Of a DNA stretch of 60,780 bases, positions 1 to 60,780 are shown piece by piece. Within the stretch, counting starts at the first letter, position 1, and each line of letters begins with the position of its first letter. This DNA comes from Blautia sp. (lineage in GTDB: Bacteria; Bacillota; Clostridia; Lachnospirales; Lachnospiraceae), in the NCBI GenBank assembly GCA_017475035.1, contig JAFVGK010000187.1, forward strand, positions 1 through 60,780. Reading direction: 5' to 3'. The position numbers and the translations under genes were made by a program. The notes beneath the pieces are model-generated. The model searched no databases and was not told the origin of the DNA. It saw only the letters and a program-made list of their open reading frames with translations.

Positions 1-1
1 G

Positions 2-391
2 AAGATCAGCCATTTTCAGTGTGCGTTGACGCCTGACTTTTCACTGTACATGGACATGCCAATGGCAATGAAAGTATGGAATGTCTACCGCGCCAGGCTG
101 ATGGGACAGATGATGCAGGACGCAGGGATAGAGACTATCCCATGCCTGCAGTGGGCGGAACCGGAGACGTTTTCGTTCTGCTTTGATGGTCTTCCGCAAG
201 GCGGCACTGTGGCAATCAGCACGCTTGGAGTGCTTCGGAGTGATGAGGCACAGAAAGTGTGGAGGGCCGGAGCTGATGAAGCCATGCGGAGGCTGAAACC
301 CGACACGGTGCTGTTGTATGGTTCTGCGATTGGTTATGACTTCGGGGCGGCGAAGGTGAAGCAGATCAAGGACAACAGGATGGAGAGGTGA
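2..391 (+). CDS. DUF4417 family phage protein, 5' truncated by window edge
   Basis: The frame is open to the first base, so the N-terminus lies outside the window. The visible 129 residues contain the TPDFSLYMDMP and FSFCFDGLPQGG segments that I recognise as DUF4417, a family common in Firmicutes phages. In these proteins a serially conserved core ends shortly after a GTVAIST-like strand, which is also present here. The function of the family is not known to me. The stop codon overlaps the start of the next gene (TGATG at 389-393), so the two are translationally coupled and sit just upstream of the terminase genes. Confidence 0.75.
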   Translation, partial: KISHFQCALTPDFSLYMDMPMAMKVWNVYRARLMGQMMQDAGIETIPCLQWAEPETFSFCFDGLPQGGTVAISTLGVLRSDEAQKVWRAGADEAMRRLKPDTVLLYGSAIGYDFGAAKVKQIKDNRMER

Positions 392-765
392 TGGGGAGTC
401 GCGGGGCAAGTAGTGGAGTATCGATTCGCGGTAATAAATATGGCACACAGTATAAGAGCATTTTACAATTCGAAAATATTAAATTTGTTAAAAAGACAAG
501 TAGGCAGTCCGAAGACCTGATGGAAACCATGACGCCAGGCAGGATATATGCCACGGTTGGAGGCAAAGATGTTATCAGGATCACTTTCTTCGATGAAATA
601 AATAAAAGAAACAAGGTGATCGAAATAGACAAGAAAACCCAAAAATGGCATGTTCACCACGGATATGAGCATACGGAGTATAGTGAGGAGCATCATGAAT
701 CTTTATCTGATTCAGATCAAATATTTCTTGACAAGGTATTAGAGGTTTGGCATAATAAGAAATAG
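391..765 (+). CDS. Small MGSRG-tagged phage protein (cassette 1)
   Basis: This 124-residue protein of unknown function starts MGSRGASSG, an N-terminus shared with the next two genes (MGSRGGKS and MGSRGGQS). A GTG at 388 is an alternative start, but ATG 391 gives the shared N-terminus and has GGAGAGG just upstream. The rest is different: a beta-rich middle around residues 20-75, a His-rich HVHHGYEH stretch near residue 92, and an acidic then basic C-terminal helix. It does not carry the HPD motif of the other two MGSRG proteins. It is coupled to the DUF4417 gene by overlap. MGSRG-like N-termini are something I associate with Firmicutes phage morphogenesis proteins, but that is recollection, not proof. 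Confidence 0.7.
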   Translation: MGSRGASSGVSIRGNKYGTQYKSILQFENIKFVKKTSRQSEDLMETMTPGRIYATVGGKDVIRITFFDEINKRNKVIEIDKKTQKWHVHHGYEHTEYSEEHHESLSDSDQIFLDKVLEVWHNKK

Positions 766-805
766 GATAAACGGGCGAACCGGAATCTTACAATCATAGT
801 GTTAA

Positions 806-858
806 GCCTGGGAGCACGCGCGAAAGCGAAGTCCGGGTCCAAATCCCGGTGAGAGGCA
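806..858 (+). ncRNA. tRNA-like T-arm hairpin in the leader of cassette 2
   Basis: CCGGG (833-837), a seven-base loop TCCAAAT and CCCGG (845-849) form a perfect copy of a tRNA T arm. GCCT (806-809) can pair with AGGC (854-857) as a short closing stem, and CGC-GAAA-GCG makes an inner hairpin. There is no normal D arm or anticodon arm and the span is only 53 nt, so this is not a functional tRNA. It could be a decayed tRNA, a tRNA-like leader structure or chance pairing. Confidence 0.25.
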
Positions 859-865
859 AGAATAA

Positions 866-888
866 GTCGCAGTAATGCGGCTTTTTTT
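866..888 (+). terminator. Rho-independent terminator before cassette 2
   Basis: GTCGCA, loop GTAA and TGCGGC form a 6-bp stem (one G-U pair) followed by seven T. It lies between the first MGSRG gene and the second, and overlaps the leader of the second. Confidence 0.75.
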
Positions 889-910
889 GCGTCTATTGGA
901 GGAAAATAAA

Positions 911-1339
911 ATGGGCAGCCGTGGAGGGAAAAGCTATAGTGGGAAAGCCCGCAGCGCCGCGGGGGGGGTAAACCGGGAGAAAGAGCAGAAGGCGCGAGAG
1001 GACGAAGAATACAGACAGAGATCGGAAGATTTTCATAAAGCGTACTTCGCCAGTGAAGCGAGAAAAGAAGCTGAGTCGAAAGAAAAAGTAAAATCCCTTG
1101 GTTCCATGAAGTTCAAGAACGAATCAGAAAAAACTATCTGGATCATCAACAATCTTCACCCCAAAGACTCAATCGATCTTTTGGGCGTTACCAAGCGGTT
1201 GTATAAGCACCGGGACGAAGCAAAAGCGTGGCACAAAAAGATGACAAAGCTGGTACACCCAGATAACAACAGGGGAGTGCCAGGAGCCCAAAATGCTCTC
1301 ATCTTCGTGCAACGGTTGTACGAGGACATGATAAATTAA
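911..1339 (+). CDS. MGSRG-tagged J-domain-like protein (cassette 2)
   Basis: This protein has 142 residues from ATG 911, with TTGGAGGA just upstream. After MGSRGGKSYSGK comes a charged linker rich in Lys, Glu and Arg (about residues 15-70). The C-terminal 60 residues resemble a compact J domain: DLLGV (helix I), a Lys/Arg-rich helix II, then the invariant HPD in LVHPDNN, and a final helix ending LYEDM. In DnaJ proteins HPD contacts DnaK and stimulates its ATPase, so a role in recruiting host chaperone is a fair inference. The J domain sits at the C-terminus, unlike canonical DnaJ. The gene is isolated between two terminators. Confidence 0.75.
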   Translation: MGSRGGKSYSGKARSAAGGVNREKEQKAREDEEYRQRSEDFHKAYFASEARKEAESKEKVKSLGSMKFKNESEKTIWIINNLHPKDSIDLLGVTKRLYKHRDEAKAWHKKMTKLVHPDNNRGVPGAQNALIFVQRLYEDMIN

Positions 1340-1351
1340 CACAACAAGAGG

Positions 1352-1374
1352 GGACGCAATAGCGTCCTTTTTTT
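1352..1374 (+). terminator. Rho-independent terminator after cassette 2
   Basis: GGACGC, loop AATA and GCGTCC form a perfect 6-bp stem followed by seven T, 12 nt after the stop codon at 1339. Confidence 0.9.
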
Positions 1375-1403
1375 ATTCAAAATCAATAGCGAGGTAAATC
1401 ATT

Positions 1404-1907
1404 ATGGGAAGCAGGGGGGGGCAAAGCAATTACCACAAGAGCGGTGGTTCCCGATCTAGGAACAGCAAGAGGCTTTATCCTTCGGTAATTTACAGGCCTA
1501 AGCCAAAACAAAAGGAAATGAGCGAAAAAGAGAAACGGGCTCAGGCGAAGGCAGAGAGGGCAAAAGCCAAGGCAGAGCGTGCGGCGAAGAGGGATCAGAA
1601 GCTGAGGGAACAAGCCGCAAGAATGAGGGTTGGCATGTCAGGCATTGATGATTACGCTAAGCGACATGGTTTCTCGTCGAGAAAAGAGGCCGCGGTACAC
1701 GCAGCCGCTACGTTGGACAATCCGGAAAGAGCTGAAATATTCGGGATCTTAAGTGCACATTACGGAAACCCATACCTTGCGAAGAAATGGTATAAGGAGA
1801 TGTCAAAACTTGTGCATCCGGACAACAACAGGGGAAACAGCAAGGCGCGCGATGCCATGAGTTATATAAGTGAAACTTATGAAGGAATGATTGAAAGATA
1901 CCGATAA
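1404..1907 (+). CDS. MGSRG-tagged J-domain-like protein (cassette 3)
   Basis: This 167-residue protein begins MGSRGGQSNYHK and continues with a very basic, Lys/Ala-rich coiled region (about residues 30-75) that could bind nucleic acid or form a helix bundle. Its last 55 residues parallel cassette 2: a helix with KKWYKEMSKLV, HPDNNRG, and a final helix with ISETYEGMI. The matching ends of cassettes 2 and 3 (shared N-terminal tag and C-terminal HPD module, unrelated middles) suggest ancient duplication with a diverged linker. It has its own ribosome site (GCGAGG) and is bounded by terminators on both sides. Confidence 0.75.
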   Translation: MGSRGGQSNYHKSGGSRSRNSKRLYPSVIYRPKPKQKEMSEKEKRAQAKAERAKAKAERAAKRDQKLREQAARMRVGMSGIDDYAKRHGFSSRKEAAVHAAATLDNPERAEIFGILSAHYGNPYLAKKWYKEMSKLVHPDNNRGNSKARDAMSYISETYEGMIERYR

Positions 1908-1928
1908 GACCAACAGGTCTGGGAGGAG

Positions 1929-1950
1929 AAGCGCGCACAAGCGCTTTTTT
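1929..1950 (+). terminator. Rho-independent terminator before the terminase genes
   Basis: AAGCGC, loop GCACAA and GCGCTT form a 6-bp stem running into a T tract. It closes the third MGSRG cassette and separates it from the packaging genes. Confidence 0.85.
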
Positions 1951-1991
1951 ATTTGTGAAAGGTGGTGCTTGCGGGAAGAGAGGTGAACCGG

Positions 1992-2420
1992 ATGGGTGGT
2001 GAGCAGAACTTGAAGCATTTCACCTCGAAGACGGCAAGTGAAGCCGGGAAAAAATCCGGTGTGTCCCGCAGGAGAAAAGCGGACCTGCGAAAGGCGATGA
2101 ATGATATCCTTACGGGGAAAACCGTGAAGGTGAATGGAGTTGCGATCACTTATGAAGAGGCGCTGTGCATAAGGATGGTACAGGAAGCACTGGAAAACGG
2201 CAACGTCGGAGCTTACCGGGCGATCATGGACACGATCGGGCAGACCGCGAAGTCAGATGCCGATATCAGGGAGCAGAAGGCAAGGATCAGGAAGCTGGAA
2301 GCTGAGGCAGAGGCTGCAAAGAAAATATCCGAAGCCGGCGTGGAAACAGAAGATGATGGTTTCCTCGATGCCTTGAAGGGTACTGCCGCTCAGGACTGGG
2401 GTGAAAATGATGAAACGTAA
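1992..2420 (+). CDS. terS: Terminase small subunit (probable)
   Basis: This 142-residue protein lies immediately before the large terminase and overlaps it by 20 nt, the usual place for the DNA-recognition subunit of the packaging motor. The N-terminal segment KHFTSKTASEAGKKSGVSRR and the helical body, which ends in a Lys/Glu-rich coiled segment (about residues 90-120), are typical of the short small subunits of Firmicutes siphoviruses. I chose ATG 1992 because AGAGAGGTG lies 5-13 nt upstream; GTG 1983 and GTG 1962 are in-frame alternatives. Assignment rests on position, size and general sequence character. Confidence 0.7.
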   Translation: MGGEQNLKHFTSKTASEAGKKSGVSRRRKADLRKAMNDILTGKTVKVNGVAITYEEALCIRMVQEALENGNVGAYRAIMDTIGQTAKSDADIREQKARIRKLEAEAEAAKKISEAGVETEDDGFLDALKGTAAQDWGENDET

Positions 2421-3774
2421 GGCCCTCTTCCGCTTCCAACCGTTTTCGAGAAAACAGAGGCAGGTTCTTAACTGGTGGACGGACGAAAGCCCCGTAAAGG
2501 ATATGGACGGGATCATCGCTGATGGTGCGATCCGGTCAGGAAAAACCATTTCCATGTCGCTGTCCTTTGTTATCTGGGCGATGACCTGCTTTAACGGACA
2601 GGATTTCATCATGTGCGGCAAGACGATCGGAAGCTTCCGGCGGAATGTCCTGCGGTGGCTGAAGGTGATCCTTCCGGGCAGGGGCTATCAGGTAGAAGAC
2701 AGGCGGTCTGACAACCTGGTTATTGTTACCCGCGGCGATGTCTCAAACAGCTTTTACATATTCGGCGGCAGGGATGAGAGCTCGCAGGATCTTGTACAGG
2801 GCTTAACTGCAGCCGGTGCCTTCTTCGACGAAGTGGTATTGATGCCGGAAAGCTTTGTCAACCAGGCAACGGGGCGCTGCTCCGTGGATGGATCCAAATT
2901 GTGGTTCAACTGCAACCCTGAAGGGCCGCATCACTGGTTTAAAGAAGAGTGGATAAACTACTCGGCCGGATACATGGGCAAAGCCGCAGCCGATGCAGAG
3001 AAAGAAGCTGCAGAAAAGGCTGGTGAAGATACAAAGGTTAAGAATCTGGCTTACCTTCATTTCACAATGGAGGATAACCTTTCCCTTGCGGAAAAGATCA
3101 AGGCAAGGTACCGCTCGCAGTACAGCGGCGTTTTCTTCAAGCGTTATATTCTGGGGCTCTGGTGCATGGCTGAAGGCCTGATTTATGATATGTTCGATGA
3201 GGATGTCCATACAGCGGATATCCTGGATATTGCCGACAAACTGATTGACAGGGAAAGATATGTCAGCGTTGACTATGGTACACAAAATGCCATGGCGATG
3301 CTGCTTTGGAATAAAGGGGTGGACGGCAGGTGGTACTGCATCCGGGAATACTATTATTCCGGCCGCGATAACCTGAAGCAGAAAACAGATTCACAGTACG
3401 CAGATGATTTCGTGAACTGGCTGGACGGAACGAAGATCAAAGCGGTGGTCTGTGACCCGTCTGCGGCAAGCTTCATTGCGGAGCTCAGAAACCGTGGTTA
3501 CTCAGTTATAAAGGCTGACAACGATGTCCTTGACGGGATCCGGAAGACAGGGACAATGTTCAACCTCAGGAAAATCATAATCTGCACATCCTGTGTGAAC
3601 CTGATCAAGGAGCTGGGTTCTTATGTGTGGGACAAGAAGGCGGCGGAGCATGGAATAGAGCAGCCGGTCAAGGTATTCGATCACGCGGTCGACAGCCTTC
3701 GCTATCATGTGTATACGATCATGTGCGGCAAGATTGCGAAGATAAAAGATAAGGCGAAGAAGGGATTGAGATAA
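2401..3774 (+). CDS. terL: Terminase large subunit
   Basis: This is the 457-residue packaging ATPase and nuclease. Residues 42-49 (GAIRSGKT) are the Walker A motif, followed by a hydrophobic Walker B strand ending FFDEVVLMP near residue 145. The C-terminal RNase H-like nuclease domain shows its acidic residues in SVDYGTQ (near 290), VCDPSA (near 350) and FDHAVDSLRY (near 430). Length and motif order fit the PBSX/Terminase_3 type. Possible starts are GTG 2401, ATG 2407 and ATG 2410, with GGGGTG directly upstream. The gene abuts the portal gene, whose ATG follows the TAA with no gap. Confidence 0.95.
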   Translation: MKMMKRKALFRFQPFSRKQRQVLNWWTDESPVKDMDGIIADGAIRSGKTISMSLSFVIWAMTCFNGQDFIMCGKTIGSFRRNVLRWLKVILPGRGYQVEDRRSDNLVIVTRGDVSNSFYIFGGRDESSQDLVQGLTAAGAFFDEVVLMPESFVNQATGRCSVDGSKLWFNCNPEGPHHWFKEEWINYSAGYMGKAAADAEKEAAEKAGEDTKVKNLAYLHFTMEDNLSLAEKIKARYRSQYSGVFFKRYILGLWCMAEGLIYDMFDEDVHTADILDIADKLIDRERYVSVDYGTQNAMAMLLWNKGVDGRWYCIREYYYSGRDNLKQKTDSQYADDFVNWLDGTKIKAVVCDPSAASFIAELRNRGYSVIKADNDVLDGIRKTGTMFNLRKIIICTSCVNLIKELGSYVWDKKAAEHGIEQPVKVFDHAVDSLRYHVYTIMCGKIAKIKDKAKKGLR

Positions 3775-5247
3775 ATGTATGTATTTACAATGCCTGCCGA
3801 AAGGTGGGATGAAACAAACCCGGACAGGCAGGCAGTATTACAGCTCGTCCTGAAACACCGGGCAGTGGCAGCACATCTGCATAAGCTGAAGGAATACTAT
3901 CTTGGGCATCATGATATACTTGGGGACAAAGACCGGGATCTGAAGCTTGTGTGCAACCACGCAAAAGATATATCTGATACAGCGACAGCTTACTTTATCG
4001 GTAACCCGATATCATACAAAAGCGCCGACAGCGACCTGAAGACGCTGACGGATGAACTTGACAATGCCGGAGCTGATGAAGCTGACGGTGACAATGGCCT
4101 TGACCTGTCTGTTTATGGAAGGGCGTATGAGTACATTTACACGCAGGAAGATGATACAGCTTTGGAGATCAAAAACCTCTGCGCGGAGAATACCTTTATG
4201 GTTTATGACGACACGATCCAGCAAAGGGAGCTTTTCGGCGTGTACTATTACGTCAGAAAAGACGATACGGATATGTCAGGGAAAATCCATTACATCGCAA
4301 CGGTAATGACCGCAAATTATGTGTGGGTATTCGAGCTCAGTGAGATACCGTCTGAAAACAGCGTGCTTGACGGCCCCGCTGCCCATTTTAAAGGCGAGGT
4401 ACCGCTGATCGAGTACTTGAACAATAAAGACGGTATCGGTGACTTCGAGCTGCAGACAGGCCTGATTGATGCGTACAATGCCCTGATGTCTGACCGTGTG
4501 GTTGACAAGGAACAGTTTATAGACGCCATCCTTGTGATTTATGGCACGCTGCTGTCAGATGAAGATGATGAAGAAGGTGATGGGAAAGGTTCAGACCGCG
4601 CCATGCGGCGGCTGAAGATGAAGAAGCTGCTGGAAATGCCTGACGCATCAAAGGCAGAATACCTGACCAGGACGTTTGACGAAAGTGGTGTGGAGATCCT
4701 GAAGAAAGCAATCGAACAGGATATCCACAAGTTCTCGCACATCCCGTGCATGACGGACGAAGCGTTTGGCGGGAATGTATCAGGCGTGGCTATGGAATTC
4801 AAGCTCCTGGGCATGGAGAACATCACCAAGATAAAGACGAGATATTACAGGAAGGGGCTTCGAAAGAGGCTCCGTATTTTTTGCAACTGGTTGGGAACGA
4901 GCTCGAAAGGGAAAGTTGACCCGGCTTCTGTGACGGCTGTTTTTACGCGGGCGATGCCGAAGAACCTTCTGGAGATCAGCCAGTACGTGGCGAACCTCAA
5001 GGGGACGGTAAGCCTCAAGACACTGCTTTCCGAGATCCCGTTTGTTGACGATCCTGACGAAGAAATTAAAGCTGTCGAGGAAGAAAACCAGAAGGCGGCA
5101 GAGCTCCAGCAAAAGATATTTGGCGGCCCCGGGATAGACAACACGCCTCCGGAAGGGAATGAACCCGACGCCAATGATATAGATGACGGCGATGAGGACG
5201 GCAGGGAAAAGCCGCCTGCTCGGGGGAGGGGCATCCCTGACGAATGA
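3775..5247 (+). CDS. Portal protein (SPP1 gp6-like)
   Basis: This 490-residue protein has the features of the SPP1 gp6 portal family: an HNHAKDI-type N-terminal helix (CNHAKDISDTATAYF), a YEYIYTQED core strand pair, the segment FELQTGLIDAYNALMSDRV before the crown/stem helices, and an acidic Asp/Glu-rich tail. Portals form the dodecameric DNA gate at one capsid vertex and dock terminase and head-completion proteins. It sits between terL and the gp7-like minor head gene, and its stop overlaps the next start by 4 nt (ATGA). Confidence 0.92.
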   Translation: MYVFTMPAERWDETNPDRQAVLQLVLKHRAVAAHLHKLKEYYLGHHDILGDKDRDLKLVCNHAKDISDTATAYFIGNPISYKSADSDLKTLTDELDNAGADEADGDNGLDLSVYGRAYEYIYTQEDDTALEIKNLCAENTFMVYDDTIQQRELFGVYYYVRKDDTDMSGKIHYIATVMTANYVWVFELSEIPSENSVLDGPAAHFKGEVPLIEYLNNKDGIGDFELQTGLIDAYNALMSDRVVDKEQFIDAILVIYGTLLSDEDDEEGDGKGSDRAMRRLKMKKLLEMPDASKAEYLTRTFDESGVEILKKAIEQDIHKFSHIPCMTDEAFGGNVSGVAMEFKLLGMENITKIKTRYYRKGLRKRLRIFCNWLGTSSKGKVDPASVTAVFTRAMPKNLLEISQYVANLKGTVSLKTLLSEIPFVDDPDEEIKAVEEENQKAAELQQKIFGGPGIDNTPPEGNEPDANDIDDGDEDGREKPPARGRGIPDE

Positions 5248-7001
5248 CAAGCAGGGAATACTGGGAAGCAAGGGCTGCCTGGCAGATGCATGCAGCCATG
5301 GAAGACGCTGAAAAGGTGGCTGACCTGATACATAAGGCATACACCAGGTCATCAGACAGGCTCGGGCGAGAGGCACTCCGGATCTTCGAGAAGTTCAGAA
5401 ACAAGTACGGCCTGAGTGAAGCAGAAGCGCGGCGGCTGATTAACCAGGTGAAAAGCAAGGATGACATTGCGGAAATCCTGCGGAAGCTGAAAGCATCGGG
5501 TTTAAAAATTCCGGAGCTGATTGCAGAGCTGGAATCCCCTGCCTACGCTTCCAGGCTCGCAAGGCTCGCGAGGCTGCAGCGAGACATTGACGCCGCCATG
5601 CTCGAGATGTATAACCTCGAGAACGAGAAAGACTATGACTTTTTTGTTGACCTTGCCAACGACGCTTATAACCGCTCGATGTACCTGATCCAGCAGCAGG
5701 CAAACGCCGGTTTCTCTTTCTCCCACGTAAACAGGAAGCACATAGAGAAGATGCTTGCCGCTCCGTGGTCAGGGGAACATTTCTCGAAGAGGATCTGGAA
5801 GAACACGAAGCGCCTCGCCGAAGAGCTGAAGGACGAGATGCTTGTAACGCTCCTTACAGGGAGGACAGACAGGGAAGCGGCTCACTCCATAGCCGGGAAG
5901 TTTGACTCAGGCTACATGCAGGCACGAAGGCTCGTAAGGACGGAGGCCTGCCGGATCTCCAACGAGATGTCAATGGACGCCTACGTGGAAGCCGGGATAG
6001 AGAAATACAGATACCTGGCAACACTTGACCTTCGAACCTCACAGATCTGCCGATCTCTTGACGGAAAAGAGTTCCTTGTGTCCGAGAGAAAACCCGGCAC
6101 CAGCTGCCCGCCGATGCATCCCTGGTGCAGATCCACCACGATCGCCGCTCCTACAGCCGAAGAGCTCAAAAGGATGAGGCGCCGCGCCCGGGATCCGGTT
6201 ACGGGGAAGACTTATCTTGTGCCTGCGTCCATGACTTACGAAGAGTGGTATGAGGCGTTTGTGGAAGGACGAACAGAAACTGAAGAAAGTGCCGGAAAGA
6301 ATAATGGATCACTTGAAAACATTTCCAGATCTGTTAAAATAGATGGCAGGAACAGGTTTGCCCGCCTGCGTGGGGCTTTGCCAAAGGAATACAAGGAAAT
6401 CCTCAGAGACAGGTATAACCAAGGCACTGATATCGCCAAGAAGATTTATGACAAATATGTTCCGCCCGGCGGCGTTGTAGCAAACAGTGAATATGACGGC
6501 ACGGCTCATTACAGGCCTTTCATGCGTGACATAGAAATGAATTTCAAAGAGGATCAGGTATATAAAGCAGGCCCTGGAACCACGTGGTATCACGAACATG
6601 GACACTACATAGATTATAAGGCGGGTCTGGTTAGCCAGGATCAGGATTATCTGGATGCGCTTATAGACGACGTAAAGGGAATGGACATTGTCGTAGAACA
6701 GAAGTTTGGTTTAACTGGCAGGATTGCCAATTATAAAATCAAACATACGCTGGAAGCAATTGGTGACATAAGCAATGGCGTGCAGGATATTTATCGTGCT
6801 GTTCATAATATAACCGGAGATCAATATTACTTGACGGAGTGGGGGCATGATTCAGGTCTGATGAATGAACGATCCTGCCTGAAGGAGTCTTTTGCCGATA
6901 TGTTTGAAGCATCTTTTGATCCGAAAAAAGTAGAGCTTATGAAAACATGGCTGCCCAATTCGTGGCGAGTGTTTGAATTTATGCTGGAGGTGTTGTTATG
7001 A
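5244..7001 (+). CDS. Minor head protein (gp7-like) fused to a zinc metallopeptidase-like domain
   Basis: The 585-residue product has two parts. Residues 1 to about 320 are an SPP1 gp7/phage Mu F-type head morphogenesis domain, with the hallmark LDLRTSQICRSLDG and the Cys-Pro-Pro-Met-His-Pro-Trp-Cys-Arg cluster. After a Gly/Ser/Asn linker, residues about 340-585 form an extra domain. HEHGH at 450-454 matches the zincin HExxH motif, and KESFADMFEA with Glu 548 is in the right place for a third zinc ligand or helper residue. Family members without this fusion end near the first domain. The enzyme might be ejected with DNA or act on host cells; its substrate is unknown. The next small gene overlaps its stop by 4 nt. 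Confidence 0.9.
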   Translation: MTSREYWEARAAWQMHAAMEDAEKVADLIHKAYTRSSDRLGREALRIFEKFRNKYGLSEAEARRLINQVKSKDDIAEILRKLKASGLKIPELIAELESPAYASRLARLARLQRDIDAAMLEMYNLENEKDYDFFVDLANDAYNRSMYLIQQQANAGFSFSHVNRKHIEKMLAAPWSGEHFSKRIWKNTKRLAEELKDEMLVTLLTGRTDREAAHSIAGKFDSGYMQARRLVRTEACRISNEMSMDAYVEAGIEKYRYLATLDLRTSQICRSLDGKEFLVSERKPGTSCPPMHPWCRSTTIAAPTAEELKRMRRRARDPVTGKTYLVPASMTYEEWYEAFVEGRTETEESAGKNNGSLENISRSVKIDGRNRFARLRGALPKEYKEILRDRYNQGTDIAKKIYDKYVPPGGVVANSEYDGTAHYRPFMRDIEMNFKEDQVYKAGPGTTWYHEHGHYIDYKAGLVSQDQDYLDALIDDVKGMDIVVEQKFGLTGRIANYKIKHTLEAIGDISNGVQDIYRAVHNITGDQYYLTEWGHDSGLMNERSCLKESFADMFEASFDPKKVELMKTWLPNSWRVFEFMLEVLL

Positions 7002-7243
7002 TTTATTCGTCAACGGAATGCATAGAAGCATATCAAAGGGTTTTCCCGGATGATATATGTTTCCGCCTGATGCCGGACGGCCAGTTTCTCGTGGGGAAAA
7101 TCAATGATAGAAGATATATACAGCCTTTACATGAAACAGACGAAACCTTCATGGACAGGGTCAGAAGAAGCGAAGCCGAAGGAAGAAACCTTTTCTACGA
7201 AGAATGGAAAGAGTATAAGCCAAATCCGAATTACATATACTAA
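6998..7243 (+). CDS. Small protein coupled to the metallopeptidase fusion
   Basis: This 81-residue protein of unknown function starts inside the stop codon of the minor head fusion (ATGA overlap), so translation is coupled. It is acidic and aromatic-rich, without membrane segments or signal peptide, and ends before two consecutive terminators. Its position directly after a C-terminal enzymatic extension is the position where a dedicated inhibitor or chaperone might be encoded, but the sequence gives no direct evidence. It could also be an unrelated head accessory protein. Confidence 0.7.
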   Translation: MIYSSTECIEAYQRVFPDDICFRLMPDGQFLVGKINDRRYIQPLHETDETFMDRVRRSEAEGRNLFYEEWKEYKPNPNYIY

Positions 7244-7248
7244 CCATA

Positions 7249-7270
7249 CCGCCAGAAATGGCGGTTTTTT
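7249..7270 (+). terminator. Terminator after the minor head operon
   Basis: CCGCCA, loop GAAA and TGGCGG form a perfect 6-bp GNRA-capped hairpin followed by six T, beginning 6 nt after the stop codon at 7243. Confidence 0.9.
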
Positions 7271-7291
7271 ATAGATTTTTATAGATAAATC

Positions 7292-7315
7292 AGCGCCCCT
7301 CGAGGGTGCTTTTTT
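7292..7315 (+). terminator. Second hairpin terminator in tandem
   Basis: AGCGCCC, loop CTCGA and GGGTGCT form a 7-bp stem with one G-U pair and a T tract. Two terminators 22 nt apart separate the portal/minor head operon from scaffold and capsid, which suggests control of relative expression. Confidence 0.75.
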
Positions 7316-7330
7316 ATACCCAATTCGCAA

Positions 7331-7415
7331 CAGCCTGGACGGTGAGACATCCGGACAGGCCGGGGTGATGAAGATGACCGCAATGGCTCGGGCAGTGGAA
7401 CACCTGCACAGGCTG
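7331..7415 (+). ncRNA. Possible structured leader RNA of the scaffold/capsid operon
   Basis: CAGCCTG (7331-7337) is complementary to CAGGCTG (7409-7415) and would close a multi-hairpin RNA that contains CCGG-ACAGG-CCGG and other short stems. It lies between tandem terminators and the scaffold ribosome site. An open frame exists across part of it, but it has no ribosome site and the scaffold start is clearly further on. Covariation has not been tested. Confidence 0.25.
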
Positions 7416-7439
7416 GGGCATAGAGCAAAGGAGACTAAC

Positions 7440-8117
7440 ATGAAATCAAAAGAAATCAGAGAGATGCTTAAAGAATTACGGATCCCGATGAACATTCAGC
7501 TTTTTGCAGGAGAAGACGGCGGGAATGATGGCGACGGCGCAGGCGATGATGCCGGAAACGATGACGGCGAAGGTGATAATAATGGCGATGATGGCACCGA
7601 TGATAAGCCAAAGGATATGTCGTTTGATGACTTCCTCGCCACCGGCCAGAATCAGGCGGAGTTTGACCGACGCATGAAGAAGGCTCTCGACAAGGCTGTG
7701 AGCAAAGCCAGAAAAGCGTGGGAAGCGCAGGCGGACGAGTCGACCTCTGAGGCGGAGCGCCTGGCAAAGATGAACGAGGCAGAGAAAGCCCAGTACAAGG
7801 CGACAAAGAAAGAGAAGGAGCTTGCTGACAGGGAAGCAAAGCTTCTGCACCGTGAGCTTATTGCTGAGGCAAAGAGCATGCTATCCGACAAAGGTCTTGA
7901 TCCTTCCCTTGCCGAGACCATCGTTCACGCCGGCATGGATGCTGAAGCTGTCGAAGGTGTCGTCAAGACACTGGAAGAGTCCTTCCGGCAGAGCAACGAA
8001 GCTGCCGTGAAGAACGCCTTAAAAGGTGGGAAACCGCCGAAAAAAGCGGAGGCAGGGAATCCTGCGGATGATGAAGCAAAGAAGATCAGGGATGCCGTAT
8101 TCAAAGGCTTTTTCTGA
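7440..8117 (+). CDS. Capsid scaffold protein
   Basis: The start is ATG 7440 because AAAGGAG (7428-7433) is well placed; the frame is open further left without a ribosome site. The 225-residue protein has a Gly/Asp-rich acidic N-terminal third (about residues 25-60), a long charged coiled-coil rich in Ala, Lys and Glu (about 75-150) and a basic C-terminus. This is the pattern of DUF4355/gp20-like scaffolds, which guide procapsid assembly and are then released. It directly precedes the major capsid gene. Confidence 0.88.
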   Translation: MKSKEIREMLKELRIPMNIQLFAGEDGGNDGDGAGDDAGNDDGEGDNNGDDGTDDKPKDMSFDDFLATGQNQAEFDRRMKKALDKAVSKARKAWEAQADESTSEAERLAKMNEAEKAQYKATKKEKELADREAKLLHRELIAEAKSMLSDKGLDPSLAETIVHAGMDAEAVEGVVKTLEESFRQSNEAAVKNALKGGKPPKKAEAGNPADDEAKKIRDAVFKGFF

Positions 8118-8135
8118 TACGAAAGGAGATAAGTT

Positions 8136-9065
8136 ATGCCTATTAACAATTTTACACATGCACAGATTCTTCAGACCACGCTCGACGAAGCAGCTGTCCG
8201 GGATATGGTTACCGGCTGGATGGACGCAAACGCAGGGCAGGTAAAATACAGCGGCGGCGCAGAGGTCAAAATCCCCAAAATGACCACGCAGGGACTTGGA
8301 GATTATGACCGTGACACCGGTTATCCGGCTGGGTCCATCACTCTCACATGGCAGACGAGAGAAATGACACAGGATCGTGGCAAGCAGTTCCAGATTGACG
8401 CCATGGACCTTGACGAGAATGCCTTCATCACAACCGCCGCCGCCGTTATGGGTGACTTCCAGAGACGCTGGGTTGTCCCGGAGATCGATGCTTACCGTAT
8501 CTCCAAGATTGCGAACTATGCCATCACCAAAAATGCCGCCGGTATGGTCAATTATGGCCAGACGATCAATGGCAGCTCTGATGTGCTCCGCCAGATCAAG
8601 ACCGGCGTTGCTGCCATCAGGGAGCTTGGCTACAACGGCGATCTTGTCATCCATGCAACCGACAGCGTCATCATGGAGGTAGAGCTTGCACTCTCCAACA
8701 AACTCCAGAACACAACCTGGAGCCAGGGCGGCATCAACACGACCGTCCCGGCAATTGACGGTGTACCGCTGATTGCAACGCCTCAGGTCCGTATGTACAC
8801 CGCCATTACCCTGAAAGACGGCCGCACGAGCGGTCAGGAGATCGGCGGCTACGAGAAGGCTTCTTCCGGGAAGGACATCAACTTCATCATCATGCCGAGA
8901 ATCACCCCGATTGCCGTAACCAAGCAGGATAAGATGAGGATCTTCGACCCGGATACCTTCCAGAAGGCGAACGCATGGAGCATCGACTACAGGCGTTACC
9001 ACGACCTCTGGATCCTGGACAACAAGATGGATTCCATCTATGTGAGCATCAAGGAGGCTGCATGA
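8136..9065 (+). CDS. Major capsid protein
   Basis: This 309-residue protein has an excellent ribosome site (AAAGGAG), is located after the scaffold, and contains segments typical of HK97-fold Firmicutes capsids: an N-terminal arm with TLDEAAV, the GGAEVKIPKM strand, MTQDRGKQFQIDAMDLDE, and RIFDPDTFQKANAW near the C-terminus. It forms the icosahedral shell. The stop overlaps the next start (ATGA at 9062-9065). Confidence 0.93.
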   Translation: MPINNFTHAQILQTTLDEAAVRDMVTGWMDANAGQVKYSGGAEVKIPKMTTQGLGDYDRDTGYPAGSITLTWQTREMTQDRGKQFQIDAMDLDENAFITTAAAVMGDFQRRWVVPEIDAYRISKIANYAITKNAAGMVNYGQTINGSSDVLRQIKTGVAAIRELGYNGDLVIHATDSVIMEVELALSNKLQNTTWSQGGINTTVPAIDGVPLIATPQVRMYTAITLKDGRTSGQEIGGYEKASSGKDINFIIMPRITPIAVTKQDKMRIFDPDTFQKANAWSIDYRRYHDLWILDNKMDSIYVSIKEAA

Positions 9066-9313
9066 TCATCTTAAAAAAGGATAATGTGGAAAGAATCGTT
9101 CCCGACATGCCTGCCGCTGAGAAGCTTGTCGAGGAAGGATATATTGTCCTTAACGCGCCTGACGTACAGAAGAAGAGCACGGCAGGCGCGGAATTAAACC
9201 TCGATGAGATGACCACAGATCAGCTCCGCCAGACAGCGAAGGACAAAGGAATCAAGGGCGTATCATCCCTGAAAAAGGACGAGCTTCTGGCGGCGATCAG
9301 AAAGGCGGATTGA
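9062..9313 (+). CDS. Small head protein with Rho-N/HeH-like domain
   Basis: This 83-residue protein, from ATG 9062, overlaps the capsid stop. Its second half (LDEMTTDQLRQTAKDKGIKG and SSLKKDELLAAIRK) is a helix-extended-loop-helix motif of the Rho N-terminal or SAP type. Such short proteins commonly follow phage capsid genes in Firmicutes. The first half has the KKDNVERIVPD strand seen in head fibre or decoration-like small proteins. Exact role unknown. Confidence 0.75.
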   Translation: MIILKKDNVERIVPDMPAAEKLVEEGYIVLNAPDVQKKSTAGAELNLDEMTTDQLRQTAKDKGIKGVSSLKKDELLAAIRKAD

Positions 9314-9314
9314 C

Positions 9315-9638
9315 ATGGCGAGAGAGGCGGATATTGATACCCTGGTTACCCTGACAGTGGAAAAGGATCAGCTGTTGCTGGAAACCCTCCTGGATGATGC
9401 GGAAGAATTCGTCCTCTCTTACACGAACAGGACGAAGATGCCGGCACAGCTGTGGAAAGCAGTAAGGGATCTGGCAATCATAGCCCTGAACCGCAGGGGC
9501 ACGGAAGGCGAAACGTCACGGAGTGAGGGCGGCGAGTCGTACAGCTTCGACGCCGCCCCGAAATCCATCTATTCTTTGATGGACAGGTACCGGCTCGCCC
9601 GGGTGGGAGGTGTTGCGCATGAGGCTAAGACCGTCTAG
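9315..9638 (+). CDS. Head-tail connector (adaptor) protein
   Basis: This 107-residue, mostly helical protein (LETLLDDAEEFVLSYTNR, LWKAVRDLAIIALNRRG) matches the size and profile of gp6/gp15-like adaptor proteins that bind under the portal. It is the first of four overlapping genes typical of connector modules. It ends with TAG inside the next gene. Confidence 0.8.
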   Translation: MAREADIDTLVTLTVEKDQLLLETLLDDAEEFVLSYTNRTKMPAQLWKAVRDLAIIALNRRGTEGETSRSEGGESYSFDAAPKSIYSLMDRYRLARVGGVAHEAKTV

Positions 9639-10002
9639 GCTTCAGACGTTTTACGTCTGGAAGCGCCTGTCAATGAAAGACAGGGAAGGAAGCTCCTACG
9701 AAGACTGGGGAGACCCCGTTGCCGTTACGGGCGAAGCGTGGCCTGCGTCAGGCGAGGTGCAGGCCAAGACCTACGGGGAGCGGCTGGCATACATCTACAA
9801 TGTGCGCCTTGATGGGGCATACACGGTGGAGCCTGATGGATCAGGCCGCCTGCATTATGTACTTGCAGACGGCACCAGGATTCAGGAGGGCGACGGCATA
9901 ACCATCTTCAAGAGCGCATCCGGAGAGCTGACGAAACCGGAGTATAAAATCGTATCCGTCCGCCCCTACCGTTTCCTGAAAATGGAGGTGGAGCGGTTAT
10001 GA
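9619..10002 (+). CDS. Head closure protein (stopper)
   Basis: This 127-residue protein starts at ATG 9619, with GGGAGG at 9605-9610. It is a beta-rich protein (YVWKRLSMKDREG, WPASGEVQAKTYGERL, ADGTRIQEGDGITIF) with the size, position and fold character of SPP1 gp16-like stopper proteins. It overlaps both neighbours, which supports co-translation with the other connector components. Confidence 0.75.
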   Translation: MRLRPSRLQTFYVWKRLSMKDREGSSYEDWGDPVAVTGEAWPASGEVQAKTYGERLAYIYNVRLDGAYTVEPDGSGRLHYVLADGTRIQEGDGITIFKSASGELTKPEYKIVSVRPYRFLKMEVERL

Positions 10003-10520
10003 TTGACGGGGCTGACGAACTTAAAAGAAAGCTCAACGAACTTGCCGCAGTAAACGCGGCCGGAGCTGTGGCAAAGGGAATTGAGAAGGTGAAGGCAGGT
10101 GCAAAGCTCCGTTGCCCTGTAAATGATGGCGAGCTCAGGCAGAGCATCATGTCGGATGTTTATCTTGAGCGCGACAGGGCTATAGGGGAGTGCTACACCA
10201 ACAAAAGCTATGCCGGATATGTAGAGTTTGGCACAGGCCCGAGAGGGCAGGAAAGCCATGAAGGCATTGCGCCGGATGTGGCGGTGTCTTACACACAGTC
10301 CCCCTGGTGGATCCACGAAGGCCCGGGCGAGAACGAGGTAGACCGTGAGACAGGGGAGCAATATGGGTGGTTTTACATAGAGACGGACGAAGGCAGGTTT
10401 TATCAGTGCACTGGCCAGCCCGCGCAGCCGTTTATGTATCCCGCCTTGGCAGACTCCCAAAAAGAGGTACTGAAGGGAATGAAGACGGCGTTTGCCGCAG
10501 AGGTAAAGAAGAAATCATGA
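9999..10520 (+). CDS. HK97 gp10-like tail/head completion protein
   Basis: This 173-residue protein begins ELKRKLNELA and carries CPVNDGELRQSI and YAGYVEFGTGP, the signature strands of HK97 gp10-type proteins that cap the tail or finish the head-tail joint. The C-terminal QPFMYPAL segment is also typical. It overlaps both neighbours by 4 nt (ATGA). Confidence 0.88.
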   Translation: MIDGADELKRKLNELAAVNAAGAVAKGIEKVKAGAKLRCPVNDGELRQSIMSDVYLERDRAIGECYTNKSYAGYVEFGTGPRGQESHEGIAPDVAVSYTQSPWWIHEGPGENEVDRETGEQYGWFYIETDEGRFYQCTGQPAQPFMYPALADSQKEVLKGMKTAFAAEVKKKS

Positions 10521-10873
10521 AGAATGTGAAAGACGAAGTATACGCGGCGCTGTGCACGGTCACGGAAAATGTATCTGACGTGTACCCGAAAGAGTGGGCT
10601 GACGATATGAACATCCAGCTCACAGAGGAAGACAACCGCGTAAGTGAGAGAACGGATAACCAGGAACAGATGGCATATCTCCGGTACAGGATCGATATAT
10701 GGCACAGGCGGTCAACATCTGCGGCGGCGTGCGCTGTGGATTCCGCGGTGTCAGCCCTTGGCCTGGTAAGAACCGGATGCAGCGACGTACCGGATCCTTC
10801 AGGGATGAAACACAAACAAATGCGGTACGAGGGCATTATCGACATGAACTCGGACATCGTATACTGGGAATAA
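10517..10873 (+). CDS. Tail terminator/completion protein
   Basis: This 118-residue protein starts at ATG 10517, overlapping the previous stop; the frame is open further left but without a ribosome site. Position between the gp10-like gene and the tail tube gene, small size and alternating alpha/beta pattern (RYRIDIWHRRS, RYEGIIDMNSDIVYWE) fit the gpU/gp17-like tail terminator slot. The assignment is mainly by synteny. Confidence 0.7.
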   Translation: MKNVKDEVYAALCTVTENVSDVYPKEWADDMNIQLTEEDNRVSERTDNQEQMAYLRYRIDIWHRRSTSAAACAVDSAVSALGLVRTGCSDVPDPSGMKHKQMRYEGIIDMNSDIVYWE

Positions 10874-10899
10874 ACACCCAGACAGAAAGGAGTGTCATT

Positions 10900-11322
10900 A
10901 TGCTTGCAAATGGAGCAAAACTCGGATACAAGGAACATGGCGGCAGCGGGAGCACCTATACAGACCTTCCTGGCCTGAAGGAGATCCCGGACATGGGCGA
11001 AGAGCCCGAGAAGGTTGAGAATACATGCCTTACGGATAAGCATAACCAGTACGAGAAGGGTATCGGTGACGCGCCGGATCTTGAATACACCTTCAAGTAT
11101 GACAACAAGCAGGCAGACAGCCCGTACAGGGTGCTCCGCAATTACGCGGACAGCAACACGATGCTGGATTTTGAGGAAACACTCGCTGACGGCACAAAAA
11201 CGACGTTTTCCGGCACGCCCTCCCTCAGAAGGACAGGCGGCGGCGTGAACGGCGTGCTTGACTTCGTGCTTACGATCATGCTGAGCGGCGATCTGACCGT
11301 CACTGACCCGGCAGGGAATTAA
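10900..11322 (+). CDS. Major tail tube protein
   Basis: This 140-residue protein starts at ATG 10900 with AAAGGAG upstream. The segments PGLKEIPDMGEEPEKVENT, LEYTFKYD and the C-terminal VLDFVLTIMLSGDLT are those of the short Firmicutes siphovirus tube proteins that stack as hexamers to form the tail. It precedes a terminator-like hairpin and the tail chaperone genes, the usual order. Confidence 0.88.
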   Translation: MLANGAKLGYKEHGGSGSTYTDLPGLKEIPDMGEEPEKVENTCLTDKHNQYEKGIGDAPDLEYTFKYDNKQADSPYRVLRNYADSNTMLDFEETLADGTKTTFSGTPSLRRTGGGVNGVLDFVLTIMLSGDLTVTDPAGN

Positions 11323-11346
11323 GGGCAATATCAGGCACAGTAAAAG

Positions 11347-11376
11347 AGAGGTGGGCTTACAGCCTGCCTCTTTGTT
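11347..11376 (+). terminator. Attenuator-like terminator after the tail tube gene
   Basis: AGAGGTGGGC and GCCTGCCTCT pair over 10 bp (two G-U) around loop TTACA, followed by TTTGTTT. A leaky terminator here would keep tail tube mRNA far above chaperone and tape measure mRNA. Confidence 0.65.
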
Positions 11377-11392
11377 TGCATAAGGAGGTTCT

Positions 11393-11842
11393 ATGGCAGT
11401 AACAGTTCTTAATGGACTTGAGGAAGATATCGTGGAACAGGCGGGCGTCAGCGACATGCTCCCGCCGGAAGAAGGGGATACGGCGAAGCCAAAAAGGAAG
11501 CCCTTCCATGTCTGGACGGTCGGAGGGAAAGATTACCGGCTGAAACTGAAGTCTGACATGATCATCAAACTGGAAACACAGTACAAAGCCCCGATCTTTG
11601 ACATCATCAGCGACATGCCACCGCTTTCCACACAGCTCACGATCATCCAGGCAGCCCTGAAAAAGTATGAGCATGGCCTTGGTTTTGAGAGCGTGAAGCA
11701 GCTCTATGATAAATGGGTGGACGAGGAATACAAATCCCCCATCGACCTGTACAAGGAAGTCGTCCTGCCGACGCTGGTGGTGTCCGGTTTTTTCCCTCGC
11801 GAGAACGAGGAGGACATCATGATGAGCCTTACCGGAAAATAA
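11393..11842 (+). CDS. Tail assembly chaperone, short form
   Basis: This 149-residue protein lies between tail tube and tape measure genes, the position of lambda gpG-type chaperones that coat the tape measure during tail assembly. It includes a helical body (SDMIIKLETQYKAPIFDIIS, VLPTLVVSGFFP) and ends LTGK-stop at a run of four A. The following frame has no ribosome site and continues seamlessly, indicating a longer frameshift product. Start ATG 11393 has AAGGAGG 5-10 nt upstream. Confidence 0.85.
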   Translation: MAVTVLNGLEEDIVEQAGVSDMLPPEEGDTAKPKRKPFHVWTVGGKDYRLKLKSDMIIKLETQYKAPIFDIISDMPPLSTQLTIIQAALKKYEHGLGFESVKQLYDKWVDEEYKSPIDLYKEVVLPTLVVSGFFPRENEEDIMMSLTGK

Positions 11843-12213
11843 CCGTCACGGAACTGCTGGCGGAATGCTATGAGCCCGCGCTTGACGCCGGTGTATCCCC
11901 GGAACGTTTCTGGTCGCTGTCGTATGGGGAGATCGTGGATATCCTTGACAGTGCAAAGCGTCAGGCGATCCTTGAGCGGAAGAGGACTATATCCAACAAC
12001 CTGATGCTTGCCGGAGTCGTGAGCGCATACTTCGGCCTGAAGAAGGGAGAAAAACCGCCCATGCCGTGGGATTACGAACCGGATCTGTTTAAAGAGGAGC
12101 GGGAGCGGTACGAGAAGCGCGAGCATGACAAGGCAGTGGAAGACACAAAGAACAGCCGCAAGGCTTTCGCTGCTCGACGCAAAGAAAGATTAAAGCAGGA
12201 AGGAGGTGAATAG
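11393..12213 (+). CDS. Tail assembly chaperone, predicted -1 frameshift fusion
   Basis: Downstream of the short form, the -1 frame is open to 12213 and encodes a helical, very charged segment (ITVTELLAECYEP to RKERLKQEGGE, about 126 residues) with no good start of its own near the junction. A -1 slip at CCGGAAAA (11832-11839) converts GGA-AAA-TAA into CGG-AAA-ATA and joins the two. This is the gpG/gpGT arrangement known from lambda and many siphoviruses, in which the T part binds tail tube subunits. The extension ends 1 nt before the tape measure start region. Confidence 0.8.
11834..11842 (+). promoter_or_regulatory. Probable -1 ribosomal slip site (GGA AAA TAA)
   Basis: The four A residues let an AAA-decoding tRNA re-pair after slipping back one base; the zero-frame stop follows directly. 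The heptamer is not a perfect X-XXY-YYZ sequence, so a slip mainly in the A site is inferred. Confidence 0.65.
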
Positions 12214-12214
12214 C

Positions 12215-15200
12215 GTGGCAGACGATACGATTGCAAAACTGAAAGTATCCATAGAAGCAGATACAGCCAAATATAAGGCGGCGCTTGAAAAAGCTTCAGG
12301 AACAGCAAAACAGGTGACCAAGGCGATTGATTCAGAAATCAGGAAGATGCAGGCGCCTTTTGAAAAGGTCCGCGCAGCCATTGACAGGGTGCAGGTAGCC
12401 ATGGGCAGGAAAGTTGAAACAAAAGCCTACGCAGAGGTTACCAGGCAGCTCTCCGATGCGCAGGGGGAGCTGTCAAAGCTCCTGGTCAAAATGGAAGAGC
12501 TGAAAAAGAGCGGAGGCGCGACAGAGCAGACCGACAGGTATAAAAAGCTTGCCGACCAGATGAGGGAAGCAAAGGAAAACCTCGCGGCGATAGAAGCACA
12601 GCAGAAAGAACTGAAAGCGTCCGGACGGGATATGGGAGGACAGGCCCCGTTTTTCCTTGAGAAAGAAAAGCTGCTCAACAGCAGCATCGACATTTACACC
12701 AAAAAGCTGCTCAGGGCAAGGCAGGCACTTGCGTCAGCACAGGCAAAAGGGGAAGACACATCCGGGCTGGAAAAAGAGATCAGTTCTTATCTTGCAAAGA
12801 TCAGCCAGGCACAGCGCGGCTTAAGCGAACTGAAAGAGAGCTTCCGGAAAGCTGTTGCAGCCGGAAACGTCAGACCATCTCGAGAAATGGAAGAGCTTTC
12901 CGCGAAAGCGGACGAAGCGAAGGCAAGGGTAGAAAGCCTGAGAGAATCCATGGACAGGCTTTCCCAGACAGGCGGGAATACGCAGGAGAGCGCTGCGTGG
13001 GCTTCCCTGCGCGAAGAAGCCGGCAATCTTGGCGAGAGGATCGGCGAGCTGACGGAGCGCAAATACCAGCTCTCTTCTTCCGGTCAGGCTGTGGAGTCAT
13101 CGTCAAACAGGGAAAATCAAGCATTCCGGGCAATGAAGATCCTTCTGTCGGGATTGTCTGTAACCCTTTCTGGATTGTCCCGCGGGTTTTCCGCGATCCT
13201 GAGCGGGATCCGTAAGACATCTGGCGCTTTTGCCGCCATGATACAGAAGTTTGCCACCGGCATTCCCCATCTGAAACTTTTCAATAACGAGATGAGGAAA
13301 ACAAACAACCTGACGGATAGTGCAAAGGGTATTGTAAAGAACCTGCTCCGGTACGGGCTCGGAATCCGTGGACTGTTCGCATTGTTTAATAAGATCCGGA
13401 ACGCAATCAAGGAAGGTATGGACAACCTTGCCCAGTACGACAAGACAGGGCAGCTGAACCAGTCGCTTACCACACTACATAGCTCCTTGATCCAGTTGAA
13501 GAATTCCCTTGCCGCGGCGTTTGCACCTATCCTGGTAGCCATAACGCCGGCGCTGAACCAGCTTATACAGCTTGTGATAAAAGCGGCGGATGCGGTAGGA
13601 CAGCTTATGTCTGCTTTAACCGGCGTGCCTTATATCAAAGCAGCGGCCGTGACCGAAGACTATGCGACAAGCATAGAGAATGCAGGAAAGAAAGCAAAGA
13701 AGGCCAAGAAGGAAACCAAAGAGCTTGAAAATGAGTTGATGGGATTCGACAGGATCAACAAGCTCTCTGATGATAAAAAAACTGATAACGATGATGACGA
13801 TGACGAGGACGATGGAAAGCTGAAACCGTCCCAGATGTTCGAGCCCGGCACAGTGGCTTCCAAGTGGCAGGAACTTGCCGACAAGATCAAGGAGATCATT
13901 AAGGGCCTGATGGACGTGGTCAAGAAGGCGTGGGCGCAGGAAGGGCAGAAGGTTATTGATTCCTTCAGGCGGGCCCTGCAGAGGGTTAAGAAGCTGATCG
14001 CTGACATCGCGAAGACTTTCTATAAGGTGTTTACGGACGGGTACGGTTTTGACTGGCTGGTCAGCCTGTTTGACCTGGTAAGCAAGATACTGGATGTCAT
14101 CGGTGCGATTGCCTACGCTTTTGACGAAGCGTGGAATGACAACGATGCCGGGTATAAATACGTGGCATCGATCTTTGAAATGTTCACCGCGATAAATAAG
14201 ATGCTGTCCGATATTGCCAGGGATTTCGCAAAAGCATGGGAATCTGAGGCAGGAATCCGGATGGCTTCCGCAATTCTCAGGCTCCTGACTACAATCAACC
14301 AGACGGTCAAGAAGATTGCTGACGCATTCCGCACTGCATGGAACATAGACGACAGGGGCTATAAGCTGATCAAGACGATCATGAACACGCTTTCCAGTAT
14401 CCTTGACCTGATTTCGGATATCACACGTGATTTCGGTCTTGCGTTCGAATCCACGTCAGGGATCAATATGCTGGGCACAATCATTGACATGTTCCGCTAC
14501 ATCGTAAGGTCGATCGGGTATGCGGCTGAAGCGTTCCGGTCTGTATGGAACGACAACGGTTACGGCCTGTCCATCCTGCAGACGATTATGGGTATGTGGT
14601 CTGTGATCTTCGGCATACTGGGCGATGTTGCCAGGGACTTCGGCAAGGTCTTCAAGGATGGATCCGGAAAAGAAATGATCAGGTCGATCCTTGGGCTGTT
14701 CGAGGAGATCCATATAATTATAGGCTCCGTCGCGATGGCTTTCCGGAACGCGTGGAATGACCAGAACAGAGGATATCTGTACATCAATTCCATAGCAAAG
14801 CTCATTTCTTCCATTGCCGGCCTGCTGCATTCGATAGGTGAGGCCTTCGTCGCAGCATGGGAGGAAGGCGGACTTGGCGAGGAGATCATGGGCACGATCC
14901 TTGAGATTGTGACAGGGATCCATGACACAATCAGCGGGTTCGCGGAAGCCATCGAGAGGGGATGGGAAGCCGGAGAAAACGGTAAGAGGATCTGGAGGGC
15001 AATCTTTAAGATTGTGGACACAATCCTTGGTAAATTCAATGATATTGTCCAGGCTACAAAGGATTGGGCTCAGGATCTTGATTTCGGCCCTGTCTTTGAG
15101 GCATTCGGAACACTGCTTGAAAAGATTGAGCCGATAGCGGAAACCATTACCGGAGCTCTTGCGGAAGGTTGGAAAAACGTGCTGCTGCCACTAGGGAAGT

Positions 15201-17602
15201 GGACGATAGAGAAGGCGCTTCCGGGCGTGCTTGAGGCGCTTGGCTCAGCGCTTAAAGTGATTGACTCCGTGCTGTCCACGCTGGAGCCGGCATTTACTCC
15301 GCTGTGGGAGAATGTCATTAAACCGCTGGCCGAAAAGACCGGGGCCGCAATTATCATTGTACTGCGCTGGATCACCGACAGGCTGACAGACCTGAGCAAT
15401 TGGATCAGCCAGCACTCGGAAGGCTTCAGCAAATTCGTTGAAGTCGTTGGTACATTTGTCGGCACATGGCTCGTAGGGAACGGCATAGCCGGGATTATCG
15501 GCGGTATTACAAAAGCCCTTGGCGGCATCATTACGGCACTCACAGGTGCTGGCGGCGTTATTCCGGCAATCAATCTTCTGGTCGGCGGGTTTAATCCTAT
15601 CCTGCTGGGTATCGCCGCTGTGGCTACAGGGGTCGTGCTTCTTATTACCCATTGGGATGATGTGAAGCAGGCCGCTATCAATGCGATTAACGCAATGACG
15701 GTTCCTAAAGAGTTTACGGAAGAGAGCCTTCCGGAACTCGACCAGCTCCTGTCAGACCTCGAACAAACCACAAATGCCCTTGGGGAAACAGCGAGCGGCG
15801 TATCTCAGGAAGGGCTGGCAGAACTGTACCAGTCCATCTACAACATGAGGATGGAGGCGGTCAATTCGCCTTACGCCCTTGATGATTTCATGCGCGCCTG
15901 CCAGAGAGCGGGAGTGGGGCCAGATGAACTGAAAGAAGCGTGTGGCCGCGCAGGTGTTAACCTTGACATCTTGATTGAGGCCATGGGCGGAACCGGCAGC
16001 GCTGCAACAGAGATGGCAGAAGAAACAACAGCTGCCAGCGACAGCATGAGCGAAGGCTGGAAGAATCATCAGGATGCCGCAACGGAAAGCCTTGAAGGCG
16101 TCAATACCTCGATTAAAGAGGTGGAATCTGCTGTGTCTGGCGCCAGGGATACCACCATGACAGAAACTGAAGCAATGAACAGTGCGTGGAGCGATTGGAA
16201 GAAATCAATCGAAGAATTCCATACCGCTGCAAACGGCACGATAGGAGAATCACAGAAATCCATAACCGACCTCAGCGACGTTACGGATACAGGATGCCAT
16301 GACATGTCCATGGATTGGGCTGGTTACAATGCAGAAGTGGAGAGGTGCCAGGATGCGATCAATCAGGCGGTCAGCGAAGGAAATGATTACATCAAGGATA
16401 TTGCATCCGTAACCAAGGATACCAGCGAGAAGTCCAGAAAATCCTGGGAGGATATTGAGTCTGATACCACAAAGAGCATCACAAATGCATCCGATACGGT
16501 AAACAGTAAATCAGGCGCGATGAAGGACGATGTCACCGACGCCAACACCAAGATCAATAAGGACACTGCCGCGCAATGGGATGACATCCGGTTGTCTGTC
16601 GATACGGCATTTGCTTCTATCTACAGCGGATCCATGGAGTGGGTAAAGAAGCTCCGTGAAGATCTTTATGATAAATTCGAGACGATTGCCAAGGTGCTCC
16701 CGAAGAAGTTCAACGGCATTGATGATGACATTGGCGAGAAGTTCATGGATGTCGGTGAGAAGGTTAAGGGCAAGGTTGATGAGGACAAAATCCCTGAATA
16801 CTTCGAGGATATGGCCGGAGACATCGTTTCAAGGTTCACATCAACTGCTCCGGACATCGCAGGGAAATTCAATGAAACCGGAAGGCTGGTTGAAAACGCT
16901 GTAAACGCACCAGCGATACTGGATTTCTTCCGGGACATTTCGGACAATGCGGTCAGTAAGTTCAGCAATACGGCGTCAGACATTGCTTCAAAGTTCAGCG
17001 GGATTGCCAGCGCGATCCATAACGCAATTGACCCGCAGGCAATCGGAAGGACAGCGGACACGGCCGCGCAATACCTTGTTGCACCGTTCCAGTCTGCGAG
17101 ACAGCAGATTGACAGTATGTTCACCAACTTCACGCCGTTTGACCTCTTTGCCATGTACAATATGGGGCAGAGGGCAGGCCAGTCGCTGGCGGACGGTTTC
17201 AAGAACACATACATACCCACCCCGCACATGTATATCAGCCGGTGGGATCCCCACGACAATGGGAATGGCGGCAGGATATACACGCCTGGTTTCTCTGTCC
17301 AGTGGTACGCAAAAGGCGGCTTCCCGTCCAAAGGCGAAATGTTTGTCGCAAATGAAAACGGCATAGAAGCCATGGGCAAGATGGGAAACAGGAACGTCGT
17401 GGCAAATAACCAGCAGATTGTGGATGGTATCCGCCAAGGTGTACTTGATGCAATGCTCACAGCAGGTGAGCACCAGGGCTCCGGAAACAATCAGCCGGTT
17501 TACATTACTCTCACAATTGATGGAAAAGAAGTCAGCCGGAAAGTGATTAAAGATATCAGGCAGATGAGCAAGGCAAACGGCTCGCCGGTCCTGCCATCGT
17601 AA
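12215..17602 (+). CDS. Tape measure protein
   Basis: This 1795-residue protein begins at GTG 12215 with AAGGAGG (12200-12206). Features in order: coiled coil of about 300 residues, a hydrophobic hairpin region near 310-340, an acidic Asp stretch near 525-535, then a set of about seven ~42-residue repeats between residues 630 and 930, each ending in a motif like IARDFAKAW or VAMAFRNAW. Next come a long hydrophobic domain (about 1080-1146) that could enter the host membrane, more helices, and a glycine-rich C-terminus. Tape measures set tail length at about 1.5 angstrom per residue, so a tail near 270 nm is expected. The repeats suggest length change by unit gain or loss. Confidence 0.95.
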   Translation: MADDTIAKLKVSIEADTAKYKAALEKASGTAKQVTKAIDSEIRKMQAPFEKVRAAIDRVQVAMGRKVETKAYAEVTRQLSDAQGELSKLLVKMEELKKSGGATEQTDRYKKLADQMREAKENLAAIEAQQKELKASGRDMGGQAPFFLEKEKLLNSSIDIYTKKLLRARQALASAQAKGEDTSGLEKEISSYLAKISQAQRGLSELKESFRKAVAAGNVRPSREMEELSAKADEAKARVESLRESMDRLSQTGGNTQESAAWASLREEAGNLGERIGELTERKYQLSSSGQAVESSSNRENQAFRAMKILLSGLSVTLSGLSRGFSAILSGIRKTSGAFAAMIQKFATGIPHLKLFNNEMRKTNNLTDSAKGIVKNLLRYGLGIRGLFALFNKIRNAIKEGMDNLAQYDKTGQLNQSLTTLHSSLIQLKNSLAAAFAPILVAITPALNQLIQLVIKAADAVGQLMSALTGVPYIKAAAVTEDYATSIENAGKKAKKAKKETKELENELMGFDRINKLSDDKKTDNDDDDDEDDGKLKPSQMFEPGTVASKWQELADKIKEIIKGLMDVVKKAWAQEGQKVIDSFRRALQRVKKLIADIAKTFYKVFTDGYGFDWLVSLFDLVSKILDVIGAIAYAFDEAWNDNDAGYKYVASIFEMFTAINKMLSDIARDFAKAWESEAGIRMASAILRLLTTINQTVKKIADAFRTAWNIDDRGYKLIKTIMNTLSSILDLISDITRDFGLAFESTSGINMLGTIIDMFRYIVRSIGYAAEAFRSVWNDNGYGLSILQTIMGMWSVIFGILGDVARDFGKVFKDGSGKEMIRSILGLFEEIHIIIGSVAMAFRNAWNDQNRGYLYINSIAKLISSIAGLLHSIGEAFVAAWEEGGLGEEIMGTILEIVTGIHDTISGFAEAIERGWEAGENGKRIWRAIFKIVDTILGKFNDIVQATKDWAQDLDFGPVFEAFGTLLEKIEPIAETITGALAEGWKNVLLPLGKWTIEKALPGVLEALGSALKVIDSVLSTLEPAFTPLWENVIKPLAEKTGAAIIIVLRWITDRLTDLSNWISQHSEGFSKFVEVVGTFVGTWLVGNGIAGIIGGITKALGGIITALTGAGGVIPAINLLVGGFNPILLGIAAVATGVVLLITHWDDVKQAAINAINAMTVPKEFTEESLPELDQLLSDLEQTTNALGETASGVSQEGLAELYQSIYNMRMEAVNSPYALDDFMRACQRAGVGPDELKEACGRAGVNLDILIEAMGGTGSAATEMAEETTAASDSMSEGWKNHQDAATESLEGVNTSIKEVESAVSGARDTTMTETEAMNSAWSDWKKSIEEFHTAANGTIGESQKSITDLSDVTDTGCHDMSMDWAGYNAEVERCQDAINQAVSEGNDYIKDIASVTKDTSEKSRKSWEDIESDTTKSITNASDTVNSKSGAMKDDVTDANTKINKDTAAQWDDIRLSVDTAFASIYSGSMEWVKKLREDLYDKFETIAKVLPKKFNGIDDDIGEKFMDVGEKVKGKVDEDKIPEYFEDMAGDIVSRFTSTAPDIAGKFNETGRLVENAVNAPAILDFFRDISDNAVSKFSNTASDIASKFSGIASAIHNAIDPQAIGRTADTAAQYLVAPFQSARQQIDSMFTNFTPFDLFAMYNMGQRAGQSLADGFKNTYIPTPHMYISRWDPHDNGNGGRIYTPGFSVQWYAKGGFPSKGEMFVANENGIEAMGKMGNRNVVANNQQIVDGIRQGVLDAMLTAGEHQGSGNNQPVYITLTIDGKEVSRKVIKDIRQMSKANGSPVLPS

Positions 17603-17614
17603 GGAGGTGGTGAC

Positions 17615-17974
17615 ATGGCGAGCTTATACATTGGAGGGCAGGCAATGCCTGAACCCAAAAAGAATGGGCTGGACATAAAGCACGAAAAGATATGGTCGAA
17701 GAAAACGGGGCGCGGAAGTGACGGGACCATGCTGGGGGATATCATCGCGTACAAAACCACGCTGACGATCACCTGGCCGCCACTGTCACAGAGCGAGGCG
17801 GCGCTTATAGATGCTGCCGTCGCCCCCTCTTTTTTCAATGTCACATATAGAGAAGTGGGCGGCGCGGCGGTGACGAAAACCTTTTACTCCGATACCCCTT
17901 CTTACCCCGTATACAGCTATGTACAGGGTGTGTCCACCTACCAGGGCGTGCAGGTCCAGCTGATCGAACAATAA
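17615..17974 (+). CDS. Small tail protein between tape measure and hub
   Basis: This 119-residue beta-rich protein has a good ribosome site (AAGGAGGTGG). Segments such as KTTLTITWPPLSQSEAALID and a C-terminal YVQGVSTYQGVQVQLIEQ are like small distal tail or head-tail proteins of Firmicutes prophages. It occupies the distal tail (Dit) position but is shorter than a classic Dit, so the role is inferred from location only. Confidence 0.7.
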   Translation: MASLYIGGQAMPEPKKNGLDIKHEKIWSKKTGRGSDGTMLGDIIAYKTTLTITWPPLSQSEAALIDAAVAPSFFNVTYREVGGAAVTKTFYSDTPSYPVYSYVQGVSTYQGVQVQLIEQ

Positions 17975-17983
17975 GGAGATTAT

Positions 17984-18382
17984 ATGAAAATCACAGTAAG
18001 ACAGGCAATTGTTGCGGCAGATGCAATCGCGTCAATCAGGAACAAGTCTCTTCCGGTACGAGTGAGTTATGCACTCAACAAATCTTTCGCAGCGCTTTCC
18101 AGGGAACGGAATGCGGCGGACGAAGAGAGGATTAAGCTCTGCAAGAAGTACGCCGACAAGGACGAAGCCGGGGAACCGATTGTTACAGAGAATGCCTTCA
18201 AGATGACGGAAGAAAATGAAAAGGCATGCAACGCGGAATTTCGGGAGCTTCTGGAAACAGAAACGGAAGTGGATTTGTTTAAATTCCCGCTCTCTTATCT
18301 GGAGGCGGTGGAAACAGACAGCCGGTATGACGCCTTAACCGTAAGCGAACTGGATGCATTGTCGATGCTGATCGAAGAGTAA
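17984..18382 (+). CDS. DUF1617-like tail protein
   Basis: This 132-residue, mostly helical protein has the order ITVRQAIVAADAIASI, LSRERNAADEERIKLCKKY and a C-terminal LEAVETDSRYDALTVSELDALSMLIEE, which I recognise as the DUF1617 family of Firmicutes phages. Its genes lie near the tail hub. Function unknown. Confidence 0.7.
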   Translation: MKITVRQAIVAADAIASIRNKSLPVRVSYALNKSFAALSRERNAADEERIKLCKKYADKDEAGEPIVTENAFKMTEENEKACNAEFRELLETETEVDLFKFPLSYLEAVETDSRYDALTVSELDALSMLIEE

Positions 18383-18395
18383 AGGAGGCCGGGCC

Positions 18396-21300
18396 ATGTA
18401 CCAGGTGTCAGAAGCCTTCCAGGCGGCGGTTGCCAAAAACGGCAGGACATTCGAGGTAGAACTCCGCAAAGATGGTAATGTCATTGATGCCGCGGTGATG
18501 GCCATGCAATACAAGGGCGGAACCTTCGGGGAGTCCCGCTTTACGATTGGCGGCGCAGTGGCAAGTTATATAGAGTTGACACTGCGGCTGCCAGCTCCTG
18601 TATTGGCAAAGGCAGAAATTTCTGTTTACATTCGTCCCAAAGCCACACCGGCGGTAGAGTGGCTGCCGATGGGGCTATTTACATGCGACCGCCCTGAAGT
18701 GGACGGGGAGGATGTATCAATTACCGCTTATGATCGGATGATCAAACTGGAACGAAGTTACTTCTCAGCGCTGACTTATCCAACATCTTCTAACAACCTG
18801 TTGACGGAAATAAGCACACTTACAGGAGTACCGGTGAACTTACCAGGCAAGGAAGTGACATTCGGCTCCGCCCCCGTTGGTTATACCTGCAGGGAGGTTG
18901 TCTCCTATATCGCGCAACGTCTTGGAAAATTCGCCACAATAGACCGCACGGGGAATCTTTGTTTCAAAGGTTATGTCAGTTATGGAGCAAGTGTCCCATT
19001 TGGGAGATACTGGGATCCTTTTACCAGGTCGGAATACGACTATGAGCTTAGCGGCATTAAGTGCATAGTTGGCACGCAAGACAGCCAAGATGGCGGACAA
19101 GAACCCGTATATCTTCTGTCAGGGAACGAGACAAAACAGGTTATCACCATCGAAAATCCTTTTATGACACAGGATGATCTTGATCTTGTGTTCCGCTCGT
19201 TCGGTTCATCCTTTAAATTTCGCCCGGGGAACCTTTGGGCGATGGGGGACCCAACGGTAGAACCCGGAGACATCCTGACAATATATGAAGGCGAGACAGG
19301 GTATAGGGTTCCGGTCACATCTCTTGTGTTTGATTTTGACGGCGGCCTCGCCATGGAGATTGAAGGGACAGGCGCACCGGAATCAGATCAGGACGTCGAC
19401 ATCAAGGGCCCCACAATCAGAGCGGTAGACAGACTGACCGCACAGCTGATTGCTGCTGAAAAGATTCTTGCCCGAAAGATTGATGCGGACGAAGTCTCCG
19501 CGAATTATGTGACAGCGGCGGTATTCAATGGGCAGGTGGCGAACTTCAATACACTGAATGCTGATTACGCTGCGTTTAAAAGCGCCGCTACGGGGCGATT
19601 GACGGCCATAGAGGGAGATTTTGAGGAGCTGCAGACAGGAACCCTCACAGCACTGGAAGCCAGGATAGGCACGCTCGAAACAGGTGTCTTTTCTGCCGCG
19701 ACAGCTTCTATTGGAAGCCTCTCCACAGATATAGCAAATATCAGGTCTTTGTTGTCCGGAACGGCGGCAGCAACAAGCGCAGACGTCATTCGTCTGACCG
19801 CCAACAACGCTACTATCGACTCTGCTATGTTACGATCCGCCCTGATAAACGTGCTTTCTGTAAGTGATCTGATTGCCGGAAATATCAGTACAGACAGATT
19901 TACCGTCGGGTCAGATGATGGCTCTTTCCTGATTAACGGAAGTCTGTTACAGATCAAAGACGATGACGGCGTTGTCAGGATCCAGATCGGCAAAGACACA
20001 ACCGGAGATTTCACCTTTACGCTTTACGATGAAACTGGCAACGGACAGTTGATAAATGCAAACGGCATTCAACCCTCGGCGGTTTCCGACGGCCTGATAG
20101 TCGACAGAATGGTAAAAAGCATCGGGAGTGGATACAACGGTATTTCTGCAAACAAGCTGAATATATCTTCTGTGATCGGATCCATAAACAGTATTGGCGG
20201 TCTGAAAAGCTCCTCGGTTTACTTCGATGAGGAAGGCCAGACCCTTACGCAGGTTTATGCCCAGGTAAAATCCACCGCGGAACAGTCTGCGACATCCGCG
20301 GCACAATCTGCACAGGCAGCACAGGCGGCTTTGACGGCGATAGAGGGGATTTCCACACTGGATGCATTCGGCGTTTTCCTTTCCAATGATGCCCACGTGG
20401 TACACACATACAGCGACGGCGCTGGCGGAGATTGGTCAGACTGCGTCACTACTGTAACAGCGGTTATGGGCGACACGGATGTATCTGGCAGGGCGGCATT
20501 CACGCCCATTCCCTCCGAAGGAGTTTCCGGCACATGGGATCAGGCAACCAGAACATATCGAGTAACCGGCATGTCCACAAATGATGGGTATGTTGATTTT
20601 GATGTGGGTTACGGAACGAGGCGCAGATACCTCCTTTTACCAACCGGGGCAAGGCTGCTCATGCCATCCGGAGGGGCGGTTACAATAGCGGTCGGCGCAG
20701 CACATGTGACAAAGCGTTTCTCCATCAGCAAAGCGCCTGACGGGCGCGTTGGACTGTTCTACTCCCTTAGCGCTTCGGCGCTTGTCGTAAAACGGAAAGC
20801 AGACGGAGCCCTCCTGCCTGAAAGAATCGAATTCTCCGCAATCCAGATCAACGACGGAACAGCTTCTGCGTATCAAGGCGTTTTTGTTATTTATGAGACC
20901 GTAAATAACGAGGATTATGTAGAGAAATATCGATCATCTTCAGGGGAAACACATGTTGAATACACTATATCCGCTCCAACAGTAGAAGGGCTCCGGTGCG
21001 TGCTTCTCGATTCAACCGGGAACACATTAGATACACAGAGTGTTGTAGTTGTCGCTGATGCCGGGGAGATAGCAGCTGACGTTGCGGCTCTGTCAGATGG
21101 AATCACGGAAATCCAGGAAAGTGTCGAACAAACAGAACAGCGCCTTACGGATATAGAAACCGGCGTTGATGGGCTGCGGCTTTCTATCTCGGAAACCAAA
21201 AAGGAGATACATACAGTAACCGATGGGATTCTGCAATGGGAGCCTTACGATTCTGTCAATGAAGAAGCTGGTACAGCTCTGATTACCGCGAGAGTCCTGA

Positions 21301-21542
21301 AGTCTGGTGAAGATGTTACCAAAAGTTACCCTCCGGAATGGTACACCTACTGGAAAAAGAACGAAGAAGGCGTGGAATATCTGGGAAATGGATACACCCT
21401 TACGGTTCAGTTGGACAGCATGGACTTCTCTGGCGAGGTGCAAATGGTATTCACAACTTATAGCGACGCTCATCTGCTGGACGCAAGAAACAGACGCTTG
21501 TTGACTCCAGATAGAAAACGGTATGTAGTTTATAAATCTTAA
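18396..21542 (+). CDS. Tail hub / tail-associated protein
   Basis: This 1048-residue protein has a hub-like N-terminal half (about 1-330) with IELTLRLPAPVLAKAEISVYI, GLFTCDRPEVDGEDVSI and MGDPTVEPGDILTIYEGE, resembling gp27-like hub proteins that seal the tail tip. The middle (about 345-510) is helical and Ala/Thr-rich, likely trimeric coiled coil. Later parts are beta-sandwich modules, and the final residues are a RRLLTPDRKRYVV peptide that also occurs inside the fibre gene at about 26485. It precedes the DGR target gene, consistent with a baseplate that carries variable receptor-binding proteins. Confidence 0.85.
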   Translation: MYQVSEAFQAAVAKNGRTFEVELRKDGNVIDAAVMAMQYKGGTFGESRFTIGGAVASYIELTLRLPAPVLAKAEISVYIRPKATPAVEWLPMGLFTCDRPEVDGEDVSITAYDRMIKLERSYFSALTYPTSSNNLLTEISTLTGVPVNLPGKEVTFGSAPVGYTCREVVSYIAQRLGKFATIDRTGNLCFKGYVSYGASVPFGRYWDPFTRSEYDYELSGIKCIVGTQDSQDGGQEPVYLLSGNETKQVITIENPFMTQDDLDLVFRSFGSSFKFRPGNLWAMGDPTVEPGDILTIYEGETGYRVPVTSLVFDFDGGLAMEIEGTGAPESDQDVDIKGPTIRAVDRLTAQLIAAEKILARKIDADEVSANYVTAAVFNGQVANFNTLNADYAAFKSAATGRLTAIEGDFEELQTGTLTALEARIGTLETGVFSAATASIGSLSTDIANIRSLLSGTAAATSADVIRLTANNATIDSAMLRSALINVLSVSDLIAGNISTDRFTVGSDDGSFLINGSLLQIKDDDGVVRIQIGKDTTGDFTFTLYDETGNGQLINANGIQPSAVSDGLIVDRMVKSIGSGYNGISANKLNISSVIGSINSIGGLKSSSVYFDEEGQTLTQVYAQVKSTAEQSATSAAQSAQAAQAALTAIEGISTLDAFGVFLSNDAHVVHTYSDGAGGDWSDCVTTVTAVMGDTDVSGRAAFTPIPSEGVSGTWDQATRTYRVTGMSTNDGYVDFDVGYGTRRRYLLLPTGARLLMPSGGAVTIAVGAAHVTKRFSISKAPDGRVGLFYSLSASALVVKRKADGALLPERIEFSAIQINDGTASAYQGVFVIYETVNNEDYVEKYRSSSGETHVEYTISAPTVEGLRCVLLDSTGNTLDTQSVVVVADAGEIAADVAALSDGITEIQESVEQTEQRLTDIETGVDGLRLSISETKKEIHTVTDGILQWEPYDSVNEEAGTALITARVLKSGEDVTKSYPPEWYTYWKKNEEGVEYLGNGYTLTVQLDSMDFSGEVQMVFTTYSDAHLLDARNRRLLTPDRKRYVVYKS

Positions 21543-21556
21543 AGCAGGAGGACTAT

Positions 21557-22912
21557 ATGGCAGATATCTCAGATGTATATGTTAAAGATCTAACCGCTGA
21601 AACTCTGGATTCTCTTAATGGTTCCGAGGGTGTGGTTGGTTTTGACACTGTAGAGGGTAAGCAAATCCCCGTAAATGTGCTGTCGAGGTATGCGGTAGAA
21701 AAACAGGCGATCACCGTCAACGGCTCAAACAAGACCGTACAGGCGGGTCTTAATGATCTGTACGGGATTACCGATGACCTGGCAGCTTCTATCGCGGCGG
21801 CCAGGGAAGATATCAGCTGGTTGGAAATCGCCAACGATATGCGTACAGGGAAGACGGGAAAGTACAATATTGGTGATACGATCACGGAGCCGTGGACAGA
21901 TACGACGTTGGACAGAGCCTACGATAATCCTTGGCGGGTAAACCACTTTGGATCCGTAGAAACACAAGGCGGGGTCACATTGCCGGGCATGTGGTTGCAG
22001 AATGTGTATGCGCATCCCTTCGGAGTGCAGTTCAGCCATCAGAGGGCGTTTTACAAATGCCCATCCGGATTAGCTGCTGGAACATACTATGTGACCCTTG
22101 GCGCATCCTGGGGAAGCAAAGATGCTGTCGCAGACACATCGTGGAATTTTACTCTGACAAAAGCAGTCCCCGCGGGCGGCAGGCTTGCCGGCTTCTACCA
22201 AATGCCAGATGCGCTTTCGTCCACCTGGCAGGTACACGTTTTTGCAGCTGATGGTATCACGGAACTTGAGGTCGCCAATATATCGAGCGGAGCTTCTGGA
22301 ACCAACCTGGGGACACTTGCCTTAAACACAAGAAACGGAAATCTTAACAGCATGCAGGAGACCGGATACGGATGGAATAACTGGGCACATTCTGCGCTGA
22401 GGCAGTATCTGAATTCGGACAAAGGAATCGGAGAATGGTGGGAACCGCAGGATGAATGGGATATCCGGCCGGATCAGCTTGCGACAAAACCGGGATACTT
22501 GACCGGCTTGCCAGATGGTATGAAGGCAATGCTTGTACCAACGAAGACCGTTACATATTCAAACACAGTGCAAGATGGCGGGGGTGCGGAAATAACTTAC
22601 GACAAAGTATCCTTGATATCTTTGCAACAGGCATATATTGTTCCGCAGATCCAGGGCGAAGGCGAAGCCCATGACTATTGGAAACAGGCACTGGGCACAG
22701 AAACCCCGTTTGACACCGGAAGCAATCATGTCAGCGACGCGTTAAAACACTATGCGGTAGAAAACCACGCATCAGCTCAGACCGTCCGTTTACGTTCCGC
22801 GAACCGTGGCACCGCGACCAACGCCTGGTACATGAACTCGGGCGGGTATGTCAACTACTACTACTTCGCGAGCTATGCGTATAGGTTCGCCCCGCTTGTG
22901 TTCATCGGTTAA
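21557..22912 (+). CDS. DGR target: tail tip protein with lectin-like variable C-terminus
   Basis: This is a 451-residue protein. Residues 1-95 are a trimer-like helical N-terminus, with an MADISDVYVKDLTAE start that likely docks on the baseplate. The C-terminal part from about residue 260 (NGNLNSMQETGYGWNNWAHSA and WWEPQDEWDIRP) has the DUF6273/formylglycine-enzyme-like C-type lectin fold seen in DGR targets, and ends RFAPLVFIG. Variable codons produce Thr, Tyr and Phe where TR encodes Asn. In this VR the diversified positions are mainly aromatic (Tyr, Tyr, Tyr, Phe, Tyr, Tyr), as in many ligand-binding DGR surfaces. Confidence 0.92.
   Translation: MADISDVYVKDLTAETLDSLNGSEGVVGFDTVEGKQIPVNVLSRYAVEKQAITVNGSNKTVQAGLNDLYGITDDLAASIAAAREDISWLEIANDMRTGKTGKYNIGDTITEPWTDTTLDRAYDNPWRVNHFGSVETQGGVTLPGMWLQNVYAHPFGVQFSHQRAFYKCPSGLAAGTYYVTLGASWGSKDAVADTSWNFTLTKAVPAGGRLAGFYQMPDALSSTWQVHVFAADGITELEVANISSGASGTNLGTLALNTRNGNLNSMQETGYGWNNWAHSALRQYLNSDKGIGEWWEPQDEWDIRPDQLATKPGYLTGLPDGMKAMLVPTKTVTYSNTVQDGGGAEITYDKVSLISLQQAYIVPQIQGEGEAHDYWKQALGTETPFDTGSNHVSDALKHYAVENHASAQTVRLRSANRGTATNAWYMNSGGYVNYYYFASYAYRFAPLVFIG
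22772..22900 (+). repeat. DGR variable repeat (VR), 129 bp
   Basis: Aligned with TR (offset 645 before the indel), substitutions occur at TR 23427, 23457 and 23463 (A to C), 23501, 23504 and 23507 (A to T), 23516 and 23522 (A to T), and 23537 (A to C). There is also one extra codon TTC at 22865-22867, plus a possible A-to-T at the first position. No substitution affects a G, C or T of TR. VR ends 9 nt before the stop codon. Confidence 0.95.
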
Positions 22913-22922
22913 TCCTATCATC

Positions 22923-22946
22923 CCCCGGCGCACACCTGCGCCGGGG
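22923..22946. other. DGR target hairpin/cruciform
   Basis: CCCCGGCGCA and TGCGCCGGGG form a perfect 10-bp stem with four-base loop CACC, starting 22 nt after VR and 10 nt after the target stop codon. In the BPP-1 DGR an inverted repeat of this size just downstream of VR is needed for efficient retrohoming. There is no T tract, so it is not a good terminator. Confidence 0.8.
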
Positions 22947-22963
22947 CTGTGGAAGGAGGAAAC

Positions 22964-23398
22964 ATGTCTGTTAATGTAGGACAACGTAATGTACCTGATA
23001 CACCGTCAAACAAGATGCTTTATGCGGTTGATCGTGCGGCTAAGCTTGCTGCGCATACAATCACGATTTGCGCAAATCCGAAAATATTTTTACCGGAGTA
23101 TCAACATATCACACAGGAGATCGTAAATACCTCGGTTGAGATTTACAAAGATGCCTGGACCGCCAACAATATCGTGGTAAAAATCCCTGATGACTGGATT
23201 ACCAGGCGGCGCATGCAACTACTTGCCATTTCAAAATGCAACGCGCTTCTCGCGCTGATAGGTCTGGCCAAGATGCTTTACCATTTGCGCAGTAAGAAAG
23301 TGAAATGCTGGGCGACGATGACAATTGAAACCCGGGGCCTTCTGCGAAAGTGGCACGAGGCAGACCGGAAAAGGTATGGGGATCTTTTGAAGCAATAA
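22964..23398 (+). CDS. avd: DGR accessory variability determinant (Avd)
   Basis: This 144-residue protein starts at ATG 22964 with GGAAGGAGG at 22951-22959; the upstream GTG is inside the ribosome site. It is an all-helical, basic protein with AVDRAAKLAAHTITI, a central WITRRRMQLLAISKCNALLALIG helix pair and a C-terminal KWHEADRKRYGDLLK helix, matching the four-helix-bundle Avd family. Avd forms a positively charged pentamer that binds the reverse transcriptase and TR RNA. It lies between VR and TR as in BPP-1 type DGRs. Confidence 0.88.
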   Translation: MSVNVGQRNVPDTPSNKMLYAVDRAAKLAAHTITICANPKIFLPEYQHITQEIVNTSVEIYKDAWTANNIVVKIPDDWITRRRMQLLAISKCNALLALIGLAKMLYHLRSKKVKCWATMTIETRGLLRKWHEADRKRYGDLLKQ

Positions 23399-23691
23399 AA
23401 ACTTGGGACACAGGCTACAGCTCAGAACGTCCGTTTACGTTCCGCGAACCGTGGCAACGCGAACAACGCCTGGTACATGAACTCGGGCGGGTATGTCAAC
23501 AACAACAACGCGAGCAATGCGAATAGGTTCGCCCCGATTGTGCAAGAAGGCCGGCAATAAAATCATCACATAGTGACGACTGACTGGCAAAACGAACACA
23601 AGGAGCCGAAATCCCTGCTGAAAAGCTAAACAACGACGGCACGACACGCGGTATCAAAGGTATACTGCGTTATCAGCGTGTTTTTAAATAT
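23399..23691 (+). ncRNA. DGR RNA region (TR plus spacer)
   Basis: This 293-nt stretch between avd and the RT start contains TR and then about 149 nt of spacer. In characterised DGRs, TR and spacer are transcribed as one structured RNA and the spacer primes or positions cDNA synthesis. The short frames here are not preceded by ribosome sites. Ends of the RNA cannot be fixed from sequence; it may extend into both flanking genes. Confidence 0.75.
23417..23542 (+). repeat. DGR template repeat (TR), 126 bp
   Basis: The 126-bp stretch carries 34 adenines, including AAC/AAT codons at the positions that vary in VR. It contains four tandem AAC triplets (23498-23509) where VR has five corresponding codons. 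Homology to VR stops after GTG at 23540-23542. Confidence 0.95.
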
Positions 23692-24756
23692 ATGAGAAAA
23701 GAAGAAATCACAGACGCAGATGAATTGTTTGATTCCATGAAAAAATGCAGGAAAAGCGTAGGTTGGAAACCATCGGTCATAAGCTTCTGTCTGAATGGCG
23801 TCGAAAAGACGATGAAAATGGAAATGGATATAAAAAATGGGAAGTGGAAGAACGGAAAGCCAAGGCCAATCACCATTACCTATCCCAAAAGAAGAGAAGG
23901 GTTAAGCATACAATTCACGGACAGAGTGTACCAGAGAAGCCTGAACGACAATAGTGTCTATCCAGAAACCACAAGATCTTTTATATATGATAATTGCGCC
24001 TGTCAGAGAGGAAAAGGCACGAGCTTCGCCAGAAAACGGATAAAACAGTTCATCAAACACTTTGCTGCAAAAGGTGGTTATGTGCTTCATATAGATATAA
24101 AGGGTTACTATCCGAATATGAGGCATGACAAGGTAAAAGAAATGTTTGCAAAACGCCTGAAACCAGATATTTACAAAATGGTTGCAGACGTTCTTGACAC
24201 ACAGTATTCCGGAAGTGTGGGATACAATCCCGGAAGCCAGATGGTGCAGATTGCCGGTATCGCGTTGCTAGACAGACTGGACCATTTTATAAAAGAAAAA
24301 TGCCGTGCAAGATATTATATTCGATACATGGACGATATTTATGTCTTACACGAGGATGAAAAAGTTTTAAACCACATATTATCGGAGGCCGAGGTCCTGT
24401 TGGCAGACCTTGGTTTTGAGACAAACAAAAAGAAAACAATGATCTCGAAGCTGTCAGACGGTTTCATGTTTCTCGGATTCAACTATCGCGTTACTGCCAC
24501 CGGGAAAATAGTCACGACGCTTGATCCGAAGAATATTAAGCATGAGAGGCAAAAGCTTGCCCGAATGGTACAGAAAGCAAAGCAAGGATTTATTAGCAGG
24601 GCTAAAGTTGATGAATGCTATCACTCGTGGAAGAACCACGCCTCTTACGGGAACTCATACAATCTGTTGAAAAGAATGGATGAGTACTATAAAAATCTTT
24701 GGAGGGATTCAGAAAATGGCGAAACTGAACAAAAGAACAATGGCAATCAGCGATGA
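23692..24756 (+). CDS. DGR reverse transcriptase
   Basis: This 354-residue protein shows the RT palm and fingers motifs. LHIDIKGYYPNM holds the first catalytic Asp, YMDD at residues 212-215 is the active site, and GSQMVQIAG at 180-188 carries the SQ signature distinguishing DGR enzymes from group II intron and retron RTs. A C-terminal thumb-like region ends near residue 340. ATG 23692 is the first start codon in frame. No Shine-Dalgarno is visible, and the frame is open upstream to 23584 without ATG, GTG or TTG, so initiation is weak or unusual. The 3' end overlaps a small tail gene. Confidence 0.95.
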   Translation: MRKEEITDADELFDSMKKCRKSVGWKPSVISFCLNGVEKTMKMEMDIKNGKWKNGKPRPITITYPKRREGLSIQFTDRVYQRSLNDNSVYPETTRSFIYDNCACQRGKGTSFARKRIKQFIKHFAAKGGYVLHIDIKGYYPNMRHDKVKEMFAKRLKPDIYKMVADVLDTQYSGSVGYNPGSQMVQIAGIALLDRLDHFIKEKCRARYYIRYMDDIYVLHEDEKVLNHILSEAEVLLADLGFETNKKKTMISKLSDGFMFLGFNYRVTATGKIVTTLDPKNIKHERQKLARMVQKAKQGFISRAKVDECYHSWKNHASYGNSYNLLKRMDEYYKNLWRDSENGETEQKNNGNQR

Positions 24757-24880
24757 GGTAGAATTAAAGACTTTAAAGGCGAAGGTCGCCGAGCAGAGCG
24801 CCCTGATCGATTACCTGGCGGCGATGACAGATGTGGAAATCCCGTTTGATGAGGGGGGAGAAGATGAGCAGGAGTTATAA
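24716..24880 (+). CDS. Small coiled-coil protein before XkdX
   Basis: This 54-residue protein starts at ATG 24716 with GGAGGG upstream, inside the end of the RT gene. It contains a helix rich in Leu, Lys and Glu (ELKTLKAKVAEQSALIDYLAA) and an acidic tail. Short helical proteins like this usually precede XkdX in Firmicutes prophages. Function unknown. Confidence 0.75.
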   Translation: MAKLNKRTMAISDEVELKTLKAKVAEQSALIDYLAAMTDVEIPFDEGGEDEQEL

Positions 24881-24998
24881 CAAGGTAAAATATTACTATG
24901 TTTATGGTATGTGGACAAAGGGCATGGTTCGCAACGTTGTTGGCAGGTTGATTACAAAAGATGAATACGCTCTGATCACGGGGGAAGATTATGAATGA
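24864..24998 (+). CDS. xkdX: XkdX family protein
   Basis: This 44-residue protein is recognisable by YVYGMWTKGMVRNVV and the C-terminal KDEYALITGEDYE, the conserved core of the XkdX family. These are small proteins of unknown role found next to tail fibre genes in PBSX-like and related phages. The start ATG 24864 is preceded by GGGGGGAG and overlaps the previous gene; the stop overlaps the next gene's start. Confidence 0.88.
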   Translation: MSRSYNKVKYYYVYGMWTKGMVRNVVGRLITKDEYALITGEDYE

Positions 24999-25167
24999 TC
25001 CCGTTCACATCATACAAAAACTATGGTCCGCCATTTATGATTTGCTTCTATATGCAAAGGGCACTCCAGTAAAGGGACTGGAAGAAATTGAAACAGAACT
25101 GGATGTACTGGAATATTTATGCAGGCCCTTTGCCCTTGATGCGTATATCCCGGCAGGACCGATGTAA
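24991..25167 (+). CDS. Small tail-module protein
   Basis: This 58-residue protein starts at ATG 24991, with GGGGGAAG just upstream and 8 nt overlap with XkdX. The sequence is helical and amphipathic (HIIQKLWSAIYDLLLYAKG, LEEIETELDVLEYLC). Gene-tight packing on both sides argues that it is real. No recognisable family. Confidence 0.65.
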   Translation: MNDPVHIIQKLWSAIYDLLLYAKGTPVKGLEEIETELDVLEYLCRPFALDAYIPAGPM

Positions 25168-25175
25168 GAAAGAAG

Positions 25176-28100
25176 GTGGTGACTTCGCGATACGTAAGAG
25201 AGACAAACCTTTTTTCTAAGAGTGCTTTGCGCAGACATTTTGAGGCTTATGATACCAAGCTGTCTGTGCTGCAGGGGGAAATCAACGCTATTATCAGCGC
25301 AAGCGAAATTGATGAGTATTGGGACGGCACCAAAACCATGTACAGCCAGTTGGCTGCGGCTCAACTAAGGATCGATGCGCTTGTGCTCGATTTCTCATCA
25401 CAAAAAGAGCTGTACGATGGATTATCTAGTGATGTCACATCCATGGAGGCCAGTCTTGCTTCGTACAAAGCGGGCCTGGATGGACTCGAAGCTGATCTGT
25501 CGAGGGTAGAGCAAACACTTTCCAGCGACTACTCCACGACCGCAGCCACCAGGACGATGATCAGCGCGAGTGTATCTGAGGTATCCAGCGAGATATCAAA
25601 TCTCAGGACGACGCTTACCAGCGATTATTCAACTACCGAGCAGACCAGATCACTGATCAAACAGTCTTCCGACAGCATCACCAGTACAATAACCGCATTT
25701 AAAAAGGACGTACAGGATAATTACGCTACTACATCGTCCGTGACATCCGCAATCACGCAGTCAGCCAATGATATACGCTTGTCAGTGTCCTCCACTTACG
25801 CGACAAAAGAAGAAATGCAGAATGTGGACAGCAGTACTATCAAAGGTGTGAAAGTGGAGTATGCCCTATCTGACAGCCCCACAACAGAACCACAGACGGG
25901 GTGGAGTGAAACTGCACCGGCATGGCAGAACGGGAAGTACATGTGGCAGCGAAACGCTACCATGGCCGGCGGTACCTGGCGTTATTCTGACGCCACCTGC
26001 ATCAGTGGTGCTACTGGCCAGCAGGGGATCCAGGGAGAGAAAGGAGACCAGTGCATCCCGGGCAAGCAGGGAGAAAAAGGAGAACAGGGCGTACAGGGCA
26101 ATCCCGGGCAGAATGGTTTAACTTCATACTTCCACATCAAGTATTCCCAAGTAGAGAACCCAACGGCGGCGCAGATGACGGAAACTCCATCGGCGTATAT
26201 CGGGACATATACAGACTTTGTGGAGACCGACAGCACAGATCCAACCAAATACACCTGGCATAGGTTTGAGGGTCTTCAGGGGGAAGACGGAAAAGACGGA
26301 ATTCCCGGCACTAATGGCGCTGACGGCGTAACATATTATCTCCATATCAAATATTCTGATGATGGAGGGGAAACATTTACCGGCAACGACGGCGAAGATG
26401 TCGGAAAGTATATCGGGACACTGGTAGACACAAACCCGGAAGACCCCATTGCAGAAGACGGATATCTTGTCGCCGGAAACAAAAGACTTCTTACTCCTGA
26501 TGGAAAACGATACGTGGTCTCAACACAGCTCACGGAGCTTTACACGTGGGCGCAAATCCGCGGAGAGGATGGCAAGGATGGTCAGCCAGGCCTGCAGGGA
26601 ATTCAGGGCGAAAAAGGCGATCAAGGTGTCCCCGGCATAAACGGCGTAAATGGTCTGACATCATATTTCCACATTAAATACTCCCCTGTGGAAAACCCGA
26701 CAGCATCACAGATGACAGAAGTTCCGTCCGTCTACATCGGAACTTACGTTGACTTTACCGAGGAGGACAGCGCAAACCCCGCTGACTACTCATGGCATCG
26801 CTTCGAGGGACTACAGGGAGAGCAAGGCCTTCAGGGTATCCCTGGTACAAATGGTATAGACGGAACAACACATTATCTACATATAAAGTATTCCAACGAC
26901 GGTGGCACGACCTTTACAGGAGCTTCAGGAGAAACCCCGGGCGACTATATTGGTACACTGGTAGATGAAAACGAAATAGACAGCTCCAGACCAGCTGACT
27001 ATACGTGGGCAAAGGTAAAAGGCACAGGGATTACGTCCGTCACGCCACAATACTACCTTTCAACCTCCGACAGTGCTCAGACCGGTGGATCATGGGTGGA
27101 AACACCACCAGAATATATAGAGGGACGATACTACTGGACTCGCTCAAAAATTGAATATGATGATGGCTCGGATCCGATGTATACAGACCCCTGTCTGGAC
27201 ACTGGGTTCAATCAGCTCAATACGGAAATCAGCAGCCTGAAAACAAGAGTCAGCCGAACGGAGATTTATGCATCTGACGAGAAAATAGAATCCGTCGCAT
27301 GGGCTTGCACGACAGCGCAAGATGTAATTGCAAGGCCATACATTAAGGCACAAACTACTGCCCCGGCGTCCCCAAGGGAGGGCGATGTCTGGATTGACAC
27401 GGGTAATGACAACGCTATGATGCGGTATAACGGTTCTCGGTGGGTAGAAATCCAGGATGGCGATATCGCAAGGATTTCTGGGGATTTAAGTGATCTGGCA
27501 ACAACAGTTGACGATAACACCGGTTCCATTACCTCTCTCCAGGGCACAGTATCCAGCCACAACGGAGCTATTATAGCTTTAAATATGGATGTGGCTGACC
27601 TGAAACAGTCGAGAGACGAATTTACACAGTGGAAGACAACGGCGAGCCAGAAGATAACCGACTCTGCAATTATCAGTACCGTAACAGGATCAGCGACCTA
27701 CATCAATGATATGACCGGGAAAGTTTCCGTGAACGACTTTTCTACCATGGTGGGGCAGTGGTGGGACACTGTTGAGGTTTCTGCGGAAAAGGTAGATATC
27801 GATGCTTCCAGCGTGGTGTTTGGAAAGAACCTTGTTACAGTAACCGAACACAATGAAAAATCACTGGATACAACAGGCCCGTTCAACGGAAAATTCGTCA
27901 TAGAAGGAACTTACCTGAAGGCTGTGCAATCAGGAAGTACCGGGTACAATCTATGCAGCTACAAAAGGAATCCGTTTGCAACAGGTGATAAGGTTTACTA
28001 TTCGCTGAAAGGTTATGCGCAGGCGAGTACACGTGTATACGTAAGGTTACGGTTTTACAACGAATCAAAACAGCAAACCAATCAGGCCCAGGCAGAAATA

Positions 28101-29390
28101 ACGCTTACAACGGAGGCAAAGGAATATAACGGAACGATTACGCTGACGAATTCTGCCGTTAATGATGCGGCTTATGTTTGCGCCTATTTGTATGTGAGCG
28201 GCAGCACAACAGCCTACTTCCGGCAGGTCTGCATGTACAGACAGGATGCCTCCGTGATGATCGCAAACGGCTCCCTGACAGCAAACCATCTGGCGGCGGA
28301 TTCTGTTACAGCTGACAAAATCGCGGCAAACGCAGTGACAGCCGATAAAATTTCCGCTAACGCAGTGACGGCTGATAAAATATCGGCCAATGCGGTCACA
28401 GCCGGTAAGCTCGCCGCCGGGGCAGTCACAGCCGGCACGATAGCAGCAGGGGCTGTTACGGCATCAGTTATTGATGTCTCGAACCTGTCGGCGATTTCGG
28501 CTTATCTGGGGAGCTGGCATATACATAATGGATATCTGTACTCCGAAAGCGATATCATCCAGTTCAACAGCACTTCTTTCAGGTATCGCACATATCTTTT
28601 GAATTATGCCGGGGGAGCTGATTACGCCATCGGAGTAGTGGAGAAGACGGAAGATTTTGATCTTGTCGATCCGCAACACGAAGACTTCATCTGGGGTATA
28701 AAAAACGATGGGTCTATGGTAGCAATGCGTGGCCTGAGCCTTCAGGGCGGCATGAGCATACAGGGCGGTTTATCTGTCGATTCACTGACGCTTGCTTCTG
28801 GAGCGACAGTATCAGGATCCGCCACGTTTCTTAACGCGCTTACGTACAACGGAACATCCACCTTTAATAACGACGCCACTTTTACACGCGACGTATACCT
28901 CAACACAAATGCGATTCTCGGCAGCGGCGTCAAGCTGAAACAGATGGTTGACGGAACCGCGCGTGAATTGTTCGGGTACGGCAGCCAGCTGGAGCTGACA
29001 CTTGGGCAGGACGGTATAACGAAAAATATCATAGCCTGCATTGGGAACAGCGGGAACGGCGGAAGTTTCCGGCCTGTTTCCAACGGTCAGACATCGCTCG
29101 GGACATCATCATACAGATGGTCGGCTGTGTATGCGGCAAACGGCGTGATCCAGACATCCGATGAGCAGGAAAAGGACGCATTCGAAAACCTGAGCGAGGG
29201 AAAATACAAGGAGCTCTTTATGGCTATATCACCCATCGCTTTCCGCTGGAAAGACGGACGGGATGGATTCACGCACTTTGGCATCGGTGCCCAGACATTT
29301 GAACGAGACGTGGAAAGGCTTGGCTTGATGGATATAGCGGCTGTAAGGTGGGATGACGGAGCGTATGGCGTCAGTTATACAGAGCTGTAG
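25176..29390 (+). CDS. Tail fibre with collagen-like segments and S74 chaperone end
   Basis: This 1404-residue protein starts at GTG 25176 or 25179, with AAGAAGG upstream. Residues 1-220 are coiled coil. Residues about 220-690 alternate YFHIKY- and YLHIKY-type beta domains with short Gly-X-Y collagen-like runs (near 280-315 and 462-492). About 900-1020 is a carbohydrate-binding-like jelly roll (FATGDKVYYSLKGYAQ). Residues near 1035-1100 carry six decapeptide repeats of the AVTADKISAN type, typical of fibre shafts. The C-terminus is an S74 intramolecular chaperone with the Ser-Asp cleavage motif SDEQEK at 1328-1333. An in-frame TAG at 29388 cuts the domain before its final helix. Confidence 0.9.
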   Translation: MVTSRYVRETNLFSKSALRRHFEAYDTKLSVLQGEINAIISASEIDEYWDGTKTMYSQLAAAQLRIDALVLDFSSQKELYDGLSSDVTSMEASLASYKAGLDGLEADLSRVEQTLSSDYSTTAATRTMISASVSEVSSEISNLRTTLTSDYSTTEQTRSLIKQSSDSITSTITAFKKDVQDNYATTSSVTSAITQSANDIRLSVSSTYATKEEMQNVDSSTIKGVKVEYALSDSPTTEPQTGWSETAPAWQNGKYMWQRNATMAGGTWRYSDATCISGATGQQGIQGEKGDQCIPGKQGEKGEQGVQGNPGQNGLTSYFHIKYSQVENPTAAQMTETPSAYIGTYTDFVETDSTDPTKYTWHRFEGLQGEDGKDGIPGTNGADGVTYYLHIKYSDDGGETFTGNDGEDVGKYIGTLVDTNPEDPIAEDGYLVAGNKRLLTPDGKRYVVSTQLTELYTWAQIRGEDGKDGQPGLQGIQGEKGDQGVPGINGVNGLTSYFHIKYSPVENPTASQMTEVPSVYIGTYVDFTEEDSANPADYSWHRFEGLQGEQGLQGIPGTNGIDGTTHYLHIKYSNDGGTTFTGASGETPGDYIGTLVDENEIDSSRPADYTWAKVKGTGITSVTPQYYLSTSDSAQTGGSWVETPPEYIEGRYYWTRSKIEYDDGSDPMYTDPCLDTGFNQLNTEISSLKTRVSRTEIYASDEKIESVAWACTTAQDVIARPYIKAQTTAPASPREGDVWIDTGNDNAMMRYNGSRWVEIQDGDIARISGDLSDLATTVDDNTGSITSLQGTVSSHNGAIIALNMDVADLKQSRDEFTQWKTTASQKITDSAIISTVTGSATYINDMTGKVSVNDFSTMVGQWWDTVEVSAEKVDIDASSVVFGKNLVTVTEHNEKSLDTTGPFNGKFVIEGTYLKAVQSGSTGYNLCSYKRNPFATGDKVYYSLKGYAQASTRVYVRLRFYNESKQQTNQAQAEITLTTEAKEYNGTITLTNSAVNDAAYVCAYLYVSGSTTAYFRQVCMYRQDASVMIANGSLTANHLAADSVTADKIAANAVTADKISANAVTADKISANAVTAGKLAAGAVTAGTIAAGAVTASVIDVSNLSAISAYLGSWHIHNGYLYSESDIIQFNSTSFRYRTYLLNYAGGADYAIGVVEKTEDFDLVDPQHEDFIWGIKNDGSMVAMRGLSLQGGMSIQGGLSVDSLTLASGATVSGSATFLNALTYNGTSTFNNDATFTRDVYLNTNAILGSGVKLKQMVDGTARELFGYGSQLELTLGQDGITKNIIACIGNSGNGGSFRPVSNGQTSLGTSSYRWSAVYAANGVIQTSDEQEKDAFENLSEGKYKELFMAISPIAFRWKDGRDGFTHFGIGAQTFERDVERLGLMDIAAVRWDDGAYGVSYTEL
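28288..28470 (+). repeat. Six ~30-bp coding repeats (fibre shaft)
   Basis: Tandem near-identical 30-bp units encode DSVTADKIAA, NAVTADKISA (twice), NAVTAGKLAA, GAVTAGTIAA and GAVTASVIDV. They make a regular trimeric shaft ahead of the receptor domain and could change in copy number by recombination. Confidence 0.8.
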
Positions 29391-29480
29391 ATGCTTACAG
29401 TGCCGGTCGTGCAGGCACATGAACAGGAAATCGAACAGCTGAAGGAAAGAGTAGCGCAGCTGGAAAGGAGGCAGGGCTGA
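29391..29480 (+). CDS. Severed C-terminal helix of the S74 chaperone domain
   Basis: Directly after the fibre's TAG, the same frame stays open for 29 codons, beginning with ATG and ending in a Glu/Gln-rich heptad helix (EQEIEQLKERVAQLERR). S74 domains normally finish with exactly such a trimeric coiled coil after the SYTEL-like strand, so this is the rest of the fibre. It could be made by TAG readthrough, by reinitiation at the adjacent ATG, or not at all if the TAG is a nonsense mutation. Confidence 0.7.
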   Translation: MLTVPVVQAHEQEIEQLKERVAQLERRQG

Positions 29481-29822
29481 GTGGTTGAGATAAAAAATAA
29501 CGTGATCAGGGCTACGCAGGGCGATACCGTCAGAACACAGTTTGTGTTCGAGATTGAGGAAGGCGTCCCCTACGAGCCATCCGAAGGCGACAGGATCAGG
29601 CTTGCCGTAAAAGCGAGCAAGGATCCGCAAGACAATAATATCCTTGTCGATGTCGAAATCCCTATCACTACAATGGAACTTGTCGTGCCTTCCTCAGAGA
29701 CGAAGAAGCTGCCGTACCGCAGGAAACCTTGTTTTTATGACATTGAGGTCACATTTGCTGGCGGAGATGTCCTTACTGTGATATCAGAAGGCGAATGGTA
29801 TTCCATGCCGGAGGTGATGTGA
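29481..29822 (+). CDS. Baseplate/fibre Ig-like small protein
   Basis: This 113-residue protein from GTG 29481 follows the preceding TGA without a gap, with GAAAGGAGG upstream. It is a beta-sandwich protein with RATQGDTVRTQFVFE, GDRIRLAVKAS and FYDIEVTFAGGDVLTVI, similar to the N-terminal BppU-type domains of lactococcal and clostridial baseplates. It overlaps the next gene by one base and probably anchors it. Confidence 0.7.
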   Translation: MVEIKNNVIRATQGDTVRTQFVFEIEEGVPYEPSEGDRIRLAVKASKDPQDNNILVDVEIPITTMELVVPSSETKKLPYRRKPCFYDIEVTFAGGDVLTVISEGEWYSMPEVM

Positions 29823-31438
29823 TGGGTGATCTGACAAACATTGAGCCAATCAAGGGGACGCTTAAAACCGTGGAACCTATCAAGGGGACATTTGCCGGCG
29901 AAACTTTACGAGGATATGACGCTTACACAATCGCTGTGCAGAACGGGTTTGAAGGGACCGTAGAAGAGTGGCTGCTGTCCCTGAAGGGTGAAAGAGGTGA
30001 GCAGGGGCCTCAGGGCGACAGGGGAGATAAAGGAGACTCGGGCCCGCCGGGCGAGCAAGGCGCTCAGGGCGAGCGCGGAGAAAAGGGCGACAAAGGTGAT
30101 CAAGGGGAGCGTGGTCCCAGAGGACTCACAGGAGAAACTGGAGCTACTGGACCGAAGGGAGATAAGGGAGATACCGGCAACACCCCAATCGTTACAGCCA
30201 CAAAAAGCAACGGTGTAACAACTATCTCAGCTGACGGCGTCCCTATAGCCACTATCAATGACGGATCTGAGGGAGCAAAAGGAGAAACTGGATCCACTGG
30301 ACCGCAGGGGCCGAAAGGCGATAAAGGAGAACAGGGTATTCAAGGAGAACAAGGCCTGAAGGGTGACAAAGGAGATAAAGGCGATACTGGCGAGCAAGGC
30401 CCGCAGGGTATCCAAGGCCCGAAGGGTGACACCGGCTTGACAGGCCCTCAAGGCCCACAAGGAGAACAAGGTATCCAAGGCCCTAAAGGTGATGCTCCAG
30501 AAATTACAGCTACAAAGTCAGGATCAGTTACCACAATTTTCGCTGACGGCACGTCTATCGCCACGATAAATGACGGAGCTGATGGGCAGGATTATGTACT
30601 TACTGATTCTGATAAATCAGAGATTGCAGGATTAGTCTCTGAAGAAATTGATTTGTCAGATTATGTTAAAAATACGGACTATGCAACTGCTAATGACGCC
30701 GGCCTGGTAAAAGCTGATGCCGCTAATGGCATTGGCGTTGAGTCTCAACATAAAATGTATATAAATTATGCATCAAGTGATCTTATTAAATCCGGTGTTG
30801 GTAATTATCGACCAATTACTCCTCCAAGACAACACGAATCAGTATTTTATGGTTTAGCAAAGGCAGCAGGAGACACAACTCAGTCACAGTCCACAAATAC
30901 TGTAGGAACATATACCGATGAAGCCATTATTGCAATCAAGAAAATGCTTGGCATTTATGAATCTCCGTGGGAATTGATTAACGAGGCAACTTTCACAAAC
31001 ACTGAGTCCGGAAATTATGTGATTACAAGTGATATAAATGGTCAACCCTTTCAGCTTACAGATATTATCATGATATTCGGGACACCAAAGCAAGAAATAG
31101 ATGCTGCAAAAGGCGCTTATGGGCAAATTTGGTATTACTATAACAATATAAATTCGCGATTGACCCCCGAAGCTGGTGCATGGACTCAGGCCGCCAATAG
31201 TGCATCCCATGGTTTTTTCAATTTTGTTAGGACTGAGGGTGATCTTGTCATTTACAACGATTCCGCTCAGACAACATCTAGTAACAGTGGTTCAATGAGG
31301 TATAGATATTCTCAAGACTTTGGTGGCGCAGCATCTGCGGTTAAAATAATACCAGGCTTTTTTATTCACAAAATTGAAATACCACAAGTTCTTGGCACAG
31401 CTCATTATAGGCTCTTTGGAAAACGAAAATGGAAATGA
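29822..31438 (+). CDS. Collagen-like tail fibre
   Basis: This 538-residue protein starts at ATG 29822. After a short N-terminal anchor, with TAYDAY-type repeats of the form IEPIKGT, residues about 54-224 are two blocks of Gly-X-Y triplets (GEQGPQGDRGDKG and similar). They are separated by a small TTISADGVPIATIND beta element that recurs after each block. The C-terminal 300 residues form an unrelated head domain (IYESPWELINEA to HYRLFGKRKWK) with a much higher A+T content than the collagen part. That suggests exchange of the receptor-binding head. It would be a secondary fibre beside the DGR-diversified tip. Confidence 0.85.
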   Translation: MGDLTNIEPIKGTLKTVEPIKGTFAGETLRGYDAYTIAVQNGFEGTVEEWLLSLKGERGEQGPQGDRGDKGDSGPPGEQGAQGERGEKGDKGDQGERGPRGLTGETGATGPKGDKGDTGNTPIVTATKSNGVTTISADGVPIATINDGSEGAKGETGSTGPQGPKGDKGEQGIQGEQGLKGDKGDKGDTGEQGPQGIQGPKGDTGLTGPQGPQGEQGIQGPKGDAPEITATKSGSVTTIFADGTSIATINDGADGQDYVLTDSDKSEIAGLVSEEIDLSDYVKNTDYATANDAGLVKADAANGIGVESQHKMYINYASSDLIKSGVGNYRPITPPRQHESVFYGLAKAAGDTTQSQSTNTVGTYTDEAIIAIKKMLGIYESPWELINEATFTNTESGNYVITSDINGQPFQLTDIIMIFGTPKQEIDAAKGAYGQIWYYYNNINSRLTPEAGAWTQAANSASHGFFNFVRTEGDLVIYNDSAQTTSSNSGSMRYRYSQDFGGAASAVKIIPGFFIHKIEIPQVLGTAHYRLFGKRKWK

Positions 31439-31463
31439 TAAGCTATTAAAAGGAGGCTAACAT

Positions 31464-31742
31464 ATGACGCAGTATTACATTATTGAAATTCAGCAGAATG
31501 CAGCTGGCGAATTTGGGCATCTTGTTCATTGGGCTTATGATGTCGATCCTACAAAGGCAAGGCTTAAAGCGGAATCTAAGTACCATGAAGTCTTGGCCGC
31601 CGCTGCGATCTCAGAACTTCCGCAGCACTCGGCGACGTTACTTGCATCAGACGGCCGGTGCATTATGTTCCAGTGCTACAGACACAATGTCACGCCTGCA
31701 GAACCAGACGCGGAACCCGAGACCGATCCTGAAACGGAATAA
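31464..31742 (+). CDS. Phage protein of unknown function before the lysis genes
   Basis: This 92-residue protein has a good ribosome site (AAAAGGAGG). The N-terminal half has TQYYIIEIQQNAAGEFGHLVHWAYD and looks like a small alpha/beta fold. The C-terminus is an acidic Pro/Glu/Asp/Thr tail. Similar short proteins commonly occur between fibre and holin genes in gut Firmicutes prophages. Function unknown. Confidence 0.7.
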   Translation: MTQYYIIEIQQNAAGEFGHLVHWAYDVDPTKARLKAESKYHEVLAAAAISELPQHSATLLASDGRCIMFQCYRHNVTPAEPDAEPETDPETE

Positions 31743-31753
31743 CGGAGAATGCT

Positions 31754-32149
31754 ATGGAGATACTGCAAACTATTTTCGGCGGGCTGCTTGGCGGCGGTCT
31801 GATCGGCCTGATTGAATTCCTGATCAGACGGAAAGATGAGAAGGAAGACAAGAACTCAGAGATCTTGAAGGCAATCGAGTCATTGGAGAGGAAAGTAGAC
31901 TGCGTAGAATATAAGATTGACGAAAACGATACCGTAAGCAAGCGGGTGAGAATCCTGCGGTTCGAAGACGAGCTGCAGGAAGGCCGCCGCCACTCGAAGG
32001 ATGCATGGGATCAGGTCATGTCGGACATCACGGGATACTGCAATTTCTGTTCTAGAAATCCCGGGTTCAAGAATGACCAGACAGAAGCCACTATTTCACA
32101 TATCCGTCACGGATATGAGGCGCGATTGGAGAAGCACGACTTCTTATGA
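31754..32149 (+). CDS. Membrane-anchored coiled-coil protein of the lysis module
   Basis: This 131-residue protein has one N-terminal hydrophobic segment (ILQTIFGGLLGGGLIGLIEFLI), then a charged coiled coil, then a CNFCSRNPGF dicysteine turn and a basic C-terminus. The arrangement resembles small one-helix holin partners or membrane-tethered regulators. It overlaps the region of the holin start. Confidence 0.65.
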   Translation: MEILQTIFGGLLGGGLIGLIEFLIRRKDEKEDKNSEILKAIESLERKVDCVEYKIDENDTVSKRVRILRFEDELQEGRRHSKDAWDQVMSDITGYCNFCSRNPGFKNDQTEATISHIRHGYEARLEKHDFL

Positions 32150-32163
32150 GAGGGAAAGATACT

Positions 32164-32445
32164 ATGAAAATTGATTGGAAACGTAAGCTCACATCCCGGA
32201 AATTCTGGTCGGCAATAATTGGATTTGTTTCGCAGATCATGCTTGCATCCGGAGCGACAGAAGGCACAATTACGCAGACAGCAGCGGTGATCATGGCTGG
32301 AGCAACCCTCATAGCCTATATGCTGGCAGAAGGATTTGCTGACGGTGCAAATGCTGCCACTGATCAGGTATTGCCTGGCGAGATTGGTTTTGAGCTGAAA
32401 CATAATGAAGATGACAGTAGAATAACAGAAGGAATATTATTATGA
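32164..32445 (+). CDS. Holin
   Basis: This 93-residue protein from ATG 32164 has GAGAGGG at 32148-32154; ATG 32146 overlaps the previous stop and is an alternative. The order KLTSRKFWSAIIGFVSQIM, a helix-turn with GATEGTITQTAAVIMAGATLIAYML and a charged tail matches the small phage holin families of Firmicutes with two membrane helices. It would form the pore that lets the endolysin reach the wall. Its stop overlaps the next gene's start by 4 nt (ATGA). Confidence 0.8.
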   Translation: MKIDWKRKLTSRKFWSAIIGFVSQIMLASGATEGTITQTAAVIMAGATLIAYMLAEGFADGANAATDQVLPGEIGFELKHNEDDSRITEGILL

Positions 32446-32693
32446 CATTTGGAGAAGCGATTGAAAAAGCGAAAGCAGGGAAAAAGGTTCAGAGATCAGG
32501 ATGGAACGGAAAAGAGCAATATATAGAGCTTGCAACGGCGATCAGCTACGTAAATCCACGCGGAGAAATTATCAATGCAGAGCATGACGTAATCGGTAAT
32601 AATGCACTCGCTTTTGTCGGGACTTCCGGAGTGCAGCTCGGGTGGCTTGCAAGTCAGGCTGATATGCTGGCGAATGATTGGAAGGAGGCGTGA
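32442..32693 (+). CDS. DUF2829 protein, Tad2-like anti-Thoeris candidate
   Basis: This 83-residue protein shows the conserved MTFGEAIEKAKAGKKVQRSG start followed by WNGKEQYIEL and the ending LGWLASQADMLANDWKEA, which I recognise as DUF2829. Phage proteins of this family (Tad2) sequester the cyclic ADP-ribose isomers made by Thoeris ThsB sensors and so block that defence. Whether this copy binds such molecules is not shown by sequence. It is coupled to the holin gene, so it would be expressed late, which is unusual for an anti-defence gene but could also protect a lysogen. Confidence 0.8.
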   Translation: MTFGEAIEKAKAGKKVQRSGWNGKEQYIELATAISYVNPRGEIINAEHDVIGNNALAFVGTSGVQLGWLASQADMLANDWKEA

Positions 32694-32744
32694 GACATAC
32701 TTCTTTTTCGACTTGTGCATATTGACGAAAATACAGAAACGCTC

Positions 32745-32773
32745 TTGAAATTATCTTTGCATAAATATATACT
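32745..32773 (+). promoter_or_regulatory. Promoter of the DUF2335 cassette
   Basis: TTGAAA (32745-32750), a 17-bp spacer and TATACT (32768-32773), with an AT-rich spacer. It lies in the gap after the DUF2829 gene and 26 nt before the first start of the cassette. Confidence 0.65.
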
Positions 32774-32798
32774 TTCCACATAAAGAAAAGGAGAGAAG

Positions 32799-33005
32799 GT
32801 GCAAAGAGTGAAATTACGTATTAGTAGGGGGTTCGTTTCTGGATATACGAGGGCACTCAACCTGTTCCCTACGAGAAAGCACGTTTGTGCCTCCCGTGGA
32901 CCTATTCAGGATTTTAAATCATTAGAAGGAGATTGGGAAAAGGTTGGGCAAGCAATCAACAGAGCGACGAGCAATTATAAAACAAACGTCATCCGAAAGC
33001 AGTGA
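32799..33005 (+). CDS. Small protein upstream of and overlapping the DUF2335 gene
   Basis: This 68-residue, basic protein starts at GTG 32799 with AAGGAGAG just before. Its end (SLEGDWEKVGQAINRATSNYK) resembles the short segment that often precedes DUF2335 proteins. It overlaps the next frame by about 62 nt, so the two could be a coupled pair or one protein split by a frameshift. Confidence 0.55.
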   Translation: MQRVKLRISRGFVSGYTRALNLFPTRKHVCASRGPIQDFKSLEGDWEKVGQAINRATSNYKTNVIRKQ

Positions 33006-33372
33006 CCAGGAAGAACATTCAATTGTTACCATGCAGGAAATTAGCGGATTTAGCGGCCCGCTTCCTCATCCCGAAATATTAAGCGGATATGAAAAAGTAT
33101 TGCCAGGCAGCGCGGACAGGATACTTTGTATGGCAGAGGATGAAGCTCGTCACCGGAGGGCTTTAGAAACAAAAGCTTCTGATGCCGATTCAAGAGACAG
33201 TTTACTTGGCATTATATCGGCGACTATTATTTCTGTATCTGCCCTTATTGTTGGATGCATTATTGTTGTAGTTTCACATACTACGGCGGGGGCTGTTGCT
33301 GGTTCTTTCTTTGGAGTATCCGGCATATCGGGCATAGTTATTGCTATGATCAATGGAACTAGGAAAAAATAA
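32944..33372 (+). CDS. DUF2335 membrane protein
   Basis: This is a 142-residue protein from TTG 32944; ATG 33031 is a shorter alternative. The conserved core ISGFSGPLPHPEILSGYEKV, LPGSADRILCMAEDEARHR and two hydrophobic helices (LLGIISATIISVSALIVGC and TAGAVAGSFFGVSGISGIV) are typical of DUF2335. These are small inner-membrane proteins of unknown function found in prophages and defence regions. The gene has its own promoter and terminator, so it is expressed independently of the lytic operon, consistent with a role in the lysogen. Confidence 0.75.
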   Translation: MGKQSTERRAIIKQTSSESSDQEEHSIVTMQEISGFSGPLPHPEILSGYEKVLPGSADRILCMAEDEARHRRALETKASDADSRDSLLGIISATIISVSALIVGCIIVVVSHTTAGAVAGSFFGVSGISGIVIAMINGTRKK

Positions 33373-33378
33373 TAATTT

Positions 33379-33420
33379 GTACAAAAAATAAGAGACCTTC
33401 GGGTCTCTTATTTTTTGTAC
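33379..33420. terminator. Strong bidirectional terminator
   Basis: A perfect 19-bp inverted repeat (33379-33397 with 33402-33420) around tetraloop TTCG, with A and T tracts on the two sides. It closes the DUF2335 cassette. Confidence 0.92.
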
Positions 33421-33495
33421 TGAAAATCTAAATAGGGATTAACTCAAGTAGAGAGGGATATCCACGGTGCACTATGCCTAAAAAGGAGGTGTGAA

Positions 33496-33615
33496 ATGAA
33501 AACGGAATTGAACGACATGGTTTACGAAACGTTGATAGGGGTGCTCCTGGAATCGGTACGATCCTTGGAGTGTCCAGCATGCAGTACAAAAAGGAGGGAT
33601 GATGCATGGAGCTGA
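33496..33615 (+). CDS. Small protein overlapping the endolysin start
   Basis: A 39-codon frame from ATG 33496 with an excellent ribosome site (AAAAAGGAGG) ends 10 nt inside the endolysin gene. It contains ELNDMVYETLIGVLLESVRS and a CPAC pair. Its strong ribosome site suggests it is translated, and it may serve to couple endolysin translation. Confidence 0.55.
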   Translation: MKTELNDMVYETLIGVLLESVRSLECPACSTKRRDDAWS

Positions 33616-34856
33616 GAGGCATTGACGTATCATCCTACCAGGGCAATATTGACTGGGCAAAAGTGGCGGCGTCCGGAGTACAGTTTGCGATCCTGAGATG
33701 CCATCAGAAGACCGGCATTGACTCGACATTCAAGATAAACTACAAGGGAGCCACGGCAAACAGGATCCCAATTGGTGTATACAAATACTGCTATGCGCTG
33801 ACTGCGGCAGAAGCCAGGAAAGAAGCGCGGAATGTCCTGAAGGCGATCAAAGAGAAGACAATCACATATCCTGTGTTTTACGATCTGGAAGACCAGACAC
33901 TTGTTTCCCTTTCTCAGACTAAACTGGAAAAGATCGTGATGGCCTTCATCCATGCCATCGAGGCGGCAGGGTATACAGCCGGCATTTACTGCGGTAAATG
34001 GTGGTATGAGAACATCCTGACGGATAAACTCCGGAAATATCCCTGCTGGATCGCGAGCTATCCTGTGGCTGACACAGGAGAGATCGTCGAGCGCCTGAAA
34101 CCTCCGCTTGGAATGGGATGGCAGTACTCGCAGTGCGGCAGGGTTCCCGGTATCTCCGGAGATGTGGACATGGATATTTTCTACCAGGATACGGACCCGG
34201 GATTTACCAGCGGGGGAGTTACGGCGGCAGACATCCTCCGGATCGCTCGACAGTGGATCGGATACAATGATGCTGACGGATCCCACCGGGAGATCGTTGA
34301 TGTGTATAATCTGCATCAGCCACGCGCGAGAGGATACAGGGTACAGTATACTGACAGCTGGTGTGATACTTTTGTGTCCGCCTGCTTCATCAAGGCCGGA
34401 GACGTCTCCCTGATCGGGGGGACAGAGTGCGGAGTGGATTGCCACATCCAGCTTTTCAAACAGGCCGGTATCTGGATCGAGGACGGAACTATCGTTCCGC
34501 AGATCGGAGACATCATCTGCTACAACTGGGACATCAAGGCACAGCCGAATGACGGATTTGCTGACCACATCGGCATTGTGGCTGCCGTCATCGATGACAA
34601 TGAGATCAGCGTGATCGAGGGTAACTATGGCGGCACGGTAGGCCTAAGGACGATCCCTGTAGGCTGGGGCTTTATCCGTGGTTACGCAAGACCGAAATAC
34701 GCTGACCAGGTAGTGGAAGAGATACAGGCACCAAAGATGCTCGACGCTGTGGCAAGAGAGGTCATAGCCGGCAAGTGGGGCAATGGTGGCGAGCGCAGGA
34801 CAAGACTCACCGCCGCAGGATATGACTATGATGCTGTACAAGCAAGAGTAAATTAA
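33606..34856 (+). CDS. Endolysin: GH25 muramidase, CHAP-like domain, CW_7 repeat
   Basis: This is a 416-residue protein with three domains. Residues 1 to about 195 are a GH25 lysozyme (GIDVSSYQGNIDW, VFYDLEDQ, GDVDMDIFYQD). Residues about 205-365 look like a CHAP cysteine peptidase/amidase with WCDTF (Cys 253) and ADHIGIV (His 321). Residues about 377-416 are one CW_7 wall-binding repeat with VAREVIAGKWGNG. Two catalytic activities would cut glycan and peptide bonds of peptidoglycan. No signal peptide is present, so release depends on the holin. Confidence 0.93.
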   Translation: MELRGIDVSSYQGNIDWAKVAASGVQFAILRCHQKTGIDSTFKINYKGATANRIPIGVYKYCYALTAAEARKEARNVLKAIKEKTITYPVFYDLEDQTLVSLSQTKLEKIVMAFIHAIEAAGYTAGIYCGKWWYENILTDKLRKYPCWIASYPVADTGEIVERLKPPLGMGWQYSQCGRVPGISGDVDMDIFYQDTDPGFTSGGVTAADILRIARQWIGYNDADGSHREIVDVYNLHQPRARGYRVQYTDSWCDTFVSACFIKAGDVSLIGGTECGVDCHIQLFKQAGIWIEDGTIVPQIGDIICYNWDIKAQPNDGFADHIGIVAAVIDDNEISVIEGNYGGTVGLRTIPVGWGFIRGYARPKYADQVVEEIQAPKMLDAVAREVIAGKWGNGGERRTRLTAAGYDYDAVQARVN

Positions 34857-34934
34857 CTTTTATGAAACAGACTTTGTGAAGACCACACCGGGAGGCGTTA
34901 AATCCTTAGATGAGGATTGGATGTCGCTGTTTAA

Positions 34935-35018
34935 TTGACTTTTTGAGAGCCTCGCTGTCTAAAAACGTGGATTGTGATGAAATTCTCTGTTGATCTCTCT
35001 GCACCTCCGTGGTATGAT
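34935..35018 (+). promoter_or_regulatory. Two candidate promoters of the dUTPase-fold gene
   Basis: TTGACT (34935-34940), 17 bp, TCTAAA (34958-34963) and TTGATC (34990-34995), 17 bp, TATGAT (35013-35018) both have canonical spacing. They follow the endolysin stop and precede a strong ribosome site for ATG 35041. Confidence 0.55.
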
Positions 35019-35040
35019 GAACCAGAAAGGAGGGGGCGAA

Positions 35041-35793
35041 ATGTTTCTGACAAAGAACAAAATTCGAGACCTGGATGGAGTGATTGGCTATTTTGATAGT
35101 GAGAAGGTACAGAATATCTGTTATGATTTGCGGACAGAGTGCTTTATTTCTGGAAATGAAATGAAAAGCATTAGCCTTCAACCTATGTCATCCGTCATGG
35201 TAAAGACGAAAGAAACCTTACAGCTCCCGGCAAACCTGTTGGCTGTGATAAGCTTGCGTAATAGCCGGATCAGGCAGGGATTGACTCTTGATGCGCCTAT
35301 CTATCAGCCCGGGCACCATACAGCGATTTATTTTCGTATCACAAATCTTTCAGACAAGGTAATTGATCTTACGACAGAGGACGAAGTAGCGAGTGCCCTG
35401 TTTTATCGTTTAGATGAAGAAACATATACTTACGATGGAACGTTCCAGGATGAAGAAGAGTATAAAGGATTTGCTTCTTATGATCTGTCGCTGTCAAGAG
35501 AACTTAGTGAAGTGAAGCAAACAGCAGATTCCGTTAAGACAATGGAAAAAGACATTTACGGTAATGTTCTTCAGATAATGGCTATTTTTGTTGGGATTTT
35601 TAGCCTGATCAATGTAAACCTATCTGCAGCTCTTGCACATACAGACACGAAAACCATATTGGTTTTGAATCTCGCCACTATCGGTTCGGTAGCTGTGCTT
35701 ATATCTCTTGCAGGGAAGCAGAGAAGGCTTATTGGTTGGATAATAGGTGCTTTAGCGTTTGCTGTAGCTATCTTTGTACAGCTTGTAATGTGA
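35041..35793 (+). CDS. dUTPase/dCTP deaminase-fold protein with three membrane helices
   Basis: This 250-residue protein starts at ATG 35041 with AAAGGAGGGGG. The first 130 residues align by motif to the dUTPase/DCD superfamily: CYDLRTE, LQPMSSVMVKT, SLRNSRIRQGL and APIYQPGHH, but the position of the catalytic Glu of deaminases reads IYFRIT. A linker with a short coiled coil leads to three hydrophobic helices (about 180-250). The domain may bind a nucleotide without turning it over, with the membrane part as output. It has its own promoter and terminator between endolysin and the minus-strand genes. Confidence 0.75.
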   Translation: MFLTKNKIRDLDGVIGYFDSEKVQNICYDLRTECFISGNEMKSISLQPMSSVMVKTKETLQLPANLLAVISLRNSRIRQGLTLDAPIYQPGHHTAIYFRITNLSDKVIDLTTEDEVASALFYRLDEETYTYDGTFQDEEEYKGFASYDLSLSRELSEVKQTADSVKTMEKDIYGNVLQIMAIFVGIFSLINVNLSAALAHTDTKTILVLNLATIGSVAVLISLAGKQRRLIGWIIGALAFAVAIFVQLVM

Positions 35794-35795
35794 TT

Positions 35796-35837
35796 AAGGA
35801 GAGGTTGGACTTTTAACACCAACCTCTCCTTTTTTTG
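35796..35837 (+). terminator. Terminator after the dUTPase-fold gene
   Basis: AAGGAGAGGTTGG pairs with CCAACCTCTCCTT over 13 bp around a 10-nt loop, followed by a T tract. It also separates converging transcription from the minus-strand genes. Confidence 0.92.
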
Positions 35838-35873
35838 CCAGAATATCAAGATAGAATTGCTACAAAATCAGGC

Positions 35874-36911
35874 TTATGCGAGCACGATCCTCATCATGTA
35901 GGCCATGATCGCCGCCGCTGTGACCACCGCTCTGTAAGCTCTGGTCAGATTGTTTACTGCATCGTGGTAATCCTTGACAGCTTTGCTCGCCGCCACTTTG
36001 TATACCTTGGCGCTCTCCCTTGCCACTGCCTTGTAGGCCTTGGTCGCCGCGGGCGCCGCTGTGTGTCTCGCCCACTCTGGCAGGATGTCTGTCGCAAATC
36101 CCCATGCACACCCTGCGATTGCGACTGCCACATCGCAGATGATCGGGATCAGGATCGCCAGCAGATCCATCAGCAGCATCGCCGTGGCGGCTCCCGCAAG
36201 CTTTGCCTTCGGTGCCACAGCTGCTGTCAGCTTCTTTCCTGCTTCGCACAGCCGCCCGACTGCTTGCTTAGTGGTTTCCATCACCTCTTTCCAGTCGACC
36301 GCTCTGCGGGGTTCAGCAGCTTGCTCAACTGCTTGCTCAACTACTTGCTCAACTGCTTGCTCAGGTTCCTTGATCACCTCCTTCGCGGCTTCGACCTCTG
36401 CCTTCGCGGCCTTCCGCGCCATCTCATCGATCAGTGTCGGCTTCTTGACTCTGACCTCCGGCTCGGAACTCCGTGTGGCGGGAAGCTGTTCCGTTGCCTG
36501 TTCTTCAACAGTTCTCTCAGATTGCTCAACTACTTGCTCAATTTCCTCAACTGCTTCCTGCTCACACTCTGCTGTGATCTCGCTGAGGATGGCCTCCAGT
36601 GATCCAGGTGCCTTCTCGTACTGGTATCTTAAACCGTCTGCGAGCTTGGCCTGCGTCAGCTCATCGCCAATTCCGCCGATGTTATCGTAATAGCTGCACA
36701 CGGCGATGGCGCGGGGATCCTTGTCGAGGATTGCTTCGAGCTCCCCGACCATCAGGGGGTTGACCTTGTAAATCCCTGCTGTGTTTTCGTAGCTGATATC
36801 ATAAGTAGTAATCCCGTTCCAGCTCCGCCCCTCTTTCCATAAGACGATAAAGCCGATGCCTTCACGTGCTACGTCGATGAATTCCTTGGATAATAAATTA
36901 ATGCTTGCCAT
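35874..36911 (-). CDS. Repeat-rich putative membrane protein (lysogen gene)
   Basis: This 345-residue protein of unknown function has AAAGGAG before ATG. Residues 1-115 look globular and alpha/beta (IGFIVLWKEGRSW, VCSYYDNIGGIGDEL). About 115-205 is low-complexity, Glu/Gln/Val/Ala-rich with EQVVEQ and EQAVEQ repeats. About 235-285 holds a strongly hydrophobic stretch (LAGAATAMLLMDLLAILIPI, VAVAIAGCAWGF). The C-terminus is a basic helix with KVYKVAASKAVKDYHDAV and a last hydrophobic segment. No recognised family. It is the distal gene of the minus-strand operon behind the HPD protein. Confidence 0.75.
   Translation of the reverse strand: MASINLLSKEFIDVAREGIGFIVLWKEGRSWNGITTYDISYENTAGIYKVNPLMVGELEAILDKDPRAIAVCSYYDNIGGIGDELTQAKLADGLRYQYEKAPGSLEAILSEITAECEQEAVEEIEQVVEQSERTVEEQATEQLPATRSSEPEVRVKKPTLIDEMARKAAKAEVEAAKEVIKEPEQAVEQVVEQAVEQAAEPRRAVDWKEVMETTKQAVGRLCEAGKKLTAAVAPKAKLAGAATAMLLMDLLAILIPIICDVAVAIAGCAWGFATDILPEWARHTAAPAATKAYKAVARESAKVYKVAASKAVKDYHDAVNNLTRAYRAVVTAAAIMAYMMRIVLA
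36319..36365. repeat. 12-bp tandem coding repeats
   Basis: Three to four copies of GCTTGCTCAACT (one starting ACT) encode the EQAVEQVVEQ part of the minus-strand protein. A diverged cluster recurs near 36515-36560. Such repeats change copy number easily and would vary the linker length. Confidence 0.75.
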
Positions 36912-36963
36912 GGTAGTTCTCCTTTCGTATTTACGTTTTGTATGTACGTCCTTGCCTGATTGC

Positions 36964-37359
36964 TTATGCGGTCATGCCTTCATAAATCCGGTTGACTTCT
37001 GCGGCTGCCTGTCCTGCCAGCGGATGACGGTTTACATCTGGGTGTATGATCTTCATGATGTTGTCACGCCACCTTTTAGCTGCTGTCTTACTGCCGTAAT
37101 GGATCTTGTTGATGTTCAGGTAGTTCATTCTCATTTCGCCATCTGCTACCAGCAGATAGAAGATTAGCTCAGAAGCCTTATCTTTGAAGTAAGGGCTTTC
37201 ATATTCTGCAGCCGGTTCCGGCTTCTTGTGAGCCAGTATGTAGGCCGCGATCGTCTTGGTCATCTTGGAGTATGTCCTCTTAGCCCCGCTCTCGTATGTG
37301 ACCAGGTACTTGCCGCCTCCGAGTTCCTTCACGGAGACGATATTTGCTTTCTTTTTCAT
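36964..37359 (-). CDS. J-domain-like HPD protein (third in the prophage)
   Basis: This 131-residue protein has AGAAAGGAGA before ATG. The N-terminal 45 residues form a small beta segment (VKELGGGKYLVTYESGAKR). The rest is helical with a helix II-like RWRDNIMKII followed by HPDVNRH and a last helix ending NRIYEGM, which mirrors the ends of the two MGSRG proteins at 911 and 1404. It lacks the MGSRG start. It is the first gene of the operon under the operator-covered minus promoter, so it is probably expressed in the lysogen or on derepression. Confidence 0.75.
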   Translation of the reverse strand: MKKKANIVSVKELGGGKYLVTYESGAKRTYSKMTKTIAAYILAHKKPEPAAEYESPYFKDKASELIFYLLVADGEMRMNYLNINKIHYGSKTAAKRWRDNIMKIIHPDVNRHPLAGQAAAEVNRIYEGMTA

Positions 37360-37770
37360 CTTTCTTATCTCCTTTCTCTTTCTTTGTGGTTTTCTTTCCC
37401 TCCTTACCTTCGGGATCTGGTGTATGGACTCTCTGTCCGCCTATACCATACCAGGCGCTCGATCTTAGGTTTCCGGGTTGCTTGGTTATCACTTCCTTTC
37501 TGGTGCTGGTCTTCGTTGTTAGCCAGGGCTTTTCATTTCATCCTCCGTTTTCCCTGTTCTGTTCCTTTGGCGCTCCTGCTTCGTCAGGATACTCGGCTTT
37601 CCGATACTGGACTGTCTCTCTACGGCTGCGGTTTGTTTTCTTTGCCTCGCTTCAGTCCGCCCTCCGTAAGCTTGAGGGCTTCCGCTTTCTGCTTTATTCA
37701 GTTTTCAAGGTTAGGTTCCGGTTTTACGGTTCTCGGTTTGTAGTTCCTTACACCTCCTTTCCTTTGATCT
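37360..37770 (-). other. About 400-nt untranslated leader of the minus operon
   Basis: The stretch between the HPD protein and its promoter has no convincing gene. An AAAGGAAAGGAGG sequence near the promoter is followed by GTG-TAA, and short frames are cut by stops. On the plus strand a long frame (37228-37743) is Phe/Ser-rich and antisense to this leader; I see no reason to call it a gene. Long leaders can carry regulation, but no known riboswitch is recognisable. Confidence 0.4.
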
Positions 37771-37776
37771 GACTAT

Positions 37777-37805
37777 AGTATAACACGTATACGTGTACAT
37801 TACAA
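37777..37805 (-). promoter_or_regulatory. Minus-strand promoter overlapped by operator
   Basis: On the minus strand TTGTAA (plus 37800-37805), exactly 17 bp, and TATACT (plus 37777-37782). The spacer contains the perfect palindrome ACACGTATACGTGT, and a second operator covers the -35 edge, the geometry expected for direct repression. Confidence 0.75.
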
Positions 37806-37888
37806 CACGTTTACGTGTTTTTGTATGTGTTCTCCGTTTTGCATAAAAACACGTATGCGCATTTGTGCATTTTTGCACGTTTACGTGT
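37783..37888. promoter_or_regulatory. Array of ACACGTNTACGTGT operators
   Basis: Perfect ACACGTATACGTGT at 37783-37796, ACACGTTTACGTGT at 37805-37818, a degenerate site at 37849-37862 (ACACGTATGCGCAT), and GCACGTTTACGTGT at 37875-37888. First to second and second to third centres are 22 and 44 bp apart. This is the typical target layout for a ribbon-helix-helix or similar dimer, here between divergent genes. Confidence 0.85.
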
Positions 37889-37909
37889 TCTTTAAGATTA
37901 TGCTATAAT
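37880..37909 (+). promoter_or_regulatory. Promoter of the ribbon-helix-helix gene
   Basis: TATAAT at 37904-37909 with a weak TTTACG (37880-37885) 18 bp upstream that falls inside the fourth operator. This suggests autoregulation. Confidence 0.6.
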
Positions 37910-37938
37910 CGGTAAAAAGATAGAGGAGGATATCTGAA

Positions 37939-38142
37939 ATGCCGATACAGGAATATAAAAGAAAAGCAAACGACAAATACAACGCGAAATGCGACTTTAT
38001 AGCTATCAAACCCATGAAAGAAAAAGGAGCTGAAATAAGAGAAGCTGCGAAACGCTCCGGCATGAGTCTCCAAGGCTATATCCTTCAGGCGATCGCGGAG
38101 AAGATGGAACGTGATGGTGTTATAAGCAATAATGGATCATAA
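37939..38142 (+). CDS. Arc/MetJ-like ribbon-helix-helix regulator
   Basis: This 67-residue protein has GAGGAGG before ATG. The sequence has a basic N-terminal arm (YKRKANDKYNAK), a short strand (CDFIAIKPMKEKG) and two helices (EIREAAKRSGMSLQGYILQA, IAEKME), the outline of RHH repressors, although the strand is closer to the Arc-type phage regulators of Clostridia. RHH proteins dimerise and bind palindromic sites with the strand in the major groove. The gene lies next to an operator array, so it is very likely its repressor and a repressor of the divergent operon. Confidence 0.8.
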   Translation: MPIQEYKRKANDKYNAKCDFIAIKPMKEKGAEIREAAKRSGMSLQGYILQAIAEKMERDGVISNNGS

Positions 38143-38207
38143 AGAAAGAACCAGAGCAGAAGTGAAGATTTGAAGCAGTAGAAGAAAGCGAATAACAGCT
38201 TTATTTA

Positions 38208-38243
38208 CCGTGGGCATTGCCCACATTTTGCCCACGGTTTTTT
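38208..38243 (+). terminator. Terminator after the RHH gene
   Basis: CCGTGGGCA and TGCCCACGG form a perfect 9-bp stem with a 12-nt loop and a T6 tract. The loop holds another GCCCACATT, giving alternative pairings. Confidence 0.75.
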
Positions 38244-38275
38244 GCAAAAGGGAACCCTTTGAATGTGGGCGCCCT
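38217..38275. repeat. GCCCACATT repeats, possible integrase arm sites
   Basis: TTGCCCACATT and TTTGCCCACGG are direct repeats 12 bp apart and AATGTGGGC follows in inverse orientation at about 38261-38269. Short repeats of this kind flank attP cores of tyrosine integrases. No core duplication can be verified because the left end of the prophage is outside the window. Confidence 0.35.
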
Positions 38276-38510
38276 TTATGCTCGAAAGCTTTGGAACCCT
38301 GATAATCAGCGGGTTTGCGAGTGCCTAAGGACATTTGCCAAATGACACGTTTTTGTGTGTTTCGGTACACGGTCCATGTAGAATCAGTTGTGAAACTCAC
38401 CCGAGCCGGGTTGTGACTATAAAAATGCTGTCATTGAATTGACAAATCGAAGGTTGTCGAGATAATCGAAGTTTATTCTTGTGTTGGCTTTAGTGCGGAG
38501 GAAAGAAAAA

Positions 38511-39170
38511 ATGAAATACCAATACAAAGAAATGCCTGAATCTATGATGGGGACATACGGAGAATTTGCAAAAAACTTTGGGTTTGACTGGAAAGAATTC
38601 ATTATGGGAATACCGACACCGATGTTTCTTGTCACAACATATAAATCTAACGGACAGCCAAATGCTGCGATGCAGTCATGGGCAGGTTTTACGAGCGCGA
38701 ATCATGGAGGCGGGTATTACGTGATTCTATGCAGCGTGAATAAGTGTGGGCATCTTTACCAAAGCCTAATCGAAAAGAAGGCAGCAGTGCTGAATTTCAT
38801 GTCTTCTGATTTGTACAAAGCCTGCATGAAGACGATACAGAACAATCAGTTCGAGACGGATGAGATCACTTCATCAGGGCTTACTGCGGAAAAAGCTTCA
38901 TGGATAGAAGCGCCGATGGTCGCTGAATGTTTCATGAACCTTGAGTGCCAATATTTGTGGGAGAAAGAAATTGTACCGGGTGATGATCATGTTATGATTT
39001 GTCTTGAAGTTGTAGGCGGGCATATGGAAAAGGATTATATGGAGGATATATTCGGAGGTAAAGGGGTTCTTTACAATGTCCATTATCCGATAAATCCGGA
39101 AGATGTGAAAGAAAAAGGTTGCGATTATGTAGCTGCACTTAGGAAAGTAAATCAATCCTACGAATATTGA
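38511..39170 (+). CDS. Flavin reductase family protein (FMN-binding split barrel)
   Basis: This 219-residue protein starts at ATG 38511 with GCGGAGGAAAG. The split-barrel signature TPMFLVTTYKSNGQPNAAMQ, SWAGFTSANHGGGYYVIL and FETDEITSSGLTAEKA is typical of flavin reductase-like/DIM6-NTAB proteins that bind FMN and reduce or transfer flavin electrons. It is the first ordinary host-type gene right of the prophage. No operon partners are visible. Confidence 0.85.
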   Translation: MKYQYKEMPESMMGTYGEFAKNFGFDWKEFIMGIPTPMFLVTTYKSNGQPNAAMQSWAGFTSANHGGGYYVILCSVNKCGHLYQSLIEKKAAVLNFMSSDLYKACMKTIQNNQFETDEITSSGLTAEKASWIEAPMVAECFMNLECQYLWEKEIVPGDDHVMICLEVVGGHMEKDYMEDIFGGKGVLYNVHYPINPEDVKEKGCDYVAALRKVNQSYEY

Positions 39171-39218
39171 TCATTTACAAGGCAGCGAAATGCTAAAAGC
39201 AGTGACAGATTCCAGTTT

Positions 39219-39345
39219 GTCGACATGTTTCCGTTTACGGACGAGTGCCTGAAATCGGTTGACATGTTCCTGACGAACAGGGAAACCGTTGATATGTTCC
39301 TGATCGCATTTTTACGAACAGGCAGGGTTTAGTGGACATGTTTCC
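39219..39345. mobile_element. Repeated IS-end-like motifs (remnant)
   Basis: GTCGACATGTTTCC (39219), GTTGACATGTTCC (39258), GTTGATATGTTCC (39288) and GTGGACATGTTTCC (39332) are four copies of one motif, with GAACAGG copies between. Multiple diverged copies at an end are a feature of IS21-family elements. No transposase is present, so this would be a remnant. Confidence 0.45.
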
Positions 39346-39449
39346 CCGTACCAACGAGGGGTACGAGTTAGTCGTTTCGTTGACTCGTGCCACGTTGAGA
39401 CGGTTTGCCTCTTGGGCAAACAGGATCGGAAGCCTGATTCTTATATAGA

Positions 39450-39606
39450 TTTCAGCTTAGACATGGAAGACTATTACAGAATTAAGGGAAAACGGGGCGA
39501 CAGGTAAAGATGTAAGGGCTCTCAAGGAGAGGTGGTATCAGATGGGAGCAACACACAAGAGGGGCGAAACTAATTATGCCAGCATCTTCGATTTTGACCC
39601 AATTTA
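39450..39606 (+). pseudogene. Decayed coding remnant
   Basis: Conceptual translation gives MEDYYRIKGK, then after a frame change RALKERWYQMGATHKR, ending NYASIFDFDPI and a stop. Two frameshifts near 39490-39510 interrupt it. I do not recognise the family. It lies between IS-like repeats and the next gene; the rest of the 39171-39856 gap shows only AT-rich sequence. Confidence 0.35.
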
Positions 39607-39856
39607 ATCGCTGTATTCGTACATTCTATTCTTCTCTAAAAGCGTTATTTTAGAGTTTCTTGGAAACCTAACTATTAAAGTACAAAAAACCGGACTATAA
39701 TAACCACTGTTTGAGCAATTTATGCACACTCACCCGGGCGTGTCGTTCACCTTAGAAACCCAGTGTTTATGGGCTTTCTCACTCTAGGAAGCGTGATTTT
39801 AAAAAAATGGGTACAAACATAATGGTTCTTATAACAAAGCTGCGCAGGATGAAGCA

Positions 39857-40456
39857 GTGACAGAGCTTCAAGAGCGGTTTGACCTCTCTGAAGGCGAAGC
39901 AAAGGAGACAGCCAGAAAGATATACCGTGTATTTGAAATGGGCTTGGAAGAGGATGAGGACGAAAATCTGTTTTTCTGGGATGATGATTACAGCTTCTTC
40001 TGGTCAAAAGGTTTTGTGGAAGGAATTCGTCTTATCAAAGGCGCACCAGGTGAGCAGTTAGGGTATGGATACCAGCATGCCTGTGAGATTTTTTCAGATA
40101 TCAGAATCAAGCCGCCGCTCCGGCTCCTGGGATCCGAGGATGCGAATCGCCTCATCAATGAAATGGCCCTGGAAGAGTTTAGGGATGCGATGAAAAAGTC
40201 ATTTTCATCTCTGGAAGACAAATCGACTGTAGAGCGTGTGGCAGATCAGAATGGTGTTTCTGAAGAGGAGATAAGAGAATCAATTGAAGACGTGATCAAT
40301 CAACTCTGGATGCAGCCGGTCAACGATACTGAGGCGCAGGAGAATTTGAAGAAAGCGTTTCCAGATAGAAAGCCAAGCGTGGAAGAGTTTATCGATTATA
40401 TCGCTTCGATAGTTAAGAAGAATGCTGAGGATGGCGGAGATTTGCCGTTCAGCTGA
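39857..40456 (+). CDS. Hypothetical acidic protein
   Basis: This 199-residue, acidic, mostly helical protein (EAKETARKIYRVFEMG, FFWDDDYSFFWSKGF, VEEFIDYIASIVKKNAEDGG) starts at GTG 39857 without a clear ribosome site. The frame is open upstream to 39803, so the N-terminus may have been lost or may begin with a non-standard codon. No family recognised. It is followed closely by a membrane protein gene. Confidence 0.65.
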   Translation: MTELQERFDLSEGEAKETARKIYRVFEMGLEEDEDENLFFWDDDYSFFWSKGFVEGIRLIKGAPGEQLGYGYQHACEIFSDIRIKPPLRLLGSEDANRLINEMALEEFRDAMKKSFSSLEDKSTVERVADQNGVSEEEIRESIEDVINQLWMQPVNDTEAQENLKKAFPDRKPSVEEFIDYIASIVKKNAEDGGDLPFS

Positions 40457-40466
40457 TGGGATCGAG

Positions 40467-41032
40467 ATGTACCGGTTATTAGCAGGACAGTGTGCATTGA
40501 TCTTTGTTGTGTTTTTTATCTGATCTGGTGGTACAGAGGATTTCGCCCGGATGTTGCGGTAATCCGGATCGGCGGCGTAAATGGAATCCTATTGGCAACT
40601 ACAGATGTCCTGGGCCTGATAGGAATTGCTTTTAGCTTTTATCCTATCATTGACACGGAGGGAAAGCTGCCACTTTCTCCAACTTTTATTATCCTATGTG
40701 GTGTCATGACTTATCTTCTGCTGTTGTTGGTTACCAAATATGCATTTCACCGGATTGTGACCTCAGAGCTGCTGCTCATTGTTGTATGGACAATGCTGGA
40801 AGTAGCTGTTGGGAATTGGCTGAATGTCGAAGGTTACCTGACGGGATTTCGTCTGGCTGTCATGGTGCTCGTTTTAATCCTGGCGTTTGTCATCAGCATC
40901 ATCTTATATGTAGTGTATTATAGAGTGGAAGAGATGAAGGCCTTTTACGCTGCAATGGTTCCACTGGTGACGGAGGCTATGGGGATGATCGTGCTGGTTG
41001 GACTTCTGGTGACAAAATTCATTAGGAACTAG
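40467..41032 (+). pseudogene. Membrane protein with a single-base frameshift near its N-terminus
   Basis: ATG 40467 encodes MYRLLAGQCALIFVVFFI and then a stop. In the -1 frame the protein continues from WWYRGFRPDVAVIRIGG with four further hydrophobic helices to 41032, about 170 residues. Restoring one T in the T6 run near 40510 gives one continuous protein with a first membrane helix. It may be a natural frameshift, phase variation or a sequence error. The function is not known. Confidence 0.6.
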
Positions 41033-41051
41033 TTTTCTCATTCTTTGAGGA

Positions 41052-41130
41052 CATGGGCTACCGTCCACAGACGATCATGAAAGAACCTCTGTGTTCTATA
41101 GAAAATAGCACAGTTTTAGTTTCTTTCATA
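41052..41130. repeat. 79-bp palindromic repeat, copy 1
   Basis: The segment runs from CATGGGCTACCG to TTCTTTCATA and shares its start, central tract and end with copy 2 at 41140. Its inner palindrome is imperfect (ATGAAAGAA to TTTCTTTCAT). Confidence 0.75.
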
Positions 41131-41139
41131 CTTTGTTAC

Positions 41140-41218
41140 CATGGGATGCCGCCTACAAACGATAATGAAAGAGACAAATCTGTGCTGCACAAAATAGCAC
41201 AGATTTGTCTCTTTCATA
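41140..41218. repeat. 79-bp palindromic repeat, copy 2 with perfect hairpin
   Basis: It starts CATGGGATGCCG, and 41165-41186 is exactly complementary to 41196-41217, a 22-bp stem with a 9-nt loop. A pair of similar-length palindromic units in tandem is like REP/MITE-type elements. Confidence 0.8.
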
Positions 41219-41291
41219 CTTATGCATAGAAACGTGAATGATTGTGATTAGTGAATTATAATGAACGTAGAAAGGATGATAAAATATAAAT

Positions 41292-42015
41292 ATGAAAGCA
41301 TTAGAGATTTATAAAAAGAATAAACTTTTTGATATTTTGAGAGAAGGATGCAAGATTTCTAATAAAGATAAATTACCTCCACTATTTCATGGTACAGACG
41401 AATCAATAATGGGCATTCCTGAAGTTTATAGGATGGAAATTAAAAAGGCTTATGAAACAATTATTGAATCAATTACCCCTTTCTATACTGACGATGTTGT
41501 TACAATGGCAGAATCAGTTTTAAGTGACTCGGATTATAGAAAATTACTGCCTTCATTATCTTCTGCAAAGTTGAAGACTAGATAAGAAGCATCAGTACGA
41601 TTATGAAAGGTTTTACGTAACAAATCCGGTAACTGCAATTGAGCATGCGGAATATGCAGATATATTTGGAGAAACCGGTACAACTGCTACTGATTTATTA
41701 AATTGCGCAATTAAATTAAATATCGAATATAATAAAAGTGAGACTTTTGAAAAATCATTGGAATTAATAAATAGACTAAAACGATTGGGGAGGAAGCCGG
41801 CTGTTTTGATCATAACAAATGTAAAAGTCTCTGATTTGTTTGAAATAAGCGGTAGAAAATTGGATGATGATATAATCAAACAATTACAAACAGATATTAA
41901 GGGAGCTCTTTCTTTATATACTTTAGATATTCAAAGCGCAGAACATTACGCTGATATATATTATGTGAAAAGAGAAAATTTTCAGATGCTAAAGGATGTG
42001 TGGGAACTAGTGTGA
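41292..42015 (+). pseudogene. Frameshifted AT-rich gene with an HGTD motif
   Basis: The first part (41292-41585, 97 residues) ends LSSAKLKTR-stop, and the +1 frame continues at once with KKHQYDYERFYVTNPVTAI through to 42015. Removing one T near 41583 joins them into a protein of about 240 residues. An LFHGTDESI segment near residue 30 recalls ADP-ribosyltransferase-like or RES-like pockets but is too weak to assign. The region is much more AT-rich than its surroundings, suggesting horizontal acquisition. The ribosome site is GAAAGGA. Confidence 0.65.
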
Positions 42016-42056
42016 TTTACGGATGATAACATTAAAAAGTTTATTTAAAGTATATA

Positions 42057-42227
42057 TTGTTTTTGATATTGTTTCTGAAATGGTGTTTAGTGTCCTGTAT
42101 CATCCTGGATACAGTGCCTAAGAAACACTTCAATGAATTCATTAAGGCAAAGTATGGCGAAAAAAATCTAAGCGGAGAAACCCGAAAGCATAAAGAAGCG
42201 AAAAAAAGATTCAGAGGACCCACCTGA
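42057..42227 (+). CDS. Possible small remnant ORF
   Basis: From TTG 42057, 56 codons contain a hydrophobic start (LFLILFLKWCLVSCIIL) followed by a basic soluble part (KKHFNEFIKAKYGEKNLSGE). No ribosome site is visible. The peptide looks protein-like but could be a truncated gene end. The rest of 42228-42500 shows no other gene. Confidence 0.3.
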   Translation: MFLILFLKWCLVSCIILDTVPKKHFNEFIKAKYGEKNLSGETRKHKEAKKRFRGPT

Positions 42228-42501
42228 TAATATTTGAAAAAGCATCTGGTGTTTGTGAGATGAAAACCGGCTGCATGAAGCCGAACGTGATCAGTAAGGG
42301 GGGCTGTGAAAAAACTTTTTCTCTCTGCCTGCCGAATTAGAATAAAACCATCCCCAGAAGGTCGGGCTGACCTGGATCCTGACGGTAGCAATGCAGGTGC
42401 CGGAGCTCTGCCTGATCACCTTTGTGTCTTCTCCGAATTTGTCATAGATGACCCCAATCAGGGAATTATCAAAGTTGTGTCCCTCTGTGCCTGTAGAGCC
42501 G

Positions 42502-42540
42502 CAGGTTTCAGAATATCATAAGGCGATTTTCTGAAACCTG
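42502..42540 (-). terminator. Hairpin at the end of the minus-strand gene
   Basis: CAGGTTTCAG and CTGAAACCTG form a perfect 10-bp stem with a 19-nt loop. There is no clear T tract on either side, so termination is inferred from position after the 42657-43688 gene. Confidence 0.4.
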
Positions 42541-42656
42541 GGGAGCTTTTTATCACTCTTTTGCCGTTGTTGTCTTCCTGGTCACTGAAGAATCCAGAAA
42601 GGGCCACTTCATTGGCTTAAATGAACTGGGGAGGAAATGCTCCACCAGTTCATGAT

Positions 42657-43688
42657 TTAAATGCTTTTGAACGACATAATCCTTTGTTCCTGGTCCTGAA
42701 CCGCCCTCCTTCGAATCTGTTCCGGCGCATGTATAGCTTTTCTGTACATACCATACAAGATCATATCGTCCATTACAATTCCTTTTTGGCAAAGTGGTGC
42801 GGGATCTTCTGCTGTCATTATGTAAAACTCTTCAGGATCTGTGGTCCCATAGTACATTGGATCAATATATTCTTCAAGAAGTTTTTGAAGCTGTTCCCTC
42901 ATGCTATCCTTTTTATGTGTTTTTACGATCCATTGTGCTGCAGCATCTCCGTCAAATCCATTCTCAAAAATGAACTGGACGTAAGAATTTAACAGACTCC
43001 ATTGTTTTTCATTTGAAAATACACCATTTATACAAAACTGTGCCATCATGAACCCTAATGCTTTATTAATATCCCAGTCGAGATTTGGATCGAGAAGATG
43101 TTCCATGATCAGGTCAAAATCAGCAGGACAAATATTATAAAAAATACTATGCAGATGCTGGCAGACAAACTCGTAAATTGGGATAAATTCGACATCTCCG
43201 TCATGATAGTGGAGGGAACTGATGATTTTCAGAACAGGTTCAAAAAAATCCACATCGTGTGTTTCAGCCGCAAAATAGCATATACTCTCAAAGGTAGTCA
43301 GCGTTTCATCACTGAGTGTACTATATTCGTCAAACACAGTCTGATCGCACAAATTTTCAAGTATGGAAAGCCAGTACAGGAAGAATTCCCTCGCTTCTTT
43401 GCGAAATCTCCGGATTGTCTTTCTTATGTATCCGACACGGACGTCAATACAGCCTGTTTTCGCAAAATAATCTGTTAATTCCTGAAATGAACGAAACTTC
43501 CTGGAAGACTCGTCATACCAGCTTTTTTCTTCCTCCTTGGAGACATTAAACATATCATGCAAGCCCAGCTTTTTAAAGGGCTTTTCCTCCTTTGACCATT
43601 TAATCAGTTCGTCCCCAAGCGCGTTCCCTTTCAGTCCCTGGCTTTGCAACTCTTCAAGTTTTTGATAGAATATCGAGAATTTATCCAT
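42657..43688 (-). CDS. Hypothetical helical protein
   Basis: This 343-residue soluble, helical protein starts MDKFSIFYQKLEELQSQG. It has many aromatic and acidic residues (YFAKTGCIDVRVGYIRK, FYNICPADFDLIMEHLLDP, EQWSLLNSYVQFIFENG) without membrane segments or known catalytic motifs. Internal helical hairpins of about 40 residues suggest an alpha-repeat fold. I do not recognise a family. It is alone on its strand. Confidence 0.7.
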   Translation of the reverse strand: MDKFSIFYQKLEELQSQGLKGNALGDELIKWSKEEKPFKKLGLHDMFNVSKEEEKSWYDESSRKFRSFQELTDYFAKTGCIDVRVGYIRKTIRRFRKEAREFFLYWLSILENLCDQTVFDEYSTLSDETLTTFESICYFAAETHDVDFFEPVLKIISSLHYHDGDVEFIPIYEFVCQHLHSIFYNICPADFDLIMEHLLDPNLDWDINKALGFMMAQFCINGVFSNEKQWSLLNSYVQFIFENGFDGDAAAQWIVKTHKKDSMREQLQKLLEEYIDPMYYGTTDPEEFYIMTAEDPAPLCQKGIVMDDMILYGMYRKAIHAPEQIRRRAVQDQEQRIMSFKSI

Positions 43689-44399
43689 AATGATTTGACC
43701 TGGCCTTTCAACATACTGAATCGTATAGAATTTATCTTTCTTTTACCGGCAGAATACTATCTTCCTATTGGTCTGCCCGGACTTCGCCTGGTTACCAGAT
43801 TTGAGATTTGTTCTCTGCATTGCCAAAGCTGTCGTATCCGTTTCATGAAAACCGGCTCCTTATTTTCGCACAAAAAAGTCGCCAGATAAGTACTCATGAA
43901 AAGCCTTTAACCGGCGGCAGAAATCACCTGTAAAGCATAGAAAAGAACGCAGTCATCCTCTACTGTGCTGTGAAGAGCTAAGGTCTGTTCCGCATGGTTG
44001 TCAAGTCTTCTATTATGAAAAAACCAAGCATCGCAATACTTTTCTCATACATCGGTCTTCCGATGCGGAACCTGAACTTATGCACATGAGAAAATATAAA
44101 AAATTATATCAGAATACCCGCCTGAATTCAACGGATTTTTTCAAAGCTACAACCCCAGAATATGTTTAGATATCATATCGTAAACTTCCTCTGAATGGCC
44201 ACTGAAGAAAAATTTAATTAGGGCTCAAAGCACTGAAAATAAAAGGTTTTTCTCGAAATATATACCAAAAAGTGCTATAATATTTTAATACCAACGAAAC
44301 TGATTCAGGGTGTCGATATGCGTGTGGATTATAATGCTATAGTTCCCATTTTTGTTACCGATTTCTGGAAGTTTACGTTTTAGAAGGAGAGTAAACGTT
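43689..44399. other. Intergenic region without a recognisable gene
   Basis: This 711-bp gap has no frame with a good ribosome site. A TATAAT at 44276-44281 is a weak candidate -10 element for the ArsC/Spx-like gene at 44400, but no -35 element can be made out. I see nothing else. Confidence 0.4.
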
Positions 44400-44753
44400 A
44401 TGGTTAAAGTATATTGTTACAGCAGATGCACAACGTGTAAAAGAGCCTTGAAATGGCTGAATGATAAAGGCGTTGAATATGAACTGACAGATATCAAAGA
44501 GGATCATCCCGATAAGGAAGAGCTGCGGAAATATTATTCCATGAGCGGTTTACCCCTGAAACGATTTTTCAATACAAGCGGTCTTACATATCGGGAAATG
44601 GGTCTTTCAAAGAAACTTCCTGACATGAGCGAGGAGGATCAGCTTGCCTTATTAGCCACAGATGGGATGCTGGTTAAACGCCCTCTCGTGGTGGGGGATG
44701 ATTTTGTACTGACGGGATTCAAAGAGGATGAATGGCTGGAGAAGCTGAAATAA
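44400..44753 (+). CDS. ArsC/Spx family protein
   Basis: This 117-residue protein from ATG 44400 has GAAGGAGAG upstream. The N-terminal VKVYCYSRCTTCKRALKWL gives a CxxC redox pair (residues 10 and 13 in the CTTC context) and the DGMLVKRPLVVGDDFVLTGF end is the glutaredoxin-like fold of ArsC, YffB and Spx proteins. It may act as a redox-sensing regulator or a reductase; the sequence does not separate these. Next gene: ProX-type deacylase. Confidence 0.85.
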   Translation: MVKVYCYSRCTTCKRALKWLNDKGVEYELTDIKEDHPDKEELRKYYSMSGLPLKRFFNTSGLTYREMGLSKKLPDMSEEDQLALLATDGMLVKRPLVVGDDFVLTGFKEDEWLEKLK

Positions 44754-44813
44754 ACAGAAAAGAAAGGCAGCGCCGATTTCATTAAGCGCGGCGCTGGAAA
44801 AACGAGGATCAAT

Positions 44814-45299
44814 ATGACAAAGCAGGAAACATATGACTATCTGACCACACACGGAATTGAATATGAAATCACCGAGCATATGGCTGTGTTCAACATGGAA
44901 GAACTGGATGCTGTCAAACTGCCATACCCCGACTGTGATGCAAAGAATCTGTTCGTCAGGGACGATAAAAAGTGGAATTATTATCTGATCACGGTTAAAG
45001 GCGACAAGAAGGTAAACCTGAAAGAGTTCAGAAAGACGCACGGACTGCGGAATCTGTCCTTCGCCTCTGCCGATGATCTGATGAGTATCATGAAGCTTAT
45101 TCCAGGAGCGGTTACACCCTTAGGGCTGTTGGAAGATGAGGACAGGAAGGTGACTCTGTATCTTGACGCTGCGTTTGGTGATGGCCTTATCGGCATCCAT
45201 CCAAATGACAATACGGCGTCGATATGGCTTAAAGCATCAGATCTGGTGAAGGTGATAGAAGAACATGGCAATACTGTGAATGTCGTGGAAATCGGATGA
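44814..45299 (+). CDS. YbaK/ProX family aminoacyl-tRNA deacylase
   Basis: This 161-residue protein is preceded by GAGGATC. The profile TKQETYDYLTTHGIEYEI, LPYPDCDAKNLFVRDDK and KKVNLKEFRKTHGLRNLSF matches the stand-alone ProX/PrdX editing proteins that hydrolyse misacylated Ala-tRNA(Pro). It lies 60 bp after the ArsC/Spx-like gene and may be co-transcribed. Confidence 0.85.
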   Translation: MTKQETYDYLTTHGIEYEITEHMAVFNMEELDAVKLPYPDCDAKNLFVRDDKKWNYYLITVKGDKKVNLKEFRKTHGLRNLSFASADDLMSIMKLIPGAVTPLGLLEDEDRKVTLYLDAAFGDGLIGIHPNDNTASIWLKASDLVKVIEEHGNTVNVVEIG

Positions 45300-45389
45300 T
45301 GGCATCTGTCTGTCAGAGGTATTTCTTCTTACCATAGAGAAGCCCATGAGTCCATCTAATAAAACGGAAAAAAGTGAGTTGATCGACAT

Positions 45390-46145
45390 ATGATTTTTGA
45401 AGTAAAAGGAACAGAGAAGATCAGGGACCTGTTTGGAGACTGGCAGGAAACAATCATCTGGTCGTGCCTGCAGGGCGTCATGGGGCATCTGTATACGGAC
45501 GATCCGGCAGAACCGGAATCTGTTATGGCGATACTTGGAGACTTCTGCTTCTTTGCGGGAAAGCCGGAAGAAGAGCTCGTATCTTATAAACCGGATTGGT
45601 GTAAGAAGAGTTTTATTATCATGGCAGCCCGTGAAGAAGAGTGGCTTGATTTTATCGAAAACACATATGGGGAGAATGCAAAGAAAGTAACCCGCTATGC
45701 AATCAGGAAAGAGCCGGATGTTTTCGATAAAGACAGGCTCCTGGGGTTCGCTCACAGCCTTGATGAGAGATATACACTTAAAATGATAGATGAAACATTG
45801 TATTACGCCTGTAAAAATGAGGACTGGAGCAGAGATCTTGTTTCTGTTTACAGTGATTATGAAGAATACAAAAATCTGGGAATAGGAGTTGTTGCTCTTG
45901 ACGGAAGCCGGATTGTTTCCGGAGCTTCTTCTTACAGCAGTTATCGGAGCGGAATAGAGATCGAGGTAGATACCAGACAGGATCATCGCAGGCAAGGGCT
46001 CGCCGCGGCCTGCAGCGCCAGGCTTATCATGGAGTGCCTGGACCGAAGATTGTATCCGAGCTGGGATGCCCAGAATCTTTGGTCAGTCGCTCTTGCAGAA
46101 AAACTGGGATACCATTTTGATCATGTGAGAAGGTATAACTGTTAG
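45390..46145 (+). CDS. GNAT family acetyltransferase
   Basis: This 251-residue protein has a C-terminal GNAT fold: GIGVVALDGSRIVSGASSYS, then EIEVDTRQDHRRQGLAAACS with the acetyl-CoA binding Arg/Gln-x-x-Gly-x-Ala loop, and LYPSWDAQNLWSVALAEKLGY. The N-terminal 120 residues (TEKIRDLFGDWQETI) are a separate helical domain. The acceptor substrate is unknown. Confidence 0.85.
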   Translation: MIFEVKGTEKIRDLFGDWQETIIWSCLQGVMGHLYTDDPAEPESVMAILGDFCFFAGKPEEELVSYKPDWCKKSFIIMAAREEEWLDFIENTYGENAKKVTRYAIRKEPDVFDKDRLLGFAHSLDERYTLKMIDETLYYACKNEDWSRDLVSVYSDYEEYKNLGIGVVALDGSRIVSGASSYSSYRSGIEIEVDTRQDHRRQGLAAACSARLIMECLDRRLYPSWDAQNLWSVALAEKLGYHFDHVRRYNC

Positions 46146-46290
46146 CGGAAATATTCTCCAGAATCACAACTATACCGGAAATATCGCAAATTGCACAACT
46201 GTTATAGAGAATAGAGCCTTCAAAATATAGGATCACAACTAATATCGGAATTATCTTCCGTGAAAACAACTGTTAAGAGAAACACCATTA
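46138..46290. repeat. Degenerate CACAACT-type tandem units
   Basis: About five units of 28-40 bp begin with (C)ACAACT and continue with CGGAAATAT or TAGAGAAT-like text (near 46166, 46194, 46225 and 46265). They lie after the GNAT stop and are not coding. Origin unknown. Confidence 0.5.
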
Positions 46291-46349
46291 TTATCGTTTT
46301 ACTTAGGCGAGATAAACCGGAATTACCATCAAAAGATAGATGATCATAT

Positions 46350-46392
46350 AATTTTCTGTTTTTCAATGCTAATTGTTGAAAAACAGAAAATT
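46350..46392. repeat. 17-bp perfect palindrome
   Basis: AATTTTCTGTTTTTCAA and its exact reverse complement are separated by 9 nt. It might end transcription in both directions; no other gene is seen between 46146 and 46627. Confidence 0.65.
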
Positions 46393-46627
46393 TCTGAAAA
46401 TCTCAAAAATTAGCTGTCGTATTTTTCCTATAACACTTGTACGCAATCGCCAGTTACTATCGGTAATAGTTGCATCATTTACGATAACAGTTTTACGTTC
46501 TCATCATGAGTATCCGGTTTATGAGATAAAAGAGTATTGAGTATGCGGACATTCCGCTGATGCGCGGGAAGCGGGCAGGGCATGGTATCTGGACCGATTA
46601 AGAATCGATATTTGTGAGGATGAAAGC

Positions 46628-47149
46628 ATGATCATACTGATAACCGGTGCATCGCACACCGGGAAAACAGTTCTGGCACAGAAATTACTGGAAAAATATA
46701 AATATCCATATTTGTCCATTGACCATCTCAAAATGGGATTGATACGAAGCGGCAATACTGATCTTACACCTGAGGATGACGATGAACTTGTCGGGTATCT
46801 GTGGCCGATTGTCCGTGAGATCATTAAGACCGCTGTCGAGAACAGACAGAACCTGATCGTAGAAGGCTGCTACGTTCCTGCCGATTGGAGAAAAGACTTT
46901 GACGGGCGTTATCTGCCTTTTATCCGGTTCATCTGCCTTGCGATGACTGAAGATTATATAGATGATCATTTTTCTGAGATCATCGGGCATGAGTCGGAAA
47001 TAGAATCCAGGTTGATTGAAGCGGATTGTACGCCCGACGGTTTGAAGCAGTGCAACAGGTGGTTCATAGATACATTTGGGAGCACCAGTGAGAAGATTGT
47101 TCTGATAACGGACGACTATAATAGGATGCTGTCAGAACTTACAGAATGA
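46628..47149 (+). CDS. P-loop kinase-like ATPase
   Basis: This 173-residue protein begins MIILITGASHTGKTVLAQK, a Walker A motif (GASHTGKT), and continues with a LID-like Asp/Glu-rich region and VEGCYVPADWRKDF, where a second acidic residue follows a short strand. Size and layout resemble small nucleoside/2-phosphoglycerate kinase- or zeta-toxin-like P-loop proteins. The substrate cannot be told. Confidence 0.75.
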   Translation: MIILITGASHTGKTVLAQKLLEKYKYPYLSIDHLKMGLIRSGNTDLTPEDDDELVGYLWPIVREIIKTAVENRQNLIVEGCYVPADWRKDFDGRYLPFIRFICLAMTEDYIDDHFSEIIGHESEIESRLIEADCTPDGLKQCNRWFIDTFGSTSEKIVLITDDYNRMLSELTE

Positions 47150-47299
47150 CTGGTTCGCGTTAACGTTAACTTTTCGCAATGTCAGAGGGCTTAGACGGAC
47201 TCTGATGGATTTTACTGAATTTGCCGCGGGTGTTATCGGAAGAAAAGACAGGCAAGATACATAAGCTATTTTTGAACAGTTTTTAGGGAGGAATCACAC

Positions 47300-48235
47300 A
47301 TGAAGATCAAAGCAGTGAAACTTTATGACAACGGTTTTATGACACAGGCACTGGCGTTTGGCGGTGAGGGGATGGACGGGGTCGATCCTTCCGTGAAATA
47401 TCGCTCCAGCCTGCAGAACTACGTGATCGACACGGGCAGCGAAGTCATTCTGGTGGATACCGGCATGCCTGCGGAAGTACCGGAGCAGGTCCCGGATGAA
47501 AAGACCATGATCTACATGGGAAAGAAAGTGAAAAACTATGTGGACGCACTTGCTGAGGCCGGATATAAACCGGAGCAGGTCAGCAGGATCCTGATCACAC
47601 ATAAGCATGCCGATCACACCGGAGAGCTCCGCAATTTCCCGAATGCCCGTATTCTTGCGGCGCGGGCAGAGTGTGAAGCTGATGAGCTGAAACCATACCC
47701 GAATGTCGAACCGGTAGACTTCACGGATGGGCCGTATAAGAATTTCCAGGCATGCCGGAAAATTGCGGACGGAGTGTATTACATCCCGGCGAAAGGCCAT
47801 ACCAACGGGAACAGTATTGTGATCGTTGAGATGGATGGACTGTTTTATATGATCCATGGAGATGTGACTTACACAGATGAAGCACTCTATCAGAACAGGC
47901 TGTCCATCGTGTTTGAGGATCTGGCAGCGGCAAGGGAGACGCTGGATGCCGTCAGAGAATTCATCAGGAACAATCCGACCGTCTATCTGTCCACGCATAC
48001 GCCTCTTGGTTATGAAAACCTGGAAAACAGAAAAGTCGTAGATCTGGACAACATGCCGGAGCCGATCCCCGTCGGTGAGATTGAAGCGGCGGCAGCTACC
48101 GGGAAATATGTCTGTTCCGTCTGCGGCTATGTATATGACCCGGCTGAACATGACGGAACGGCATTTGAAGACCTGCCGGATGACTGGAAATGTCCGAGGT
48201 GCAGGCAAGGAAAAGACAGATTCAATAAGGCGTGA
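47300..48235 (+). CDS. Metallo-beta-lactamase-fold hydrolase fused to rubredoxin
   Basis: This 311-residue protein has GGGAGGAATC upstream. HKHADH at residues 101-106 is the metal-binding motif of MBL-fold hydrolases, with GHTNGNS and HGD further on. The last 40 residues (about 271-310) form a rubredoxin-type FeS knuckle pair [10 protein letters not shown] and [12 protein letters not shown]-rubredoxin fusions in anaerobes act in redox or oxygen/NO-related reactions (compare rubredoxin-linked flavodiiron proteins), but here the flavodoxin part is absent. The job may be a thiol/redox-linked hydrolase. Confidence 0.88.
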
Positions 48236-48299
48236 GAAGATCACAGGGTGCCTCGGAGACACCGGCAGATACAGGAATCGGTAAAAACCAGGAGGCTCT

Positions 48300-48404
48300 A
48301 TGGATAAGTATATTGAAGGAAATAAGGCGGCGTGGGAAGAAGCTTTTGATAACAGGGATGCCGCATGGGGAACTGATATCATACAGGGGAGAAAGATTCT
48401 CTGA
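48300..48404 (+). pseudogene. N-terminal stub of a class I methyltransferase
   Basis: From ATG 48300 with CAGGAGG upstream, 34 codons encode MDKYIEGNKAAWEEAFDNRD and stop at TGA. The text is like the start of small SAM-dependent methyltransferases, which are 200 residues or more, so this is probably a truncated relic. Confidence 0.5.
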
Positions 48405-48512
48405 AGCCCGGCCATCCGTAAAGATGGCATAAAATTTATTTGCTCTCATCCCGATATAAGTTATGGAAAAAAGCCAGTTCTGCTGAGTGGGACAAGGATT
48501 GCAAAGTCTTTG

Positions 48513-48541
48513 TTGACATTTGTAATAAGACGTTATATAAT
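48513..48541 (+). promoter_or_regulatory. Perfect sigma-A promoter of the first SIS gene
   Basis: TTGACA (48513-48518), 17 bp, TATAAT (48536-48541), 43 nt before the start codon, with AT-rich half-sites similar to those near gntR. Confidence 0.92.
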
Positions 48542-48583
48542 GAATGCATACATTAATAACACTTCAACAAAGGAGGCTTTCCT

Positions 48584-49552
48584 ATGGAACCCAAAAAGAT
48601 CATCGAAGCAATCAAGGCAGAACGTCCTGAGGTCCGTACGCTGTACTTCGTCGGCTGCGGTGCTTCTTCTTCCGAGCTGTACCCCGCCGAATACTTTATG
48701 AACGCAAACGCAAGAGTTCTCCGTACCGGTTTTTATACCGCCAATGAGTTTAATTATGCTACGCCTGCCGCCTGCGATGAATCCGCCATCGTGATTGCCT
48801 GCTCTCTGGGTGGGAATACCCCCGAGACCGTAGCGGCAGCAAAGCTGGCCAGGGAAAAAGGCGCCAAGGTGATCGCCATCACACACAATGCCGATTCTCC
48901 TCTGGCTGCGAACGCCGACTATAAGATCGTTCATGGATTTGAAAAGAACTACGCCGCCAAGCTCGAGAAGATGAACAATGTTCTGATGCTGGCTGTAGAG
49001 GTGCTTCATCAGTATGAAGGTTATGATCAGTACGAAGACATGGTGACCGGATACAACAGGATCTATGATGCCATAGAAGAAGCTGTCTCCTTTGTAACGC
49101 CGGCCGCAAGGACCTTTGCAGAAGAATACAAGGATGCCCCGGTCATCTATGTTATGAGCTCCGGTGCGACCGCCAAGGTTGCGTACTCCTTCTCCATCTG
49201 CCTGTTGATGGAAATGCAGTGGATCAACTCCGGCTCCTTCCATGATGGTGAATTTTTCCATGGACCCTTCGAAATCGTAGACAAGGGTGTTCCCTTCCTG
49301 CTGTTCATGAACGAAGGCCGCACCAGGGCCATGGATTCCAGAGCCCTGGATTTCCTGAACCGCTTTGATGCCAAGACGACGGTCGTGGATGCCAAAGACT
49401 ACGGTCTAACCAATTACGTACCCGGCAGCGTTGCAGAGTATTTCAGCCCGATGCTGATCACAGGGGTAGTACGCGTCTATGCAGAACAGCTTGCCATTGT
49501 ACGCAATCATCCTCTGAGTCAAAGAAGGTATATGTGGAAGCTTGATTATTGA
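48584..49552 (+). CDS. SIS-domain FrlB-like fructosamine deglycase
   Basis: This 322-residue protein has AAAGGAGG upstream. Two SIS folds are visible: VRTLYFVGCGASSSELYPAE with CSLGGNTPETVAAA, and VIYVMSSGATAKVAYSF with SGSFHDGEFFHGPFEI. The motif EFFHGPFEI carries the Glu/His pair used in the FrlB/GlmS-type reaction. The C-terminal YMWKLDY is shared with fructosamine deglycases. FrlB-like enzymes split fructoselysine 6-phosphate to lysine and glucose 6-phosphate; the exact amino acid here is not decided by sequence. An FrlD-like kinase is convergent with it, and a GntR gene lies beyond. Confidence 0.8.
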   Translation: MEPKKIIEAIKAERPEVRTLYFVGCGASSSELYPAEYFMNANARVLRTGFYTANEFNYATPAACDESAIVIACSLGGNTPETVAAAKLAREKGAKVIAITHNADSPLAANADYKIVHGFEKNYAAKLEKMNNVLMLAVEVLHQYEGYDQYEDMVTGYNRIYDAIEEAVSFVTPAARTFAEEYKDAPVIYVMSSGATAKVAYSFSICLLMEMQWINSGSFHDGEFFHGPFEIVDKGVPFLLFMNEGRTRAMDSRALDFLNRFDAKTTVVDAKDYGLTNYVPGSVAEYFSPMLITGVVRVYAEQLAIVRNHPLSQRRYMWKLDY

Positions 49553-49629
49553 TCCGATGCGAGAAGTCGCCGCAGATGGCCAGAGTCCGTGAGCAAGTGG
49601 CGAACAGGATCGCGAATGGACGGTTAACT

Positions 49630-49662
49630 ACTGAGGTCCGGCCTGACAGGCCGGACCTCAGT
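49630..49662. terminator. Convergent bidirectional terminator
   Basis: A 15-bp perfect stem (49630-49644 with 49648-49662) with a 3-nt loop, between the convergent SIS and kinase genes. There is no T tract, so efficiency is uncertain. Confidence 0.7.
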
Positions 49663-49674
49663 TGCTATAACATA

Positions 49675-50562
49675 TCAGAAGCTTTTTCCAAATCCGAAAG
49701 AGCCTTCTCTCTGACAGTTTTCAGCAGCATATACGGCTGCCTGATACAGACTGGTCTTTATCAGGCAGTCCAGAAACACTTCCTTTTGTGTGATCCCGCG
49801 GTTCCCGGAGGCGGGCGGAAAATCTCTGGCGCTTCGGAGACCTTCGACATAATGGATCAGAAAACTTGTGATAAAGGAGTCGCCTGCTGCCATGGTATCG
49901 ACGGCTTTCACAAGACAGGGAGACTGTTCATAGAATCGATCGTCTGCCATCAGTAAAGCGCCTTTGGAACCACGGGTAGCCAGGACGATCTGCTTACACC
50001 CGTACGTAAGGATCTTTTTCATCCAGTCTCGAATTTCATCCTCTGGCATATGCGGGCAGGAAATCTCTGCCATATCAATGAAAGGACAACATTTCTTCAG
50101 ATATTCATCGGTATATCGATCCGAAAAATCCATAGACACAAAGGGAGAGGCTTCTCGGATATCCGGAAGGGCATCTTCCGCATAACTGAAAACACTGGTA
50201 TGACAGACATCGTAGCCTGCTATGTATTTTCTGTCGAAATCAGTGAGACGGATAGGATCATTCCTGCAGATGCCGCCGTTGTTTCCTCCTGTAAAGACCC
50301 TGTCACCGTTTCGGATCTCTGCTTCAGCATATCCATTTGGCCCATGAAGGAAACGACACATGGAAACATCGATACCCAGCTGCCTCGCAGTCTGGTAAAC
50401 ATAACGGCCGGCTTCATCATCTCCAAACACTCCGAGATAGCCGGCTTCAATACCGGAGAGCCTGGCCAGAGCTGCGATATTCAGAGCGTTTCCACCCGGA
50501 TACATGATGTGTGTGTGCATATATTTATCGACAACGTTGTCGCCAAGACCCAGGATTTTCAT
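49675..50562 (-). CDS. PfkB kinase, FrlD-like (fructosamine kinase)
   Basis: This 295-residue protein starts MKILGLGDNVVDKYMHTH. Substrate Asp and the PGGNALNIA motif near the N-terminus, the FDFSDRYTDEYL-like strand (VSMDFSDRYTDEYL) and the C-terminal anion hole with TMAAGDSFITSF mark a PfkB sugar kinase. Overall resemblance is closest to E. coli FrlD, which phosphorylates fructoselysine at O6. It is transcribed with the GntR regulator just upstream and lies opposite the SIS gene. Confidence 0.85.
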   Translation of the reverse strand: MKILGLGDNVVDKYMHTHIMYPGGNALNIAALARLSGIEAGYLGVFGDDEAGRYVYQTARQLGIDVSMCRFLHGPNGYAEAEIRNGDRVFTGGNNGGICRNDPIRLTDFDRKYIAGYDVCHTSVFSYAEDALPDIREASPFVSMDFSDRYTDEYLKKCCPFIDMAEISCPHMPEDEIRDWMKKILTYGCKQIVLATRGSKGALLMADDRFYEQSPCLVKAVDTMAAGDSFITSFLIHYVEGLRSARDFPPASGNRGITQKEVFLDCLIKTSLYQAAVYAAENCQREGSFGFGKSF

Positions 50563-50607
50563 TTATGTGTCCTCCGTTTATGCTTTCGAACTTTTCCTGC
50601 CGCACAT

Positions 50608-51336
50608 TCAAAGGAAATCCGGCATGGTATTGATGACCAGCTCATAGCGTTCCGGACAGATGAGGCTCTTGCAGGAATGGATCACTTCCCCCTGGGGGTT
50701 CATGCAGACATCTTTCATAAAGAGCATGGCAGAATTCTCTTCGATTCTCAGAAGCTCAGCTTCCTCCCCGGTAGCGTAACAGACGGAAACACGGCGTTTT
50801 CCTCCGAAGGTCTGAATCCCGTGCTCATTCAGGATCGCATAAAGAGAACGTTCCAGATTCTCACCCAGGAGGAATGCATATTTTTGGGAAAAATGATTTT
50901 CCTCCAGGATCACCGGAATGTCATCTATGTAACGAAGACGGCGGATCACGATCACCTTATCGTTTTCGGCCAGTCCCAGGGTCTTTTCATCGGAACCGGC
51001 CGGATCAGCCAGCGAAGCCGACAGCAGTCGGGTACCCGGCTTCTGTCCATTGGCTTCGCAGTTCTGGGTAAATCCCATAAAAACACCCATGTTGCGGGTC
51101 AGTTTTTTGCTTGCCACAAAAGTGCCGATCCCCTGCTTTTTGACAAGGATACCCTCCTCCACCAGGATCTCGATGGCCTTACGAACGGTGATCCGGCTGA
51201 CATCGTAGGATGAACTCAGCTCTCCTTCCGTCATGATACGGTCGCCCTCGTTCAGCTTTCCCGTGCTGATCATTGATTTTATTTCATCCACCAGCTGTTG
51301 GTACAGTGCCACACTGCTTCCCTTGTTCAAACCCAT
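50608..51336 (-). CDS. GntR/HutC-family regulator, FrlR-like
   Basis: This 242-residue protein starts at ATG 51336 with CAGGAGGAAA upstream. The N-terminal winged helix is typical (ALYQQLVDEIKSMISTGKL, VSRITVRKAIEILV). The C-terminal UTRA domain (KVIVIRRLRYIDDIPVILEE, SLYAILNEHGI) binds a phosphorylated sugar in related regulators. Being directly upstream of the FrlD-like kinase and next to the SIS gene, it probably represses the cluster and responds to a fructosamine phosphate, as suggested for FrlR. Confidence 0.85.
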   Translation of the reverse strand: MGLNKGSSVALYQQLVDEIKSMISTGKLNEGDRIMTEGELSSSYDVSRITVRKAIEILVEEGILVKKQGIGTFVASKKLTRNMGVFMGFTQNCEANGQKPGTRLLSASLADPAGSDEKTLGLAENDKVIVIRRLRYIDDIPVILEENHFSQKYAFLLGENLERSLYAILNEHGIQTFGGKRRVSVCYATGEEAELLRIEENSAMLFMKDVCMNPQGEVIHSCKSLICPERYELVINTMPDFL

Positions 51337-51363
51337 GTCATTTTCCTCCTGCCCCAACAAATG

Positions 51364-51378
51364 TTATAATACATTATA
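51364..51378. promoter_or_regulatory. Candidate GntR operator upstream of gntR
   Basis: TTATAATACATTATA, near-palindromic about an AC/GT centre, matches 13 of 15 bases of TCATAATACATCATA at 57128, upstream of the second SIS gene. Confidence 0.5.
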
Positions 51379-51390
51379 TAAAGAATTATA

Positions 51391-52164
51391 TCATTCATTC
51401 AGATCTGATACAAGAATAAGCGACCTTTTTATTCGTTCCTCTGCCTTCTCAAATCCGTATCCGATGCGTTCCGGTGTATGTGCATCCGATCCTGTTTTCA
51501 CGATCTTCCCGCCAAGCTCCCGGTACAGTTTCAGGACAGGCATATCCGGCATGGTCTCTTCCAGGACTGTGCCCATACAGGCTGTATTCACTTCGATCCC
51601 TTTTCCCCGGCAGATGACATTGCGGAGGATCTTTTCCATGATCCCGAAATATCGTTCCTCCTCATATGGAACACCACATCTTGCGCAATGCTTTTTGATA
51701 TAGTCCAGGTGCCCGAGACAGTCATAGATCCCGTACATTGAAAGCCTTTCCATCTCCGCATAGTATGTATCGGCGATCCCCTGCACATTTTTATCCGTCA
51801 GCCGTATCCATGCAAGATCCACATTTCCGAGTTTATGGACCGATCCCAGGATATAATCAAACGGAAACCCCCGGACCATTTCCGCCTCGGAATTATCCAG
51901 GTGAGACTGCCCCAGCTCTACTCCTGCACGGATCACAAGACGGCCGTCGTATTTCTGCCTGCATTTCTCCAGTTCCCGAAAATACCGTTTCAGATAATCC
52001 CTGTCAAAATACCGTCCTCTGATCCCGCCGTAATAACATTCGTAGTGGTCCGTAAAAGCGACTTCCTTCATGCCTTTCCCGATGGCTGCTTCACACATCT
52101 CCTCCATGGAGGCCTTTCCATCAGGAGATATACTTGAATGAATATGATGATCACAGGTAATCAT
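51391..52164 (-). CDS. PHP-domain histidinol-phosphatase-like enzyme
   Basis: This 257-residue protein starts at ATG 52164 with GCGGAAAG upstream. TCDHHIHSSISPDGKAS, VAFTDHYE, VELGQSHL, HLDYIKKH and TGSDAHTPERIG are the metal ligands of the PHP family (HisJ-type). The enzyme might be a general phosphatase acting on a sugar phosphate of the cluster rather than on histidinol phosphate, because no histidine genes are near. It is separated from the ABC operon by a terminator. Confidence 0.85.
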   Translation of the reverse strand: MITCDHHIHSSISPDGKASMEEMCEAAIGKGMKEVAFTDHYECYYGGIRGRYFDRDYLKRYFRELEKCRQKYDGRLVIRAGVELGQSHLDNSEAEMVRGFPFDYILGSVHKLGNVDLAWIRLTDKNVQGIADTYYAEMERLSMYGIYDCLGHLDYIKKHCARCGVPYEEERYFGIMEKILRNVICRGKGIEVNTACMGTVLEETMPDMPVLKLYRELGGKIVKTGSDAHTPERIGYGFEKAEERIKRSLILVSDLNE

Positions 52165-52213
52165 ATATGCTCTTTCCGCTTTATTTTTATAAACGATTTT
52201 TCTTTCAGGTTGT

Positions 52214-52268
52214 AAAAAAGGAGCTGTCACATTAAGCATTTTCATGCATAATGCGATAGCCCCTTTTT
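52214..52268. terminator. Bidirectional terminator after the ABC operon
   Basis: AAAAAGGAGCTGTCACATTA pairs imperfectly with the sequence ending CTTTTT at 52267, giving about 20 paired bases with A and T tracts on the sides. It ends the minus-strand transporter operon. Confidence 0.75.
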
Positions 52269-52366
52269 CAGCAGGACCGGACTTCCCCTATTTGTTCCCC
52301 TGGTTGATCTCCGGGAAAGTCTTTACCTTATGCTGTTCGCTTCGGCCTGCTGGCAGTCAGATGCCA

Positions 52367-53296
52367 TTATTCTACGATGAACGCCTTCAGAGCTTCTGCA
52401 TCAAGATGTTCTGCAGCATCAGCCTGCATCTCAGACCAGAGTCCTTCGGAGCGGATATCAGACCAGAAACCGTTCGCCCATTCCGCAAAGTCCTCATTGC
52501 CATAAGCCATGCAGAGTCCGCAGCCCTTATCGAAGTCATCAGTGGGCTCCCAGGTCAGCTCGTCAATAACCATGAGGTCGTCGTTGGCTGCAATGGACAT
52601 GGCAGCTGAAACAGCGTTCATGCAGCCCAGATCTACTTTGTTGTTCTTAACAGCCATCAGGATATCGGATACCATGCTCAGTTCTTCGATCTGCGCATCC
52701 GGATATACATGCTGTGTCATGGTGATGTCAATGGATCCCATCTGACCCGCCACGGTTACGCCTTCAAGAGTGCCGGTAAATCTGGATGTATCGGCATCTT
52801 TCCTGGCCACATAGCACTCATTGGATTTGTGATATACATCGGTGAACAGCCAGGTCTCTTTACGCTCATCAGTGGGGCTGAGGCGGGTTACGAAATAGAC
52901 CTGATTTGCCTGGAGTGCTGCCATACAGCCGGTGAAATCGGACTCATAGAAATTCACTGTTACTTCTCTGCCAAGGTAGTCAGACAGGCGCGCTGCCATT
53001 TCATACATGGCCGCTACTTCAAATCCGCCCAGAACATCCTTTCCATCCTCTGCTGTATGATAGCAGAATGTGGGGTCATTACCGATGATGCCGACTTTCA
53101 GAACGCCGTTTTCCAGCAGATCGGTGAAAATGGGACCATGCTCTGCTTCAGCATCAAATGCAGCCGCTTCCTCTGCAGCCGCTTCCTCTGCAGCCGTCTC
53201 CTCTGCGGGCTCTTCTGCCATAACGGCCTGTGCGGAAAACATGGATGCAGCCATAAGGCCGGCCATAAGTAAAGCAACGATATTCCTTTTCTTCAT
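52367..53296 (-). CDS. ABC transporter substrate-binding protein (polar amino acid type)
   Basis: This 309-residue protein starts at ATG 53296 with AAAGGAG upstream. It has a signal peptide (KKRNIVALLMAGLMAASMFS) but no lipobox Cys, followed by an acidic EEAAAEEAA low-complexity stretch (about 28-48). A periplasmic-binding-protein type 2 fold follows, with TSRFTGTLEGVTVAGQMGSID and GGFEVAAMYEMAARLS. The nearby permease and ATPase are of the polar amino acid (HisQMP-like) class, as found for uptake of opines and fructosamino acids. Confidence 0.85.
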   Translation of the reverse strand: MKKRNIVALLMAGLMAASMFSAQAVMAEEPAEETAAEEAAAEEAAAFDAEAEHGPIFTDLLENGVLKVGIIGNDPTFCYHTAEDGKDVLGGFEVAAMYEMAARLSDYLGREVTVNFYESDFTGCMAALQANQVYFVTRLSPTDERKETWLFTDVYHKSNECYVARKDADTSRFTGTLEGVTVAGQMGSIDITMTQHVYPDAQIEELSMVSDILMAVKNNKVDLGCMNAVSAAMSIAANDDLMVIDELTWEPTDDFDKGCGLCMAYGNEDFAEWANGFWSDIRSEGLWSEMQADAAEHLDAEALKAFIVE

Positions 53297-53364
53297 CGTT
53301 ATATCTCCTTTCATTATATACCAGTGGGAAGGGGGAACACCATCCCGATAAGGTAACCGGTTCA

Positions 53365-54108
53365 TTACAGCATTTTGCTGAGAAAATTCTTTGTTCTCTG
53401 GTGCTGCGGGTTATTGATCACATCTTTGGGGTTGCCTTCTTCCACAATATAGCCGCCGTCCATAAAGATCACGCGGTCTCCGACTTCTCTGGCAAATCCC
53501 ATTTCATGAGTAACCACCACCATCGTCATACCGTCCCTGGCGAGCTGTCTCATGATCTGCAGAACCTCCCCGACCATTTCCGGGTCGAGTGCAGATGTCG
53601 CTTCGTCAAAGAGGATAACCTCCGGGTCCATGGCCAGGGTACGGGCTATGGCCACACGCTGCTTCTGTCCTCCGGAAAGCTGAGCCGGGTATGCTTCGAT
53701 CTTACTCTCCAGGCCTACCCGTTTTAAGAGCTCGCGGGCCTTTTTGTCTGTTTCGGCAGGATCTGCCTTGAGCACCTTAAGAGGACCGATCGTCACGTTC
53801 TGCAGTACGCTCAGGTTTTCAAACAGATTGAACAGCTGGAAGACCATTCCTATTTTTTCCCGGTACTCGTCGATCTTCATATCTTTGTGCAGGATGGACT
53901 TGCCGTGATACTCAATATCGCCTTCTGAGGGTTTTTCCAGCAGGTTAAGGCACCGGAGAAATGTGGATTTTCCGGATCCTGACGGCCCGATCACCACCAC
54001 CACTTCGCCTTTGTGAATGTCAACATCCACACCCTTCAGCACTTCCAGGCTTCCAAACGATTTCTTCAGTCCCCGCACCTTTAATACAACGTTTTTTTCA
54101 TCAGTCAT
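53365..54108 (-). CDS. ABC transporter ATP-binding protein
   Basis: This 247-residue protein has Walker [10 protein letters not shown] (near residue 39), signature LSGGQKQR, Walker [14 protein letters not shown] and H-loop VVTHEM, all in place. It is of the GlnQ/HisP type. It overlaps the permease gene by 8 nt, so the proteins are made together. Confidence 0.95.
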
Positions 54109-54754
54109 GTTCGTGCAGCTTCCTTTCCAGTACGCCCACCAGCTTCTTCAGAATATAGGTCATGATGAAGTAGATGAAGGCGGTGACGATCAGCGGCTCG
54201 AACGCCAGGAACGTATTGGCGCGAACCGAATTGGATGTGTAAGTCAGCTCATGAAGAGCAATGACAGAGACGATGGAAGTGTTCTTGATCAACAGAATAA
54301 ACTCATTTACCAGAGACGGAAGGATGTTCTTGATCGCCTGTGGAATGATGATGTACCAGTAACCCTGCAGATTGGACATGCCGATACATCTTGCGGCTTC
54401 CATCTGCCCTTTATTGACCGCCTGCAGACCGGCACGGGTATGCTCGGCGATGTACACGGAACTGTTGATCGTAAGAGACAGTACGGCGGCCCAGAACTGC
54501 GGCAGCTGTGTGGCGATGCCGTAATAGATGATGAAGATCTGGACCATGACCGGAACGCCGCGGATAAAGTTGATCCAGCCATCGATAATGGTGCTGATGA
54601 TCCTGTAATTCTGTACCCGGATCATCCCTATAAATACACCCAGGATGGTCGCGAAGATCAGTGTCCAGAAAGCAAGCTGTAGTGTTACCTTGGCACCGTT
54701 GACATAGTAGAACCAGTATTTCTGCAGGAATGTAAAATTCATTCCGAAAATCAT
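54101..54754 (-). CDS. ABC transporter permease (polar amino acid type)
   Basis: This 217-residue protein starts at ATG 54754 with GGAGAAGAGG upstream. Several membrane helices are visible, with the EAA loop-like segment [21 protein letters not shown], typical of HisM/GlnP permeases. Only one permease is present, so it may act as a homodimer. Confidence 0.92.
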
Positions 54755-54797
54755 GCTTTCACCTCTTCTCCAGCATATCATAAAGCAGTCCGCTTTT

Positions 54798-55226
54798 TTA
54801 CTCACCCATGATCTCGATCATGTATTTCCGGATCTGCAGGCCATCGAGTTCTACAAAATAAATATCCTGTGCCCCACCGCAATATAGCTGGCCGTCTATG
54901 ACCGGGAAGATACAATGATTTCCGCCCAGCATGGATTTCAGATGTCCCGGGGAATTCCCTGAGCATGTGCCGTATGTGGGGAGCATGTGAGTATGAACAT
55001 AGTCCCCATGAGTAGGAACCAGGCGTTCCAGTGTTGCCTGGATGTCTTTTTCTACACAGGGAAGGCTTTCGTTGACCATGATGCTGGTCGTCGTGTGTTT
55101 TGTGATCACGGCGACCATACCATTGGTGATGCCGCTTTCTTCTACTGCCTTTTTTACCTCATCCGTGATAAGGATCATGTCGAATTCCTTTTTCGACATC
55201 ACCTGTTTTTCAACAAGCTTTACCAT
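54798..55226 (-). CDS. YjbQ family (UPF0047) protein
   Basis: This 142-residue protein has AAAGGAG before ATG. The motif VAVITKHTTTSIMVNESLP and the C-terminal GAQDIYFVELDG are conserved in YjbQ, described as thiamine phosphate synthase-like or metal-dependent phosphotransferase proteins. It lies between the transporter and the amidohydrolase in a tight operon. A role in sugar phosphate handling is possible but not shown. Confidence 0.88.
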   Translation of the reverse strand: MVKLVEKQVMSKKEFDMILITDEVKKAVEESGITNGMVAVITKHTTTSIMVNESLPCVEKDIQATLERLVPTHGDYVHTHMLPTYGTCSGNSPGHLKSMLGGNHCIFPVIDGQLYCGGAQDIYFVELDGLQIRKYMIEIMGE

Positions 55227-55229
55227 CGA

Positions 55230-56078
55230 TTACTCCTTTCCCAGGAACCGCAGGGCGTTTCCTCCCAGTACGGCTTTCATCACATCATCCCGCAGGGGAA
55301 GGTTTCTGATCCCATCCAGCGAACGGACATGGCGGAAACGGGGATTGTTGGATCCGAACATCACCTTGTCCCAGAAGCAGTTCTGCAGCCAGTTCACATT
55401 CATGTTCACGGTAAACATCTGTTCATAGAAACGCCGGGGAGAATCCATATATACCATCGAAGTATCCGCGTACACATTGGGATATTTCATCAGAAGCATG
55501 ATCGTTTCCATCCACCAGGGAAAACCCATGTGTGCCAGGCAGAACCGGAGTTCCGGATAATCGCAGGCTACATCTTCAAAGAGAATGGGCCGTGAATATT
55601 TGGAAGGTGTATCCGGTTCCCAGCTGTATCCGGAATGGAACATGATGGGCTTGTTTTCTTTCTGGCAGATTTCATAGAGGGGACGCAGACGTTCGTCATC
55701 CGGGAACATATGCAGCCGGGAAAGATTCAGTTTCAGGCCGGAAAGCTTCTGCTCACCAAATGCTTTGTACAGCACTTCTGCCGCATCTTTTCTCCGGGGA
55801 TCCACGCCCGCAAATCCGATAAACCTGTCTGGCGCAGAAGCTACGATTTCCGTCATCTCTTCATTGCTTACGATGGGGCGTTCCATCTGTGTGCTGTAAT
55901 CCTCCGGAAGAAGAACTACCTGATCGACTTTGGCATCATCCAGAAGGATCTTTTCGAACTCCACCGGATTGATCCCGGATTTATATACACCAAAAGCCTG
56001 CTTCCGGAACTCCAGTGTTTCCGGGTCTTTGTTGATCACGTCAAACAGCAGTGGATGAGCATGTACATCTATTACCAT
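55230..56078 (-). CDS. Amidohydrolase (TIM-barrel metal hydrolase)
   Basis: This 282-residue protein starts at ATG 56078 with AAAGGAGAAA upstream. MVIDVHAHPLLFD at the N-terminus has the HxH metal pair, GLKLNLSR and PIMFHSGYS give further ligands, and VMFGSNNP lies where the last ligand Asp sits in many members, here replaced by Asn. It resembles amidohydrolase_2 (PF04909) enzymes. The substrate may be an amide or lactone product of the pathway. Confidence 0.85.
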   Translation of the reverse strand: MVIDVHAHPLLFDVINKDPETLEFRKQAFGVYKSGINPVEFEKILLDDAKVDQVVLLPEDYSTQMERPIVSNEEMTEIVASAPDRFIGFAGVDPRRKDAAEVLYKAFGEQKLSGLKLNLSRLHMFPDDERLRPLYEICQKENKPIMFHSGYSWEPDTPSKYSRPILFEDVACDYPELRFCLAHMGFPWWMETIMLLMKYPNVYADTSMVYMDSPRRFYEQMFTVNMNVNWLQNCFWDKVMFGSNNPRFRHVRSLDGIRNLPLRDDVMKAVLGGNALRFLGKE

Positions 56079-56092
56079 GTCTGTTTCTCCTT

Positions 56093-56917
56093 TTATCCTT
56101 TGTGTTTCTCTTCCAGGTACGGGTGGAAAACGCCTACGACTTTTGATGAACGCAGTGCGCCGGACTGTATGCATTCCGGGATCGGTTTCCCGTCCATCCA
56201 TCCGGATATGAATCCGGCAAAATAGGAATCTCCCGCTCCGACGGTATTGACTACTTTCTTTGCAGGCACGATCTCCCCACGGTAGAATTCTTTCCCGTCA
56301 TAAACCAGAGATCCCTTTTCTCCGAAGGTCGCGATCATGGCCTTTGCTCCGAGACTGCATCCATACCTGAGAAATTCTTTTCCCTCTTCGATATTGTCTT
56401 CGAAGGAGCAGAGCCCGACTTCGATATTGGACAGTACCGTTTCCATTTCTTCGTGTTCATGGCGGAAGGAAAGATCAAAAAAGATCTTTGCCCCACCCTT
56501 GCGGATACGGGAAAGCTGCGGGATCAGGCGCCCGGTGAAATCGGTATGGACATAATCCTGACGGCTGAGGAATTCTATGGCCTCCTCCGAAAACTGATAC
56601 CCGGTCATTACACCGTCCTGAAACGTATTGTGTACCCGGTCATACCCGTTTTTCAGGTAGAGATCTACACAGGGCGTCACGCCGCCCGGGATAATATCCA
56701 GCTGTGAACAGTCTATTCCTTTCCGGGAAAAAACCTCCACCACCATTTTTCCGTATGTATCGTCCGAAATCGCAGAGACTACGGAGGAGCAGAGATCACT
56801 TCGCATATCCAGAAGATTGAAAAGGACATCCACCCCGTTCCCTGTGACATAACAGCGATTATCCATCTGAGGATAGTAATCGATGCAGACATAGCCGGCT
56901 GCGGCAAACCGGATCAT
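56093..56917 (-). CDS. Second PfkB kinase (FrlD-like paralogue)
   Basis: This 274-residue protein starts MIRFAAAGYVCIDYYPQM. The strongest motif is NTVGAGDSYFAGFISGW at the C-terminus; the N-terminal PGGNALNIA block of the first kinase is replaced by TGNGVDVLFNLLD, which implies a different sugar or amino acid pocket. It lies in the amidohydrolase/YjbQ/transporter operon. Two kinases and two SIS proteins suggest two related substrates. Confidence 0.85.
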   Translation of the reverse strand: MIRFAAAGYVCIDYYPQMDNRCYVTGNGVDVLFNLLDMRSDLCSSVVSAISDDTYGKMVVEVFSRKGIDCSQLDIIPGGVTPCVDLYLKNGYDRVHNTFQDGVMTGYQFSEEAIEFLSRQDYVHTDFTGRLIPQLSRIRKGGAKIFFDLSFRHEHEEMETVLSNIEVGLCSFEDNIEEGKEFLRYGCSLGAKAMIATFGEKGSLVYDGKEFYRGEIVPAKKVVNTVGAGDSYFAGFISGWMDGKPIPECIQSGALRSSKVVGVFHPYLEEKHKG

Positions 56918-57127
56918 TTATATCCCTCCTTTTAACTCTTCTCGTGACTGGATGATATAGTCTCAAGAAACCAATACGTCATATATCGTCATATCCTAAT
57001 GCTTATATTATTATATGTCGTTATGTTTGTCAACTGTTTTTTTGGAATTTCACGCGACTGTACTCTACAGAGATACCGGATTATTAAAGGATTGAAGGGA
57101 AACTGTTTACAGCTTCGGGATAATATG

Positions 57128-57142
57128 TCATAATACATCATA
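57128..57142. promoter_or_regulatory. Candidate GntR operator upstream of the second SIS gene
   Basis: TCATAATACATCATA matches the site upstream of gntR at 13 of 15 positions. It lies in the divergent gap between the second PfkB operon and the second SIS gene, where further AT-rich dyads (57000-57030) occur. Confidence 0.5.
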
Positions 57143-57186
57143 CTACAATTCCAGGCTATCAGAAATTGTACAGGAGGAGCAGAAGG

Positions 57187-58170
57187 ATGAACACAGAGAA
57201 TCTTAGAAAGCTTATAGAAAAAATTGATCATGAGAGAACAGGCGGGATCAGAAGTTTAGTCTTTATTGCTGCCGGAGGTTCAAACGGCGGAAATTATCCG
57301 GCCCAGTATTTTATGGACAGAGAAAGCCGGACGATCCGGACACAGTTTTTTACCAGCAATGAATTTGTCTATGCACCTCCAAAGTTTATCAATCTGAATA
57401 CACTGGCGGTCATAACATCGATGCGGGGTACGCCGGAGACCTGCAGAGCTGCTGCTGTCGCCAAAGAAATGGGTGCCGTGACGATCGGATTATATATACA
57501 GGAATCAGAACTCACTGAAATCTGTGACTACAATATTAAATATGAAAGTATTATGTCAGACGATGCGGATCAGGGAAATACGAATGCAGCCTGGGGACTG
57601 AAGATAGCCATGACGGTACTCGACGTTGTGGAAGGCTACAGGCATTATGACAAAGCAATGGCGGCATTTTCTCTTGTGGATCCCATATACCGCGAAGCAG
57701 TCAGTCGTACCAGGGATCTTGCAGCAGTGTGGGCAGAAAAAAACAAAGAAGAAAAGAGCATCATCGTAATGGGAAGCGGCCCTGCCTCAGCTGCGGCATA
57801 TATTTTTTCCATCTGTAATATTATGGAAATGCTTCAGATATCATCCCCGACAGTAAACTGCTGCGAATTTTTCCACGGACCTTTTGAAGTGATCAACAAA
57901 GACACATCCGTTTTTCTTCTTTTGTCCGCAGGAAGAGTGAGGGCTGCCGATGAGAGGGTCATTGACTTTATGAACCGCTATGGGGGAGAAAAGTTTTATA
58001 TCCTCGATGCGAATGAGACAGGTCTTGAACAGTTTGATGAAGATATCCGGGAATACTATAATCACCTGATTTTTGCCCCGATTCTCAACAATGTCTATAT
58101 GAAAGCGCTGGCCGCAGCCACACATAAAGACTATATGGACCGGACCTATATGTGGAAAGTCAGATACTGA
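57187..58170 (+). CDS. Second SIS-domain deglycase-like protein
   Basis: This 327-residue paralogue of the 48584 gene starts at ATG 57187 with AGGAGGAGC upstream. It keeps IRSLVFIAAGGSNGGNYPAQ, the second-domain FFHGPFEVIN and the YMWKVRY end, but the first substrate loop reads MRGTPETCRAA and the region before the catalytic FFHGPFE is different. It diverges from the operon with the second kinase, which suggests a dedicated pair for a second Amadori product. Confidence 0.82.
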   Translation: MNTENLRKLIEKIDHERTGGIRSLVFIAAGGSNGGNYPAQYFMDRESRTIRTQFFTSNEFVYAPPKFINLNTLAVITSMRGTPETCRAAAVAKEMGAVTIGLYIQESELTEICDYNIKYESIMSDDADQGNTNAAWGLKIAMTVLDVVEGYRHYDKAMAAFSLVDPIYREAVSRTRDLAAVWAEKNKEEKSIIVMGSGPASAAAYIFSICNIMEMLQISSPTVNCCEFFHGPFEVINKDTSVFLLLSAGRVRAADERVIDFMNRYGGEKFYILDANETGLEQFDEDIREYYNHLIFAPILNNVYMKALAAATHKDYMDRTYMWKVRY

Positions 58171-58193
58171 AGTGATGACTATACAGACGGGGA

Positions 58194-58243
58194 ATAAAAA
58201 AGCAGGAACAGTATCTCCTGTAAACAGAGATACTGTTCCTGCT
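58194..58243 (-). terminator. Terminator of the minus-strand genes
   Basis: A 17-bp perfect stem (58201-58217 with 58227-58243) with a 9-nt loop, followed on the minus strand by six T. It closes the truncated GH127 gene and also stops the second SIS gene from the other side. Confidence 0.92.
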
Positions 58244-58251
58244 CAGCAACC

Positions 58252-58997
58252 TCACAGCTCCGCGCGCATCCAGACCAGCATTTCTCCCACCCCGCGGTTA
58301 TTCCAGTATGGATAGGGGACTGTCGTAAAGGTAAATTCTCACCCGCGCCGCGGGCATCGACAAAATACTTTGCCTGATCCAGATATTTCTTTTCACCTGT
58401 CACCTGGTAGAGCTTGATCAGGCCGATCTCGACCTCCTCATGACCGGGATACCCGTGTATCTTGCCCTCCTCTGTCCCGAATGTGTCGATGATCAGGTCG
58501 GCAAAGCGGCACATGCAGTCAAGGAATTTTCTTTTTCCGGTGCCGAGATAATACGCGACCGCGGCTTCCATCAGATGGCCGGCCGTATACAGCTCGTGTC
58601 CTTCGCACAGATCGCTCCATCTTCCTTCCGGATCCGTCAGTGTATAGAATGTATTGATGTATCCGTCCGCGCACTGATCCTCCGCGATCAGATCGATCAC
58701 TTCGTCGGCTGTTTTTTCCAGTTCTTCATCCTTATGATCCGCCAGGGTAAACCCGACCGCTTCAAGCCATTTTGCCGCATCGGTATCCTGGAAAGGCGCT
58801 CCGTAAAAAGCACCGGAGGATCTGCCGGCAGCGATCCGGAAATTTTCAAGACAGTGGCTGGGCTCGGCATCGCCGATCCTGTTATTGATGGCATCCCACT
58901 GATAGGGGAGAATAGCTTTCCGCACCAGGTCGACATGCCTGGACCAGAAAGGATCCCGGATACAGACACTGCCCGGTTTCAACGATTGCAGTCTCAT
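58252..58997 (-). pseudogene. GH127 beta-L-arabinofuranosidase-like gene with large internal deletion
   Basis: Residues 1 to about 210 start MRLQSLKPGSVCIRDPFWSR and include GAFYGAPFQDTDAAKWLEA and CEGHELYTAGHLMEAAVAYY, typical of GH127. At about 58340 the text jumps, in another frame, to PYPYWNNRGVGEMLVWMRAE and a stop, which is the family's C-terminal end. Full members have about 650 residues, so roughly 400 were deleted and the product is inactive. Confidence 0.75.
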
Positions 58998-59049
58998 ATC
59001 AATCTCCATTTCTTCGTCATAAAAAACGACATGCTATTTCAGCGGAATA

Positions 59050-59640
59050 TCAGTCCTTCAGACCGGACATCATCACACCCTTTACAAACGCGTCCTGGGC
59101 AAAAAGGAAGGCGATCAGGACCGGAAGGACCGCGATCACGGAAGCCGCCATCAGCACAGGCCAGTCGGTCGAATACATACCCTTCATTCGGGCTAGACCC
59201 AGCGGAAGTGTATACTTTCTGTCATTGTTGAGATAGATCAGCGGTGTGAAGTAGTCATTCCAGACATTCATAAAACAGAAGATGCACAGTGTCGCGATGG
59301 TCGACTTGGCCAGCGGAAGGGCGATCCGGAAGAAGATCATCAATGGATTGCACCCGTCGATCTTGGCCGCATCGATCAGTTCGCTGGGTACCGTAATGAA
59401 AAACTGCCTCATCAGGAAGGTCCCGAACGCCGATACAGACGCCGGCAGCATCAGGGACCAGAGCGTGTTGACCAGTCCGTACCTCGACATCTGCAGGTAG
59501 TTGGTGATGACCGTCACATGGAAGGGGATCATCATCGTACCAAGATAAAGCAGGAAGATCTTGTCTCTCCCGGGGAAATTCAGCTTTGCGAACACAAAAC
59601 CCGCCGAGGCCGAAGTCATCACCTGGAAAAATACAACCCA
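59050..59640 (-). pseudogene. Carbohydrate ABC permease, N-terminally truncated
   Basis: The remaining 190 residues begin MTSASAGFVFAKLNFPG, with EAA-loop text PSELIDAAKIDGCNPLMIFF and FVKGVMMSGLKD at the end, as in MalG-type permeases. About 80 N-terminal residues are missing; the homology stops at about 59640, directly beside IS-like repeats. The gene was presumably cut by an insertion and partner genes are lost. Confidence 0.8.
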
Positions 59641-59995
59641 CGTCGAGACTGTCTGTCTACTAACACATTCTTGAACTTAGGGGCCTGAAAAAGCCTGAAA
59701 TACTGGGGTTTCCGTTACCGGGAGCAGATCGTGCTCGGCGTGATGGAGGCCCTCGTTTATCCTCTGCGGAAACTTGTCAAAAAGCAGGGTCGCGGCTACG
59801 ATTTTACTATTTTTGAAAACGAGACTATGAGATTACTATTTTGAGGGAAACGAGTCAACGATTTTACTATTTTGGGTGGGTCGAGACTATGTGTTTACTG
59901 ATGGACCACACCCGGAAAATGCGTGCACAGGATGTCGGGACAGAGCATACCCTTTGTCGGTATACTAAGGATGCAATGTGAGGGAGGTGAGCGAA
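59641..59995. mobile_element. IS-end-like repeats and fragment of an ORF
   Basis: ACGATTTTACTATTTT followed by GAGACTATG occurs at 59798-59829 and 59858-59891, with a third shorter copy at 59832. Upstream (59694-59844) a 49-codon stretch reads LKYWGFRYREQIVLGVMEA without a start. Repeated end boxes without a transposase resemble a decayed IS21-like end. Confidence 0.4.
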
Positions 59996-60780
59996 GTGCA
60001 AAACTGGATAGAAGGCTTTCAGCAGTCAATCGATTTCATAGAGGAGAATCTGGCCAGCACTCTGGAAATCGAGGATGTTGCTCAGAAAGCAGCACTTTCA
60101 CCGTTTTACTATCAGCGGATCTTTGGTGCACTGTGTGGAATGACGGTTGGAGAATACATTCGCGCCAGACGCATGACAATGGCTGCGCAGGAGCTTTCCG
60201 GCACCGATGGGAAAGTCATTGACGTTGCTCTGAAATATGGATATGACTCTTCAGATAGCTTTGCAAAGGCATTCCAACGCTTTCATGGTATCTCGCCTTC
60301 AAAAGCGCGTGAGCCTGGTGCACACTTAAGATCCCTTGCTCCATTGCATATCAAAATATCATTGGAGGGTGGAAAAATGTTGGATTACCGCATCGTAGAG
60401 AAAGCTCCGTTTACAGTCATGGGAATTAAGCGCCGGTTCAATTCCGATACCAGTTATCAGGAGATCCCGAAGTTTTGGAATGAGTGGGCTGCTGATATGA
60501 AGGGCTTGAAGGGAATGTTTGGTGTCTGTCTTGATATGGACGGGAAGAACTTTGATTATTGGATTGCAGACAACTATGCGCCGTGGGATGATATCCCGGA
60601 AGGATGTGAGTGGACAGTGATTCCCGGTGGCCTGTGGGCTCAATTCAAATGCAAGGGGCCTCTCCCTGACAGCCTGCAGAGCGTGAACACACAGATCTGG
60701 TCTGAATGGCTCCCAACACTGAAAGGGTATTCTCTGGCAGGTAATTATTCCTTTGAGGTCTACGGACCGCCAACAGAGAA
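59996..60780 (+). CDS. AraC family regulator with GyrI-like domain, 3' truncated by window edge
   Basis: The start is GTG 59996 with GGGAGGTGA upstream. 261 codons are visible and the frame is open to the last base. Residues 1-105 are an AraC-type double HTH (LASTLEIEDVAQKAALSPFYYQRIF, ALKYGYDSSDSFAKAFQRF, GISPSKARE). From about residue 125 comes a GyrI-like effector domain (DYRIVEKAPFTVMGIKRRF, FWNEWAADMKG). Such proteins sense small hydrophobic compounds or regulate efflux. It is transcribed away from the decayed region. Confidence 0.9.
   Translation, partial: MQNWIEGFQQSIDFIEENLASTLEIEDVAQKAALSPFYYQRIFGALCGMTVGEYIRARRMTMAAQELSGTDGKVIDVALKYGYDSSDSFAKAFQRFHGISPSKAREPGAHLRSLAPLHIKISLEGGKMLDYRIVEKAPFTVMGIKRRFNSDTSYQEIPKFWNEWAADMKGLKGMFGVCLDMDGKNFDYWIADNYAPWDDIPEGCEWTVIPGGLWAQFKCKGPLPDSLQSVNTQIWSEWLPTLKGYSLAGNYSFEVYGPPTE

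Follow-up and report, generated by a model that had tools for sequence, protein, structure and literature searches.

Organization of the DGR locus

The window analysed here is a 60,780-nucleotide stretch of Blautia sp. DNA (contig JAFVGK010000187.1), and its positions 21557 to 24756 hold a complete diversity-generating retroelement (DGR), with the parts in the order target, variable repeat (VR), hairpin, Avd, template repeat (TR), spacer and reverse transcriptase (RT) and with open reading frames (Table 1). The outer limits are the ATG of the target gene and the stop codon of the RT, exactly the span that an earlier note, made from the sequence alone, had assigned to an adenine-directed DGR; each of the parts named there, from target to RT, was found. 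For the avd product, the PHROG search gave phrog_3206 (E 3.1e-6), annotated as 'Avd protein of DGR', and Pfam and NCBIfam gave no match. With VR as a query against the host assembly (E <= 0.001), the only two matches were VR and TR themselves, so that no third copy was detected. A scan of the window against Rfam gave no match at gathering thresholds, and the window contains neither tRNA nor tmRNA.

Table 1. Features of the DGR cassette (positions in the window)
Feature	Position	Strand	Remarks
DGR target gene	21557..22912	+	451 aa; C-terminal DUF6273 region; ORF
VR at target 3' end	22773..22901	+	direct repeat of TR
Asn-tract region of VR	22853..22867	+	five codons, AAC TAC TAC TAC TTC, versus four AAC in TR
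IMH end of VR	22886..22901	+	fixed C at 22895 versus TR A at 23537
GC-rich stem-loop 3' of VR	22923..22946	+	10-bp stem, 4-nt loop; one also present in L003
avd (accessory variability determinant)	22964..23398	+	144 aa; phrog_3206
TR	23418..23543	+	direct repeat of VR; intergenic, close to RT
Uninterrupted (AAC)4 tract of TR	23498..23509	+
Spacer, TR to RT	23544..23691	+	identical in L003
DGR reverse transcriptase	23692..24756	+	354 aa; YMDD; RVT_1; phrog_1423

Genes for terminase, portal, major head protein, tape measure, tail proteins and endolysin span 2.4-34.9 kb, and host-type genes begin at about 38 kb, which bears out that this is a prophage and that the DGR lies in its tail module. Comparison of 36 window proteins with PHROGs identified no integrase; at its left end the contig truncates the phage. 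When named phages were compared with the 5-kb region, there was one match, covering 2%.

The RT matches RVT_1 in Pfam and phrog_1423 among PHROGs, and carries the catalytic YMDD. Among PDB chains, the best sequence match is 8ub7, whose title says no more than 'Reverse transcriptase' and which we take to be the BPP-1 RT complex. Motif 4 reads PGSQMVQ (24229-24249), which differs from the canonical (I/V/L)GxxxSQ by a P in place of I/V/L and a V in place of S. Of the YMDD/SQ named in the earlier description, YMDD is present, and the SQ lies inside PGSQMVQ, V occupying the position of the canonical S; 'all intact' holds for the reading frames of target, avd and RT. The non-canonical motif 4 had been overlooked in the earlier note, as had two features described below, a codon insertion in VR and a fixed IMH difference.

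Adenine-limited substitutions in VR

Over the 125 aligned columns of TR (23418-23542), VR carries nine substitutions (five A>T and four A>C). All fall on the 33 adenines, and none on the 92 other columns; with adenines making up 33 of the 125 columns, all nine would hit them by chance with a probability of 2.5e-6. A longer local alignment adds three mismatches (one on A, two on other bases) at 22768-22772, just 5' of the repeat; these belong to the flank and are outside the VR/TR repeat. The count of nine adenine-only substitutions is thus confirmed. As a measure of diversification, however, it has to be lowered to eight hypermutations, because the A>C at TR 23537/VR 22895 is the IMH*/IMH difference, common to relatives. 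A GA[T/C][T/C] end was present within the last 30 bases of TR in 78 of 103 distinct TR-VR pairs, and the VR base at the IMH site of these 78 was C in 66, T in nine, A in three and never G. The variable codons of the window VR, extra codon included, encode five Tyr, three Thr and one Phe, the mainly Tyr, Thr and Phe composition that had been announced.

A related phage contig, L003, has the same TR and spacer and a different VR. An exact search of IMG/VR with the non-adenine skeleton of TR returned as its sole match the contig of L003/L078. Between the window and L003, VR differs at 15 of the 33 TR-adenine columns and at none of the 92 others (p 1.1e-10), so that the adenine-limited variation expected among related genomes is indeed seen, in this one relative. 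By codon position, the 15 differences fall eight times on the first, seven times on the second and never on the third; in the middle of the target gene, 102 of 134 differences are at position 3. TR shows no difference in 23418-23542 and the spacer none across 149 bases (23543-23691), while avd has 44 differences in its 435 bases. That VR differs only at TR adenines while TR is the same supports DGR activity in this lineage, as far as sequence comparison can tell.

Taken together, a phage-borne DGR with adenine mutagenesis very likely explains the locus. A transcript would carry TR and the downstream spacer, and the RT, with Avd, would make a cDNA of TR, misincorporating at adenines. In the DUF6273 gene that lies upstream, the cDNA would then supplant the terminal VR, with the IMH end and the stem-loop assisting, and TR would stay unaltered. 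The predicted outcome is a tail-region binding protein carrying a variable patch.

Codon gain in VR

Compared with its template, the window VR contains a 3-base insertion, that is, one in-frame codon, inside the (AAC)4 tract, and this extra codon lies within a run of TAC TAC TAC. L003 does not have it despite the identical TR, and VRs of unequal length under identical TRs were also found in L010/L011 and L141/L142.

The question arises as to how general such length changes are. TR-VR pairs were admitted if they had at least five mismatches and if at least 65% of mismatches were at adenines; 62 of 260 sources, some of which overlap, gave no detectable pair, and deduplication by TR/VR content reduced 214 pairs to 169. 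For 103 distinct pairs, substitutions in the core columns affected 1234 of the 2606 adenines of TR and 25 of its 4774 other bases, rates that are descriptive and do not constitute a test, since the pairs were preselected for adenine mismatches. Gaps near alignment ends or outside tracts (L031, L038, L093, L144, L164) were not scored as tract changes.

Among the 169 distinct pairs, a codon-length change was found in 15 of 70 with (AAC)>=4, versus two of 99 others (p 4.1e-5), and the changes comprise 15 gains and two losses. Runs of four or more Asn codons broken by AAT accompanied no length change (0 of 57 pairs). The two changes without (AAC)4 occur in L225 and L237, neither of which has a run of four Asn codons; they break the strict limit to unbroken (AAC)4 that a first set had suggested (13/48 versus 0/55), and that rule was abandoned.

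Tract dependence is, however, confounded with RT clade. Phylogenetic pairing (21 pairs) gave a mean of 3.1 pairs going the same way and 0.6 the opposite way, with a median p of 0.375, and this test of the tract effect reached significance neither in the first set nor in the larger one. The class of RTs with [IV]Q in motif 4, to which 29 of 151 surveyed RTs belong, was examined in three post hoc comparisons, uncorrected for relatedness: the tract effect was 5/37 versus 2/85 outside this class (p 0.026) and 3/29 versus 1/72 in SQ/TQ alone (p 0.07), and the effect of motif class within (AAC)4 was 9/26 versus 3/29 (p 0.048). These 151 loci exclude RTs shorter than 200 aa as well as L085, L067 and L099; L121, a length-changed pair, drops out as a result.

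We consider it fairly probable that the length change arises by slippage during cDNA synthesis: the RT or the cDNA would slip by one repeat unit on (AAC)4, such that VR sometimes gains a codon, which is itself mutagenised. Alternatively, the extra codon may reflect a change at the DNA level, TR having lost a repeat after VR was written, or VR having duplicated a TAC codon. Near relatives do differ in their TR tract (four AAC in L110, five in L108), and the identical neighbours in the window tract leave room for late duplication, as do the adjacent identical codons in seven of 12 lengthened VRs of the first set, the window included. Late duplication fails, however, for the other five of the 12, in which every tract codon is unlike its neighbour (the check took in the first set's 12 gains, with L197, L225 and L228 outside it; for L007, L079 and L121 it was made without the codon that opens the tract, although full tracts leave the result unchanged). 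The identical TR of L003, which lacks the extra codon, and the 15:2 ratio of gains to losses also speak against a DNA-level origin, and we regard it as unlikely. A further proposal is that DGRs of this group vary VR in length and not in sequence alone, that the four-Asn tract is a hot spot for codon-adding slippage with gains far outnumbering losses, and that the silent choice between AAC and AAT, perhaps together with the RT motif-4 type, switches loop-length variation on or off; this we put forward tentatively, as a possibility that may well prove wrong.

Nature of the target protein

The only Pfam match of the target above cut-off is PF19789, DUF6273 (E 1.7e-9, residues 265-433). Homologues occur in related DGR loci; of the loci compared, those most similar to it are the IMG/VR contigs L003 (92%), L004 (69% over a fragment) and L006 (50%). 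DUF6273 proteins are described as DGR targets in two papers, nd4 and nd12 in one (PMC10743442), and Lelie, CP11, Roos and Pioen, with variable regions at the DUF6273 C-terminus, in the other (PMC11792537); the former also models the domain as a C-type lectin fold with VR in a surface beta-hairpin. The window target has the DUF6273 domain in common with these targets of gut and Faecalibacterium phages, but differs in having no Pfam Ig match and in its nearest relatives, nd12 and nd4 being far down the list (L179, L183).

The earlier note took the target to be a tail tip protein through which the lysogen could vary its host range in place. Such a function may be envisaged from the sequence context, and a receptor-binding role is likely. 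The protein could instead be another virion surface protein, for instance one with a decoration or mucus-binding function. Against PHROGs, it matches two families of unknown function, the better at E 3.3e-21, and a third named 'Hoc-like head decoration' (E 1.6e-9), and annotated Hoc-like genes adjoin the RT in the Faecalibacterium phages FP_Brigit and FP_Toutatis. However, the gene has a tail protein gene (18396-21542) on one side and genes for collagen-repeat, tail-fibre-like proteins on the other, Pfam finds no Ig domain in its product, and its VR is C-terminal, like that of BPP-1 Mtd (PMC10743442). A PDB search gave no sequence match to Mtd. We hold such another virion surface role to be improbable.

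That the cassette diversified long ago and is now silent, the motif 4 change marking a loss of function, is very improbable, given that the frames of RT, avd and target are open, that TR and spacer are the same as in L003 while neighbouring sequence diverges, and that the [IV]Q class, into which the window motif falls, accounts for 29 of the 151 surveyed RTs and includes L004, L006 and L007, where 11/11, 18/19 and 18/18 substitutions are at adenines. According to PMC3521204, (I/V/L)GxxxSQ is conserved in 90% of DGR RTs and VQ is listed as one natural variant, with the caveat that such variants might stem from errors in sequencing or from a recent loss of function.

Relation to known DGRs

The cassette has the same part order as the DGR of Bordetella phage BPP-1 (Mtd/avd/TR/brt), whose layout is given as target-VR-stem-loop-avd-TR-spacer-RT in PMC12875486, where the spacer is the RNA that recruits RT-Avd and primes synthesis, a role that we carry over to the spacer of the window. 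Both show adenine-limited substitution and a 3' IMH/IMH* difference. Unlike BPP-1, the window has a DUF6273 protein as target, PGSQMVQ as motif 4, and a VR one codon longer than TR.

Slippage on AAC repeats in DGRs is already proposed in print: our literature search on DGR insertions, indels, slippage and AAC yielded one relevant statement, in PMC12875486, where in-frame indels in AAC repeats are put down to slippage in threes and credited to Wu et al. 2018. To this, our survey adds a test on 169 distinct pairs, in which gains dominate and unbroken (AAC)4 is strongly associated with length change. The gain bias and the tract dependence may be new, though confounded with RT clade, and may overlap with Wu et al. 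2018.

The locus is a real and ordinary DGR, and its length variation a footnote of interest. DGRs being well known, the cassette is one more of them, and the length effect is what would be of wider use. If the synonymous choice between AAC and AAT gates codon gain, DGRs would explore loop length besides residue identity, and the length setting would be readable from the template, the encoded template peptide being unchanged.

Organization of the element and its surroundings

The window constitutes the entire contig C169 of a 5.08-Mb assembly in 200 contigs. The prophage, truncated at the left end of the contig, comprises terminase, portal, major head protein, tape measure, tail and endolysin genes, and host-type genes begin at about 38 kb (flavin reductase, tRNA-editing domain, GNAT, PfkB, ABC transporter, amidohydrolase and GH127).

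Features of the diversity-generating retroelement (DGR) locus and of the prophage end
Feature	Position	Strand	Remark
Tail protein gene	18396-21542		upstream flank of DGR
Target gene	21557-22912		
avd (accessory gene)	22964-23398		
Template repeat (TR)	23418-23543		
Reverse transcriptase (RT)	23692-24756		
Collagen-repeat, tail-fibre-like gene	25176-29390		downstream flank of DGR
dCTP-deaminase-like match	34990-35793	+	between endolysin and host genes
LPD15-domain match	35874-36911	-	between endolysin and host genes

The top PDB match of the RT is 8ub7 (E 5.4e-17), and its relatives in named genome records bear titles that are mostly Clostridia or members, many from animal-gut sources. Its motif 4 (24229-24249) reads PGSQMVQ, which deviates from the canonical (I/V/L)GxxxSQ; 15 of 155 elements are reported to vary at the final two residues, with VQ among the variants (PMC3521204). 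P in place of the canonical I/V/L, and V or I in place of S, characterise an entire group of phage DGR RTs. The target matches DUF6273 (E 1.7e-9), a domain for which a C-type lectin fold has been modelled, the variable repeat (VR) lying in a surface hairpin (PMC10743442), and which is also reported in DGR targets of Faecalibacterium phages (PMC11792537). The window DGR belongs to an already known kind of system, and we infer that its target may act in host range.

Further DGR-like loci were encountered. In the same host assembly, a distant second pair (L085 in G000:C177; TR 550-658, VR 289-397) lies upstream of another RT (842-2218); its 14 differences all fall at adenines of the TR, which is without a long AAC run. 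Three loci (L039, L066 and L167) have a single TR with two VRs. In a same-genus genome (L069 and L077, G011:C55), a related RT is split in two, with stops within the matched stretch, and is apparently a decayed copy.

Adenine-limited substitution

The claim of the earlier note that substitutions between VR and TR fall only on TR adenines is borne out: all nine substitutions fall on the 33 adenines among 125 aligned TR columns (chance 2.5e-6 by hypergeometric count). The last of them, A to C at TR 23537/VR 22895, is, to judge from other repeats, the fixed IMH*/IMH difference and not hypermutation. Among the 78 of 103 distinct pairs (184 sources) with a GA[T/C][T/C] end inside the last 30 TR bases, the VR base at this site is C 66 times, T 9 times, A 3 times and never G. 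AAC codons behave otherwise at their second adenine, where the most frequent change is to G (245 of 393 changed, 103 pairs). Eight hypermutations are left in the window VR once this site is set aside. Over the core columns of all 103 pairs, substitutions were counted at 1234 of 2606 adenines versus 25 of 4774 other bases, figures that describe but do not test the bias, because the pairs were chosen for it. AAC codons chiefly became Tyr, Ser and Gly; similarly, Tyr and Ser are reported as the top two AAC outcomes in the reconstituted BPP-1 system (PMC12875486).

A related phage contig, L003 (IMG/VR 3300031760_000564), is about 94% identical to the window across 5.5 kb. TR (0 of 125 bases) and spacer (0 of 149) do not differ, and avd differs at 44 of 435. 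Differences between the VRs occupy 15 of 33 TR-adenine columns, with 0 of the 92 others affected (p 1.1e-10); 8 lie at codon position 1, 7 at position 2 and none at position 3. The earlier note would have yielded to a VR invariant across many related strains together with non-adenine changes; in this one relative the VR varies, and at adenine columns only, an outcome that favours the note's finding. An exact search of IMG/VR with the TR skeleton found no copy beyond the L003 contig. The middle of the target gene (21886-22622) is 18.2% different from L003, mainly at third codon positions (102 of 134 differences), and the parts flanking it, VR excepted, are less than 2% different; this mosaic patch probably arose by recombinational exchange.

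Gain of a codon in the VR

The window VR exceeds the TR by 3 bases: the template AAC AAC AAC AAC (23498-23509) has become AAC TAC TAC TAC TTC (22853-22867). In L003, whose TR is the same, this tract comprises four codons, and unequal VR lengths were also found for the TR-sharing loci L010/L011 and L141/L142 (TR identity checked). This gain is a real feature, overlooked in the first reading.

In a second set of 169 distinct pairs from 260 sources, tract length changed by whole codons in 15 of 70 pairs with TR (AAC)>=4 (12 by +3, 2 by +6, 1 by -3) versus 2 of 99 others (L225, +3; L237, -3; Fisher p 4.1e-5), giving 15 gains versus 2 losses. Runs of at least four Asn codons interrupted by AAT, 57 of those 99 pairs, never changed length. 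Tree-based pair tests were not significant, either in the first set (9 pairs, averages 1.4 in the same direction vs 0 opposite) or in the second (21 pairs, 3.1 vs 0.6, median p 0.375). Moreover, RTs with [IV]Q at the end of motif 4 account for 9 of the 16 changed loci covered there, and within (AAC)4 templates 9 of 26 changed in this class versus 3 of 29 in the SQ/TQ class (p 0.048), which confounds template tract with RT type.

How might the codon have been added? Since 5 of 12 lengthened VRs examined have no tract codon identical to the adjacent one, their added codon was apparently mutagenised with the rest, which would fit slippage during cDNA synthesis, a mechanism proposed earlier in outline (PMC12875486, which cites Wu et al. 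2018). For 7 of the 12, the window included, late duplication of a codon is possible. TR tract length varies too (five AAC in L108, four in L110, despite near-identical RTs), so that in some cases the extra VR codon may reflect contraction of the TR. The prophage DGR is real and complete, and has diversified its own target in this lineage.
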